Assembly: GCA_012840385.1 (NCBI GenBank)
Contig: DULK01000010.1
Location: forward strand, 1 to 42,911
DNA length: 42,911 nt
Reading direction: 5' to 3'
DNA from: Syntrophomonadaceae bacterium
Lineage (GTDB): Bacteria > Bacillota > DSM-12270 > Thermacetogeniales > Thermacetogeniaceae
Shown here: positions 1 to 42,911 of the stretch, in pieces
Layout of the letters: each line of letters opens with the position of its first letter
Position numbering within the stretch: position 1 is the first letter of the stretch
Translations under genes and position numbers: made by a program
The notes under the pieces: model-generated
Seen by the model: the letters and a program-made list of their open reading frames with translations, nothing else
Database searches by the model: none
What the model was told of the DNA's origin: nothing

Positions 1-1
1 G

Positions 2-664
2 CACGTTGCCATTGATACCAAGTCGGAGCTGCCCGTAGCCATAGAAATAACACCCGCCAGTGTGCACGATAGCACGGTGGCCATGAAACTGGTCAAGAAA
101 GCGAGCGATAATCTTGTCAAAGATCCACGTTACTACTTGATGGATTCGGCTTATGACAGCACCGATATCTACGAGGCGATCATGAACGATTACCATGCCA
201 GGGCGATCATTCCCCTGAACCTGAGGGGAGCCAAAGAGCCTAAAGAAGGCTTCGACTTTGACGGCACACCCGTCTGCTCCGCCGGATTCAGGATGATTTA
301 CTGGGGATGCGACAAGAACTTCAACAAATTCCGCTGTCCCCATGTTCTAGGCAAGGAGGATTGTCCTTTTGGTTCCAGTTGGTGCTCCGATTCCAACTAT
401 GGCCTGGTAGTCAAGACCAACGTTAAAGACGATCCCCGCCTGTTCTGTACCCCCCATCGGGGTACAAAGAACTGGGAGAAGCTTTACGATGAAAGAACCA
501 GCGCTGAAAGATATTTCAGTCGGTCAAAAGAACACCTGGGTCTTGAGAGCCCTACCTTGAGAGGCATCAAGAAGATTGAGACCCACGCCTATCTGTGCGC
601 CATCTCCTTACTGGCCACGGTACTGGCGGTGAATAAAGCTAAGGCAGGTAAGATAGCAGCTTAA
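2..664 (+). pseudogene. DDE transposase, C-terminal part (runs off the window start)
   Basis: The frame is open from the first bases of the window, so this is the 3' part of a longer gene; the internal ATG at 62 is not the real start. It resembles the C-terminal half of IS4/IS5/IS1182-type DDE transposases. A second catalytic Asp is visible in the YLMDSAYDS context. The third acidic residue lies in TSAERYFSRSKEHLGL near the end, followed by a hydrophobic tail typical of these proteins. Between them is a Cys-rich segment (RCP, CPFG, WCSD). Whether the gene is intact cannot be told because the 5' part is missing. The window begins in mobile-element DNA, and the next reading frame is another transposition remnant. 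Confidence 0.75.
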
Positions 665-1002
665 CGTAAAGCATATCTAAAAAACATAAGGCAACATTGA
701 TTAACCCGGGGAGTGGTGTCGCCTTTTTTAAGTTTTGAGGCATGATTGCTTGCTTATGATGCTGACTAGCTTTTTTAGTAAGACAGCCAGTATAAGTTGC
801 TCGTTGTGTTCTTCCTATATATTTTGGATTTATGAAATTCTCTCTCTTTATAATTCCTTTTATAAATAAAGAAAAAAAAGGGTCTTTAATAACCCTCTGT
901 TACAAGTATTGGAATGTGAATGCAGATGGATTTGAAAAAAGAGACAACAAAGCAGAAGAAAAAAAGAAATTGAGCCATTAAGAAGAAGTTGTTTTAATAT
1001 AG
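665..1002. other. Gene-free spacer with two weak hairpins
   Basis: No convincing gene is seen. A GC-containing inverted repeat followed by T residues around 690-729 may end the transposase transcript. A second hairpin around 878-897 (AGGGT / ACCCT arms) is preceded by an A-run on the plus strand, so on the minus strand it would act as a Rho-independent terminator. It resembles the hppA terminator at 3791-3826. Confidence 0.4.
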
Positions 1003-1284
1003 TTGCAGCAGTTCCCCAATCTCATTGCCGTACAGGTGACGGATTGGCTCAAAGAAAACTATAACGACAGAACAGCGAGCGTAGTGATTACCACCAATCT
1101 GGAGTTCAGTCGCTGGGCAGGCATCTTCTATGATGCACAGATGACCGCAGCCATGATTGACCGGCTGGTGCACCATAGCTACCTGCTGATCTTGGATAAT
1201 CAAACTATTCTCCCCCCGGTGCCTGGGAAAAAATCCTTGCAAAATTGGGGAATTTCCTCATGCAATAAACAACATGGGTTTTGA
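1003..1284 (+). pseudogene. IS21-family IstB-like helper, C-terminal fragment
   Basis: The 93-residue frame contains the core ITTNLEFSRWAGIF, then MTAAMIDRLVHHSYLLIL, which matches the C-terminal half of IstB ATPases (sensor-1 region and the following helix). An intact IstB is about 250 residues and begins with a Walker A motif. Walker A and B are both absent here and the frame opens at a TTG with no clear ribosome site, so this is a broken remnant. The last 30 residues after ILDNQ do not look like IstB and probably read into unrelated DNA. No IstA partner is visible. Confidence 0.65.
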
Positions 1285-1299
1285 CGAATGGATTGTTAA

Positions 1300-1509
1300 T
1301 TAACTTATCTGTTTTTGCTTTATTGGATCGTATTTTTTTATTGCAGAAATCATCCAAATCGTTAAATCAGAATAGGCTTCATCATACCCCAAACTCCTCT
1401 CTAACTTTCTCATTATCGGATTAAATCTGCTTATTACCAAATAGATAGATTCCTGATCACTACTTTTCGCCTTAATGATCAATTCTTTTAAACATCCCCT
1501 TTTTTGCAA
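1300..1509 (-). CDS. Small sigma-like helix-turn-helix protein (HTH_16 type)
   Basis: This 69-residue protein has the look of the short region-2-like domain found in UviA/BotR/TcdR-related proteins and in HTH_16 proteins of Firmicutes. It has an N-terminal LKELIIKAKSSDQES helix, a central FNPIMRKLERSLGYDEAYSDL segment and a final helix ending in IKKYDP. It probably binds RNA polymerase or DNA, but no function is proven. It starts with TTG and overlaps the end of the upstream membrane-protein gene by 22 bases, so the two are likely co-translated. Pairing with a holin-like gene resembles the uviA-uviB arrangement of clostridia. The family call is moderately sure and the role is inference. Confidence 0.5.
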   Translation of the reverse strand: MQKRGCLKELIIKAKSSDQESIYLVISRFNPIMRKLERSLGYDEAYSDLTIWMISAIKKYDPIKQKQIS

Positions 1510-1817
1510 TCAGAGCAGCCCCCTTCACCTTTACTGGAACCATTTGATATTAAATCATGAACAACCTGCCAACTTCCTATTGCTGAAGATGCCACAAGAA
1601 GACCGTTGAGAAAATAAATTGGTATATTCACTATAGCGAAAGAGCCCAAACCAATATTTGTCAGCAATATAATTCCTTCCGCAACCACAAGAACCAGCCA
1701 GCGGGTATGTATAAGTTTAAATAGGGAAAATTCTTTAAAAAATTCAACTACAAGTACAGTTGCCATAACTGATCCTGTTAAGGTACCCAATGATTTATAG
1801 GTGAATAATTCCGGCAT
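1488..1817 (-). CDS. Small holin-like membrane protein
   Basis: This 109-residue protein has three hydrophobic segments, at roughly residues 12-28, 40-60 and 62-85. A polar tail rich in Ser, Gly, Lys and Cys follows (GEGGCSDCKKGD). The size, the three-helix pattern and the charged C-terminus fit phage-type holins and UviB/TcdE-like proteins, which form membrane lesions to release phage or proteins. A purine-rich ribosome site (revcomp of ctcctg) lies just before the ATG. It overlaps the downstream sigma-like gene. No endolysin is next to it, so it is not part of an intact lysis cassette here. The family assignment is by general features only. Confidence 0.5.
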   Translation of the reverse strand: MPELFTYKSLGTLTGSVMATVLVVEFFKEFSLFKLIHTRWLVLVVAEGIILLTNIGLGSFAIVNIPIYFLNGLLVASSAIGSWQVVHDLISNGSSKGEGGCSDCKKGDV

Positions 1818-2364
1818 GCTGTTCCTCTCCTGTTGAACGTCTTCAATCTAATTAGGGAGCAAGAGATAGAATGATAGCATATTGATTTCATCGCTCAGTT
1901 ATTACATAGAGAGTGAAAAAACGGATTATATAAAACCCCTTAACAGGATAACTTGTTTTTAAATTGCACAAAAATATAGACCTATAATACTAGATGATAC
2001 TATTTAATAGTATTATTTACCTTTAATGGAAATCTTACAAATTGTTGAGATTCCATAACGAACCCTACTTCTCTGTTAATTTAAAAGTGCAAAATAACGG
2101 TTTGCCGCCGTTGTAAGGATCTATAACACTGATATAAGTAAGAAGGTTTTTACTTTTATTTTCTTGAAAAAGAACTTGTGGCCTAAGTTACCCTCTTTTT
2201 TTGATCCTTAGTTTTAGGCTAGTAGCGGAATTTCTAAGTGTGGCGGCGTCTGAAAAGGTAGGGATAACTCAACCTGAAACACATAAGAAATTCCCAAAAA
2301 CTGTGTAATATTTTAATGATAAACCACGTAATATATAACGATAAACATTAAGGAAGGTGATCCG
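1818..2364. other. AT-rich intergenic region with a perfect short palindrome
   Basis: No gene is seen. A perfect inverted repeat at 1997-2013 (ATACTAT-TTA-ATAGTAT) could be an operator for a dimeric regulator of either flanking gene. A weaker GC hairpin lies near 2096-2116 (AACGG / CCGTT). The region is much more AT-rich than the metabolic genes to the right. Confidence 0.35.
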
Positions 2365-2985
2365 ATGATCAGGTTGACAAAAATTATTACTATAGGTCTT
2401 CTGATTCTTGTACTGTCCACCCCGGCGGGGTGTACGGGAGAAGCAGATTTAAAACAGACCGGTACCGCCAAGACTATAGATGTTAAACAAATCGAAAATG
2501 ATATAAAAAATATTAATTCAGGATTTCTTAATAAGCCGATAAGTATAGAAGAAGCAGAAAAGATACTTGGTAAACATCCAATATCAAAGACCATGCCCGA
2601 ACTTTTTAACCAGAATCGTCCCGAAGCAGAACCATTGCGCTTGTTGAACGGGACACTCTACCGTGCTGATTTATCTGATATAAGTTGGATTGTACAGTTA
2701 TGGTACCGAAATGGGGATCCACCAGCATATATCATGATCAGGCAAAAACAATTTAAGCCCGGAGATGAGGAGTTAATAAGCGGGCATCGAACAATAAAGC
2801 TAGATAATGGAGTAACCGCCGCGATATGGTTTAATCACATAAGAGAAGACGGAAAACCGCTTGAACCTGAGTGGGTTAAAGGTCTGTGGCATTTATACTG
2901 GATTAGAAACGGTATCACTTATACTATTGATGCCGTTAATATTGATTGGAATGAACTATTACTCGTCGCTCACCTGACAGGGTAA
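2365..2985 (+). CDS. Lipoprotein with a DUF4367-like C-terminus
   Basis: The 206-residue protein begins with a short positive end and a hydrophobic stretch ending in the lipobox LSTPAGC, so signal peptidase II would cleave before Cys23 and the protein would be anchored on the outer face of the membrane. The mature part has no enzyme motif I recognise. The C-terminal half (GVTAAIWFN, then LYWIRNGITYTID, then WNELLLVAHLTG) resembles the repeat seen in DUF4367-type extracellular domains. The start is secure: AGGAAGGTGA lies about 4 bases before the ATG. It is a single-gene unit, ended by the bidirectional terminator at 3017-3043. Function is unknown. Confidence 0.7.
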   Translation: MIRLTKIITIGLLILVLSTPAGCTGEADLKQTGTAKTIDVKQIENDIKNINSGFLNKPISIEEAEKILGKHPISKTMPELFNQNRPEAEPLRLLNGTLYRADLSDISWIVQLWYRNGDPPAYIMIRQKQFKPGDEELISGHRTIKLDNGVTAAIWFNHIREDGKPLEPEWVKGLWHLYWIRNGITYTIDAVNIDWNELLLVAHLTG

Positions 2986-3016
2986 ATTTTAAAAGACGCA
3001 AATAGGAACAATGAAG

Positions 3017-3043
3017 TAGGAGAGGGTGATTATCCCTCTCCTA
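3017..3043. terminator. Bidirectional terminator between convergent genes
   Basis: A perfect 10-bp stem TAGGAGAGGG / CCCTCTCCTA with a 7-base loop sits between the convergent genes ending at 2985 and 3070. It is followed by a T-rich run on the plus strand. Confidence 0.7.
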
Positions 3044-3069
3044 TTCTATATTTTTATTTTAAATATATC

Positions 3070-3597
3070 TTACCAAGTTCCGTACATTGAAATCGTATCA
3101 GGCATTGAGCCGTGGTCCAGGCCGGTATCTACAAAGCCATAACCATAGTCGTTGCAAACTGTCGCCCATCCTCTACTGGATTCATACCATTGTATGCACT
3201 TCCATTCTGGATGCGAAGAACCTGATGTTGCATCTAAACACGCTACTCTTTTTCCTGCCAAGACTATTCCCCAATATGTACCATCAGGTTTATAAATATT
3301 CTCATCTCTCCTGAACATAAATGTATAGTATGTTTGACCGTCCAAAGTAACAGTACCATAAGGATAATTAGTACATGGTGTTTCCCAACTGGAAGGCAGA
3401 TAGTCTGTATTAAAGACTAGGCCATCGCGTACATTGCCTGAACCATCACGAAATCTGACCTGACGATATCCTGAACCAACATATTTCCTACCGAACGCCT
3501 CACGCTGATAGAGATGACCAATTATACTGCTGCCAGTCATATCCCAAACATCGATTGTCTGACTACTTTTGTTAACCGCAAACCACTCGTAACTCAT
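3070..3597 (-). CDS. Aromatic-rich soluble protein of unknown function
   Basis: The start chosen is the ATG at 3597, which has AAAGGAG six bases upstream; a longer frame opens 19 codons earlier but lacks a ribosome site. The 175-residue product is unusually rich in Trp, Tyr and Gly. It has a repetitive beta-strand look (EWFAVNKSSQTIDVW, RQVRFRDGSGNVRDG, YYTFMFRRDENIY). There is no signal peptide or membrane segment. The N-terminal 60 residues could be an SH3-like barrel, but I do not recognise a named family. It is a lone gene convergent with the lipoprotein gene. Confidence 0.6.
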   Translation of the reverse strand: MSYEWFAVNKSSQTIDVWDMTGSSIIGHLYQREAFGRKYVGSGYRQVRFRDGSGNVRDGLVFNTDYLPSSWETPCTNYPYGTVTLDGQTYYTFMFRRDENIYKPDGTYWGIVLAGKRVACLDATSGSSHPEWKCIQWYESSRGWATVCNDYGYGFVDTGLDHGSMPDTISMYGTW

Positions 3598-3790
3598 CTT
3601 TTTCTCCTTTCCCCGGTTTATCCCGGATTCAAATTTTAATACACGGTGACCCACTGCTATCCTAAGTTTCCGGTGAACACCCCCCTATGCTAAATAATCA
3701 CTGCCTAATCGACGAAAACACACTCCTCTTTCAACCTCACAACTTCAAGGATTCTAATTCGGACAACATTCTTTGGTCCCTTACCGTGAT

Positions 3791-3826
3791 AAAGAAAAAA
3801 ATAAGAGGGTTTTTATAACCCTCTTA
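3791..3826 (-). terminator. Terminator of hppA, displaced by intron insertion
   Basis: A perfect 10-bp stem (TAAGAGGGTT at 3802-3811 and AACCCTCTTA at 3817-3826) is followed on the minus strand by a T-rich tract (3791-3801). This is a good Rho-independent terminator reading leftward. The nearest minus-strand gene to its right is hppA, whose stop is at 6567. Removing the intron material between 3834 and 6542 would place the terminator about 30 bases after the hppA stop. The intron boundary begins 7 bases from the stem. Confidence 0.7.
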
Positions 3827-3833
3827 CGTGTGC

Positions 3834-4182
3834 GTGCGCCCGGCACGGGCGTTAACCTGATGGTGAAAGTCCACTGCAGGCGAGGCAGCACCAGTCTGCT
3901 AGCCGAAGGCAAGGGTGTCCATCGCGAGGCGGAATCCGAAGGAAGCCGGAGGCAAACCCCCGAGCCGAGGAACACGAACCTCAAGCGAGGCTGGCTTATC
4001 CGGGCGAGTCTGCTAGACAAGATAAAGCCCTATGCTATCAAGGGATAAGTGAGTAAATGAGGCGGTTGTGGGGGGAAAGTTATCGCCCTTACCCGGGGAG
4101 GCCTGCCGGATAAGCCAGGCAAAGCTGGTAACCCGGGCCGAGAGGTCCGGCTGAGCCGGCAGGAGTCAGCAGAGGGCATAGT
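3834..4182 (+). ncRNA. 5' ribozyme part of the outer group II intron
   Basis: It begins GTGCGCCCGGCACGGGCG and continues TTAACCTGATGGTGAAAGTCC, the typical start of domain I in bacterial group II introns. The segment ends at GTCAGCAGAGGGCATAGT, which in related introns lies just before the intron-encoded protein. A second intron begins exactly there. The 5' exon ends with a terminator hairpin, the kind of target that group IIC introns prefer. Confidence 0.65.
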
Positions 4183-4516
4183 GTGCGCTGAGCAGCGCAA
4201 TCGTCGGGTGGGTTAAAGTCCCACTGGTGCTCGGATGCGGGGCACCATATCCAAAGGCGGGGGTAATGCCTCGTCGGCCTGGCGTCAGCCGGGAGGGCAG
4301 GGTGTCTCTCGTGAGGGAGAATCCGAAGGGCATGCGGAGAAATTCCGGGCCGTAGTCGACGAGACGAACCGGTCGGCCAAAGATGGGGAAAGGTCGTGCC
4401 AGCACTATGGAGGCGAAGGCATTACGCATCCGCCCCATCGCACCAAGGTGTTTGCGGACGGCACGGAATGGAAGACGATTACGTGACCTCAGGAGAACTC
4501 GCCAGGTTCACCAAAG
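4183..4516 (+). ncRNA. 5' ribozyme part of the inner group II intron
   Basis: A second intron-like 5' end (GTGCGCTGAGCAGCGC) is followed by AATCGTCGGGTGGG and TTAAAGTCCCACT. This again resembles the first domain I stems and the conserved AAAGTCC segment. It leads into the reverse transcriptase frame starting at 4517. Its domains V and VI are not found, because the downstream side is interrupted near 5514. Confidence 0.6.
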
Positions 4517-5602
4517 GTGATAAAGGACCGTATAAGCGCAAGAGAAGTCGGAACTGATGCCTGGCGAGTAGTCGGAGCGCTGAATAGTACCGCAAGCGTG
4601 GGCAAGATAGCCCACGTGACCCGCAAGGGCAGGCGAGTGACCTGGGGAAGGCGGCGCGAGAACCAGCTGGATCAATCCAGAGAGCGAAAAGAAGGTTCAC
4701 TCTTTGATATCAAGGTGTACGCCCCACAGAATTTACGACTGGCATGGAAGCGGGTAGAGGCGAACCGAGGCAGTGGTGGCATTGATCGAGTGACGCTGGG
4801 GGAATTCAAGGAACGCCTGGAAGAAGAACTCCACTTCCTGGGGGAGGCTCTAAGGGCAGGTACCTACGAACCCTCGCCGGTGCGTCGGGTCTATATCCCG
4901 AAACCGGGGCAACCGACCAAAAGACGCCCTCTCGGGATACCCACTATTCGTGATCAGGTAGTTCAACAGGCGGTGCTGAATCGACTAACACCGATTTTCG
5001 AGCCGGACATGGACGATGCCAACTTTGGGTATCGCGCTGGATGCTCGACTAAGGATGCGCTTGGGAAAGTGTGGCAGGAGATAAAGCAAGGAAACGAGTG
5101 GATCGTCGATGCCGACCTAACGGACTTCTTTGGCACGGTCGACCACGAGAAGCTCCTGTTTCTGGTGGCCAGGAGGGTCTCGGATGGCAGGGTTTTGTCC
5201 TTCATTCGGCAGTTCCTTGCGGCGGGCTATATGGAGGAAGGGAAGTACCACCCGACCGAGCAAGGTACACCCCAAGGTGGAGTTATATCGCCCCTCCTAA
5301 GCAACGTTCTCCTGACCCCATTTGACCGAGAGATGAGGCACCGGGGCTACAATCTCACGAGGTACGCGGATGACTGGGTGGTGACATGCCGAAGCCGCAG
5401 ACAGGCAGAGAAAGCCCTTAAGACCGCCACGGAGATCCTGCGGACCTTGGGAGTTGCGCTCAACCCGACCAAGACCAGGATTGTCCATATCCGGCAAGGT
5501 TTCGAGTTCCTGGGCAGAACCCGCGCCCTCAGTATTTACCAGTCTTGCATTTCAACAGCCACAAGGCTTCCAGCTACAGCACCTGGTAAAGAGTGTAAAT
5601 AA
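4517..5602 (+). pseudogene. Group II intron reverse transcriptase/maturase, truncated
   Basis: The protein carries the N-terminal reverse transcriptase blocks of intron-encoded proteins: GSGGIDRVTLGEF, the PKPGQPTKRRPLGIPTIRD block, DADLTDFFGTVDH, GTPQGGVISPLLSN and the catalytic RYADDW. It continues to the thumb start GFEFLG at about residue 330, then the homology stops at roughly position 5514. The final 30 residues read into foreign DNA. The maturase (X) domain and any endonuclease are missing, so the product should not support splicing. The GTG start at 4517 is the first in-frame one and is uncertain. It differs clearly from the second intron enzyme downstream. Confidence 0.8.
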
Positions 5603-5815
5603 CCCCTTTTCCCTAAATTACCTATTTTTTCAGGGAACATTTTCGAAGAATCTTATTTTTTGTCATGGTGCCTGCTACATCCCAAAAAGTCGCCTTTACA
5701 CTAGCTTGTGTCAAAGAGATACTGCGCCAGGCTCCTGTCCCTGATATACTCCAGGGCATTGCGCATCTTTTCCGCTATCTCTCTCATACTGAAACCACTG
5801 TCCACATAGCTGCGC
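5515..5815 (-). mobile_element. Unidentified insertion remnant splitting the introns
   Basis: This ~300-base AT-richer piece lies between two intron reverse transcriptase fragments and belongs to neither. On the minus strand an open frame from 5814 to 5701 encodes 37 residues with the look of a protein C-terminus (SGFSMREIAEKMRNALEYIR, then DRSLAQYLFDTS). About 110 non-coding bases follow. This pattern fits the 3' end of an insertion sequence on the minus strand, but I cannot assign a family. Confidence 0.4.
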
Positions 5816-6508
5816 CTGTTCCTGTACAAAGAACTGGAGAAGAGGGGCCACAAATTCGTCCGCTACGCCGATGACTGCAACATCTACGTCAAAAGCAAGC
5901 GGGCGGGAGAGAGGGTCATGGAAAGTATCCGCAACTTCCTGCAGGGGCGTTTAAAGCTCAAAATCAACGAGCAGAAAAGTGCGGTAGACCGGCTGTGGAA
6001 ACTGAAATTCCTGGGATTCAGCATCTATAAGCCAAAGGCAGGAACAATCCTAATCCGCCTGGCGCCCCAGACCATCGACCGGGTGAAAACGAAAATTCGG
6101 GAACTAACCTCCCGAAATAAACCCGTAAGCATAGCCGAACGGATAGAGCGGCTAAACGCCTACTTGGGCGGGTGGATGGGCTACGCTGCCCTGGCGGAAA
6201 CGCCCAGTACCTTTCAGAACATTGAAGGGTGGCTACGACGGAGGCTACGCATGTGTCTCTGGAAGCAGTGGAAGCGGGTTCGGACGCGCTACCGTGAACT
6301 ACGGGCACTGGATTTGCCAGAATGGGTAGTGCATGAATTTGCCAACACCCGCAAAGGGCCCTGGCGGATGGCCCATGGGTCAATGAATAGAGCCCTGGGC
6401 AACGCCTACTGGCAGTCCCAGGGCCTGATGAGCTTAACCGAAAGCTATCAAAGTCTTCGTCAAACTTGGCGAACCGCCGGATGCGGACCCGCATGTCCGG
6501 TGGTGTAA
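5816..6508 (+). pseudogene. ltrA: Second group II intron reverse transcriptase/maturase, C-terminal half
   Basis: Homology begins at LFLYKELEKRG and includes the catalytic RYADDC box, then the thumb (KLKINEQKSAVDRLWKLKF and LGFSIY). The maturase domain X with WKQWKRVRTRY and NTRKGPWR is complete, ending in LTESYQSLRQTW. This is the C-terminal ~60% of a maturase. The first half (fingers and palm blocks 0-4) is missing, and a stop codon lies in frame at 5807. The ATG at 5918 is internal and not a real start. The frame runs on into domain V, as is common for these genes. It probably belongs to the outer intron whose 5' end is at 3834. Confidence 0.8.
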
Positions 6509-6542
6509 GAGGACGGGGGCTAGCCGCCCCCTCCTACTCGAT
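6471..6542 (+). ncRNA. Group II intron domains V and VI (3' end)
   Basis: Domain V is seen as GAACCGCCGGATGCGG pairing with CCGCATGTCCGGTGGT (6471-6506). Domain VI is the hairpin GACGGGGGCTAGCCGCCCCCTC (about 6510-6533), followed by the CTACTCGAT 3' end typical of bacterial introns. The 3' exon begins about 25 bases before the hppA stop. Confidence 0.7.
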
Positions 6543-6566
6543 TTTGTTATCGGCCGGTGACGCCGT

Positions 6567-8618
6567 TTACAGGAATAGGGCCGCCAGCACCAGGGTGATG
6601 GTGCTGAAGAGCTTGACCAGAACGTGGATGGAGGGACCTGCCGTATCTTTGAAGGGATCGCCGACGGTGTCTCCGACTACGCCGGCCTTGAAGGCCTCGG
6701 AGCCTTTCCCGCCAAAGTCGCCGAGCTCGATCCGCTTCTTGGCGTTATCCCACGCGCCGCCGGCATTGTTCAGATAGAGTGCCACGATAACGCCGGCGAT
6801 GGTGCCCACCATCAGGAAGGCTGCCGCAGCCTCTGCCTTGAGCAGCACACCAACGATCACCGGAGCGGCTACAACGAGCAGGCCGGGCAATACCATCTCT
6901 TTCAGTGCGCCCTTGGTGACGATATCGACACACCTGCCGTACAGCGGTTTCGCCTTTCCTTCCATGAGTCCGGGTATTTCTTTAAACTGTCTTCTCACTT
7001 CCAGGATAACAACCTGGGCGGCATTTCCCACTGCTCTGATAGAAACGGAAGTGAACAGAAAGACAACCATTACAGCAATGAGAGCACCCACGAAGACCTC
7101 CGGTTTTCCGATGTCTACCGGAAATTCCTTCATTCTTGCCAGGATCTTGACCTTGTCGATATAGGCGGAGAACAGGAGGAAAGTTGCCAGAGCAGCGCTT
7201 CCCACCGCGTAACCCTTGGTCAGGGCCTTGGTGGTGTTGCCGCAGGCGTCCAGGCGGTCGGTCCGGGTACGAACCTCTTCCGGCAAATCGGACATTTCCA
7301 CTATTCCACCGGCGTTGTCGGTGATCGGCCCGAAGGTATCCATTGCCAGGATGTAAGCGCAGGTTGCGAGCATGCCCATCGTCGCCACCGCCGTCCCGTA
7401 AAGTCCACCTTCAAGGGCAGGCAAGCCGGACCTGCTGCCCAGGAAATAGGAGCCGATGATAGCAAGGGCGATGGCAATCACCGGCAATGCGGTGCTTTCC
7501 ATACCTACTGCGGTCCCCTGAATGATGGTGGTGGCTGGACCTGTCTGGCAGGCATTGGAGATTTCCTTCACGGGACGGTAGCTGATGGAGGTATAGTACT
7601 GGGTTAACAGGACGAAGACATAGCTCATTACGATACCGATCAGGGCACAGCCGTAGAAATAGAGGAAATTGACGCCTTTGCCGCTGAGCATGCTCTTGCT
7701 GATAAAGTAAAGGGCGATGGCTACCAGGATCATTGTGACAAAGTAGCCGCGGTTCAAACCTTTCATCGGATCCTGGTCTTCCTCGCCGCGTACGAAGAAG
7801 ATCCCGATAATCGAGGCTATGATTCCGGCGGCACGGGCCACTAATGGGAAAAGAATCCCCTTTACGCCGAAATAAGGAACAAGGGCAATCCCCAAAATCA
7901 TGGCGCCGATGTTTTCCGCTGCCGTCGATTCAAACAGGTCGGCGCCACGTCCGGCACAGTCACCCACGTTATCCCCCACCAGGTCGGCAACCACGGCCGG
8001 GTTTCTGGGGTCGTCCTCGGGGATACCGGCCTCTACCTTACCGACAAGGTCGGCTCCGACGTCTGCGGCTTTGGTATAGATTCCGCCGCCGAGCTGGGCG
8101 AAGAGGGCCACGAAACTTGCTCCAAAGCCAAATCCGACGATTTCAAGGGGGGCAACATCGGGGTGGGCGGCACCGCCATAAGCATAAAACAGCCCTGCCA
8201 CTCCAAGGAGGCTCAGGCTGGTAACTGCGAGTCCGGTTACTGCTCCACCTCTAAAAGAAACACGCAAGGCCCTGTCAAGGCTCTTAGTGGCCGCCGCAGC
8301 GGTGCGCAGGTTCGACCGCACGGCTACATACATTCCGATAAATCCCGAAAGAGCGGAGCAAAGGGCTCCCAGTATAAAGGCAACCGGTGTTCGATAATCT
8401 TTCGTAACAATAAAGAGGATAACGGCCACCACCGCGGCAAGCACACCGATGGTGGTATACTGGCGGGCTAAAAAGGCATTTGCTCCCTCTCTGATGGCGC
8501 CTGCTACCTCCTGCATGCGCGCATTACCGGTCTCCTCGTGAAAGATCGTGTAAGCCATGTAGATGATCATGATCAGTCCGAGTATACCGGAAAGAGGGAT
8601 TAAGTAGGTCAAATTCAC
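6567..8618 (-). CDS. hppA: Membrane-bound proton-translocating pyrophosphatase, K+-independent type
   Basis: This large membrane protein (about 683 residues, some 16 hydrophobic segments) hydrolyses pyrophosphate and pumps H+ (possibly Na+) across the membrane. The substrate-binding signature is clear: DVGADLVGKVE, followed by DNVGDCAGRGADLFES. A second acidic cluster, DNAGGIVEMS, and the C-terminal GDTVGDPFKDTAGPS are also present. The residue that distinguishes K+ dependence reads Lys in GNTTKALTKG, which marks the K+-independent class. A GTG at 8630 is possible, but AGAGAGG sits 11 bases before the GTG at 8618, so that start is preferred. It has its own promoter (8756-8784). Its terminator is now separated from it by the intron composite. 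In syntrophic Firmicutes this enzyme recovers energy from pyrophosphate. Confidence 0.95.
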   Translation of the reverse strand: MNLTYLIPLSGILGLIMIIYMAYTIFHEETGNARMQEVAGAIREGANAFLARQYTTIGVLAAVVAVILFIVTKDYRTPVAFILGALCSALSGFIGMYVAVRSNLRTAAAATKSLDRALRVSFRGGAVTGLAVTSLSLLGVAGLFYAYGGAAHPDVAPLEIVGFGFGASFVALFAQLGGGIYTKAADVGADLVGKVEAGIPEDDPRNPAVVADLVGDNVGDCAGRGADLFESTAAENIGAMILGIALVPYFGVKGILFPLVARAAGIIASIIGIFFVRGEEDQDPMKGLNRGYFVTMILVAIALYFISKSMLSGKGVNFLYFYGCALIGIVMSYVFVLLTQYYTSISYRPVKEISNACQTGPATTIIQGTAVGMESTALPVIAIALAIIGSYFLGSRSGLPALEGGLYGTAVATMGMLATCAYILAMDTFGPITDNAGGIVEMSDLPEEVRTRTDRLDACGNTTKALTKGYAVGSAALATFLLFSAYIDKVKILARMKEFPVDIGKPEVFVGALIAVMVVFLFTSVSIRAVGNAAQVVILEVRRQFKEIPGLMEGKAKPLYGRCVDIVTKGALKEMVLPGLLVVAAPVIVGVLLKAEAAAAFLMVGTIAGVIVALYLNNAGGAWDNAKKRIELGDFGGKGSEAFKAGVVGDTVGDPFKDTAGPSIHVLVKLFSTITLVLAALFL

Positions 8619-8755
8619 GACTCGTGTCACCTCTCTGTGTCAAATTACTCCGATAAAATAAAAAAACGCCGACATGTACTTTTTTAGCTTGTCGTAAAAC
8701 ACCTCCCCCTTTCTGCCTGAATTTTATTGAGAATCCTTGAATTTCCGCTCAAAAA

Positions 8756-8784
8756 AGGATAACAAATTATTGTAATCTTGTCAA
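8756..8784 (-). promoter_or_regulatory. SigA-type promoter for hppA
   Basis: On the minus strand TTGACA (8779-8784) is followed after 17 bases by TATCCT (8756-8761). The start codon lies about 140 bases downstream, leaving a long leader. Confidence 0.6.
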
Positions 8785-8856
8785 CTTAACCAGGGGATAA
8801 TCCAGGTAAATGTGCTATTATTATTCATTAATGTGGTGCCTGGTAAAACCCTATGG

Positions 8857-8885
8857 TTGTTATTGGAAGTGTGGAGTGGTAAAAT
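8857..8885 (+). promoter_or_regulatory. Probable SigA-type promoter for rnr
   Basis: TTGTTA (8857-8862), a 17-base spacer and TAAAAT (8880-8885) lie about 34 bases before the first possible rnr start. Confidence 0.45.
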
Positions 8886-8918
8886 CGTTTATTAAGATCA
8901 TCTGGTCAAGCTTCTGAA

Positions 8919-11099
8919 ATGGTGGTAGCTACAGGAATGCGCCGGAAACCAAAAGAAAGATCACTGAAGAAGAAAAGCGACCAGCACGGCAAGGACCGTC
9001 TGCTAAGCTGTCTGAAGGCGGCACACCGCCCTCTCAACATCCAGGAATTGGCCGAACGGCTTGGTGCTGTGGACGGTACAGAAATAACGGCGATATTAAA
9101 TGAGCTGGAAGCAGACGGGGAAGTCGTCCGCACCCGCAAAAACCGGTACGGCATCCCGGAGAAGATGAACCTGTTCGTGGGGACGATTCAGGGGCACCCT
9201 CAGGGATACGCCTTTTTGATTCCTGATGACGACAGGGCCGACGACATCTTTATCTCAAAGGAAAATCTGAGAGGGGCGATGCACAACGACCGTGTCATAG
9301 TCAGGCCGCTCGGTTTCAGCCTGCGGGGCAGGAGAGCCGAGGGGGAGGTAATCCGGATCTTAAAGCGTGCCAATAAGAGGATAGTGGGAACCTTCGAAGA
9401 AGCCGGCCGCCAGTTCGGTTTTGTGGTGCCTGACGAAAAAAGGATTGGCTGGGACATCTTTGTACCCCGGGTAAAGACAAAGGGTGCCCGTACCGGTGAC
9501 AAAGTGGTCGTGGAGATCACCTCCTGGCCGGAGGCGCGGCGCAATCCGGAAGGAAAGATCGTGGAGCGGTTCGGGTCGGCCGGCGAGCCCGGGGTCGATA
9601 TTCTCTCCATTGTCAAAAAATACGGCCTGTATGAGGAATTCCCGAAGCGTGTCCTCAAGGAGGCGGAGGCCATTCCCCGGAGCGTGGAACCTGAAGACCG
9701 GGAGGGTCGCTGGGATCTCAGGGAACTGCCCATGGTTACCATTGACGGGGAAGATGCCAAGGACCTCGACGACGCCGTTTCCCTTACAGTCCTGCCTAAC
9801 GGCAACTACCGGCTGGGAGTGCACATTGCCGACGTTGCCTATTACGTTAAGGAAAACAGTGAGCTGGACAAAGAGGCTTTCCGCAGGGGCACCAGCGTCT
9901 ACCTGGTGGACCGGGTGATCCCTATGCTGCCGCCGGTGCTTTCCAACGGGATCTGCAGCCTTAACGCCGGGGAGGACCGGCTTGCCATTTCTGTATTCAT
10001 GGAGATCAACGGTGAAGGCAACGTCATCCGCTACGAGATCGGCCCTTCGGTGATCCGGGTAGACGAACGCATGACCTATAACAACGTGCGGCGGATCCTT
10101 GAAGAGGAGGACCCCCAGCTGTGCCAGCGCTATGCGGCCTTTGTGGAGACTTTTAAAGATATGCGGGATTTATGTCAGATCCTGCGCGAGCGGAGAAAGC
10201 GGCGGGGCGCCCTGGACTTCGATTTTCCCGAAAGCAAGGTAACCCTTGATGAACAGGGGAGGCCGGTTGACGTCTGGCTGCTGGAACAGTCTATCGCCAA
10301 CCAGATTATTGAGGAATTCATGTTGCTCGCCAATGAGACGGTCGCCAGTCACCTTTACCACCTGGAAGTTCCGTTCCTTTATCGCGTGCACGAGGAGCCT
10401 AAAGCCGATAAGCTGGCCCAGCTCAACGAGTTCCTGCACGGCTTCGGCTTTCACATCCCGCACGCAAACGGTGTCCACCCCCGCTTCTTCCAGGATATAC
10501 TAAACCAGGTGGAGGACAGGCCGGAACGGCTGGTGGTGTACACGGTGATGCTTCGCTCTATGCAGCATGCCCGGTACGACCCCAGGCCTCTGGGCCACTT
10601 CGGCCTGGCGGTGCAGCTTTATACCCACTTTACGTCACCGATCCGCCGCTACCCGGATCTGATCGTCCACCGGGTACTGTGGGATGTGCTTGCGCACCGC
10701 AGCATCAGCCAGAAGCGTAAAGCAAAGCTCGAGAGCCTGATGCCCGTCTACGCCGAGCAGAGCTCCGCCAGGGAACTGATCGCCGAGGAAGCGGAAAGGG
10801 AAACGGTGGATCTTAAAAAGGTCGAGTATATGCGACAGTTCCTGGGGGAAGTGTTTGAGGGGGTCGTCGTCAGTGTAACGAACTTCGGAATGTTTGTCGG
10901 CCTTCCCAACGGGGTCGAAGGGCTTGTACACGTTTCCACCATGACCGATGACTACTACCTGTTTAATGAAAAGAATTACACACTGACAGGGGAAAACACC
11001 AAAAAAACGTACCGGATCGGAGACAAAGTGCGGGTGCAGCTTGTAAAAGCGAGCGTCGAAGACCGCCAGATCGATTTCGAGCTTGTGGCAGGGGCTTAG
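8919..11099 (+). CDS. rnr: Ribonuclease R
   Basis: This 3'-to-5' exoribonuclease of the RNB family degrades structured RNA and works with SmpB/tmRNA in clearing non-stop messages. The 726-residue protein has an N-terminal winged-helix segment (about 25-80), cold-shock-like OB domains (about 85-225) and the RNB catalytic domain. That domain carries the metal-binding motif DGEDAKDLDDAVSL and, later, HFTSPIRRYPDLIVHR. A C-terminal S1 domain (EGVVVSVTNFGMFVGL) follows. The start could be ATG 8919 or ATG 8937; neither has a strong ribosome site. It is the first gene of a unit with the thioesterase and smpB, with ssrA following. Length and motifs are those of an intact enzyme. Confidence 0.95.
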   Translation: MVVATGMRRKPKERSLKKKSDQHGKDRLLSCLKAAHRPLNIQELAERLGAVDGTEITAILNELEADGEVVRTRKNRYGIPEKMNLFVGTIQGHPQGYAFLIPDDDRADDIFISKENLRGAMHNDRVIVRPLGFSLRGRRAEGEVIRILKRANKRIVGTFEEAGRQFGFVVPDEKRIGWDIFVPRVKTKGARTGDKVVVEITSWPEARRNPEGKIVERFGSAGEPGVDILSIVKKYGLYEEFPKRVLKEAEAIPRSVEPEDREGRWDLRELPMVTIDGEDAKDLDDAVSLTVLPNGNYRLGVHIADVAYYVKENSELDKEAFRRGTSVYLVDRVIPMLPPVLSNGICSLNAGEDRLAISVFMEINGEGNVIRYEIGPSVIRVDERMTYNNVRRILEEEDPQLCQRYAAFVETFKDMRDLCQILRERRKRRGALDFDFPESKVTLDEQGRPVDVWLLEQSIANQIIEEFMLLANETVASHLYHLEVPFLYRVHEEPKADKLAQLNEFLHGFGFHIPHANGVHPRFFQDILNQVEDRPERLVVYTVMLRSMQHARYDPRPLGHFGLAVQLYTHFTSPIRRYPDLIVHRVLWDVLAHRSISQKRKAKLESLMPVYAEQSSARELIAEEAERETVDLKKVEYMRQFLGEVFEGVVVSVTNFGMFVGLPNGVEGLVHVSTMTDDYYLFNEKNYTLTGENTKKTYRIGDKVRVQLVKASVEDRQIDFELVAGA

Positions 11100-11144
11100 G
11101 AATTCTGTAGCCATAACGGCGGGAGAGGAAAGGAGTTAACCGAT

Positions 11145-11591
11145 TTGCAGAAATTGCCATTGTATGAGGGCTGTTTTGTGTGCGGCGACAAGAACCCGGC
11201 GGGGCTCGAAGCCAGTTTTTACTTGAACGGGGACGAAGCCAGGGGAGAGTTTACCCCCGATTCCCGCTGGGAAGGCTACCCCGGGGTTGTGCACGGCGGC
11301 ATCCTTGTGGCCCTGCTCGATGAAGTAATGTATAAGGCGATTGCCTGCTCCGGGGAGTTGACCATGACCGCAGAGATTACGGTGCGTTTCCGCAATCCCG
11401 CCCGGGTGGGTGTGCCTCTTTACCCGAAAGGCAGAGTGGTAAAGAAAAAGGGGCGCCTGCTGGAAGCGCAGGGGGAGATCGAAGACGCCGCAGGCAGGCT
11501 GATCGCTACCGCCACCGGGAAGTTCATCGCTTTAGCACCAAGCGTCCAGGAGAAGATAATGGGAGCCATGGAAGGCCGGATTCACGAATAG
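11145..11591 (+). CDS. Hotdog-fold (PaaI-like) acyl-CoA thioesterase
   Basis: This 148-residue hotdog protein probably hydrolyses an acyl- or aryl-CoA; the substrate is not evident. The signature [13 protein letters not shown] holds the loop and catalytic-helix residues of PaaI/YbgC-like thioesterases. It is followed by the strands [15 protein letters not shown] and [17 protein letters not shown]. An unusual N-terminus contains [12 protein letters not shown], a Cys-x2-Cys motif common in a Firmicute subgroup. The start is a TTG, with AAAGGAG about 9 bases upstream. It sits between rnr (45 bases upstream) and smpB (31 bases downstream), so it is likely co-transcribed with the trans-translation genes. 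A functional link is not obvious. Confidence 0.8.
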
Positions 11592-11622
11592 GGCCGTGCA
11601 GGGTAATGCGAAAGGAGGAAAA

Positions 11623-12102
11623 ATGAGCGGGTTCACAAAGGAGCCGATTAAGGTGGTGGCAGAGAACAGGAAGGCACGCCATGATTATTTCATAGAAGAA
11701 ACCTATGAGGCGGGGATCGCCCTTGCCGGTACGGAAGTGAAGTCCCTGCGGGCGGGTAAGGCCAGCCTGCGGGACAGCTACGCCGAGGTCAGCAACGGGG
11801 AGGTCTTCGTGCACAATATGCACATCAGCCCCTACGAAAAGGGGAACCGGTTCAACCGGGACCCCAAGCGGCCCCGGAAGCTGCTTCTGCACAAGCAGGA
11901 GATCCGGCGCCTCCTGGGACAGACCACCCAGAAGGGGTACACCCTGATTCCTCTGCGCATCTACTTCAAAAGAGGGAAAGCCAAAGTAGAGATAGCCCTG
12001 GCCCGGGGCAAAAAGCTCTACGACAAGCGGGAGAGCATTGCCAGGCGGGACGCCCAGCGGGAAATCGCCCGGGAACTGCGAGGGCGAGAGCGGGATAGAT
12101 AG
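11623..12102 (+). CDS. smpB: SsrA-binding protein SmpB
   Basis: The 159-residue protein binds the tRNA-like part of tmRNA and delivers it to stalled ribosomes. The OB-fold core is clear: [20 protein letters not shown], then [19 protein letters not shown], then the [12 protein letters not shown] block. The C-terminal basic tail ([19 protein letters not shown]) inserts into the empty mRNA channel. The ATG at 11623 is chosen because AAAGGAGG lies 4 bases upstream. Its target RNA gene ssrA begins 150 bases downstream, the standard Firmicute order. Confidence 0.96.
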
Positions 12103-12186
12103 AATAAGACCACCGACGAGCGCGGTGGCTTTGAATTGTAAAGGTGTGTCCGGTTTAAACAGGGGATTTTTAAAAGGGCGGATCTG

Positions 12187-12195
12187 TGGTATAAT
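12187..12195 (+). promoter_or_regulatory. Extended -10 promoter for ssrA
   Basis: TGGTATAAT fits an extended -10 element (TG-N-TATAAT). The -35 region is weak. The mature tmRNA starts 57 bases downstream, consistent with a processed 5' leader. Confidence 0.6.
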
Positions 12196-12252
12196 TCAAT
12201 GTGGGAGTCTCTCTTCCACCGGGAGCGAGCTTTTGTAATGAAAATGAAAAAT

Positions 12253-12602
12253 GGGGGCGTACTGGTTTCGACGGGGGAAGTTGGAGCAAAGGCAGCGAGC
12301 CGGGATCCCACCAGCCCGAAAAACGGTGGAAAAACAATAACTGCCAACAACGAATTAGCTTACGCTGCTTAATTAAGCAGCGCGTCCGCCCGGCCTCGCC
12401 TGCGGGCCGGTAGCGGGCGTCATACAGCAGGCTCACCCGTTTCCTCCTGCTCTCCGGGGATGAAACGGGATACCTACGGAGATAGCCCGATGAGAGCCTG
12501 TCGGCGGGCGCTCTGACGGCGAATTGAAAACACCGACTGCGCTCGGAGAAACCTTTGTGGCCGTTCTTCCGGACAGGGGTTCGACTCCCCTCGCCTCCAC
12601 CA
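12253..12602 (+). ncRNA. ssrA: Transfer-messenger RNA (tmRNA)
   Basis: This 350-base RNA rescues ribosomes stalled on broken messages and tags the products for proteolysis. The 5' end GGGGGCG pairs with CGCCTCC before the encoded ACCA at the 3' end, forming the acceptor stem. The T-arm GGGGTTCGACTCCCC is present. The tag frame lies at about 12325-12372 and ends in TANNELAYAA then TAA, close to the usual ...LAA degron but with Tyr before the final two alanines. Pseudoknot sequences follow the tag. The CCA is encoded, as in many Firmicutes. It lies directly after smpB. Confidence 0.96.
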
Positions 12603-12921
12603 AAAAAATGCTTAAAAGCCTTGAAAATCAAGGGCTTGCGGGTTTTGTAAATAAAAGGAAGGGCAGGGTTCGTCTCTGCAAGACCCCAGAAAAATCAAGG
12701 CTTCTCCATAAGCGGATGAACAAGGGAGGAACAAAAGGAGGAACAAAAAATCTCCGGCAGCAGTGCCGGGGATTTTTTGTGGCCCTGGGGCAGTAGGGGC
12801 AGCGAACCAGTGGGGCGTCAGGGCAGTGCGACCCCCTGTCCGTGGGGGTTGGTGTGCTCCCCACACGGGGACAGAGTTAGTAAAATTAACAAACACAACT
12901 ATCGAAAGGAGTGATTAAGAA
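12603..12921 (+). other. Spacer after ssrA with a possible integrase tail
   Basis: No intact gene is seen. A frame through 12700-12760 reads RMNKGGTKGGTKN; the repeated KGGT is typical of the extreme C-terminus of phage-type tyrosine recombinases, so it may be the tail of a lost integrase. The 3' end of ssrA is a classic integration target. An imperfect GC-rich hairpin around 12833-12873 may be part of the end of the following insertion sequence. Confidence 0.3.
12744..12779 (+). terminator. Rho-independent terminator after ssrA
   Basis: A CCGGCA / TGCCGG stem with a GCAG loop is flanked by an A-run upstream and a six-T run downstream. It probably ends transcription from the ssrA side. Confidence 0.7.
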
Positions 12922-14466
12922 ATGTGTAGGAGAATCAAGAAGCATTTGAAGAAGCTCTTAAAGACAAGCAAAATAAAGATGATTGACCTTTTGAAACCGT
13001 TCATTAATTCCCTCGGCATCTGGGAGATCGTGGACCGAATCGTGCCGATGGAGCGTAATGTCGGGGGACTCTCTCACGGCCAGGTGATCGAGCAACTGGT
13101 GTTAAACCGCCTTGACGACCCCTTGCCTCTCCTCTACCTCGAAGATTGGGCGGAGATAAGGAGCATCCGTGAACTTTACGGGATATCGCCGGATAAGCTG
13201 AACGACGACCGGGTGGGCAGGGCCCTGGATGCAGTAGCTCCCTGCATTGACGATATCGAAGAGGCCATCGTGCTCGCCGTACTTTCTCACTTCAAGATCG
13301 ACCCGGACCAGATCCTCTGGGACACCACATCCTTCTACTTCGAAGGGGACTACGATAAGAGCGACCTCATCAGGCTGGGCTATAGCCGTGACCAGAAAAA
13401 GGACAAGAAGCAGGCGGTGGTGGAGCTAAACGTGACAGCCAGGGAGGGTATCCCCCTGGCGCACCGCCTCCTGCCGGGCAACGCCTCCGATCACAAGGAG
13501 GCCCTGCAGAACATCAAAACGCTCCAGAAACGAATCAAGAAAAAAGATTTTTTACTCATCGGCGACCGGGCGATGCTCACCAAACCCAACCTGGCGGCGC
13601 TGGTCGGCAAGGAGGTGAAATTCCTGGGGCCGCTCGCCGGTAAGGATAAGGAGTTCATCCTCGGCTTTCCCGAGGAACAGTTCCGGCCACTCGCCTATAC
13701 CACGGCTAGGGGCAAGGGCGGCTACACCGCGGTTGACACCTCCTACACCTTCAACCACAACGGCGGATATTACACCTGCCGGGCGGTGGTCGTAAAGAGC
13801 GAGGAACTCTATGAACAGCAGCGCAAGACACTCGATAAAAACCTCAGAAAGATCGAGTCCGGTCTAGAGAAGATCAGGGATCACCTCAATGTTCGCAAGT
13901 ACAAGAATCCGGCTTACGTGGCCGAACAGGTTAAAAAGGTGCTGGACAGTCACTGCGTTGGCAAGTTGTTCCACGTCGTTCTTGACGGCGAAGAGGGCGC
14001 CCTGACCCTGCGCTGGGATTATGAGCCCGACCTGATGGAACAGCAGCAACGCCTCCTTGGCAAGTACGTATTGGTGACCAGCCTGTACCGGGAAACCCAT
14101 GACGCCAACCAGGTGCTGGAGTTCTACAAGTCCCGGCACCGGGTCGAGGACCGGATCCGGGCTATGAAGAGCACCCTGAAGATCAGGCCTGTGTTCCTGC
14201 AGTCGGAAGAGCGGATCAGGTCCCTGGTGCTGGTTAACATCATCGCCCTGATCGTCTTCTCCCTGATCGAGTGGGTCTGCCGGCAGGAAGGACTCGCCAA
14301 GTCGGGCAAACAGGCGCTGTTCATGTTTCGCATGCCGGCTATCGTCACCTTGACGGTAAATGGCCATGTGATCCAGCAGATCGGCAACATCAAGCCGTTC
14401 ATGCACGATATCCTGGCTGCCTTGAAAGTCAAACCGCTGGAGCTGGATGATATGGACACCGGTTAA
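12922..14466 (+). CDS. IS1634-like (IS4 superfamily) transposase
   Basis: The 514-residue protein is full length for IS1634-type DDE transposases. It has an N-terminal DUF4277-like region (about 15-120). The first catalytic Asp is in ILWDTTSFYFEG (about 134), the second in LLIGDRAML (about 214), and the Glu is in SRHRVEDRIRAMKS near residue 410, followed by the usual hydrophobic C-terminal helices. A good ribosome site (AAAGGAG) lies 8 bases before the ATG. There are no internal stops, so the element may still be active. I could not define the terminal inverted repeats by eye. It sits between the ssrA 3' end and other accessory DNA. Confidence 0.9.
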   Translation: MCRRIKKHLKKLLKTSKIKMIDLLKPFINSLGIWEIVDRIVPMERNVGGLSHGQVIEQLVLNRLDDPLPLLYLEDWAEIRSIRELYGISPDKLNDDRVGRALDAVAPCIDDIEEAIVLAVLSHFKIDPDQILWDTTSFYFEGDYDKSDLIRLGYSRDQKKDKKQAVVELNVTAREGIPLAHRLLPGNASDHKEALQNIKTLQKRIKKKDFLLIGDRAMLTKPNLAALVGKEVKFLGPLAGKDKEFILGFPEEQFRPLAYTTARGKGGYTAVDTSYTFNHNGGYYTCRAVVVKSEELYEQQRKTLDKNLRKIESGLEKIRDHLNVRKYKNPAYVAEQVKKVLDSHCVGKLFHVVLDGEEGALTLRWDYEPDLMEQQQRLLGKYVLVTSLYRETHDANQVLEFYKSRHRVEDRIRAMKSTLKIRPVFLQSEERIRSLVLVNIIALIVFSLIEWVCRQEGLAKSGKQALFMFRMPAIVTLTVNGHVIQQIGNIKPFMHDILAALKVKPLELDDMDTG

Positions 14467-14736
14467 AGCAGCGCCGCTCTATCAATAAATTTTCAAGGTT
14501 CGTTGTATTAAGGTTCAAATAGGATTTCCTTTGGTGCGGAAAATCGGTTTTTGATTTCTGTAACAGGCTAGGACAACAAAAGGACTGGAGAGAATTAAAT
14601 CAGGAATTTGACGGGAAAAAAGTTGAGTTTCAGGTTATCTATGAAGATGAGTGGAAAGCTAAGATTAATAAGGTATTTAGCTTGGTTTAACTTGGTGTAG
14701 CCCGGCTTGGCAAATAATTGCTCTCGGTTTTTTTGT
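14467..14736 (+). other. Spacer with a C-terminal coding remnant
   Basis: A frame from about 14523 to 14690 reads as a plausible hydrophilic protein tail (NQEFDGKKVEFQVIYEDEW, then KAKINKVFSLV and a stop). There is no start codon or ribosome site, so it is probably the 3' end of a gene removed by the insertion sequence. I do not recognise it. Confidence 0.3.
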
Positions 14737-14979
14737 TCACATATTTTTATACCATTCCTGAAACTCCTGCAGCGACACTTTTAAGTCCCTGGCGACAGCT
14801 TCAACGAGCGGCGGCGGGTATTTCCTGGTGCTTCCATGCTTAACGTGGACGGCAAAAGGTTTTCCTTCTCTGTTGAGTCCAACCCATTTGTTATTACGGA
14901 ATTTAAGTGAGCCGGGTTTGCTGAAGTGCAATAAAAATGCTTCAAATTCGCTTCTTTTTAGCTCTGGAAACTTGCTCAT
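14737..14979 (-). CDS. hicA: HicA-type mRNA interferase toxin
   Basis: This 80-residue toxin-like protein has a double-stranded RNA-binding-like fold. The core KWVGLNREGKPFAVHVKHGST includes the His used for RNA cleavage in HicA proteins, and it is followed by KYPPPLVEAVARDLKVSLQE. HicA cleaves mRNA and tmRNA unless bound by HicB. Its ATG overlaps the stop of the upstream antitoxin gene by 4 bases (ATGA), so the two are translationally coupled. The toxin is second, as in the subgroup with the antitoxin gene first. It appears intact. Confidence 0.75.
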   Translation of the reverse strand: MSKFPELKRSEFEAFLLHFSKPGSLKFRNNKWVGLNREGKPFAVHVKHGSTRKYPPPLVEAVARDLKVSLQEFQEWYKNM

Positions 14980-15203
14980 ACGCTTACCTCAAGCACCCGG
15001 ACATCGACCTCCGGACTGATATCTTGGAATACTGCTTCCCGGCCAAACTCGGCTACCATTTCGTCTATAGCTTCTTTCAGGTTCTTTAACGCTTCCTCCG
15101 GCGTGTCTCCTGTAGCGGTAGCCCTTAACGGCTCGCAGCGGGCAATGTACTCCTTGCCGCACAGCTTGATTGTCACAGGCAGTTTGTAGTTCAAAAACCT
15201 CAC
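14976..15203 (-). CDS. hicB: HicB-type antitoxin
   Basis: The protein (about 75 residues) has the HicB partial RNase H-like domain: strands NYKLPVTIKLCGKEYIARC, then the hallmark ATGDTPEEALKNLKEAIDEM helix. It would bind and block the HicA next to it and probably repress the operon. A longer frame opens at 15254, but a perfect TATAAT lies at 15223-15228 on this strand. Transcription would then begin inside that extension, so the GTG at 15203 (or TTG at 15194) is the likely start. It has no long DNA-binding tail, so autoregulation may need the complex. Confidence 0.75.
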   Translation of the reverse strand: MRFLNYKLPVTIKLCGKEYIARCEPLRATATGDTPEEALKNLKEAIDEMVAEFGREAVFQDISPEVDVRVLEVSV

Positions 15204-15222
15204 CACCCTTGTTTTGCAATTT

Positions 15223-15228
15223 ATTATA
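15223..15228 (-). promoter_or_regulatory. -10 box of the hicBA operon
   Basis: A perfect TATAAT on the minus strand lies about 20 bases before the hicB start; the -35 region (TCAAGC) is weak. The short leader supports the shorter HicB. Confidence 0.5.
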
Positions 15229-15312
15229 CCACAGATAGCTGGCTGGCTTGACACTTACGGCGTGGGATTCATTTCCCGCGCTTTTTCTTTTTATCGGGAG
15301 GTGAAACACAGC

Positions 15313-15558
15313 ATGGAAGAGCAGATATTCCTCACCGTGCCGGAGGCGGAGAAAACGCTTCAACCAGGAAAGGAACCGGGAATCAAAGTTTACACCGTAC
15401 AGGAAGTGGCAAAGATTCTGAAAGTGAAGAAGGACTACGTGTACGAATTGATTTATGCCAAGAAGCTCAAGGCTTTTAGGCTTTCGGAGCGCAGGTTCCG
15501 GGTAAGCGAAGAGGCACTGCGAGAATTCATCCGGCAGGAAGAGAAAAGGGCAGGGTAG
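15313..15558 (+). CDS. Excisionase-family (HTH_17) DNA-binding protein
   Basis: This 81-residue protein contains a MerR/excisionase-like winged helix: YTVQEVAKILKVKKDYVYEL, then KKLKAFRLSERRFRVSEEAL and REFIRQEE. Such proteins bend attachment-site DNA and steer integrase toward excision, or act as simple regulators. The ATG at 15313 has GGGAGGTGA about 8 bases upstream. A strong terminator lies at its 3' end, before the integrase fragment, so the two are no longer one transcript. It marks an old integrative element. Confidence 0.75.
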   Translation: MEEQIFLTVPEAEKTLQPGKEPGIKVYTVQEVAKILKVKKDYVYELIYAKKLKAFRLSERRFRVSEEALREFIRQEEKRAG

Positions 15559-15589
15559 AAAAAAAATAATACCCTGCCCTTCTTTTTTT
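15546..15589 (+). terminator. Rho-independent terminator after the excisionase-like gene
   Basis: A 12-bp perfect stem AAGGGCAGGGTA (15546-15557) / TACCCTGCCCTT (15570-15581) is followed by C and seven Ts. The stem overlaps the end of the coding sequence. Confidence 0.85.
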
Positions 15590-15598
15590 GGGAAAGCG

Positions 15599-16108
15599 AT
15601 GCTGGGGTGGAAACCCATCCGGGTGCCGCGGCAGAGCAGGCCGGTGCTGGACAGGGAAGGGCTGTACCGGCTGGCGAAAGAGGCGGAGAGGTACAAGTAC
15701 GGGCTGGTGATAAGGCTGCTGGCGTTCACCGGCGCAAGGATAGGCGAGATTTTAGGGTTGACCTGGGATAGGGTGGACCTCAAGCGCAAATCAATAACCA
15801 TAGACCGGTCGGTGGACGTGGTGAAGCGCAAACTGAAGGAGGAGACCAAGACCTTCAACTCACGCCGGACAGTCATTCTGGATGATGAAACCGTCCAGAA
15901 GCTGGCGGAATATAAGCAGAAGCAGGCTCATGAACAGGGCATAGTACAGCTCAAGAAAAACGACAGGCTGGTATTTCAAAGTCCGAATGGAAAACCGGTG
16001 AAATACAACACCATTCTGTATGAGTTCAAAGCCTCTCTGCGCCAGGCTGGGCTGCCGGAAATGCGGATACACGACATCCGCCATTCGGTGGTGACAATAT
16101 GTCTCTAA
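15599..16108 (+). pseudogene. Tyrosine recombinase/integrase, truncated at both ends
   Basis: The 169-residue frame covers only the middle of a phage-type integrase. It has the start of the catalytic domain with the first Arg (LLAFTGARIGEILGLTWDRV), the beta-hairpin Lys region (KEETKTFNSRRTVILDDE) and the HxxR box (IHDIRHS). It then stops at VVTICL. The final His/Trp box and the catalytic Tyr (about 60 residues) are missing, as is the N-terminal arm- and core-binding region (over 150 residues). It cannot be active. It follows the excisionase-like gene in the order expected for an integrative element. Confidence 0.8.
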
Positions 16109-16509
16109 CAGGGTGTCTCCTGCCAGGGGGTTTCGGGACGGGGTAGAAGCGTTCCCGTTTCAGAAAGAGGCATGCGGAGATCGCTTTTTCGCATGGATGC
16201 CGAGAATTGGTTTATTGGCAGGGTACATAAAGCTTTTAGGAAAGGTGGACGGATCAACGTCCGCCTTTTTTGTTTATTACGCTCAGTTTGACTGCTCTAC
16301 ATAAAGATAAAAGTGTGGGAAAATACGGTTTAAGTTGCAGGAATATGTGTTGATGCATCGTATATGGTATACCAAAGCTAATCCATATAACGATTATGGT
16401 ATGTAACGAGGTGATGGCTTTCCGATTTTGTAGTAAAGCGTTTATTAACACTGAGGGTAAATGAGGGTAGCAAGCAACGGTGAAAACAACAAATCGGGGG
16501 TGAGTAACA
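16109..16509 (+). other. Spacer before the chemoreceptor gene, with a terminator
   Basis: No gene is seen. A hairpin at 16243-16264 (AGGTGGACG / CGTCCGCCT) followed by a T-run is a terminator reading rightward. A partially repeated TATGGTATACC / TTATGGTATG motif at about 16364-16402 could be an operator. Confidence 0.4.
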
Positions 16510-18231
16510 ACGAAGAACAGCAATGTCAGTATATCCGCGAGAATAAGGTTTTTCGGCCTGGTGGTAGTGTTGATGCTGGTGCTCATCAGCTATCTGGGAA
16601 TTTCCAGGATGGGAGAAATCGAGGATAATTTGAGGTACAATACCGACATTTTGCTTACAAGTATTGAGAAGCTCATCCAGGCTGACCGCGACCTCAACCA
16701 GGCCCTTGTATCAGAAAGGACACTTATACAAACCGAACCAGGAAGTGCGGCCTTTAATGCTCTGGTCAAGGACATCCATGAGAATATCCGGCAGTGCAAA
16801 GAACGGGTGGGATACTATCAGACTCACGCTACCCTGCCGGAACAACGGAAGCTGCTTGAGGCATTTGCTTCGGATTTCCAAAAGTGGCAGGACATAGATC
16901 AGGAAGTTATCAAACTGGCGCAGGATAAGAGCCCGGCAAGCAGGCAGGGGGCAGCCGCTTTGAGCCTCACTAGGGGAAAGCAGCAGTTTGAGACCGCCAG
17001 GGGCTACCTGGATAAACTGGAGGAAATATCCCTGGATTTTGCCGCTCAGCGCAAGGTTGAGGCCAGGCACCACTACCTGCAGGCGACCAGAACCATTCTG
17101 GTAATCCTGATTCTGGTTGTCATTTTCTGCCTCTTCATCGGGACAACCACCTGGCGGGCCGTAACGGTGCCTCTGGCAGCCATAATCAGCTTCACTCAAA
17201 GGGTTGCAGACGGTGATCTTTCGCAGACGCTGCCCGTTTTGGCCCGAAACGAAATGGGGAGATTGACCGAAGCCCTTAACAACTCGGTACAAAGCCTGCG
17301 TACCATAATCGAAAAAGCCGTGGCATCCGCCCGGCAAATGGCTTCATCCACCCAGCAGTTGAGCGCCAGTGCCGAACAGAACAGGCAGGTGATCAACCAG
17401 ATCACCCAGGCCGCTCAAGAACTGGCAGGTGCCGCCGAGCGGCAGAGCCGGTACGTACAGGATTCCATTGAAAAGATGGAGGGAAATTCCGCCGCCATTG
17501 AACAGGTGGCAGCGACTACCCAGGAGGTGGCCGCAGCTGCCGGCAATGCAAGGCTAAAGGCCGAAGAAGGAAACCGGGCGATGGACCAGGCTTGCAGGGA
17601 AATGGACGAGATCAACGAGTCGACACTGAACGTGTCCAGGATAATTAACGAATTGGGTGAGCGTTCCAAAACCATCGAACAGATCGTGGATCTCATCAGC
17701 GGCATCGCCGACCAGACAAATCTGCTTGCTTTGAATGCGGCAATTGAGGCCGCCCGCGCCGGGGAGCACGGCAGGGGATTCGCAGTAGTGGCCGAGGAAG
17801 TTCGCAAGCTGGCCGACCAGTCCAGCCAGGCTGCCAAAGAGATAGCGGCTTTGATCGGGCAGATCCAGAAGGATACCTTTCATGCTGTCCAGGCTATGGA
17901 GAACAGCAAGCAGCTTGTAGGGCGGGGTATCCAGGTGATAGCTCAAGGCGGCGAAACATTCAGGCAGATTCAGGATGCGGTAAACAGCGTCTGCGAGCAG
18001 ATTAAAGAAGTATCCCTGGCCACGGATGAAATGGCCGGAAATATCACGGAGATGGTGGAAAGCCTGAAGAAAATCGGGGAGCTGGCCCAGCAGATCGCGG
18101 CGGCTACCCAGAACATTGCGGGCGGTACCGAGGAGGAGTTGGCCTCTATGGAGGAGATTGCCAGCGCCGCCGGAGTGCTGGCCGGCATGGGACATGATCT
18201 CCAGCAGATAGCCTGCAAATTCAAGCTGTAA
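16510..18231 (+). CDS. Methyl-accepting chemotaxis protein with an apparent ACG start
   Basis: This transmembrane chemoreceptor signals to CheA. It has an N-terminal membrane helix, a four-helix-bundle sensor region (about 40-190), a second membrane helix (TILVILILVVIFCLFIG), HAMP (WRAVTVPLAAIISFTQRVADGD) and the MCP signalling domain. The hairpin tip reads IADQTNLLALNAAIEAARAG and then GEHGRGFAVVAEEVRKLA. The frame has no ATG, GTG or TTG before 16561, and starting there would cut into the first membrane helix. At 16510 an ACG follows GGGGGTGAG at ideal spacing and gives MKNSNVSISARIRFFG, exactly the expected N-terminus. So either ACG is the start or an ATG was mutated or misread. It appears to be a single-gene unit. 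Confidence 0.85.
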   Translation, partial: TKNSNVSISARIRFFGLVVVLMLVLISYLGISRMGEIEDNLRYNTDILLTSIEKLIQADRDLNQALVSERTLIQTEPGSAAFNALVKDIHENIRQCKERVGYYQTHATLPEQRKLLEAFASDFQKWQDIDQEVIKLAQDKSPASRQGAAALSLTRGKQQFETARGYLDKLEEISLDFAAQRKVEARHHYLQATRTILVILILVVIFCLFIGTTTWRAVTVPLAAIISFTQRVADGDLSQTLPVLARNEMGRLTEALNNSVQSLRTIIEKAVASARQMASSTQQLSASAEQNRQVINQITQAAQELAGAAERQSRYVQDSIEKMEGNSAAIEQVAATTQEVAAAAGNARLKAEEGNRAMDQACREMDEINESTLNVSRIINELGERSKTIEQIVDLISGIADQTNLLALNAAIEAARAGEHGRGFAVVAEEVRKLADQSSQAAKEIAALIGQIQKDTFHAVQAMENSKQLVGRGIQVIAQGGETFRQIQDAVNSVCEQIKEVSLATDEMAGNITEMVESLKKIGELAQQIAAATQNIAGGTEEELASMEEIASAAGVLAGMGHDLQQIACKFKL

Positions 18232-18305
18232 ATTTAATACCTGCAATATGGGTAGCCAAACAGTGCCATAAATGAGATGATTCTCATGAGGTGAGCACCG
18301 GGTGT

Positions 18306-18484
18306 GGCTACCCCTTTATTTGCCTGGCCGCGGGCGCGCTGCTCGCTCCATTGATCAATCCGCGCGCCATCCTGGCATTTTTTAGCGGAGCGGTTTTGAC
18401 CCTGATCACCCCTTTTTGCTCATGTTTTTGCTCAGCTTGTGGGTGATTGGCCGGCGATGGTTTTTAAACGACGGCAATCTATAA
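18306..18484 (+). pseudogene. Remnant of a membrane transporter C-terminus (possibly NRAMP-like)
   Basis: Two overlapping frames joined by a one-base shift near 18410 read as hydrophobic sequence: LAAGALLAPLINPRAILAFF, then SGAVLTLITPF, then LLMFLLSLWVIGRRW, ending at TAA (18482-18484). The pattern recalls the last helices of NRAMP-type metal transporters, but that is tentative. There is no start. It overlaps the end of the radical SAM gene on the other strand. Confidence 0.3.
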
Positions 18485-19375
18485 AAGGTGAAACTGCGGG
18501 CTTGCGCTTTTAGCCGCTGCTACTGCCTCCTTGAATTCTTCCCGGCTTATGCGCCGGGATATTTCAGGATAGCGATAGGCCAGGTAGGCGGGATAATACT
18601 GGTCCATGATGTTGATCCAGCTGGTGGGAGAGATCTCCCGGGCAATGAACTCCATTAAATCAGCCGTGCCTGCCAGGCCGCCGGGCATAACCAGATGGCG
18701 GATGAGTAAACCTCTTACAGCTACCCCATCCCTGTCCAAAACCAGGTCTCCAACCTGGCGGTGCATTTCTTTCAAGGCCGCCTTGGCAACGCAGGGGTAA
18801 TCCTCAATGCCGGAATATTTCCTGGCTATTTCCGCATCGGCATACTTGATGTCCGGGAGGTAGATATCTACTATGCCATGCAAGTTACGGAGGGTGTCCA
18901 GCTTTTCGTACCCACTGCAGTTGTACACGAGCGGGATCTGCAAACCCAGGCCGCAGGCCGCTTCCAGCGCCTCGATGATCTGGTAGACGAAGTGCGAGGG
19001 CGTGACCAGGTTGATGTTTACGCAGCCCCTCTTCTGGAGTTCAAGCATGATCTCGGCCAGTTCCCCGGTGCTTACTTCATATCTGTCTCTTCCACGGCTG
19101 GTCTCGTAGTTCTGGCAGAAGACGCAGCGCAGGCTGCAGAAGGAGAAAAAGATGGTACCCGAACCGCCTCTTCCCACCAGGGGAGGCTCTTCTCCGAAAT
19201 GCGGCCCGTAGCCGGATATTTCCACCCGATCTCCTGCTCCGCATTTTCCTCTTTCCCCCTCTAGTCTCAAGGCACCGCATTCCCATGGGCACAGGCTGCA
19301 CCGGTCGATGTGCTTCCTGAGTTCGTCGGCCCTGCGGCGCAGTTCTCCGCTGCGGTAAAGGTTAAGGTAACTCAT
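18479..19375 (-). CDS. Radical SAM protein related to pyruvate formate-lyase activating enzyme (PflX-like)
   Basis: The 298-residue protein carries the radical SAM cluster motif CSLRCVFCQN (Cys-x3-Cys-x2-Cys), preceded by a Cys-rich N-terminus (CSLCPWECGALRLEG, GKCGAG) typical of the PflX/COG1313 group. Further family landmarks are TPSHFVYQIIEAL, YNCSGYEKLDTL, DIYLPDIKYAD and RHLVMPGG. Members are presumed glycyl-radical activators, but the substrate of this group is unknown and no glycyl-radical enzyme is nearby. The ATG at 19375 is preferred because AAAGGAG lies 8 bases upstream; a longer frame to 19450 has no ribosome site. It is a lone gene. Confidence 0.85.
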   Translation of the reverse strand: MSYLNLYRSGELRRRADELRKHIDRCSLCPWECGALRLEGERGKCGAGDRVEISGYGPHFGEEPPLVGRGGSGTIFFSFCSLRCVFCQNYETSRGRDRYEVSTGELAEIMLELQKRGCVNINLVTPSHFVYQIIEALEAACGLGLQIPLVYNCSGYEKLDTLRNLHGIVDIYLPDIKYADAEIARKYSGIEDYPCVAKAALKEMHRQVGDLVLDRDGVAVRGLLIRHLVMPGGLAGTADLMEFIAREISPTSWINIMDQYYPAYLAYRYPEISRRISREEFKEAVAAAKSASPQFHLL

Positions 19376-19608
19376 GATTTTACTCCTTTCATCCGGGTAT
19401 TTTAAAAAAAACACCTTTATCATGCCCCCAAAGGGTGAGGTAAAGTACACCTGATTTTACGTCCGGCTTGAGATCACAACGTAAATAAGATAAATCCAAT
19501 CCCTGCCATTTTTCCTGGAAGAAAGAGTAAGGACTTAGGGACAGTCGCTGAGGAAATACTTTATATAAATAACATAATAAGATGATTCTAAAAAGGTAAA
19601 GGGGTGCT

Positions 19609-20094
19609 ATGGCCGGTAAGCTCATTATTCTGATCGGGCCGCCGGCAGCCGGCAAATCCACCTGGCTGAGGCGTTTTTCGGGTGAAGTAGTGAGTACAGA
19701 CGACATCCGCTTAAAGGAGTTCGGGGTGCAGTTTGATCCGCTGGTGGAACCGGACGTATGGCGTCTTGCCTACCGGCGGGTAGCGGAGGCTCTGGCGGCG
19801 GGGAAAGAGGTTGGCTTCGATGCAACCAACACTACCCGGGCACGACGCCGGCCGCTGATCCGGCTCGGCAAAGAGGCCGGTGCCTTTATAGAGGCTGTGG
19901 TTTTTCCGCAGGAACTCGAAGTCCTGATGAAGCGCAACAAAGTGCGCCCGCCCGGGAAGAGGGTGCCGGATGGGGTGGTAATCACGAAATATCAAGAGCT
20001 GGAAATGCCCACCCTTGATGAGGGGTTTGACAGCATAAAGATCATCAAGGGTGACACGGGGACTAATATGAAGAGAGAAAATGAGAACAGTTGA
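19609..20094 (+). CDS. P-loop kinase (polynucleotide-kinase-like) next to the LigD genes
   Basis: This 161-residue AAA_33-type kinase has Walker A GPPAAGKSTW near the N-terminus, then STDDIR (substrate-binding Asp), VGFDATNTTRARRRPLIRL and the lid Arg residues (MKRNKVRPPGKRVP). These features match the kinase half of polynucleotide kinase/phosphatase and related small kinases. The gene is immediately followed by the DNA ligase (overlapping start and stop), which suggests it phosphorylates 5' DNA ends before ligation; this is inference. AAAGGTAAAGGGG precedes the ATG. Confidence 0.7.
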   Translation: MAGKLIILIGPPAAGKSTWLRRFSGEVVSTDDIRLKEFGVQFDPLVEPDVWRLAYRRVAEALAAGKEVGFDATNTTRARRRPLIRLGKEAGAFIEAVVFPQELEVLMKRNKVRPPGKRVPDGVVITKYQELEMPTLDEGFDSIKIIKGDTGTNMKRENENS

Positions 20095-21131
20095 CAACCG
20101 CCGTTTCTTCAGGCGCAAAGGCAGGTGATTTTCCGGTGGAGTACCGGCCAATGCCCGTAGCGGTATTGCCCATGCTGGCCAAGCCATCTCAGATGCCGGA
20201 GGACCATGACAGCTACGGATTTGAGATCAAGTGGGACGGCATCCGGGCAATATTCTATCTTGATCAAAAGCGGCTGCGCATTACCAGCCGCAGCCTTAGA
20301 GACATAACTCACCAGTACCCGGAACTCCACTCCATTTGCGCTGCAAATGGAAACATGCAGATGGTGCTGGACGGTGAAATAGTCTCACCCGGGGAGGACG
20401 GGAGACCCTCTTTTTCGCGCCTCCAGCATCGCATGAACCTATCCTCCGACAAGGCTATCAGGCAGGCGATGGAGGCAGTTCCCGTAATCTACATCATATT
20501 CGATATCATCTACTTGAACGGCCGCTCCCTGCAGGACCTGCCTTACACCGAACGCCGCGGGGTTTTGGAAGGTCTGCGGCTCTCCGGCCCCACCTGGCAG
20601 ACCCCGGACTTCACCCGTGGGAGGGGCCCGGAGGTCTTGGCAGCAAGCCGCGACCTGGGTTTGGAAGGGGTTGTGGCCAAGCGCCTGGACAGCACGTACC
20701 AGCCCGGCAAGCGCACGGGTGCCTGGTTGAAAATAAGGAATCACAACCGCCAGGAACTGGTGATCGGGGGCTGGGTACCGGGGCAAGGGGCGCGGGCCGG
20801 CAGGATCGGGGCCTTGCTGGTAGGCTATTATGATGCTACTCCCGAACAGGCTGCCGGGCGTGGAGAGCCACAGCGGCTGATCTATGCAGGAAAGGTGGGC
20901 ACGGGTTTTACCGAAACCGAACTTATCCACCTGGGCGAACAGCTTCTGCCCCTGCGACGGGAAAAGAGCCCATTTTATCAAAAACCTCCTGTCAGGGGAG
21001 CAGTCTTTGTAGAGCCGGTGTTGGTGGCCGAAGTCGAGTTCATCGAATGGACGCCGCATGGAACGCTGCGCCATCCCTCTTTCAAGGGCCTGCGTCAGGA
21101 CAAGCATCCTGAAGAGGTTGTTCGTGAATAG
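20091..21131 (+). CDS. ligD: ATP-dependent DNA ligase (LigD ligase part as a separate protein)
   Basis: This 346-residue ligase seals double-strand breaks in non-homologous end joining. The nucleotidyl-lysine motif FEIKWDGIRA is at about residue 45. It is followed by motif III (YIIFDIIYLNG), motif IV (LEGVVAKRLDSTY) and motif V (GAWLKIRN). The C-terminal OB domain (RIGALLVGYYD and VEFIEWTPHGTLRHPSFKGL) is complete. The start is a TTG overlapping the TGA of the kinase gene. In many bacteria ligase, polymerase and nuclease are fused in one LigD; here ligase and polymerase are separate and adjacent, as in several Firmicutes. No Ku gene is in the window. Confidence 0.88.
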   Translation: MTTAVSSGAKAGDFPVEYRPMPVAVLPMLAKPSQMPEDHDSYGFEIKWDGIRAIFYLDQKRLRITSRSLRDITHQYPELHSICAANGNMQMVLDGEIVSPGEDGRPSFSRLQHRMNLSSDKAIRQAMEAVPVIYIIFDIIYLNGRSLQDLPYTERRGVLEGLRLSGPTWQTPDFTRGRGPEVLAASRDLGLEGVVAKRLDSTYQPGKRTGAWLKIRNHNRQELVIGGWVPGQGARAGRIGALLVGYYDATPEQAAGRGEPQRLIYAGKVGTGFTETELIHLGEQLLPLRREKSPFYQKPPVRGAVFVEPVLVAEVEFIEWTPHGTLRHPSFKGLRQDKHPEEVVRE

Positions 21132-21168
21132 CGTATATGGGGGGTTGCCCCGGGAAAGGAAGGGGATC

Positions 21169-22074
21169 ATGCCAGCCAAAACCACCGTCAACATCGGGGG
21201 CGTGGAAGTCAGGCTTTCGAATCTGGATAAGGTGTTGTATCCGGCCACAGGCTTTACTAAAGCACGGGTACTCGATTACTATGTCCGGATTGCCCCCGCT
21301 TTAATTCCCCACCTGGCCGACCGTCCGGTTACTTTCAAGCGCTATCCCGACGGCGTGGAAGGCAAATTCTTTTATCAAAAGGAGTGCCCCGAATACCGGC
21401 CCGAGTGGGTTCTCACCGCACCGGTCTGGAGCGAGAGCAACGACCGGAATATCAATTTCTGTCTGCTCAACGATCTTCCCTCCCTTGTCTGGGCGGTCAA
21501 TCTGGCAGCCATTGAACTGCACACCTCCCTCTCACTGGCCCGGGACCCCCTGACCCCAACGATGCTGATATTTGACCTCGATCCCGGCCCCCCCGCTGGC
21601 ATCATTGAATGCTCGGAGGTCGCTTTATTGCTGCGGCGGCTCCTGGAACACGCCGACCTCAAATGCTTTCCCAAGACCTCCGGTTCGAAAGGGCTGCAGA
21701 TTTATGTCCCTTTAAATTTGCCCACCAGTTACGAGGAAACCAAGTCCTTCGCCAAAGCCTGTGCCGAAATGCTCGAAAGCCGCCGCCCGGATCTGGTGGT
21801 CTCCAGGATGACCAAAAGCCTGCGCACAGGCAAGGTTTTTATTGACTGGAGCCAGAACGACGACCATAAAACTACGGTCTGCGTTTACTCCCTCCGGGCA
21901 AAGGAACGCCCCACCGTATCAACGCCGGTCACCTGGCGGGAGGTGGAATCAGCCTTTAGTAAAGGGGAGCCGGACCTGCTCACCTTTGAGGCTGAAGAGA
22001 TTGTCCGGCGCTTTGAAGAGTTCGGGGACCTCTTTGCCCCGGTGCTCACCCTCAAGCAGGAACTTTACCGGTAG
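21169..22074 (+). CDS. ligD: LigD polymerase-domain protein (NHEJ primase/polymerase)
   Basis: This 301-residue protein is the archaeo-eukaryotic primase-type polymerase of end joining, which fills gaps and adds nucleotides at break ends. The motifs are clear: DRPVTFKRYPDGVEGKFFYQ, the metal-binding pair in MLIFDLDPG, the KTSGSKGLQIYVPL block, and GKVFIDWSQNDDHKTTV with the third Asp. The ATG at 21169 is preferred, with GGAAGGGG 4-5 bases upstream; an upstream frame overlaps the ligase gene. With the kinase and ligase it forms a three-gene end-processing and sealing unit. Confidence 0.9.
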   Translation: MPAKTTVNIGGVEVRLSNLDKVLYPATGFTKARVLDYYVRIAPALIPHLADRPVTFKRYPDGVEGKFFYQKECPEYRPEWVLTAPVWSESNDRNINFCLLNDLPSLVWAVNLAAIELHTSLSLARDPLTPTMLIFDLDPGPPAGIIECSEVALLLRRLLEHADLKCFPKTSGSKGLQIYVPLNLPTSYEETKSFAKACAEMLESRRPDLVVSRMTKSLRTGKVFIDWSQNDDHKTTVCVYSLRAKERPTVSTPVTWREVESAFSKGEPDLLTFEAEEIVRRFEEFGDLFAPVLTLKQELYR

Positions 22075-22398
22075 CCCTCACAAAACCTTGATATTACCAC
22101 CAGGTGTAGCTGTTTTGTAAATTCCTCCTGAAGATGAAAACCCAAAAATTGGCCCTCAATCACGAACGATGTTAAGTGTTCCGGTTTCCGGGCCAGGATC
22201 GATGATCTTTTTGGGTACGGGATCTTCGCCTGCGCTTCGGGGGTTGTGGCAGCGGGCGACAGCTCTGACCACAGTCCCATCCGTGCGGAATGCGAGATTC
22301 AGGGAGCGCAACCTGGTTTCCGAAATAGAACCGGGTACCGCCCGGAAGCTAGAAAACAAATACCCCCGGCAGAGCAAGGGGTATTTGGACACTCCTTT
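22075..22398. other. Spacer after the LigD genes
   Basis: Open frames exist on both strands over 22156-22400 (minus-strand reading AFRTDGTVVRAVARCHNPRS), but neither has a convincing ribosome site or known family. It may be a decayed gene. The LysM terminator occupies the right end. Confidence 0.3.
22357..22387 (-). terminator. Terminator of the LysM gene
   Basis: The arms CAAATACCCC / GGGGTATTTG lie directly after the stop of the minus-strand LysM gene. They are followed on that strand by TTTTC. Confidence 0.7.
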
Positions 22399-22926
22399 TT
22401 AGCGTGGTCCCGTGGGAAGGCAGATAACCTGGCCGATCCGCAGGTTGTGGGGATCTACGCCGGGGTTGGTGCTGAGGATGTCTTCCAGTTCGATCCTAAA
22501 CCGGCGCGCGATTGAGAAGAGGGTGTCGCCTGCTTGAATGGTGTATGGAGTCGTCCACGGAGGGCAGAACGGTGGAGCCGGCATGACCGGTATGCATATG
22601 GTCTGACCAATCCTGAGGTTGTTGGGATCTACTCCTGGATTGGCAGCCATCAGCGCTTCAACTGAGATGCCGAAACGCCTGGCCAGGCTGAAAAAGGTAT
22701 CCCCGCCTCTGATCACGTATGTAAAGCCCCCCGGGCAAGGTCCGGGTACCGGGGCTACCGGAATGCAGATGGTCATGCCGATTTGCAGGTTGTTCGGATC
22801 CACTCCGGGGTTGGCGGCAATCAGGGCATCCACCGTAGTACCAAATCGGCGGGCAAGGCTGAAATAGGTATCACCCGGTCTGATGACATATGGTATTCCA
22901 CCTGGACAGAATGGCATTTGATTCAC
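22399..22926 (-). CDS. Protein of three LysM domains (SafA-like)
   Basis: The 175-residue protein is almost entirely three LysM repeats, at about 12-56, 69-113 and 126-170. Each begins YVIRPGDTYFSLARRFG or a close variant, continues through AANPGVDPNNLQIG and ends in ICIPV. They are joined by short Pro-rich linkers (APVPGPCPGG). LysM binds N-acetylglucosamine chains of peptidoglycan. No signal peptide is seen; spore-coat morphogenetic LysM proteins such as SafA and SpoVID are made inside the mother cell without one, so a spore role is plausible. GGGAGTG lies 7 bases before the ATG. The near-identical repeats point to recent internal duplication. Confidence 0.85.
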   Translation of the reverse strand: MNQMPFCPGGIPYVIRPGDTYFSLARRFGTTVDALIAANPGVDPNNLQIGMTICIPVAPVPGPCPGGFTYVIRGGDTFFSLARRFGISVEALMAANPGVDPNNLRIGQTICIPVMPAPPFCPPWTTPYTIQAGDTLFSIARRFRIELEDILSTNPGVDPHNLRIGQVICLPTGPR

Positions 22927-22994
22927 TCCCTTCGAAAAAGATTTTTATACATGGGTTTGGAGAACTCGTGTAAGAGCGGCGACCGCCTGTTTTT

Positions 22995-23213
22995 CTACCT
23001 GGGGAATCGCAGCAGCCGCAGCAGCCCGGCTTTTATTTTTATAAAATTGGCCATGAAAAGATCATCGGCTGTCACGGCAGCCCTTCTTGTGGTCGAGCAA
23101 CCTCCGTGTACGCCGGCGATTATAAAACCGGCAATGCTGTATGCCGCTGCGGTTGCGCTGCGTTCAAGCCACCGGGTGAAGGCAAAGGCCAGGCCGCTGC
23201 AGATCACGTGCAA
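22995..23213 (-). CDS. Small hydrophobic protein, unknown
   Basis: This reading starts at a TTG with GGGAGG eight bases upstream and gives about 72 residues. The central segment (TAAAYSIAGFIIAGVHGGC) could be one membrane helix, and the C-terminus is basic. Codon third positions are GC-rich, like neighbouring genes. I do not recognise a family, and the opposite strand is also open here, so this is only a candidate gene. Confidence 0.35.
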   Translation of the reverse strand: MHVICSGLAFAFTRWLERSATAAAYSIAGFIIAGVHGGCSTTRRAAVTADDLFMANFIKIKAGLLRLLRFPR

Positions 23214-23378
23214 TGATTGAACCTCCCTGAAGTTCACATTTTCCCAAGCTATCTTTCATTTATTGTATGCGGTGGGAAGATAAAGAGTGAAGGCTTCCCA
23301 TTATTGTTAGTAAGTGGGGTTGTTCGATTGTATGAAGGGCCACCACGGGGTGCCATACTAAACCTGGAGGTGAGCACT

Positions 23379-24239
23379 TTGGGTACAGGAATCAACCGGC
23401 TTAAAAAAACGCTTGCGGTTGGGATTATCTTCATATTAATTTGCAGTTTGGTTGGTTGCGGCAGAGCCCAGAGAAAGCCCCAAATGCCCGGAAAGACTCA
23501 GGCCGGTCAGAAAAGCGAGCCCCCCGGGGAGTTGACTCAAATCCAGTCAGGACTGGAGCAGATCTATGCAGCTTTGAAACCGCTACAGCCCGGTACCGCG
23601 GAGCAGATGCAAAGGTCCCAGGGAGGCGGTCAGGGAGGAGGACGGGGAAAACAGCAGGGGGGTCAAAAGGAAGGAGGACAGGGAGGGAAGAGTGCACCCT
23701 CGCCGTCAGAGCAGATTGATTGGGCAAAGCTCCACCAGCAGTCTGTCCGCCTTCACGAGCAGTGGAATGCCTTCGAGCCAAATGCCATGAAAAGCGGTGC
23801 CAATCCGGATGCTATTACAGGATTCGAAGGCCAGTTAAACATCCTTTCAAATAAACTAGCGGAACGTGATCGGTATGGTTCCCAACTGGCTGCCAATAAC
23901 GCCGCCTCTTTTTTACCCGATTTCATGGAGTTATATGACGGGAAGGCTCCGCCGGATCTGTTACGCCTGCGCTGCCTTGCCCGGGACGTGGCGCTGAGAG
24001 TGGAGGCAGATGATTGGGCGGGAGCGGAAAGGGACCTGGGCGCAATGCCGGCCGTCTGGTCAAGGGTTCGCACCGAAGCGAAAGGAGCAAAGGAATCGGA
24101 CACAAGCAAGATCCAGTACGCCATAACCGACCTGCGTGATTCCGTAAGAGCAAGAGACAAGTTCGTGGTTATGCTTAAAGAGGACATCCTGGAGAAAAAT
24201 ATCGATGTCTTGAACAAGTCTCTCCAGAGGCAGTTTTGA
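23379..24239 (+). CDS. Lipoprotein with a Gly/Gln/Lys-rich linker
   Basis: The start is TTG at 23379, with GGAGGTGAG 3-4 bases upstream. A hydrophobic segment ends in the lipobox LICSLVGC, so the 286-residue product should be a membrane-anchored lipoprotein. Residues about 85-110 form a low-complexity linker (GGGQGGGRGKQQGGQKEGG). After it comes a helical domain with no named motif (HEQWNAFEPNAMKSGANPDA, LRCLARDVALRVEADDWAG). The helical part could scaffold other envelope proteins, but function is unknown. A hairpin at 24286-24308 separates it from the convergent coat-protein genes. Confidence 0.75.
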   Translation: MGTGINRLKKTLAVGIIFILICSLVGCGRAQRKPQMPGKTQAGQKSEPPGELTQIQSGLEQIYAALKPLQPGTAEQMQRSQGGGQGGGRGKQQGGQKEGGQGGKSAPSPSEQIDWAKLHQQSVRLHEQWNAFEPNAMKSGANPDAITGFEGQLNILSNKLAERDRYGSQLAANNAASFLPDFMELYDGKAPPDLLRLRCLARDVALRVEADDWAGAERDLGAMPAVWSRVRTEAKGAKESDTSKIQYAITDLRDSVRARDKFVVMLKEDILEKNIDVLNKSLQRQF

Positions 24240-24285
24240 TACTTCGGCACCCGAGAAGGAATTAGACTCCCGCCGGCAAAATGAA

Positions 24286-24308
24286 GGCACGGGTTGTTCG
24301 CCCGTGCC
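24286..24308. terminator. Hairpin between convergent genes
   Basis: A perfect 8-bp stem GGCACGGG / CCCGTGCC lies between the lipoprotein gene and the convergent coat-protein gene. The T-tract is poor, so its strength as a terminator is unclear. Confidence 0.5.
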
Positions 24309-24336
24309 CGTCGTTATATTCTTCCTGTGGTCCCGA

Positions 24337-24606
24337 TTACTGCATCTGCATCATCGAACTGAAGCTCTGCTGTATCCTGTTGAACTGCTCCACAGGAGCG
24401 GCCTCAACCTGGTACCATCCTTTTTTGTTCATAATATCGAACAGTTTTTTCTGGTTCTCCAGGGATTTATTCAAGAGCCCCATGGCATGATTTCTTACCT
24501 GGTTATTTGCGCTTTCCAGGGCTGTAGTGCACAGAGTTGACGCTTCAAGTTTCTGCAGGTATAAAAGGGTTCCCGCCCACTCTTTTTCTTGCGGCTGGTT
24601 TGCCAT
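24337..24606 (-). CDS. CotF-like spore coat protein
   Basis: The 89-residue protein resembles the small CotF/YhcQ-type spore coat proteins. It is helical, beginning EKEWAGTLLYLQKLEASTLC, then ALESANNQVRNHAMGLLNKS, and ending in a Met/Gln-rich tail (FSSMMQMQ). The ATG has AGGAGG 6 bases upstream. It follows a sister gene 13 bases upstream on the same strand, and both probably belong to one sporulation-controlled unit. The family call rests on the helical pattern and the Gln/Met-rich tail seen in these proteins. Confidence 0.65.
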   Translation of the reverse strand: MANQPQEKEWAGTLLYLQKLEASTLCTTALESANNQVRNHAMGLLNKSLENQKKLFDIMNKKGWYQVEAAPVEQFNRIQQSFSSMMQMQ

Positions 24607-24619
24607 TGTTTTGCCTCCT

Positions 24620-24820
24620 CTATTGTAATTTATTCTTGTTGACAATCGAACCGGTTGCCTGGATCCACTGCCTGTGCTCCTGGGCGAGCGACTGCATGTA
24701 CGATTTAAGCTGCGGGTCCACGGCATTTTGAGCGGCAAAGTCGCTCATTTTGGCAATTGATTCAAACATCTTGCTTGCGTCCTCAAGGTACAAGAGTTCC
24801 CTCGTTGATAAGTGGTGCAT
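24620..24820 (-). CDS. Small CotF-like partner protein
   Basis: This 66-residue helical protein (STRELLYLEDASKMFESIAK, then DPQLKSYMQSLAQEHRQWIQ) resembles the N-terminal half of CotF-like coat proteins and related ferritin-like helical hairpins. GGAGGGATC precedes the ATG. It is the first gene of a two-gene unit with the protein ending at 24337. Such small tandem pairs occur in spore-forming Peptococcaceae. Role in the coat is inferred. Confidence 0.6.
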   Translation of the reverse strand: MHHLSTRELLYLEDASKMFESIAKMSDFAAQNAVDPQLKSYMQSLAQEHRQWIQATGSIVNKNKLQ

Positions 24821-24905
24821 TTCTTGATCCCTCCTGATGTGGTTTTATTTATAGGTTGCTCTGAAGTTCGATAAATCATGCAGGGTGAATGTTACAGGGG
24901 GGCAA

Positions 24906-26117
24906 TTAGGTACCGGGCTGCTGCGGGAGAACAGGCTGCTCACTGCCTCCCCGGGGAGGAACAACTGGCTGAAGATTCTGCTCGCCGCCCCCCGGGGCCT
25001 GGGGGTTGCCAACACTGTTTGGCGGTATGTCCACCGGGTTGTCGACCGTCCCGGAATCAGAACCGGCTTCCGGTTGGTTTTCGGTATTCCCATTAGCCGG
25101 GCTGCTCGCATCCCCCTCCGGAGAAGCCGGTTCCTTTAACTCTATTTCGAGCGGTTTTTGGGCGATGCGGGTGAGCGGTTTCTCATTGCTGCGCAGATGG
25201 GGCGGGGTTTCAAGGACGACCTGCTTGGTGGTGAGGCCATATTCAAATAAATCCGCGGCTACCCGTCGTGCCTGTTCCGGGTCGACCCCCCAGTAGCTCA
25301 ACCCGTTCACGGTTAAAAAATACCCCGGCAGTGTTTGGGTTACGACAGCAATATTTTTGAGATCGTATCCGGCCTTGGCCATCGCCAGAACCTCGCCCAG
25401 GCTCATGTTGGTGTCCACGTTTTTGTATAGTTCCGGCAGCAGTACGGGTAGCTTCAGTAGCGTCGCCGGCTGCTTCACCTTATCTGCCAGCGCCTTCATA
25501 AATTCCAGTTGCTGCTCGGTCCGGTCGATGTCCCCCCGGGCCTCCATGCGAAAGCGGACAAAAGCCAGGGCCTGACGGCCGTTGAGGTGCTGGTGGCCCT
25601 TGTGCAGGTCGATCTTGTACTCTGGGCCTTCCTGCGGATCGTAATGCATGTTCCGGGGAACGTAGATATCCACACCGCCAAGGGTGTCGACTATTTTCAT
25701 AAAGCCGCTCCAGCGGACGAGGGCGTATTTTTCGACAGGTACGCCGATCAGATCCGATACGACCCTTGCGGTCAACTCGGGCCCGCCGTACCGGCAGGCC
25801 GCATTAATTTTATTCATCCCCTGTCCTGGTATCTCCACCCTGGTGTCGCGGGGGATGGAAAGCAGGCTCAACCTTTCCCGGTCGATCTGGGCGACAATAA
25901 TGGTGTCTGTGTTCCCGAGTTTTTCGCCCGGACGGGCATCGCTCCCCAGCAGCAGGACGTTGAACCGGCCGGGAGCTTTGCTTTGACCACTTTCGGCATC
26001 CGGTCCTGTCCAGTTGTTGAACAACTGCTGTGCAGCAAAGGCTCCGCCGGTAAAAAGAGCCAATATGATCAGGATGATTATGATTCCGGTTTTCCTCTTC
26101 CACATGATCATCATCAT
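24906..26117 (-). CDS. LytR-CpsA-Psr (LCP) family cell-wall polymer transferase
   Basis: LCP enzymes move teichoic acids or other polymers from undecaprenyl pyrophosphate to peptidoglycan on the outer face of the membrane. The 403-residue protein has a single N-terminal membrane anchor (residues 10-30). The LCP domain follows: NVLLLGSDARPGEKLGNTDT, SIPRDTRVEIPGQGMNKINA and VRFRMEARGDIDRTEQQ, with the Arg and Asp residues that hold the pyrophosphate. After about residue 315 comes a Pro/Gly/Glu-rich tail probably spanning the wall. Several Met codons are clustered at the start, with GGGAG just upstream. It is a lone gene. Confidence 0.9.
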   Translation of the reverse strand: MMMIMWKRKTGIIIILIILALFTGGAFAAQQLFNNWTGPDAESGQSKAPGRFNVLLLGSDARPGEKLGNTDTIIVAQIDRERLSLLSIPRDTRVEIPGQGMNKINAACRYGGPELTARVVSDLIGVPVEKYALVRWSGFMKIVDTLGGVDIYVPRNMHYDPQEGPEYKIDLHKGHQHLNGRQALAFVRFRMEARGDIDRTEQQLEFMKALADKVKQPATLLKLPVLLPELYKNVDTNMSLGEVLAMAKAGYDLKNIAVVTQTLPGYFLTVNGLSYWGVDPEQARRVAADLFEYGLTTKQVVLETPPHLRSNEKPLTRIAQKPLEIELKEPASPEGDASSPANGNTENQPEAGSDSGTVDNPVDIPPNSVGNPQAPGGGEQNLQPVVPPRGGSEQPVLPQQPGT

Positions 26118-26330
26118 GCTCCCGAACTTGCAGTAATACCTCTTAAAAGGTCGTAATTTCTTTGCTTTAAGATCTATTCTATTCTATAATTTTGGATAAC
26201 AAAAGTAAATAATTGCATTCCTTTGTTAGTTGAGGCTTCTACATCGACTGATGCCGCTGCCCGGAGAGCAAATCAAGCCTGATGAACCTACAGGAGGTGT
26301 TCCAAGGTATTACCTGATAACTTAAATCAC

Positions 26331-26368
26331 TAAAAAAGGTGACACCGTTTGCTTGCGGATGTCACCTT
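26331..26368 (-). terminator. Rho-independent terminator
   Basis: On the minus strand AAGGTGACA (from 26368) pairs with TGTCACCTT (to 26337), and TTTTTTA follows. It would end a short minus-strand transcript that includes the candidate at 26380-26499. Confidence 0.6.
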
Positions 26369-26379
26369 ATTCCCTTTCT

Positions 26380-26499
26380 TTATTCTTTTTCTATCAGAAA
26401 GGGCCTGAAGTCCTCGACGGTCTGCATCAATTTGCGGTTAGCACTGTTGGCTATTGAGCGGAGAATATTTAAGGATGGGGAATAAAAAGAGAGAGCCAT
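26380..26499 (-). CDS. Candidate 39-residue small protein
   Basis: The reading MALSFYSPSLNILRSIANSA continues NRKLMQTVEDFRPFLIEKE and then a stop. It lies just before a good terminator on the same strand. GAGAG lies 8 bases before the ATG. The frame stays open further upstream without a start, so it may instead be the tail of a decayed gene. No family is recognised. Confidence 0.3.
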   Translation of the reverse strand: MALSFYSPSLNILRSIANSANRKLMQTVEDFRPFLIEKE

Positions 26500-26579
26500 C
26501 CTGTGTTCTCTCTCATTTGGTAAAGTAGATGCATGTAAAATTGTAACGAAGCGAAACGTGCGGAGTAAGTGATTAAGGG

Positions 26580-26771
26580 TTACCCGGCCTTCTTGATGGC
26601 GTCAACCGGGCAACTTTCAAGGGCCTCCTGGGCGCAGTCCTCAAGATCTTCAGGGATATCTTCGTACAGGCTATGTGCTTTTCCGTCCTCATCCCAGTCG
26701 TATACCTCAGGGCAGATGTTTATACAGGTGCCGCAGCTGATACAAAGATCAGGATCGACGTATACTTCCAT
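26580..26771 (-). CDS. Single-cluster [4Fe-4S] ferredoxin
   Basis: The 63-residue protein has Cys10-x2-Cys13-x2-Cys16 and Cys54 (in ESCPVDAI) for one [4Fe-4S] cluster. Cys20 and Cys46 occupy places where related Thermotoga/Moorella-type ferredoxins form a disulfide. It is very acidic, as usual for soluble ferredoxins, and would carry low-potential electrons in the cytoplasm, for example to or from the aldehyde oxidoreductase system encoded further right. AAGGAGATG sits 4-5 bases before the ATG. It is a lone gene. Confidence 0.9.
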   Translation of the reverse strand: MEVYVDPDLCISCGTCINICPEVYDWDEDGKAHSLYEDIPEDLEDCAQEALESCPVDAIKKAG

Positions 26772-26861
26772 CAGTTCATCTCCTTGGTTCGGTGTTTGTG
26801 TGGTTGGTTTTTTCTTATTATGCTTTTTCAGTCAGGATCTTAAACATAGGTATGCTCCTGA

Positions 26862-27515
26862 TTATTCAATTCGCAGGGCGGCTTCCGCCAGCAGGGCTTC
26901 AGCCCATAGTTTCACCCATTCCGGTATGTTCCGTTGGATCGGGGTAGCAGCTTGAATTATCGCCTCGTTGATGTAAAACTGAGGAGGTGTTGCACCTGTC
27001 TCGTTCGCTGCCGGGTTTACACCGGTATTCTGGATGAAGGCGAGCACCCGTTTTATATATTCCCGAGTCTCCCTGTAAGGAGGTATACCTCCGTATCTTT
27101 GCACTGCGCCTGGCCCGGCGTTGTAAGCTGCGAGAGCTAGCCTGACGTCTCCTTGAAACCGGTCAAGCAGGGAACGCAAATACCTGGCGGCACCGAAAAT
27201 GTTCTGGGCAGGATTAAAGGGGTCCGTTACCCCCAGCGATCTCGCCGTACCCGGCATCAGTTGCATAATCCCCTGGGCACCGGCCCGGGACACCGCTTGG
27301 GGGTTGAAGCCCGATTCTGCCCAGGCAATGGCTTTCAATAGGGCCGGGGGAACCTGGAACTGCTGCCCCGCTGCCTGGAACAGGTGGTCGAAGGCATTCT
27401 TGCCTTGTGTAAAAGCCGCCTCAAGTTTCCCCATAAAATCGCCGGAAGCCCTTTTTACAGCTCTCTGCTCTAAAGCGGACCCATTTATCGGAGCACCTAT
27501 CTCCTTGACATTCAT
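26862..27515 (-). CDS. Soluble lytic murein transglycosylase (SLT domain)
   Basis: The 217-residue protein cleaves the MurNAc-GlcNAc bond of peptidoglycan to give anhydro ends. The SLT domain occupies about 50-165: the catalytic Glu is in [16 protein letters not shown], followed by [35 protein letters not shown] and [20 protein letters not shown]. No signal peptide is predicted by eye, so it may be spore- or flagellum-associated or exported by another route. AGAGAGGTCC precedes the ATG. It is a lone gene next to a long non-coding region. Confidence 0.88.
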
Positions 27516-27736
27516 GGCAGGACCTCTCTGATTTTTTTATTTTAATTTTCTGCTGAAACCGGAATTCCTTTAATCACTATTAAAATCTCTTCGGGATACA
27601 ATAAACCGATTTGACAGCGGTTTGTGTTATGGCGGGCTTTTCTGGTAAAGATAAATAAAGCAGAACAAAGCCTTCTTAACAGGTAACAAGCGATAGAGAA
27701 GATACAAAAAGAAGATGAATAATGTCAATTCAGGTA

Positions 27737-27765
27737 TTGACGTTTTAAAAATGGTTTGCTATTAT
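27737..27765 (+). promoter_or_regulatory. Strong SigA-type promoter for a putative small RNA
   Basis: TTGACG (27737-27742), a 17-base spacer and TATTAT (27760-27765). No gene follows before the terminator at 27876-27927. Confidence 0.6.
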
Positions 27766-27771
27766 TCTGAC

Positions 27772-27927
27772 GTGAAAGAAATCACAAATTAATCATACGT
27801 TCTCCAGGAAAAAGAAAAGGGAATTATTTAATTCCCCCGAAAGTGATAAAACGCAATCTTAACTTTGAGGCCCCCGAAGCCGCTGGACCCCCCTATTGTT
27901 AAAACATTCCGGCGGCTTCTTTTTTTC
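27772..27927 (+). ncRNA. Putative small RNA 1
   Basis: A transcript of about 155 nt is predicted from the SigA-type promoter to a terminator with stem GAAGCCGC / GCGGCTTC and a seven-T run. It contains a short hairpin (GGGAATT / AATTCCC, near 27819-27836). The segment GAGGCCCCCGAAGCC precedes the terminator and ACCCCCCT lies in its loop. C-rich unpaired stretches of this kind are used by several Firmicute small RNAs to bind ribosome sites. There is no open frame with a ribosome site. Confidence 0.5.
27876..27927 (+). terminator. Terminator of putative small RNA 1
   Basis: GAAGCCGC (27876-27883) pairs with GCGGCTTC (27912-27919), followed by a T-run. The loop holds ACCCCCCT. Confidence 0.7.
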
Positions 27928-28366
27928 TCTCAGTAAACTCTGTTTATAAAGGAGTATATTCTGCATCCAAGTCAAAATTCCTGCTACTCGCTCAAATTTC
28001 CCCCCCAAAAAAATTAAAAAAATGCCAGCTTTCATGCAAGGGCGGTTCACTGGAAAAAGCAAGAAAAAGCAAAATGAACTATAACTATATATTGAGACGG
28101 AGTATGTTGAAATGTTGATAATTGAAGCCGGATATTCAACATCCTGCAGGAAGGGATATTTTCGTAAAATCTAGTTTTCAGGGCGATACTGTCGATTTAA
28201 CCCCGTTTGATGAAGTGCTGTTCGGCTATTGAGGTCAACCGGGTGCGCTGATTGCGGCTGACCGTAGCAGGCCTGATCTAAACGGCATTGTCAAAGAGGA
28301 AGTTTTACGGTATATTTTTAGTATTACAAATAAACTTTGTAGACAATATTTCATCTGGATTTCATT

Positions 28367-28382
28367 TAGCACGAAATTTGCA
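28367..28382 (+). promoter_or_regulatory. Sigma-54 type promoter for putative small RNA 2
   Basis: TAGCAC, five bases, TTGCA: the -24/-12 pattern with correct spacing and one mismatch from TGGCAC-N5-TTGC. It lies about 35 bases before the second hairpin. Confidence 0.55.
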
Positions 28383-28392
28383 TATTTTTAAT

Positions 28393-28474
28393 TGATAGTA
28401 TTACTAAGAGGCCCCCGAAGCCGCTGATTTCCTCCCGCTGGTATTATATACCAGTCACAGCGGCTTCTTTTTTT
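28393..28474 (+). ncRNA. Putative small RNA 2
   Basis: A transcript of about 80 nt is predicted from the sigma-54 promoter. It contains GAGGCCCCCGAAGCC as in small RNA 1. It then forms a 10-bp terminator stem GAAGCCGCTG / CAGCGGCTTC with seven Ts. The large loop holds TTTCCTCCC, complementary to a ribosome-binding site, beside a small inner hairpin CTGGTAT / ATACCAG. The common 5' motif and stem show that units 1 and 2 are related. Confidence 0.5.
28417..28474 (+). terminator. Terminator of putative small RNA 2
   Basis: Perfect 10-bp stem 28417-28426 / 28458-28467, with T-run 28468-28474. Confidence 0.75.
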
Positions 28475-28555
28475 GCCTGGGGCAGATGGGCATTTTCCGG
28501 AGGTTTCCGGTCCGGTTATTCTTTTAATGTGTTTCGAAGTTGATTTCAAAGGTAC

Positions 28556-28571
28556 TGGCATGTTGTTTGCA
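28556..28571 (+). promoter_or_regulatory. Sigma-54 type promoter for putative small RNA 3
   Basis: TGGCAT-gttgt-TTGCA matches the -24/-12 consensus (TGGCAC-N5-TTGCA) with one mismatch and exact spacing. Confidence 0.65.
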
Positions 28572-28581
28572 TTTATTTCAC

Positions 28582-28792
28582 AAAGAGAAATGAAATTTCC
28601 CGGATTTTTGAAGACGAGAGGATTAAAATTCCAGTTCCATTGGGAGAGACTTCGTCATGCTTTACACTGAAAGGAATGGATTAGAACCCCTTCAATAATA
28701 GAATAATCCTAACATAGTCTAGGACCATATCGCCCCCCGGCGCCGGGAAAATCAATCAACTCTTTCAGCCGAGTTTCCCGGCGTTCTTTTTT
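28582..28792 (+). ncRNA. Putative small RNA 3
   Basis: About 210 nt are predicted between the sigma-54 promoter and a terminator at 28741-28792. A C-rich run (CGCCCCCCGG, 28731-28740) directly precedes the stem, echoing the GGCCCCCG of units 1 and 2. A 26-codon frame from 28590 (MKFPGFLKTRGLKFQFHWER, ending RHALH) has only a weak ribosome site, so a small peptide cannot be excluded. Confidence 0.4.
28741..28792 (+). terminator. Terminator of putative small RNA 3
   Basis: Perfect 10-bp stem CGCCGGGAAA (28741-28750) / TTTCCCGGCG (28774-28783), followed by a T-rich run. Confidence 0.75.
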
Positions 28793-29006
28793 ACCAAACT
28801 GGCGGAAGGAAATGCCGAAAACACGGCAGGTTTAACGAAAATACGGAATACGATAAATATACTGTACAGCCTGAAACCGGGGGACCGCCCTGAAAATAAC
28901 CCTTTATTGTCACCCTTAGTACTGCCCGGCCGGCATGAAGTATTATAATGAAAAATGGAGGGAAACTGATTAAATTGTCGAAATATATCCTGAGGAGGTG
29001 TTCGAG

Positions 29007-30668
29007 TTGCCTGAGCACAGGGCTCAATTAATCGAAAAACTCACCGGCGTCAACGCTTCCAAGCGCAATTATTATACGGAATTGAAAGAGAAAATACTGG
29101 AAATTACCAAGCGCAATTCCCAGCTTGAAATATTGAACGAACTTGCCAGGCAGATCAGCATCAACACACCTCTTGATCAAATCGTCGGTGACGTGAGTAC
29201 CCGCGTCAAGGAAATCATACCCTTTGACCGGGTCAGCCTCCTTACTTTTCGTGACGAAAAGCTGTATCTCAATTGTTTTAACCCGCCGGACAACGTTTGT
29301 TTCACGGGTATGGAAATTACCCCGGAACGGGGGAAAGCCCTTTGGGACGTGAAGGAAAAACGCCAGCAGCAGGTCTGGGAAATTGGGGCAGGCATCGAGG
29401 ATCTCCACCTGGCCGGGTTGGGCCTCAAGGTTGCCGTAATCAGCCCGTTGTTCAGCCAGAATAAGGTCTTCGGACTCTTCGTGGTGGCAAGTACCCGGAG
29501 TCTTGTGTACGACCCGGCCGATCTGACCTTTCTGCAGCAACTCGCCAACCAACTGGCCATCTGTCTTCAGGATCAGGAGTTGTTTGCGGAGGTCACGCGA
29601 GCCAAGGTTGAATGGGAGGCCACCTTTAAAGCCGTGCGGGATCTCATCGTGGTGGTTGATAAGGAGATGCGGGTGTTCCGGTTCAACCTGGCAACTGCTG
29701 AATTCTGCGGCCTTCCCGAGGAGGAAATCGTGGGGAAAAAGTGCTGCGAGATAATCTGCTCCTCAACTGAGCCCTGCGGAGACTGCGCGGTGCGCGAGGC
29801 CTTGCGGACCGGAGAAACCGCCAATACCCAGCACCGCCTGGAGGACGGACGGGTAATGGAACTTCATGCATACCCGGCTTTGTGGCAGGACGAAAAACTG
29901 GGTGTTGTCATCTACGCCAAGGATATTACTGAAAACTTGAAAATGCAGGTTCAGCTTCTTAAAGCGGCACGGCTGGCCGCCCTGGGAGAAATGGCGGCGG
30001 GAGTGGCTCACGAACTGAACACCCCTCTGACGGTGATCATCGGCGATGCCCAGTTGTTGATGCGCAACTTTCCCGCCGATGACAAAAACCAGAAGCTCTT
30101 CGAGGACATCAAAAACTGTGGGCTCCGCTGCAAACAAATCGTGCAGGGCCTGCTTACCTTTTCGCGCCAGGAGCAGTACGTCTTCTATTCCCTTTCTCCC
30201 AACGATGTTGTTGAGGCCGCTCTGAAGCTTGTTACCTACCAGATCGAAACAAACAACATCAAGCTTGATGTTACTTTGGATCCAGGTATTCCCAAGATCG
30301 AGGGGAATGCCCAGCAACTGGAACAGGTACTGGTAAATCTATTGCTTAATGCCGCCCAGTCCTTTGAAGGCAAGGAAGGGAAACGCGAAATACGAGTCCG
30401 GACAGGCTTTGATCGGGATCGCAACCAGGTTTTTATAGAGGTCTCTGATACCGGTCAGGGTATCTCTCCTGAGAATCTGTCGCAGATTTTTGACCCATTT
30501 TTTACTAGCAAGGGGGTTGGAAAAGGGACGGGTCTGGGACTTTCTGTCAGCCTTGGAATTGTTCAGACACACGGTGGAACGATCAGCGTAGAAAGCAGGG
30601 TTGGGGAAGGGAGCACATTTACCGTTTATCTTCCTCCCTTCGAAGGAAGTGATGAGGTAGCTTCTTAG
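29007..30668 (+). CDS. Sensor histidine kinase (GAF-PAS-HisKA-HATPase), NtrB-like
   Basis: This cytoplasmic sensor kinase has about 553 residues and no membrane segments. A short coiled coil (about 25-50) leads to a GAF domain (about 55-190) and a PAS domain (about 205-315). The phospho-acceptor His is in LGEMAAGVAHELNTPLT. The ATPase domain has N-box NLLLNAAQSF, G1 DTGQGI, and GKGTGLGLSVS. The PAS domain carries clustered cysteines (KKCCEIICSSTEPCGDC), which may sense redox or metal state. The TTG at 29007 is preferred because GAGGAGGTG lies 6 bases upstream. It is 31 bases from the sigma-54 activator gene and heads the operon, so it is its cognate kinase. The signal is unknown. Confidence 0.92.
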   Translation: MPEHRAQLIEKLTGVNASKRNYYTELKEKILEITKRNSQLEILNELARQISINTPLDQIVGDVSTRVKEIIPFDRVSLLTFRDEKLYLNCFNPPDNVCFTGMEITPERGKALWDVKEKRQQQVWEIGAGIEDLHLAGLGLKVAVISPLFSQNKVFGLFVVASTRSLVYDPADLTFLQQLANQLAICLQDQELFAEVTRAKVEWEATFKAVRDLIVVVDKEMRVFRFNLATAEFCGLPEEEIVGKKCCEIICSSTEPCGDCAVREALRTGETANTQHRLEDGRVMELHAYPALWQDEKLGVVIYAKDITENLKMQVQLLKAARLAALGEMAAGVAHELNTPLTVIIGDAQLLMRNFPADDKNQKLFEDIKNCGLRCKQIVQGLLTFSRQEQYVFYSLSPNDVVEAALKLVTYQIETNNIKLDVTLDPGIPKIEGNAQQLEQVLVNLLLNAAQSFEGKEGKREIRVRTGFDRDRNQVFIEVSDTGQGISPENLSQIFDPFFTSKGVGKGTGLGLSVSLGIVQTHGGTISVESRVGEGSTFTVYLPPFEGSDEVAS

Positions 30669-30699
30669 TGGCTGGCCATACTATTCTGGGGGGGTGAAC

Positions 30700-32199
30700 A
30701 TGGCAGCACGTATCTTGGTAGTGGATGACGAATTGGAGATGGGAAATTTTTTTACCTTCCTGCTTGATGCCAAGGGCCATGAGGTTACAGTTGCGGAAAA
30801 CGGTGCCAAGGCTAGAGAAGCGCTTAAAGAACATTTCCACCTGATTCTGCTGGACCTGAAGCTGCCGGATGCGGACGGCCTCGTGCTTTTGAAGGAAATC
30901 AAGCTTCGCCATCCCAAAAGCGAAGTTATCGTGATGACCGGCTATTCCACGGTTAAAACAGCAGTCGAAGCAATTCAGTTGGGGGCCTTCGACTATTTGG
31001 AAAAGCCGTTTGACGACCTTGATGCTCTGGAGAAAATCATTGAGAACGCTCTCAACAGATCACTGGCAAAAGACGAGCAGCCTTCTTACGAGACCTCTGC
31101 AAAAAGCAAAGGAGTACTTGAATCCATCGGGTTCGTAACGGGAAAAAGTGAAAAAATGCAGCGCCTGCTTGTGGTTGCGGAAAAATTGGCGCAGAAACAT
31201 ATTACGTTGTTGATCCGCGGTGAAACCGGAACCGGGAAGGAGGTCCTGGCGCGCTACATCCACTCCGTAAGCCCCCGTTCTGCCCAGCCCTTTCTGGCCA
31301 TCAACTGCGGTGCTTTGCCGGAGAACCTGCTCGAAAGCGAGCTTTTTGGCCATGAAAAAGGGGCCTTTACCGGGGCCGGGAGCCAGCATAAAGGGATTTT
31401 TGAACTTGCCCATCGGGGGACGCTTTTTCTCGATGAGATCGGAGAGGCGAACCTGTCGATTCAAGTCAAACTGCTCCGGGTTCTGGAAACCGGGGAGATA
31501 TTCCGGGTCGGTGGAGAGAAACCAATACGTGTGGATACCAGGGTGATTGCGGCCACCAACGCTCCCCTGGAAGAGATGGTGAAAGAAAAGCGGTTCCGGG
31601 AAGACCTTTTTTACAGGCTGGACGTGGTTACCCTGACGGTTCCCCCACTCAGGGAACGACGTGAGGACATCTGCCTTCTTGCCGAGCATTTTCTATCGCG
31701 TCACTACCAGGTAGGAGAGGTTCCCCGTTTGAGCGACGAGGCTATCAGAGCCCTGATGGAATACGACTGGCCGGGAAACGTCCGGGAACTCGCCAACGTT
31801 ATGGCCCAGGTTGCCGCCATGTGCGACGGGCCGGTGGTGCTGAAAGAGCACTTGCCCCGCAAGATTCTGGAGAACATTCCGGGGAGTGTTGCAGCACCGG
31901 CGGTATCCGCCGAAATTGTTGAGTCCGGTAAAAGCAGCGAGCAGAAATGGCTGGGAGAGATAGAGAAGCATCTGCAAGCCTTTGCCGAGCAGGTGGATTT
32001 TAAGCGAGGATTTGAACTTCCCTATTTTCTATCAGAGCTGGACATGCTCATAGCGAGAGCCACGCAGCAGTTGATCAGACGAGCCCTGAAAGAGGCCGAG
32101 GGGCGTTATCCAAAGGCGGCGGAGTGGCTGGGGACAACTCCTCGCGTTCTACGTTATCTAAATAAGGAAAAGCATGTGAAACGGGAGGGGCAGTTGTGA
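30700..32199 (+). CDS. Sigma-54-dependent response regulator (NtrC family)
   Basis: This 499-residue activator has three parts. The receiver domain (about 1-120) has the phosphorylated Asp in LILLDLKLPDADG. The AAA+ domain has Walker A GETGTGKE, the sigma-54 contact loop KGAFTGAGS, Walker B GTLFLDEIGE and the Arg-finger region RFREDLFYRLDVV. The C-terminal Fis-like helix-turn-helix is ALKEAEGRYPKAAEWLGTTP. It would open sigma-54 promoters when phosphorylated by the kinase upstream. Candidate targets are the promoters at 28367, 28556, 35242 and 41372. The ATG at 30700 is used, since the GTG at 30694 is part of the ribosome site. Its stop overlaps the next gene's start. Confidence 0.94.
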   Translation: MAARILVVDDELEMGNFFTFLLDAKGHEVTVAENGAKAREALKEHFHLILLDLKLPDADGLVLLKEIKLRHPKSEVIVMTGYSTVKTAVEAIQLGAFDYLEKPFDDLDALEKIIENALNRSLAKDEQPSYETSAKSKGVLESIGFVTGKSEKMQRLLVVAEKLAQKHITLLIRGETGTGKEVLARYIHSVSPRSAQPFLAINCGALPENLLESELFGHEKGAFTGAGSQHKGIFELAHRGTLFLDEIGEANLSIQVKLLRVLETGEIFRVGGEKPIRVDTRVIAATNAPLEEMVKEKRFREDLFYRLDVVTLTVPPLRERREDICLLAEHFLSRHYQVGEVPRLSDEAIRALMEYDWPGNVRELANVMAQVAAMCDGPVVLKEHLPRKILENIPGSVAAPAVSAEIVESGKSSEQKWLGEIEKHLQAFAEQVDFKRGFELPYFLSELDMLIARATQQLIRRALKEAEGRYPKAAEWLGTTPRVLRYLNKEKHVKREGQL

Positions 32200-33347
32200 A
32201 CGTATTTAAATTCATGGTTCCGGAAATAATTTTCGGGAAAGGCACCCTTGGGCTGATCGGGGAAAGTGCCCGCAGGCTGGGAGCCACCAAGGTATTCCTG
32301 GTCAGCGACGAGGGGGTTTCCAGAGCCGGCTGGGTTGAGCATGCGGTAAAACACTTAAAACAGGTAGGCCTTGATTACCAGGTTTGGACAGAACCAACAC
32401 CCAACCCGAAGGATTATGAAGTGGAGCGGGGCAAGGAGGTTTATCTGGACACGGGGTGTGACGCCGTTATCGGCCTCGGCGGCGGGAGTGCCGTCGATGC
32501 AGCGAAGGCGGTGGCGCTTCTGGCTACGAACGGTGGAAAGATTATCGATTACGAAGGGGTAGACAAGATTGAGCGGCCTCTTCCTCCTCTTATCTGTGTG
32601 GCCACAACCGCCGGCGCCGGAGCGGAAGTGACGCAGTTCACGATTATCGTGGACAGCGAACGAAAGGTAAAAATGACCATCGGTTCAAAATCCCTCGTCC
32701 CGGATATCGCAATCATTGATCCCATGGTTTTAAGCACCATCGACGCCACCCTCACGGCAAACACAGGAATGGACGCCCTTACCCATGCCATCGAGGCATA
32801 CGTATCGGTTGCCGCAACTCCCATCACCGATGTCCTTGCCCTGAAGGCCATTCGATTGGTCAGTTCCTCTCTCAGAGCTTCTGTCGCCTCCCGCACCAAC
32901 ACCGATGCTAAAAATGCCATGGCCATGGCAAGCCTCCTGGCAGGGGTGGCCATGTCCAACGCCATTTTAGGCGCAGTACACGCCATGGCCCATCCCCTTG
33001 GGGGGCTGCTCAACCTGCCGCATGGGGAGGCAAACGCCATTCTCCTGCCGCATGTCATGCGCTTTAACATGATTGCCTGCATGGACCGCTACGCGGATAT
33101 CGCCCAAACCATGGGTGTGCGCATTGAAGGTTTAAGTACAAGGGAAGCGGCAGAAAAGGCGATCGAAGCTGTGGAACGGTTATGCACCGATATCGGGGCA
33201 GCCCAGAAGCGTCTAGCCGATTATGGGCTTGAGGAACAGCATATCCTGGAGTTGAGCAAAGCGGCCGCAGGAGATGTTACGTTGATAACCAACCCTCGGG
33301 ATGCGACCGTGGAACAGATTGCTGACATCTACCGGGCGGCATTATAA
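32196..33347 (+). CDS. Iron-containing (group III) alcohol dehydrogenase
   Basis: This 383-residue NAD(P)-dependent enzyme interconverts primary alcohols and aldehydes. The nucleotide-binding GLGGGSAVDAAKAVA is clear. The metal ligands are in MDALTHAIEAY, the HAMAHPLGG helix and LPHGEANAILLPHVM. The length is standard. The GTG start overlaps the TGA of the regulator gene, so enzyme and regulator are translationally coupled. The aldehyde it makes could feed the tungsten-type oxidoreductase encoded at 35896. It is a different subgroup from the second dehydrogenase at 41603. Confidence 0.92.
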   Translation: MNVFKFMVPEIIFGKGTLGLIGESARRLGATKVFLVSDEGVSRAGWVEHAVKHLKQVGLDYQVWTEPTPNPKDYEVERGKEVYLDTGCDAVIGLGGGSAVDAAKAVALLATNGGKIIDYEGVDKIERPLPPLICVATTAGAGAEVTQFTIIVDSERKVKMTIGSKSLVPDIAIIDPMVLSTIDATLTANTGMDALTHAIEAYVSVAATPITDVLALKAIRLVSSSLRASVASRTNTDAKNAMAMASLLAGVAMSNAILGAVHAMAHPLGGLLNLPHGEANAILLPHVMRFNMIACMDRYADIAQTMGVRIEGLSTREAAEKAIEAVERLCTDIGAAQKRLADYGLEEQHILELSKAAAGDVTLITNPRDATVEQIADIYRAAL

Positions 33348-33370
33348 GGTTTAAGGGGATGAGTGGTGCA

Positions 33371-34135
33371 ATGTCGCAGCTTTCCGAACAGCAACGGGAG
33401 CGCTATCAGAGGCAACTGATACTGCCGGAAATCGGCGAGGAAGGACAGCTGCGCCTGGCCGCAGGAAAAGTGCTGATCGTGGGAGCGGGGGGGTTGGGTT
33501 CGCCGGCGGCATTTTACCTTGCGGCAGCTGGGGTGGGAACCATTGGAATAGTTGACGACGGAGAAATCGAGCTTTCCAATCTCCAGCGCCAGATCCTGCA
33601 CAACACTTCCCGGATCGGCATGCCGAAAGTGGAGTCTGCGAAGTTGACGTTAAATGCCCTGAACCCGGAGGTTAACATAATACCATACCATACCAGACTG
33701 ACCGCTTGCAACGCCCCGGGGATCATCGAGAACTACGACCTGGTGGTGAGTGCTCTGGATAACACAGATACCCGCTATATCGTTAACGAGGCCTGTGTTG
33801 CACTGCGCAAGCCGCTGGTTGAGGGAGGGGTCAGGGGGTTTGGGGGGATGTTGATGACGATTCTTCCGGGAGAGGGGCCCTGTTATTCCTGCGTTTTTCC
33901 CAGGCCATCCCGCAACGGGGAGCATCTGTCTGCAGCAAGAAGCCCGATTCCCATGTTCGGCACAAGTCCGGGGGTCATCGGGGTTCTCCAGGCGCACGAA
34001 GCCCTGAAACTGCTCCTCAAGACCGGTACTCCCCTGGTGGGGAAGATCCTCTTCTACGACGGGATAACCAGTTCCTTTTGCGAACAGGAGGTGCGTCGGG
34101 AGCCCCACTGTTCCTGCTGCGGCAGTCTGCCGTAA
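33371..34135 (+). CDS. MoeB/ThiF/HesA-family adenylyltransferase
   Basis: This 254-residue E1-like enzyme adenylates the C-terminal Gly-Gly of a ubiquitin-like sulfur carrier (MoaD or ThiS). The ATP site is GAGGLGSPAAFYLAAAG, followed by DDGEIELSNLQRQILH. There are CysxxCys-type zinc ligands (CYSC, then HCSCCG near the end). The ATG at 33371 gives the usual family N-terminus (LSEQQRERYQRQLILPEIG); an in-frame ATG lies at 33359. It ends the kinase-regulator-dehydrogenase operon. A MoaD-like protein is encoded at 37712 beside the AOR gene, so the likely job is pterin-cofactor synthesis. The TPP riboswitch downstream makes thiamine an alternative. Confidence 0.88.
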   Translation: MSQLSEQQRERYQRQLILPEIGEEGQLRLAAGKVLIVGAGGLGSPAAFYLAAAGVGTIGIVDDGEIELSNLQRQILHNTSRIGMPKVESAKLTLNALNPEVNIIPYHTRLTACNAPGIIENYDLVVSALDNTDTRYIVNEACVALRKPLVEGGVRGFGGMLMTILPGEGPCYSCVFPRPSRNGEHLSAARSPIPMFGTSPGVIGVLQAHEALKLLLKTGTPLVGKILFYDGITSSFCEQEVRREPHCSCCGSLP

Positions 34136-34162
34136 CAGATCGCACCAGCCCGGAAAAAGTTC

Positions 34163-34192
34163 TTGAAAAGGATTTCTGAGATCGCCTATTAT
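34163..34192 (+). promoter_or_regulatory. SigA-type promoter of the TPP riboswitch
   Basis: TTGAAA (34163-34168), an 18-base spacer and TATTAT (34187-34192), about 20 bases before the riboswitch. Confidence 0.5.
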
Positions 34193-34214
34193 AAAATAAA
34201 ACTAAATTATGTTG

Positions 34215-34304
34215 GGCAACGGGGAGCTGGAATTTACTCCGGCTGAGAAAGAATCTGGTTCTGACCCGTGGACCTGATCTGGGTAATGCCAGCGTAGGGA
34301 TTGC
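34215..34304 (+). promoter_or_regulatory. TPP (THI-box) riboswitch
   Basis: The conserved core is plain: GGGGAGC, CTGAGA, ACCTGATCTGGGTAATGCC and AGCGTAGGGA, closed by a GCAA / TTGC stem. It should bind thiamine pyrophosphate and control the terminator 29 bases downstream. No thiamine gene follows, so the riboswitch is orphaned. Confidence 0.92.
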
Positions 34305-34332
34305 TTACGACGATTCCTTCAGGTGGATGACA

Positions 34333-34364
34333 AGGCCTTGAACCAGTCGGGTTCAGGCCTTTTT
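34333..34364 (+). terminator. Terminator of the TPP riboswitch
   Basis: AGGCCTTGAACC pairs with GGGTTCAGGCCT (one bulge), followed by a T-run. Confidence 0.8.
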
Positions 34365-34653
34365 GGTATACCAAATTGGCCAAAGAGGAGTACTTGCAAG
34401 AAAGCTTTTAATTTCATTCCGCAGAAACCGGATGGTGCAGCTTGAATGAAGAAATTTAAAGGCATTGCCGATACCGCTGTTCCTTTGGGCTTTATAGGCC
34501 TCCATTCTTGATGCCCTCGCCATATAAAATCCGGTACGAATTTTGCTAATTCAGTATTTTGTGTAGCCGGCAGCCTTCAGTTGTACCATAACCTGCTGGC
34601 TATGACATGTTGTGGTAATGCATACATAACACATATCAGGTTAGCAGGGAGTC
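34365..34653. other. Spacer between riboswitch terminator and activator remnant
   Basis: Nothing recognisable. The thiamine gene expected behind the riboswitch is absent. Confidence 0.5.
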
Positions 34654-35007
34654 GTGAAGGATATTCTTGGGGACCGCGCCCATTTTATAGATAAACTGCT
34701 TGCCAGCCATGATTCCTTTACCGAAGTGGAGGTCATGGTGGATTCCATAAACGGCTTGATTCACTGTCTGGCATCGGGCAAGCCGATTTTAGAGCGACCA
34801 GGGTGTCATTACCGGTGGCTTAATACTTGTTCGCCCAATTGAAAGGGTGCAGAAATTAGTAAACCGTTTCAGCGGGGCGCAGGCTGCATTTCATTTCAAG
34901 GACATAATCGGGGAAAGTGCGGAGATTCAAGAAGCAATCAGGATGGCATCCCTGGCGGCATCCAGCATGTCCACCGTGTTGCTCCAGGGGGAAAGCGGCC
35001 CGGTCTG
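34654..35007 (+). pseudogene. Decayed sigma-54 activator (AcoR-like), frameshifted and truncated
   Basis: Two frames joined by a shift near 34795 read as the middle of a sigma-54 activator. They show a linker after a sensor domain (VDSINGLIHCLASGKP), then GVITGGLILVRPIERVQKLV, then the start of the AAA+ domain (FKDIIGESAEIQEAIRMASL and STVLLQGESG). The sequence stops in the middle of Walker A, where TGKE should follow. The N-terminal sensor and everything after the P-loop are gone. The position, 235 bases before the sigma-54 promoter of the AOR operon, suggests a former local regulator of that operon. Confidence 0.7.
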
Positions 35008-35011
35008 CCGT

Positions 35012-35112
35012 CGACTCCCCGGCACTTAACGAAACCAAGATACATCGTTTTAAGGTTGCTCATCCTGTAATTTAAAGACATTTAGCCGTTAAGACGAACA
35101 TTAAGTGCCGGG
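35012..35112. repeat. Long inverted repeat between the activator remnant and the AOR promoter
   Basis: CCCCGGCACTTAA near 35013-35026 is repeated inverted as TTAAGTGCCGGGG near 35099-35111, with about 72 bases between. A related CCCGGCACT lies near 35141. It could be the ends of a ~100-base miniature element that broke the activator gene. It could instead be an upstream activator site for the promoter at 35242 (130-230 bases away). Confidence 0.5.
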
Positions 35113-35241
35113 GCCGGACAGGACAACGGCTCGCTTCGGGACCCGGCACTCATATGCCTATTTAGTTTATCTATAATAAGATTCTGCTGCAAAAAGTTCA
35201 TTTAAGTTCATGAACAGCGGTCTTCTCTAAAACCCGAGATT

Positions 35242-35257
35242 TGGCACGATGTTTGCA
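35242..35257 (+). promoter_or_regulatory. Sigma-54 promoter of the AOR operon
   Basis: TGGCAC-gatgt-TTGCA is an exact -24/-12 match. Transcription would begin near 35268, leaving a leader of about 150 bases before the ferredoxin-subunit gene. Confidence 0.85.
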
Positions 35258-35390
35258 TGGAAAAAAGAATGAATTTTTCTGAAAACAGCTTGGAGGGAGG
35301 AGGTGAGATCAAAGGGGGTTTGATCCATGAGGGTATTGTAGAAAGAGAAAAAAGTGATTACGCGAATTCGAAAAAATGGGGGAGGTGAGT

Positions 35391-35411
35391 GTCCGGTTCG
35401 AGATGCCGGAC
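35391..35411 (+). promoter_or_regulatory. Hairpin between ribosome site and start codon
   Basis: GGAGGTGA (35381-35388) is too far from the ATG at 35417 in linear sequence. A 6-bp stem GTCCGG / CCGGAC (35391-35396 / 35406-35411) between them would bring it to normal distance when folded. Translation may depend on this fold. Confidence 0.5.
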
Positions 35412-35416
35412 AAAAG

Positions 35417-35896
35417 ATGGCAAAAGTATTGATGATTGATCCGGGAAAATGCATTTCCTGCAGGACATGTGAACTGGCATGTGTCTTCAAACACGACAGG
35501 GAATTCCGTCCCAGTGCGGCGCGTGTCAATGTGGTGCAGTTTGAAAAAGAGGGGATTTCCGTCCCGTTGATGTGCCTGCAGTGCGAAACGGCGGCATGCC
35601 TGAAGGTTTGCCCGACTGGAGCGCTGAAGAAAAACGCAGCTACCGGGGCCCTGGAGGTAGACGATGACAGGTGCATCCGCTGCAAGATGTGTATCAACGC
35701 ATGCCCCTTTGGAAACGCCACATTCGATGCGGTGAAGAACCGGGTCTTGAGGTGCGATCTCTGCGGCGGGGATCCCCAGTGCGCCAAATTCTGCCCGGGC
35801 GGAGCCATCACCTACGTGGAAGCAACGTCGGGAACGCTGGCCAAGAAACGGGCTTATGCTGCGAAATTTAAGGAAGCACTGGAGGTGGCCAAATAA
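35417..35896 (+). CDS. Four-cluster ferredoxin subunit paired with AOR
   Basis: The 159-residue iron-sulfur protein resembles HycB/PhsB/DmsB-type electron-transfer subunits. Its Cys groups are [37 protein letters not shown] and CDLCGG....CAKFCP, enough for four [4Fe-4S] clusters. It probably carries electrons from the aldehyde oxidoreductase to the NuoF-like unit. The upstream frame to 35354 is not used because this ATG gives the standard N-terminus ([15 protein letters not shown]). Its TAA shares one base with the AOR start codon, so the two subunits are made together. Confidence 0.9.
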
Positions 35897-37698
35897 TGTA
35901 CGGCTGGGTAGGACAGATACTGCGGATTAACCTGACAAACGGGACCATCAAAAAAGAGGCCCTCGATCAGGCGGAGGCCAGGAAATACCTGGGGGCCCGC
36001 GGTCTCGGGACACGCCTCTGGATCAAAGAGGTGGATCCGAAGGTGGAGCCGTTGAGCGCCGAGAACAACCTGATCTTTATGACAGGCCCCCTGACGGGAA
36101 CACTGGCGACCAATGGCGGTAGATATAATGTTGTCTGTAAGGCCCCGCTAACAGGTGCCATGGCGGCATCCAACTCGGGCGGTTACTGGGGGCCGGAGCT
36201 CAAGTACGCAGGATATGACGGAATCATCTTCGAAGGCAAGGCCGAAAAGCCGGTCTATGTCTGGATCAATGACGACCAGGTGGAGATCCGCTGCGCCGAG
36301 CACCTCTGGGGTAAGGATGTAATTGAGACTACCGATACCCTGCGGGCGGAGACCGATTTTGACGCCAAGGTGGCCTGCATCGGGCCTGCGGGTGAGAATC
36401 TGGTCAAGTTCGCCTGCATTATGAACGACTACACCCGTGCTGCCGGGCGGTCCGGTGTCGGTGCGGTGATGGGCTTCAAGAACCTGAAGGCGGTTGTCGT
36501 CAAAGGGTCAGGAGCGGTCCGGGTGGCAGACCCCGACGGGTTCCTGGAGGCTCTCACCAAGGCGCGGCAGATGGTCAGGTCCCACCCGGTGACGGGGACA
36601 GGGCTCGGCCTCTACGGCACTGAGATCCTGATCAACATCCTCGACCAGACCGGAGCCCTTCCGGTAAACAACTTCCGCGATTCCGGAACCTTCCCGAACG
36701 CGGATGCCACGAGCGGGGAGACACTGGCCAAGACCTACCTGGTCCGGAACAAAGGTTGCATGGGGTGCGCTATCGGATGCGGCCGGATCGTCAACGTGCC
36801 GGACGGCCCCTTCAAAGGTTTCGGCGAAGGCCCAGAGTACGAGGCCGGCTGGTCCTATGGTGCAGATTGCGGCGTGGATAACCTTGCGGCCATCATCAAG
36901 GCCAACAACTACTGCAACGAGCTGGGGCTGGACCCCATCACCATGGGTTCAACCATTGCCTGCGCCATGGAGCTCTTTGAGATCGGCGCAATTACCGAAA
37001 AGGAAACCGGTCGTGCACTCAGATTCGGCGATGCCGAAGCAATAGTTGAGCTTACCCGCCAGACCGCCTACCGTGAAGGCTTCGGCGATGAACTGGCGGA
37101 AGGTTCCTACCGGCTTGCCACCAAATACGGCCATCCCGAACTCTCCATGAGCGTGAAAAAGCAGGAACTTCCCGCTTATGATCCGAGAGGAGTGCAGGGC
37201 ATCGGTTTGAACTATGCCACGAGCAACCGCGGCGGTTGCCATGTGCGTGGCTATATGACCTCTCCTGAGGTCCTGGGAATTCCGGAAAAACTCGATAACC
37301 TGGCGACCGAAGGGAAAGCCGGTTGGACAAAGATCTTCCAGGATCTTACCGCCGCTGTCGACTCTTCAGGCATTTGCCTGTTCCTCACCTTCGCCATAGG
37401 AGCTCCCGAGGTGGCGGCTCAACTCAGCACCGCTACCGGAGTGGAGTACACGGTTGACGATGTCTTAAAGATCGGCGAACGGATCTGGAACATGGAGCGG
37501 CTTTTTAACCTGGCAAACGGCTTTACCAAGGACGATGACACGCTGCCGCCGCGTTTGTTGAAAGAGCCGATCAAGGTAGGTCCGCTGAAGGGTGCAGTAA
37601 ACAAGCTATCAGAGATGCTGCCTGAGTACTACAAGGTGCGCGGCTGGGATGAGGATGGCAGGCCAACCCCTGAAAAGCTTGAGGAGTTGGGGTTATAA
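35896..37698 (+). CDS. aor: Tungsten-type aldehyde:ferredoxin oxidoreductase, large subunit
   Basis: The 600-residue enzyme oxidises aldehydes to carboxylic acids (or the reverse) using a bis-pterin tungsten or molybdenum cofactor and one [4Fe-4S] cluster. The N-terminal pterin-binding domain shows [10 protein letters not shown] and [18 protein letters not shown]. The cluster Cys are in [10 protein letters not shown] (about 288, 291, 295), with the fourth near 494 in DSSGICLF. The acid residues [14 protein letters not shown] and the central [12 protein letters not shown] are conserved. Size and motifs match intact AOR/WOR enzymes. It is driven by the sigma-54 promoter at 35242 with the ferredoxin subunit before it and a MoaD-like gene after. 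Tungsten is inferred from the family. Confidence 0.95.
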
Positions 37699-37711
37699 GG
37701 AAGTGAGCCAT

Positions 37712-37999
37712 TTGAAGGTCAAGTTTTTCGCCCTGCTGCGCGACATAACAAGAGTAAAAGAAACAGTTGATTTTACCGGGGGTACGGTGCTGGAATTACT
37801 GGAAAATCTTTGCAGCCACTACGGGAAGCGCTTGACCGAATGGATCTTTGCACCCCCTGCGGTGGGCAAGAAAAGGGAATTGAGCGGGAATGTGATCATA
37901 CTCGTCAACGGAAGGGCGATAGAACACCTGGCAGGAATCGAAACACCGCTGAAGCAGGATGACGAAGTAGCGATTTTTCCAAGAATGGCAGGGGGTTAA
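37712..37999 (+). CDS. MoaD-like sulfur carrier protein
   Basis: This 95-residue ubiquitin-like protein begins KVKFFALLRDITRVKE and ends in the Gly-Gly tail FPRMAGG needed for thiocarboxylate formation. Such proteins supply sulfur for the dithiolene of molybdo/tungstopterin. Next to AOR genes they are thought to serve the tungsten cofactor, and the MoeB-like enzyme at 33371 could activate it. It is slightly longer than typical MoaD, with an extra loop (WIFAPPAVGKKRELSG). The TTG at 37712 follows AAGGAAGTGAG at good spacing. It sits 13 bases after the AOR stop. Confidence 0.85.
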   Translation: MKVKFFALLRDITRVKETVDFTGGTVLELLENLCSHYGKRLTEWIFAPPAVGKKRELSGNVIILVNGRAIEHLAGIETPLKQDDEVAIFPRMAGG

Positions 38000-38003
38000 T
38001 AAC

Positions 38004-38044
38004 AAAGGGGGGGCGGATCAAAATTGACTTCCGCCCCCTTCCCT
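38004..38044 (+). terminator. Terminator between the AOR and NuoEFG-like gene groups
   Basis: The G-rich arm (AAGGGGGGGCGGA) pairs with TCCGCCCCCTT, followed by a C/T-rich run. It would separate, perhaps partially, the AOR transcript from the following electron-transfer genes. Confidence 0.65.
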
Positions 38045-38079
38045 TACTTTTCTGTTAATACCAATTAAATAAGGAGAGG

Positions 38080-38595
38080 ATGGTTAAGATGGCTGGAGAC
38101 GCCCAACAGGCGGCGGCCCTGCAGGAAATGGAACGAATAATTGTGCGTTATCCCGCTGAAAGGCGTTATATCCTGGCGATCATGCAGGATTTGCAAAAGA
38201 AGTTCAATTATCTTCCCAAAGAGGGGCTACAAATGACCGCAAGGCATGTCAACGCCCCCATGAGTACGGTTTACAGCATGGCTACTTTTTACAAGGCCTT
38301 CAGCCTGGTGCCAAAGGGCCGCGTCAACTTTAAGGTGTGTGACGGTACCGCCTGTCATATCAAGGGTTCACAGGTTTTAATCAACGAAATCTACCAGTGC
38401 CTGGGCATCAAGCCCGGTGAAACCACACCGGACGGGGAGTTCTCGCTGGAGACGGTGAACTGTCTGGGAGCTTGCGCCATAGCTCCGGTTCTGGTTGCCA
38501 ACCAAAAGGTTTATGCCAAGGTTACTCCGGCGGCCGTCAGGGAGATTATCAAGGAGCATGGGGGGCAGATCAATGAGCCAGCTGTCAATGAATAG
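38080..38595 (+). CDS. NuoE/HydC-like [2Fe-2S] subunit
   Basis: The 171-residue thioredoxin-like ferredoxin has the four-Cys [2Fe-2S] pattern [11 protein letters not shown] and [11 protein letters not shown]. An N-terminal helical bundle ([34 protein letters not shown]) precedes it. Such proteins are the small subunit of NAD-linked complexes: complex I NuoE, HydC/HndA of bifurcating hydrogenases, and the matching subunit of formate dehydrogenases. AAGGAG precedes the start; ATG 38089 is an alternative. It overlaps the NuoF-like gene by 23 bases. No hydrogenase catalytic subunit is in the window, and the neighbouring AOR is the natural catalytic partner. Confidence 0.92.
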
Positions 38596-40381
38596 CACGG
38601 CGACCAGGACGATCCTGGTTTGCTGCGGAACTGGCTGCCAGGCCAACGGGAGTATGGCCGTGTACCAGGCCTTCCGGCGGGAACTGGCCGGCGGAGCAGG
38701 CACCGAGGTGCAAGCCTATACCAAGTCTACCGGGTGCAACGGTTGGTGTGAGAAGGGCCCCCTTGTTAAGATACTGCCGGACGAAATCACCTATTGCCGT
38801 GTGAAGGCAGAGGATGTCCCTGAGATCGTCGCCTCTTTGCGAGACGGAACGGTGGTGGAGCGGCTTTTGTACCGCGACCCGGTTACAAAGAGGGTTTACA
38901 GGTCCCATCGGGATACCAATTTTTACAAAAAACAGAGGAAGGTCGCCCTGCGCAATATCGGCGAGATCGATCCCGCCAATATCCAGGACTACCTTGACCG
39001 GGACGGTTACAACGCCCTGCGCAAGGCTTTGACCATGCCTCCGGCTCAGGTGATTGAGGAAGTCCTGCAGTCCGGGCTGCGCGGCCGGGGCGGCGGGGGA
39101 TTTCCTACCGGCCTCAAGTGGAAGGCCTGCGCAGCGGTGGAGCGTACCCCCCGCTACGTCATCTGCAATGGAGACGAGGGGGACCCGGGCGCCTTCATGG
39201 ACCGGAGCATCATGGAGGGGGACCCTCACTCGGTGCTTGAGGGAATGATCATCTGCGCCTACGCCATCGGAGCCTCTGCCGGCTTCATCTACGTCCGGGA
39301 CGAGTACGACCTGGCCGTACACCACCTGGGCCGTGCCATTGAGGACGCTCGCAAGCACGGTTTTCTGGGGAAAAACATCTTGGGCAGCAATTTGAGCTTT
39401 GACATCGAAATAGTCCGGGGGGGAGGAGCTTTTGTCTGCGGCGAGGAAACCGCCCTGATAGCTTCTATTGAAGGAAACCCGGGTGAGCCCAGGGATAAAT
39501 ATATATTCCCGACTGAGAAGGGATTATGGGGACAGCCTACGGTGATCAACAACGTGGAGACATGGGCAAACGTGCCGGTGATCATCAGCCGCGGCGCCAG
39601 AGAGTTCGCCTCCATCGGTACCAGCGGAAGCAAGGGAACCAAGGTGTTTTCCCTGGTAGGCAAGGTGGTCAACACAGGTCTGGTGGAAGTGCCCATGGGT
39701 ACCACTTTACGGGAGATCATTTACGACATCGGGGAAGGCATCCAGAAAGGTCGCAAGTTTAAGGCCGTGCAGACAGGTGGACCCTCCGGCGGCTGCATAC
39801 CGGAAAACCTGCTCGACCTGGAGGTTGATTTCGACTCCCTTACCGCCGCCGGATCCATGATGGGATCGGGCGGACTCATCGTCATGGACGACCGCACCTG
39901 CATGGTGGAAGTCGCCCGTTACTACGTAAACTTCCTGGCCGGCGAGTCCTGCGGCAAATGCGTTCCCTGCCGGGAGGGGATCAGCCTCCTGCTGGAGACC
40001 CTGACCCGCATCTGCGAGGGAAAGGGGAGGCTGGAGGACCTGGATCTCCTGGAAAGCCTAAGCGCAACCCTGCAGCAGGCAGCCCTGTGCGCCCTGGGCA
40101 GGACGGCACCGAATCCCGTCCTTTCGACCTTGAAGTACTTCCGTGACGAGTACCTGGCACACATCGTGGAACACAGGTGTCCAGCGGGTATCTGTAAGGA
40201 GCTAACCGAGTTTTACATTGATCCCGAACTGTGTACCGGCTGTGGGCGTTGCCGGCGAAACTGCCCCGCCGATGCTGTTGCGGGCGAGAAGAAGCAGACC
40301 CATGTGATCGATCCATCCAGGTGCATCAAGTGTGGTGAGTGTATCAACAACTGCAACTTCCAGGCTGTTAAGGTGAAATAG
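38573..40381 (+). CDS. NuoF/HydB-like flavin, NAD and iron-sulfur subunit
   Basis: The 602-residue protein binds FMN and NAD(H). An N-terminal [2Fe-2S] thioredoxin-like domain ([24 protein letters not shown]) is followed by the FMN/NADH core. That core shows [28 protein letters not shown] and [12 protein letters not shown]. The [4Fe-4S] site [12 protein letters not shown] comes next, and two more [4Fe-4S] clusters lie at the C-terminus ([12 protein letters not shown] and [11 protein letters not shown]). This domain order is that of HydB/HndC in electron-bifurcating hydrogenases and related Bfu-type enzymes. The ATG at 38573 has GGGGGGCAG upstream. It would be the site where aldehyde electrons reduce NAD+, and perhaps ferredoxin. 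Confidence 0.93.
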
Positions 40382-40392
40382 GGGGTGGGAAG

Positions 40393-41139
40393 ATGAAGAT
40401 CAAAATTGACGGCATCGAAGTCGATGTAATTTCCGGGGAAACCATACTGGAGGCAGCCAGGAGAGCGGGGATTCACATTCCCACCCTGTGCTATCATGAA
40501 GCCTTCGGCGGGCAGGGAATCTGCCGCATGTGCATTGTTGAGGTTAAAGAGGGGAACAGGACACGCCTGGTGGCATCCTGTACCTACCCCGTAAACGGCG
40601 AGATCGAGGTAAAGACGTCAACCCCGGAGATTGAAAGGATCAGGCGCAACATCGTCATGCTTTTATACAGGCGCGCCCCTAACAGTGAATTCATGAAAAA
40701 GCTCTACGAGGAGTACGGCCGCCCCGGTGACATTACGCCGTCCGATCCGGAAGAGAGTTGCATCATGTGCCGGCTGTGCGTCAGGGCCTGCGAAAAGGTA
40801 GGAGCCAACGCCATTTCCGCCGTCCTGCGCGGGACGGAGAAGAGAGTATCTACTCCGTACGATGAACCCTCCCCGGACTGCATCGGTTGCTGCGCCTGCG
40901 CCCAGGTTTGCCCGACCGGAACCATCAGGGTTTCTACAATGCCGGGTAAGTATGAGATCTGGAACAAGGCCTTTGAAATGGACAGGTGCGAAAGCTGCAG
41001 CAGGCCTTTCGTGCCGCAGGTCATCCTGGAACATGTCAGGTCCAAACTTGGCCCGGATTTCACAGAGGAACACCTGTGTCCCGACTGCCGCAAGAAAAAG
41101 ACGGGCAAGATCATTGCGGACAGTCACCTGAGCAAATAA
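40393..41139 (+). CDS. NuoG N-terminal-like iron-sulfur subunit without a catalytic domain
   Basis: The 248-residue protein contains an N-terminal plant-type [2Fe-2S] domain (CYHEAFGGQGICRMCIVEV). It also has the helical Cys segment (ESCIMCRLCVRACEKVGANA) and a second cluster motif (CIGCCACAQVCP). A C-terminal Cys-rich tail (CESCSRPF, CPDCRKKK) may bind zinc or iron. It corresponds to the front part of NuoG/HydA/FdhA but ends where the H-cluster or molybdopterin domain would begin. It is therefore an electron conduit, not a hydrogenase. GGGTGGGAAG precedes the ATG, 11 bases after the NuoF-like gene. Confidence 0.9.
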   Translation: MKIKIDGIEVDVISGETILEAARRAGIHIPTLCYHEAFGGQGICRMCIVEVKEGNRTRLVASCTYPVNGEIEVKTSTPEIERIRRNIVMLLYRRAPNSEFMKKLYEEYGRPGDITPSDPEESCIMCRLCVRACEKVGANAISAVLRGTEKRVSTPYDEPSPDCIGCCACAQVCPTGTIRVSTMPGKYEIWNKAFEMDRCESCSRPFVPQVILEHVRSKLGPDFTEEHLCPDCRKKKTGKIIADSHLSK

Positions 41140-41171
41140 GGCATGAAGTGCCGAAAAAACGACCGGCATTT

Positions 41172-41270
41172 ACAAAATAGCGTTAGGCGCTGACGCGATT
41201 TTGTTATACAAAACAGCGTTAAGTATTACGCGATTTTGTAAGCGATTGCCGCATTTGCGGTAATCGCTTA
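41172..41270. repeat. Three tandem palindromes upstream of the alcohol dehydrogenase promoter
   Basis: Unit 1 (41172-41204) and unit 2 (41208-41239) share the layout ACAAAA-x-GCGTTA...ACGC-GA-TTTTGT. Unit 3 (about 41239-41270) is a near-perfect 14-bp stem (TAAGCGATTGCCGC / GCGGTAATCGCTTA). They end the NuoG-like transcript side and lie 100-200 bases before the sigma-54 promoter at 41372. That is the usual distance of activator sites. No T-run follows, so simple termination is less likely. Confidence 0.7.
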
Positions 41271-41371
41271 TATTTAATCATCATGAGTTTTAATAAGCCC
41301 GTACCTCTGGTTTTCATAATATTTCCCTATGTGGGGATGTTATTTTTAGGCATTGGGAGGTTGGACATTAC

Positions 41372-41387
41372 TGGCATGTAATTTGCT
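41372..41387 (+). promoter_or_regulatory. Sigma-54 promoter of the second alcohol dehydrogenase
   Basis: TGGCAT-gtaat-TTGCT has correct -24/-12 spacing and one mismatch in the -24 box. The start near 41398 gives a ~200-base leader before the gene. Confidence 0.75.
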
Positions 41388-41602
41388 AAACACAGTGTGC
41401 GTATGCAAAATTAGTATCTGTTGGGGGGGGTGAAAGACGGGAGCGTTCTTGTTATTGTCGATTAGTGGATTGATGGTAGGTTGGAATGTCTGTGACAGAA
41501 GTGTTTCCTGAAAGAGATAATCCAGGAAACAGGTGGGGGTCCCTACGCCAGGGAAGCTCAAAGATTTAAACAAATTCCAATTCCAAGGAGGTCGAAGGCT
41601 TC

Positions 41603-42823
41603 ATGTTGTGGGAAACAAAGATGAATGTTAACCAGGTAGTGGAAATTCGCACCCGTACCATGTGCTACTTCGGGGTGGGCGCTCTCCAGAAAGTCAATGA
41701 CATTGCAGACTGGATGAAAAAAGAAGGAATAGATAAGGTCCTCATCTGCACCGACAAGATCGTCTACAAGGTCACCGGTGTGTGGGATGTTCTGGAGCCT
41801 GTCTTGAAGAAACGGGGCATTGCCTACGTCATGTTCGACGAAGTGGTGCCCAACCCGACTGTTGATGGAATTGATAAGGCCGTCAAAATGGCCAAGGAAC
41901 TCGGCGCCAAGGCCGTAATCGGTATCGGCGGCGGAAGCCCTATCGACACCTGCAAGAGTTGTGCGGTCCTGCTGCATCCCGACAACGCGAAATACAATGC
42001 CCGTGACCTTTACACCTTCAAGTTCGCGGCCGAAAAGGCCGTTCCGATCATCGCCATCAATACAACCCACGGCACGGGGACAGAGGTTGACAGGTTCGCA
42101 GTTGCCAGCATTCCCGAACTGGAATACAAGCCGGCCCTGGTTTCCGAAGCCATTTACCCAACGTTCGCCATCGACGACCCGGCCATCATGACCAAGCTGC
42201 CGGCAAACCAGACACGCTACACCGCGGTTGACGCCCTCAACCATGTCAACGAGGCCTGCACCTCGCTGGTAACCAGCCCCTATGTGTTGATGACGGGAAT
42301 CGAAACGGTCAGGTTGATCTCCCGCTACCTGCCCCAGGCAGTGGCGCATCCTGATGATTTGACTGCAAGATACTATCTGCTCTATGCCTCCATGATCGCC
42401 GGCATCTGCTTTGACAACGGCCTGCTGCACTTTACGCATGCCATGGAGCATCCGTTGAGCGCTGTCAAACCGGATCTCCCGCACGGCCTCGGACTTGCCA
42501 TGCTGCTGCCGGCTGTAATCAAGTACACCTATCCTGCGGTTCCGGAAATCCTGGCTGCCCTTTATTCCCCGATTGTTCCCGGCCTGCAGGGAGTACCGGG
42601 AGAAGCGGAGAAGTGTGCCGTCGGTGTCGAGAAGTGGCTGTTTGCAGTGGGTGTTACCGAGAAGCTGAAGGATTGCGGATACACAGAAGCCGATGTCGAC
42701 AAACTCACCAAGCTGGCCTTCGGTACCCCGTCCCTCGATGTGCTCTTGAGCATGGCTCCCATCAAGGCTACAGAGGACGTGGTAAGAGCGATCTACCGGG
42801 ACAGCATGCAGCCGCTTGCGTAA
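41603..42823 (+). CDS. Iron-containing (group III) alcohol dehydrogenase, second copy
   Basis: This 406-residue NAD(P)-linked alcohol/aldehyde oxidoreductase has the nucleotide site VIGIGGGSPIDTCKS. The metal ligands are in VDALNHVNEACTS, LHFTHAMEHPLSA and LPHGLGLAMLLP, and NTTHGTGTEVDRF is the family threonine/glycine loop. AAGGAGG lies 11 bases before the ATG; ATG 41621 is an alternative. It is only distantly similar to the enzyme at 32196. Under its own sigma-54 promoter beside the AOR system, it probably oxidises the alcohol whose aldehyde is the AOR substrate. A terminator follows. Confidence 0.93.
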   Translation: MLWETKMNVNQVVEIRTRTMCYFGVGALQKVNDIADWMKKEGIDKVLICTDKIVYKVTGVWDVLEPVLKKRGIAYVMFDEVVPNPTVDGIDKAVKMAKELGAKAVIGIGGGSPIDTCKSCAVLLHPDNAKYNARDLYTFKFAAEKAVPIIAINTTHGTGTEVDRFAVASIPELEYKPALVSEAIYPTFAIDDPAIMTKLPANQTRYTAVDALNHVNEACTSLVTSPYVLMTGIETVRLISRYLPQAVAHPDDLTARYYLLYASMIAGICFDNGLLHFTHAMEHPLSAVKPDLPHGLGLAMLLPAVIKYTYPAVPEILAALYSPIVPGLQGVPGEAEKCAVGVEKWLFAVGVTEKLKDCGYTEADVDKLTKLAFGTPSLDVLLSMAPIKATEDVVRAIYRDSMQPLA

Positions 42824-42845
42824 GAAGCAAGTCTGGAATAAGCAG

Positions 42846-42873
42846 GCCGGCCCCTCTGGAAGGGGCCGGCTTT
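42846..42873 (+). terminator. Terminator after the alcohol dehydrogenase
   Basis: Perfect 10-bp stem GCCGGCCCCT / AGGGGCCGGC with a 5-base loop, followed by TTT. Confidence 0.8.
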
Positions 42874-42911
42874 AAAATCATATATGGTGCTCTCGTTCGT
42901 TAAATTCGGCA

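Follow-up and report, generated by a model that had tools for sequence, protein, structure and literature searches.

The window, i.e. the whole stretch of 42,911 nucleotides that was analysed, contains a gene-free gap from position 27516 to about 28998, which is bordered on the left by a lytic transglycosylase gene (26862-27515, minus strand) and on the right by the gene of a GAF-PAS histidine kinase (28998..30668, plus strand; recognized by Pfam and by homologous N-termini). The true start of the kinase is probably a TTG near 29007, 3' of a GAGGAGG. The next gene encodes a sigma-54-activating response regulator (30694..32199, plus strand), and its Shine-Dalgarno sequence GGGGGGG (30688-30694) is complementary to the loop of the element named unit 1 below. 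Further downstream two sigma-54 promoters could be identified on the plus strand, the perfect site TTGGCACGATGTTTGCAT (35241..35258) 5' of a ferredoxin/aldehyde:ferredoxin oxidoreductase (AOR) operon and CTGGCATGTAATTTGCTA (41371..41388) 5' of an iron-containing alcohol dehydrogenase gene (Fe-ADH). The window also holds a TPP riboswitch (34210-34317, plus strand), which precedes the ferredoxin/AOR region and lies about 1 kb upstream of the perfect promoter, and pieces of group II intron RNA (3918-4205, plus strand), where two D1-D4 families matched side by side. When the whole window was scored for sigma-54 sites, six reached a score of at least 14 against 2.1 expected, and two a score of at least 15 against 0.2 expected. 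The sigma-54-like sites at 28366 and 28555 within the gap are therefore of a quality rarely reached by chance.

An earlier note on this DNA described three small-RNA units of one kind in the gap, two of them under sigma-54 promoters. Its observation that units 1 and 2 share a motif and a terminator is correct. The stretches ACTTTGAGGCCCCCGAAGCCGCTG (27862-27885) and ACTAAGAGGCCCCCGAAGCCGCTG (28403-28426) share 92% identity over their 24 nt and consist of GAGGCCCCCGAAGCCGCTG with flanks that are nearly the same in both units, and an identical GCGGCTTCTTTTTTT ends unit 1 (27912-27926) as well as unit 2 (28460-28474). As each 24-nt stretch is closed by GCGGCTTCTTTTTTT, both units are predicted to form terminator hairpins.

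Unit 1 is preceded by a sigma-70-type promoter (TTGACG-17-TATTAT, 27737..27765, plus strand). Directly 3' of its -10 element lies the palindrome GTGAAAGAAATCAC (27772..27785, not assigned to a strand), followed on the plus strand by a 5' hairpin GGGAATTATTTAATTCCC (27819..27836) and by the core of the unit (27867..27926), which comprises GAGGCCCCCG, the terminator stem (27876-27886/27909-27919) and a U-tract. The core of unit 2 (28408..28474, plus strand) is built in the same way with a stem at 28417-28426/28458-28467 and an inner hairpin at 28437-28455 (plus strand). Its sigma-54 promoter TTAGCACGAAATTTGCAT (28366..28383, plus strand, score 14.4) is placed with about 28 nt between the GC of the -12 element and GGCCCCCG. 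The -24 element reads AG, not GG, which is the weak point of this single site; the site and its spacing recur in related copies of other genera. The C-rich loops were likewise seen as reported, ACCCCCC at 27887-27893 in unit 1 and CCTCCC at 28431-28436 in unit 2, and their C-runs are unpaired in the predicted folds (0.83-1.0).

The family defined here is referred to as the Thermacetogeniaceae GGCCCCCG RNA family and is represented by a covariance model R1 and its refined version R2. Unit 1 scores 75.6 bits with R1 and 72.1 bits with R2, unit 2 71.6 and 69.0 bits, whereby both units are themselves part of the seed alignment behind the models. Both contain the conserved GGCCCCCG, the 11-bp terminator stem and the U-tract which define the family. 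The exact bipartite pattern is found in 12 of the 20 genomes of Thermacetogeniaceae and in none of 101 others, while a reversed control pattern gave no match anywhere in the same genome set. A chance repeat was rejected on the basis of these two results. With R1 (E<=0.1) the element could be identified in 19 of the 20 Thermacetogeniaceae genomes with one to seven copies each, the weakest matches (G010, G014) being probably chance terminators or coding DNA. None was found by R2 at E<=1e-4 under strict filters in 385 other genomes of the phylum. A pattern scan over 84,980 species yielded 28 stretches, and the genuine ones all belong to Thermacetogeniaceae; the 14 stretches from outside the family were rejected as they are without a complementary stem or a U-tract or reach at most 21 bits. 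Viral contigs gave no match to the family pattern.

The earlier note had proposed a covariance model and a search for compensatory changes in relatives as a check, and the outcome is positive. In 37 sequences the 11-bp stem is paired to 98.5%. Two-sided changes occur in 8 of its 11 pairs and amount to 40 cells compared with 10.2 in shuffles, none of 500 shuffles reaching this number; controls with a slid stem gave 0-9 two-sided cells. Conservation also extends to two unpaired parts, GGCCCCCG and the C-rich loop (ACCUCCC or ACCCCCC). A third clear copy on another contig of the window's genome (G000:C40) shows a compensatory C-to-T/G-to-A change in the stem. No family of Rfam 15 matches units 1-3 at the curated gathering score. 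The best loose match, RybB, was discarded since its 20.4 bits are far under the 40 needed, and neither Qrr nor any other match was seen in the Rfam scans of the units. Judged by these comparisons, units 1 and 2 genuinely belong to an undescribed family of predicted short, structured, C-rich RNAs, which is restricted to the Thermacetogeniaceae.

Some further copies are worth mentioning. One contig (G011:C32; L060, L061) carries three family copies within 21 kb, two of which are almost identical to each other, and one copy on it lies close behind a gene adjoining a sigma-54 activator gene. A divergent copy in the window's genome (G000:C93:10518-10586, L066:6519-6587) is found in a formate dehydrogenase-like synteny as in the T. 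phaeum-like genome introduced below. This copy has the loop GGUUACCUCCC and a sigma-54 site, but the 3' arm of its stem holds GGCCCCC, and no U-tract follows immediately.

For unit 3 the analysis did not confirm that it is an element like the other two. It consists of CGCCCCCC, a terminator-like hairpin and a T-run (28724..28797, plus strand) and reaches only 14.4 bits with R2 (E 0.025 in the window) in comparison to 69-72 bits for units 1 and 2. It has no C-rich loop and no counterpart in the relatives, and its membership in the family is doubtful. The sigma-54 promoter CTGGCATGTTGTTTGCAT (28555..28572, plus strand), which was recognized by the window scoring, has an equivalent before the moeB-kinase-regulator operon of relatives. 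Because of this position the site at 28555 is best read as the operon promoter and unit 3 as a leader hairpin: most likely it is the kinase-regulator operon's own promoter, and the hairpin is probably an attenuator in the leader of the kinase operon. Of the two sigma-54-dependent units that had been claimed, unit 2 with its relatives stands, whereas a second small RNA under the 28555 site is not supported.

The members with own promoters fall into two types. Type B includes unit 1 and its orthologues in nine other genomes, and type A, to which unit 2 belongs, is found in nine genomes and has the loop ACCUCCC. The type B loci share a fixed order of TTTGACT-17-TATNNT, which is kept in orthologues of other genera, the palindrome GTGA-N6-TCAC, a hairpin, GAGGCCCCCG and a loop containing five to seven Cs. 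The arms of the 5' hairpin, which is found at the same place in the orthologues, differ between species yet remain complementary. The palindrome is present in all unit 1 orthologues, and its form GTGATTTATTTCACAA occurs exactly only at type B loci in 6 of 8 genomes searched and almost nowhere else. It resembles the operators of Rex and of CRP-family regulators equally well; from the Rex operator consensus TTGTGAANNNNTTCACAA it differs in 3 of 14 positions, and each of the five genomes checked has a Rex gene. The palindrome is a probable repressor operator of a Rex- or CRP-family-like kind. A sigma-54 site precedes unit 2 and each of the nine type A orthologues (scores 13.2-16.4; maximum 16.4), with the type A promoter 27-68 nt before the motif, while the best score upstream of type B is 8.7-10.9, i.e. 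there is none. With unit 2 (14.4) and a copy in G004 (16.4, 120 nt upstream) the sigma-54 class covers five genera. The five genomes that were checked for RpoN and Hfq all have both.

As had been noted for the window, the units adjoin a sigma-54 two-component operon, and this is also the case in the relatives. Type B is located just upstream of the kinase and sigma-54 regulator genes, in part with moeB in front, in eight genomes (the window's as well as G005, G007, G008, G012, G016, G018 and G019, among them Thermacetogenium sp. UBA5472, G007, and Syntrophaceticus schinkii Sp3, G018; a further genome of the set, G002, is Clostridia bacterium isolate 27). Where the contig is long enough, the kinase-regulator genes next to type B run on to AOR genes. 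In the T. phaeum-like genome G005, which we take to be T. phaeum partly from its gene content, type A follows a formate dehydrogenase-like operon, and type B is found about 10 kb further downstream. The genes Tph_c08210-08270 of T. phaeum are induced by ethanol and ethanolamine (PMC6436200), and from gene content and order this cluster appears to be the type A/type B locus of G005.

A gene for a protein of 50-55 amino acids with the motif FPYDD(L/M)YLLYDY (L056:9224-9388 and L058:8740-8901, both minus strand) is convergent with the type A element in every type A genome examined and has a sigma-54 promoter of its own in two. No Pfam match was obtained for this protein family, a gene of which is directly followed by a copy of the RNA element in genus g5.

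The idea that the loops pair with ribosome-binding sites has now first comparative support for the unit 1 orthologues. The type B loop is complementary to the Shine-Dalgarno sequence of the kinase in three genomes (AAGGGGGGU in G016, GAGGGGGGA in G008, GAGGGGGGU in G019) and to that of the regulator in the window (GGGGGGGUG), and a G-run of at least five is kept in 6 of 7 regulator orthologues. AOR and a second alcohol dehydrogenase keep a plain GGAGG. Pairing strength was compared with a background of 512 start regions from sampled stretches, an exploratory comparison in which the start calls were crude and several genes were tried. The type B-kinase pairing beats all 512 background regions in three genomes, two of which share a genus. 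For the regulator the 1.8% level is reached in the window's genome and 3.7% in G005, for Fe-ADH 0.4% and 1.2% in two genomes, while AOR as a control is ordinary (40-81%). The window's own kinase is a poor type B partner, 35% of the background being equally strong. For type A, the pairing tests gave no convincing target; pairing with AOR is moderate (1.4-4.9%, three genomes), and a genome search for TTGGGAGGT plus a start codon served as a further screen for type A targets. A pooled test of G-runs over the whole AOR cluster gave 10/33 versus 60/469 (Fisher p 0.009). As this effect is absent in G005 alone, only gene-level results were used. Taken at this level, the data suggest that in several genomes the type B loop could pair with G-run sites of the adjacent kinase and/or regulator and thus exert feedback.

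The reading of units 1 and 2 as small-RNA genes is upheld by the comparison of genomes, from which the family with its stem and conserved motifs, the putative promoters and the synteny emerge, together with C-rich motifs predicted to be single-stranded. We consider it probable that they are trans-acting small RNAs which block Shine-Dalgarno sequences within a Qrr-like sigma-54 circuit around ethanol and aldehyde oxidation genes. Transcription and start sites, the acting activator and repressor, an involvement of Hfq, the targets and the sign of regulation are what we infer for this circuit. The two units would be paralogous genes for terminator-ended RNAs of about 80-160 nt. These RNAs would block translation by base pairing to G-rich Shine-Dalgarno regions, for which they offer the C-rich loop of the terminator hairpin and, on the 5' side of this hairpin, the single-stranded GGCCCCCG. 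Transcription of unit 2, and likewise of the type A copies in relatives, would be switched on by sigma-54, most likely via the adjacent kinase-regulator pair, to which the neighbourhood of unit 2 points; other apparent targets of this pair are its own operon and the AOR and alcohol dehydrogenase genes. Unit 1 would be transcribed from its sigma-70 promoter, controlled by a repressor that binds the palindrome and possibly senses redox state, and would feed back on the translation of kinase and regulator. In this way the units probably help to control the adjacent sigma-54 regulator genes.

Several observations could also be accommodated by a conserved intrinsic terminator which, together with its C-rich leader, was spread over the genome in copies and does not act in trans. 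With few exceptions the conserved stem is that of a terminator, and several copies in genus g5 and in G000/G001 stand without a promoter of their own directly behind protein genes (coaD, a nucleotidyltransferase/phosphomannomutase gene, a radical-SAM gene and a small-protein gene), and some of them may be plain 3' ends. However, a terminator does not need the invariant unpaired GGCCCCCG nor the CCUCCC/CCCCCC loop, the copy number of 1-7 per genome is low, and the type A and type B loci lie alone in gene-free gaps with own conserved promoters of different kinds, which makes such a dispersed terminator unlikely for them. The position of units 1-3 upstream of the kinase operon on the same strand would also agree with a role as attenuators of this operon in place of free RNAs. 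Such a role is probably right for unit 3, whose promoter matches the operon promoter of relatives. In relatives, however, a spacing of 0.3-0.7 kb that holds a further sigma-54 promoter separates the end of the unit 1 orthologues from the next gene, the gene that follows type A is convergent, and no alternative antiterminator fold is evident; for the elements in general we rate cis-acting leaders somewhat lower still than a dispersed terminator.

Free small RNAs might also act by binding proteins, i.e. by titrating Hfq or another C-rich-binding regulator in a CrcZ-like manner. A short C-rich motif repeated in several copies, the presence of Hfq and sigma-54 control, as in CrcZ, would fit. Each RNA has only one or two C-rich motifs, though, the loops of type A and type B differ, and that of type B matches the G-run ribosome-binding sites of adjacent genes, which leaves protein titration as the least probable of the alternatives. 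Returning to the Shine-Dalgarno-blocking RNAs, a more far-reaching version can be offered only tentatively: a sigma-54 two-component system for ethanol and aldehyde oxidation in syntrophic acetate oxidisers might drive one C-rich small RNA, while a paralogue under redox-type repression might hold down the translation of that kinase and regulator, and two signals would meet in one RNA pair as a Qrr-like circuit in Firmicutes.

The host group comprises acetate-oxidising anaerobes, the Thermacetogeniaceae including Syntrophaceticus schinkii. A conserved small-RNA family of organisms near the energetic limit of life would be a concrete, testable RNA layer over the switching of ethanol and aldehyde oxidation, and since T. 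phaeum and S. schinkii are cultivable, its expression is directly checkable. The claim that sigma-54-driven small RNAs next to a sigma-54 two-component operon are new has to be narrowed, as such an arrangement is known from Qrr1/LuxO of Vibrio (PMC8043402). In the open-access literature we found no description of the present RNAs nor of any sigma-54-driven small RNA in Firmicutes, those found described so far being from outside this phylum. The start-site map of C. difficile assigns non-coding RNAs to SigA, SigD, SigB and sporulation factors (PMC7438776).

Among known systems, the LhrC-type RNAs of Listeria are multicopy C-rich small RNAs under a two-component system (PMC4132741). Several paralogous C-rich RNAs and a two-component system are found here as well, but the sequences are unrelated and the predicted targets are others. 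LhrC-type RNAs are not known to be sigma-54 dependent. CrcZ and CrcY of Pseudomonas are sigma-54-dependent small RNAs activated by the two-component sigma-54 regulator CbrAB; they carry many A-rich Hfq/Crc-binding motifs and act by titration. The sigma-54 dependence and the two-component sigma-54 regulator would be common to both systems, whereas the RNAs described here have one C-rich loop and a predicted Shine-Dalgarno-like target.

The circuit most similar in its layout is that of Vibrio, where the sigma-54-driven Qrr1 is encoded beside the gene of its sigma-54 regulator LuxO and feedback of the small RNA on the regulator is known (PMC8043402). As far as sequences can tell, a sigma-54 promoter and an adjacent sigma-54 response regulator are present here too. 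Both systems have several homologous terminator-ended RNAs with sigma-54 promoters, one copy beside a sigma-54 regulator gene and Hfq, and the feedback known for Qrr is here predicted from complementarity. In contrast to Qrr, there is no relation in sequence or in Rfam, the phylum is another one, the context is metabolic rather than quorum sensing, one subgroup is under a sigma-70 promoter and the C-rich loop is part of the terminator hairpin. RoxS/RsaE and FsrA of Firmicutes direct C-rich unpaired motifs at ribosome-binding sites, and for RoxS a Rex site 3' of the promoter and an action on central redox metabolism are known (PMC8216469, PMC5419742). Such a motif, unpaired in the predicted loop (0.83-1.0) and complementary to the Shine-Dalgarno sequences of kinase and regulator, is also found here, and type B carries its Rex/CRP-like palindrome 3' of the -10 element as RoxS does. 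The present RNAs have no Rfam match, and sigma-54 control is not known for RoxS or FsrA. The Rex-controlled, C-rich RoxS is the nearest functional analogue of the putative type B RNAs.
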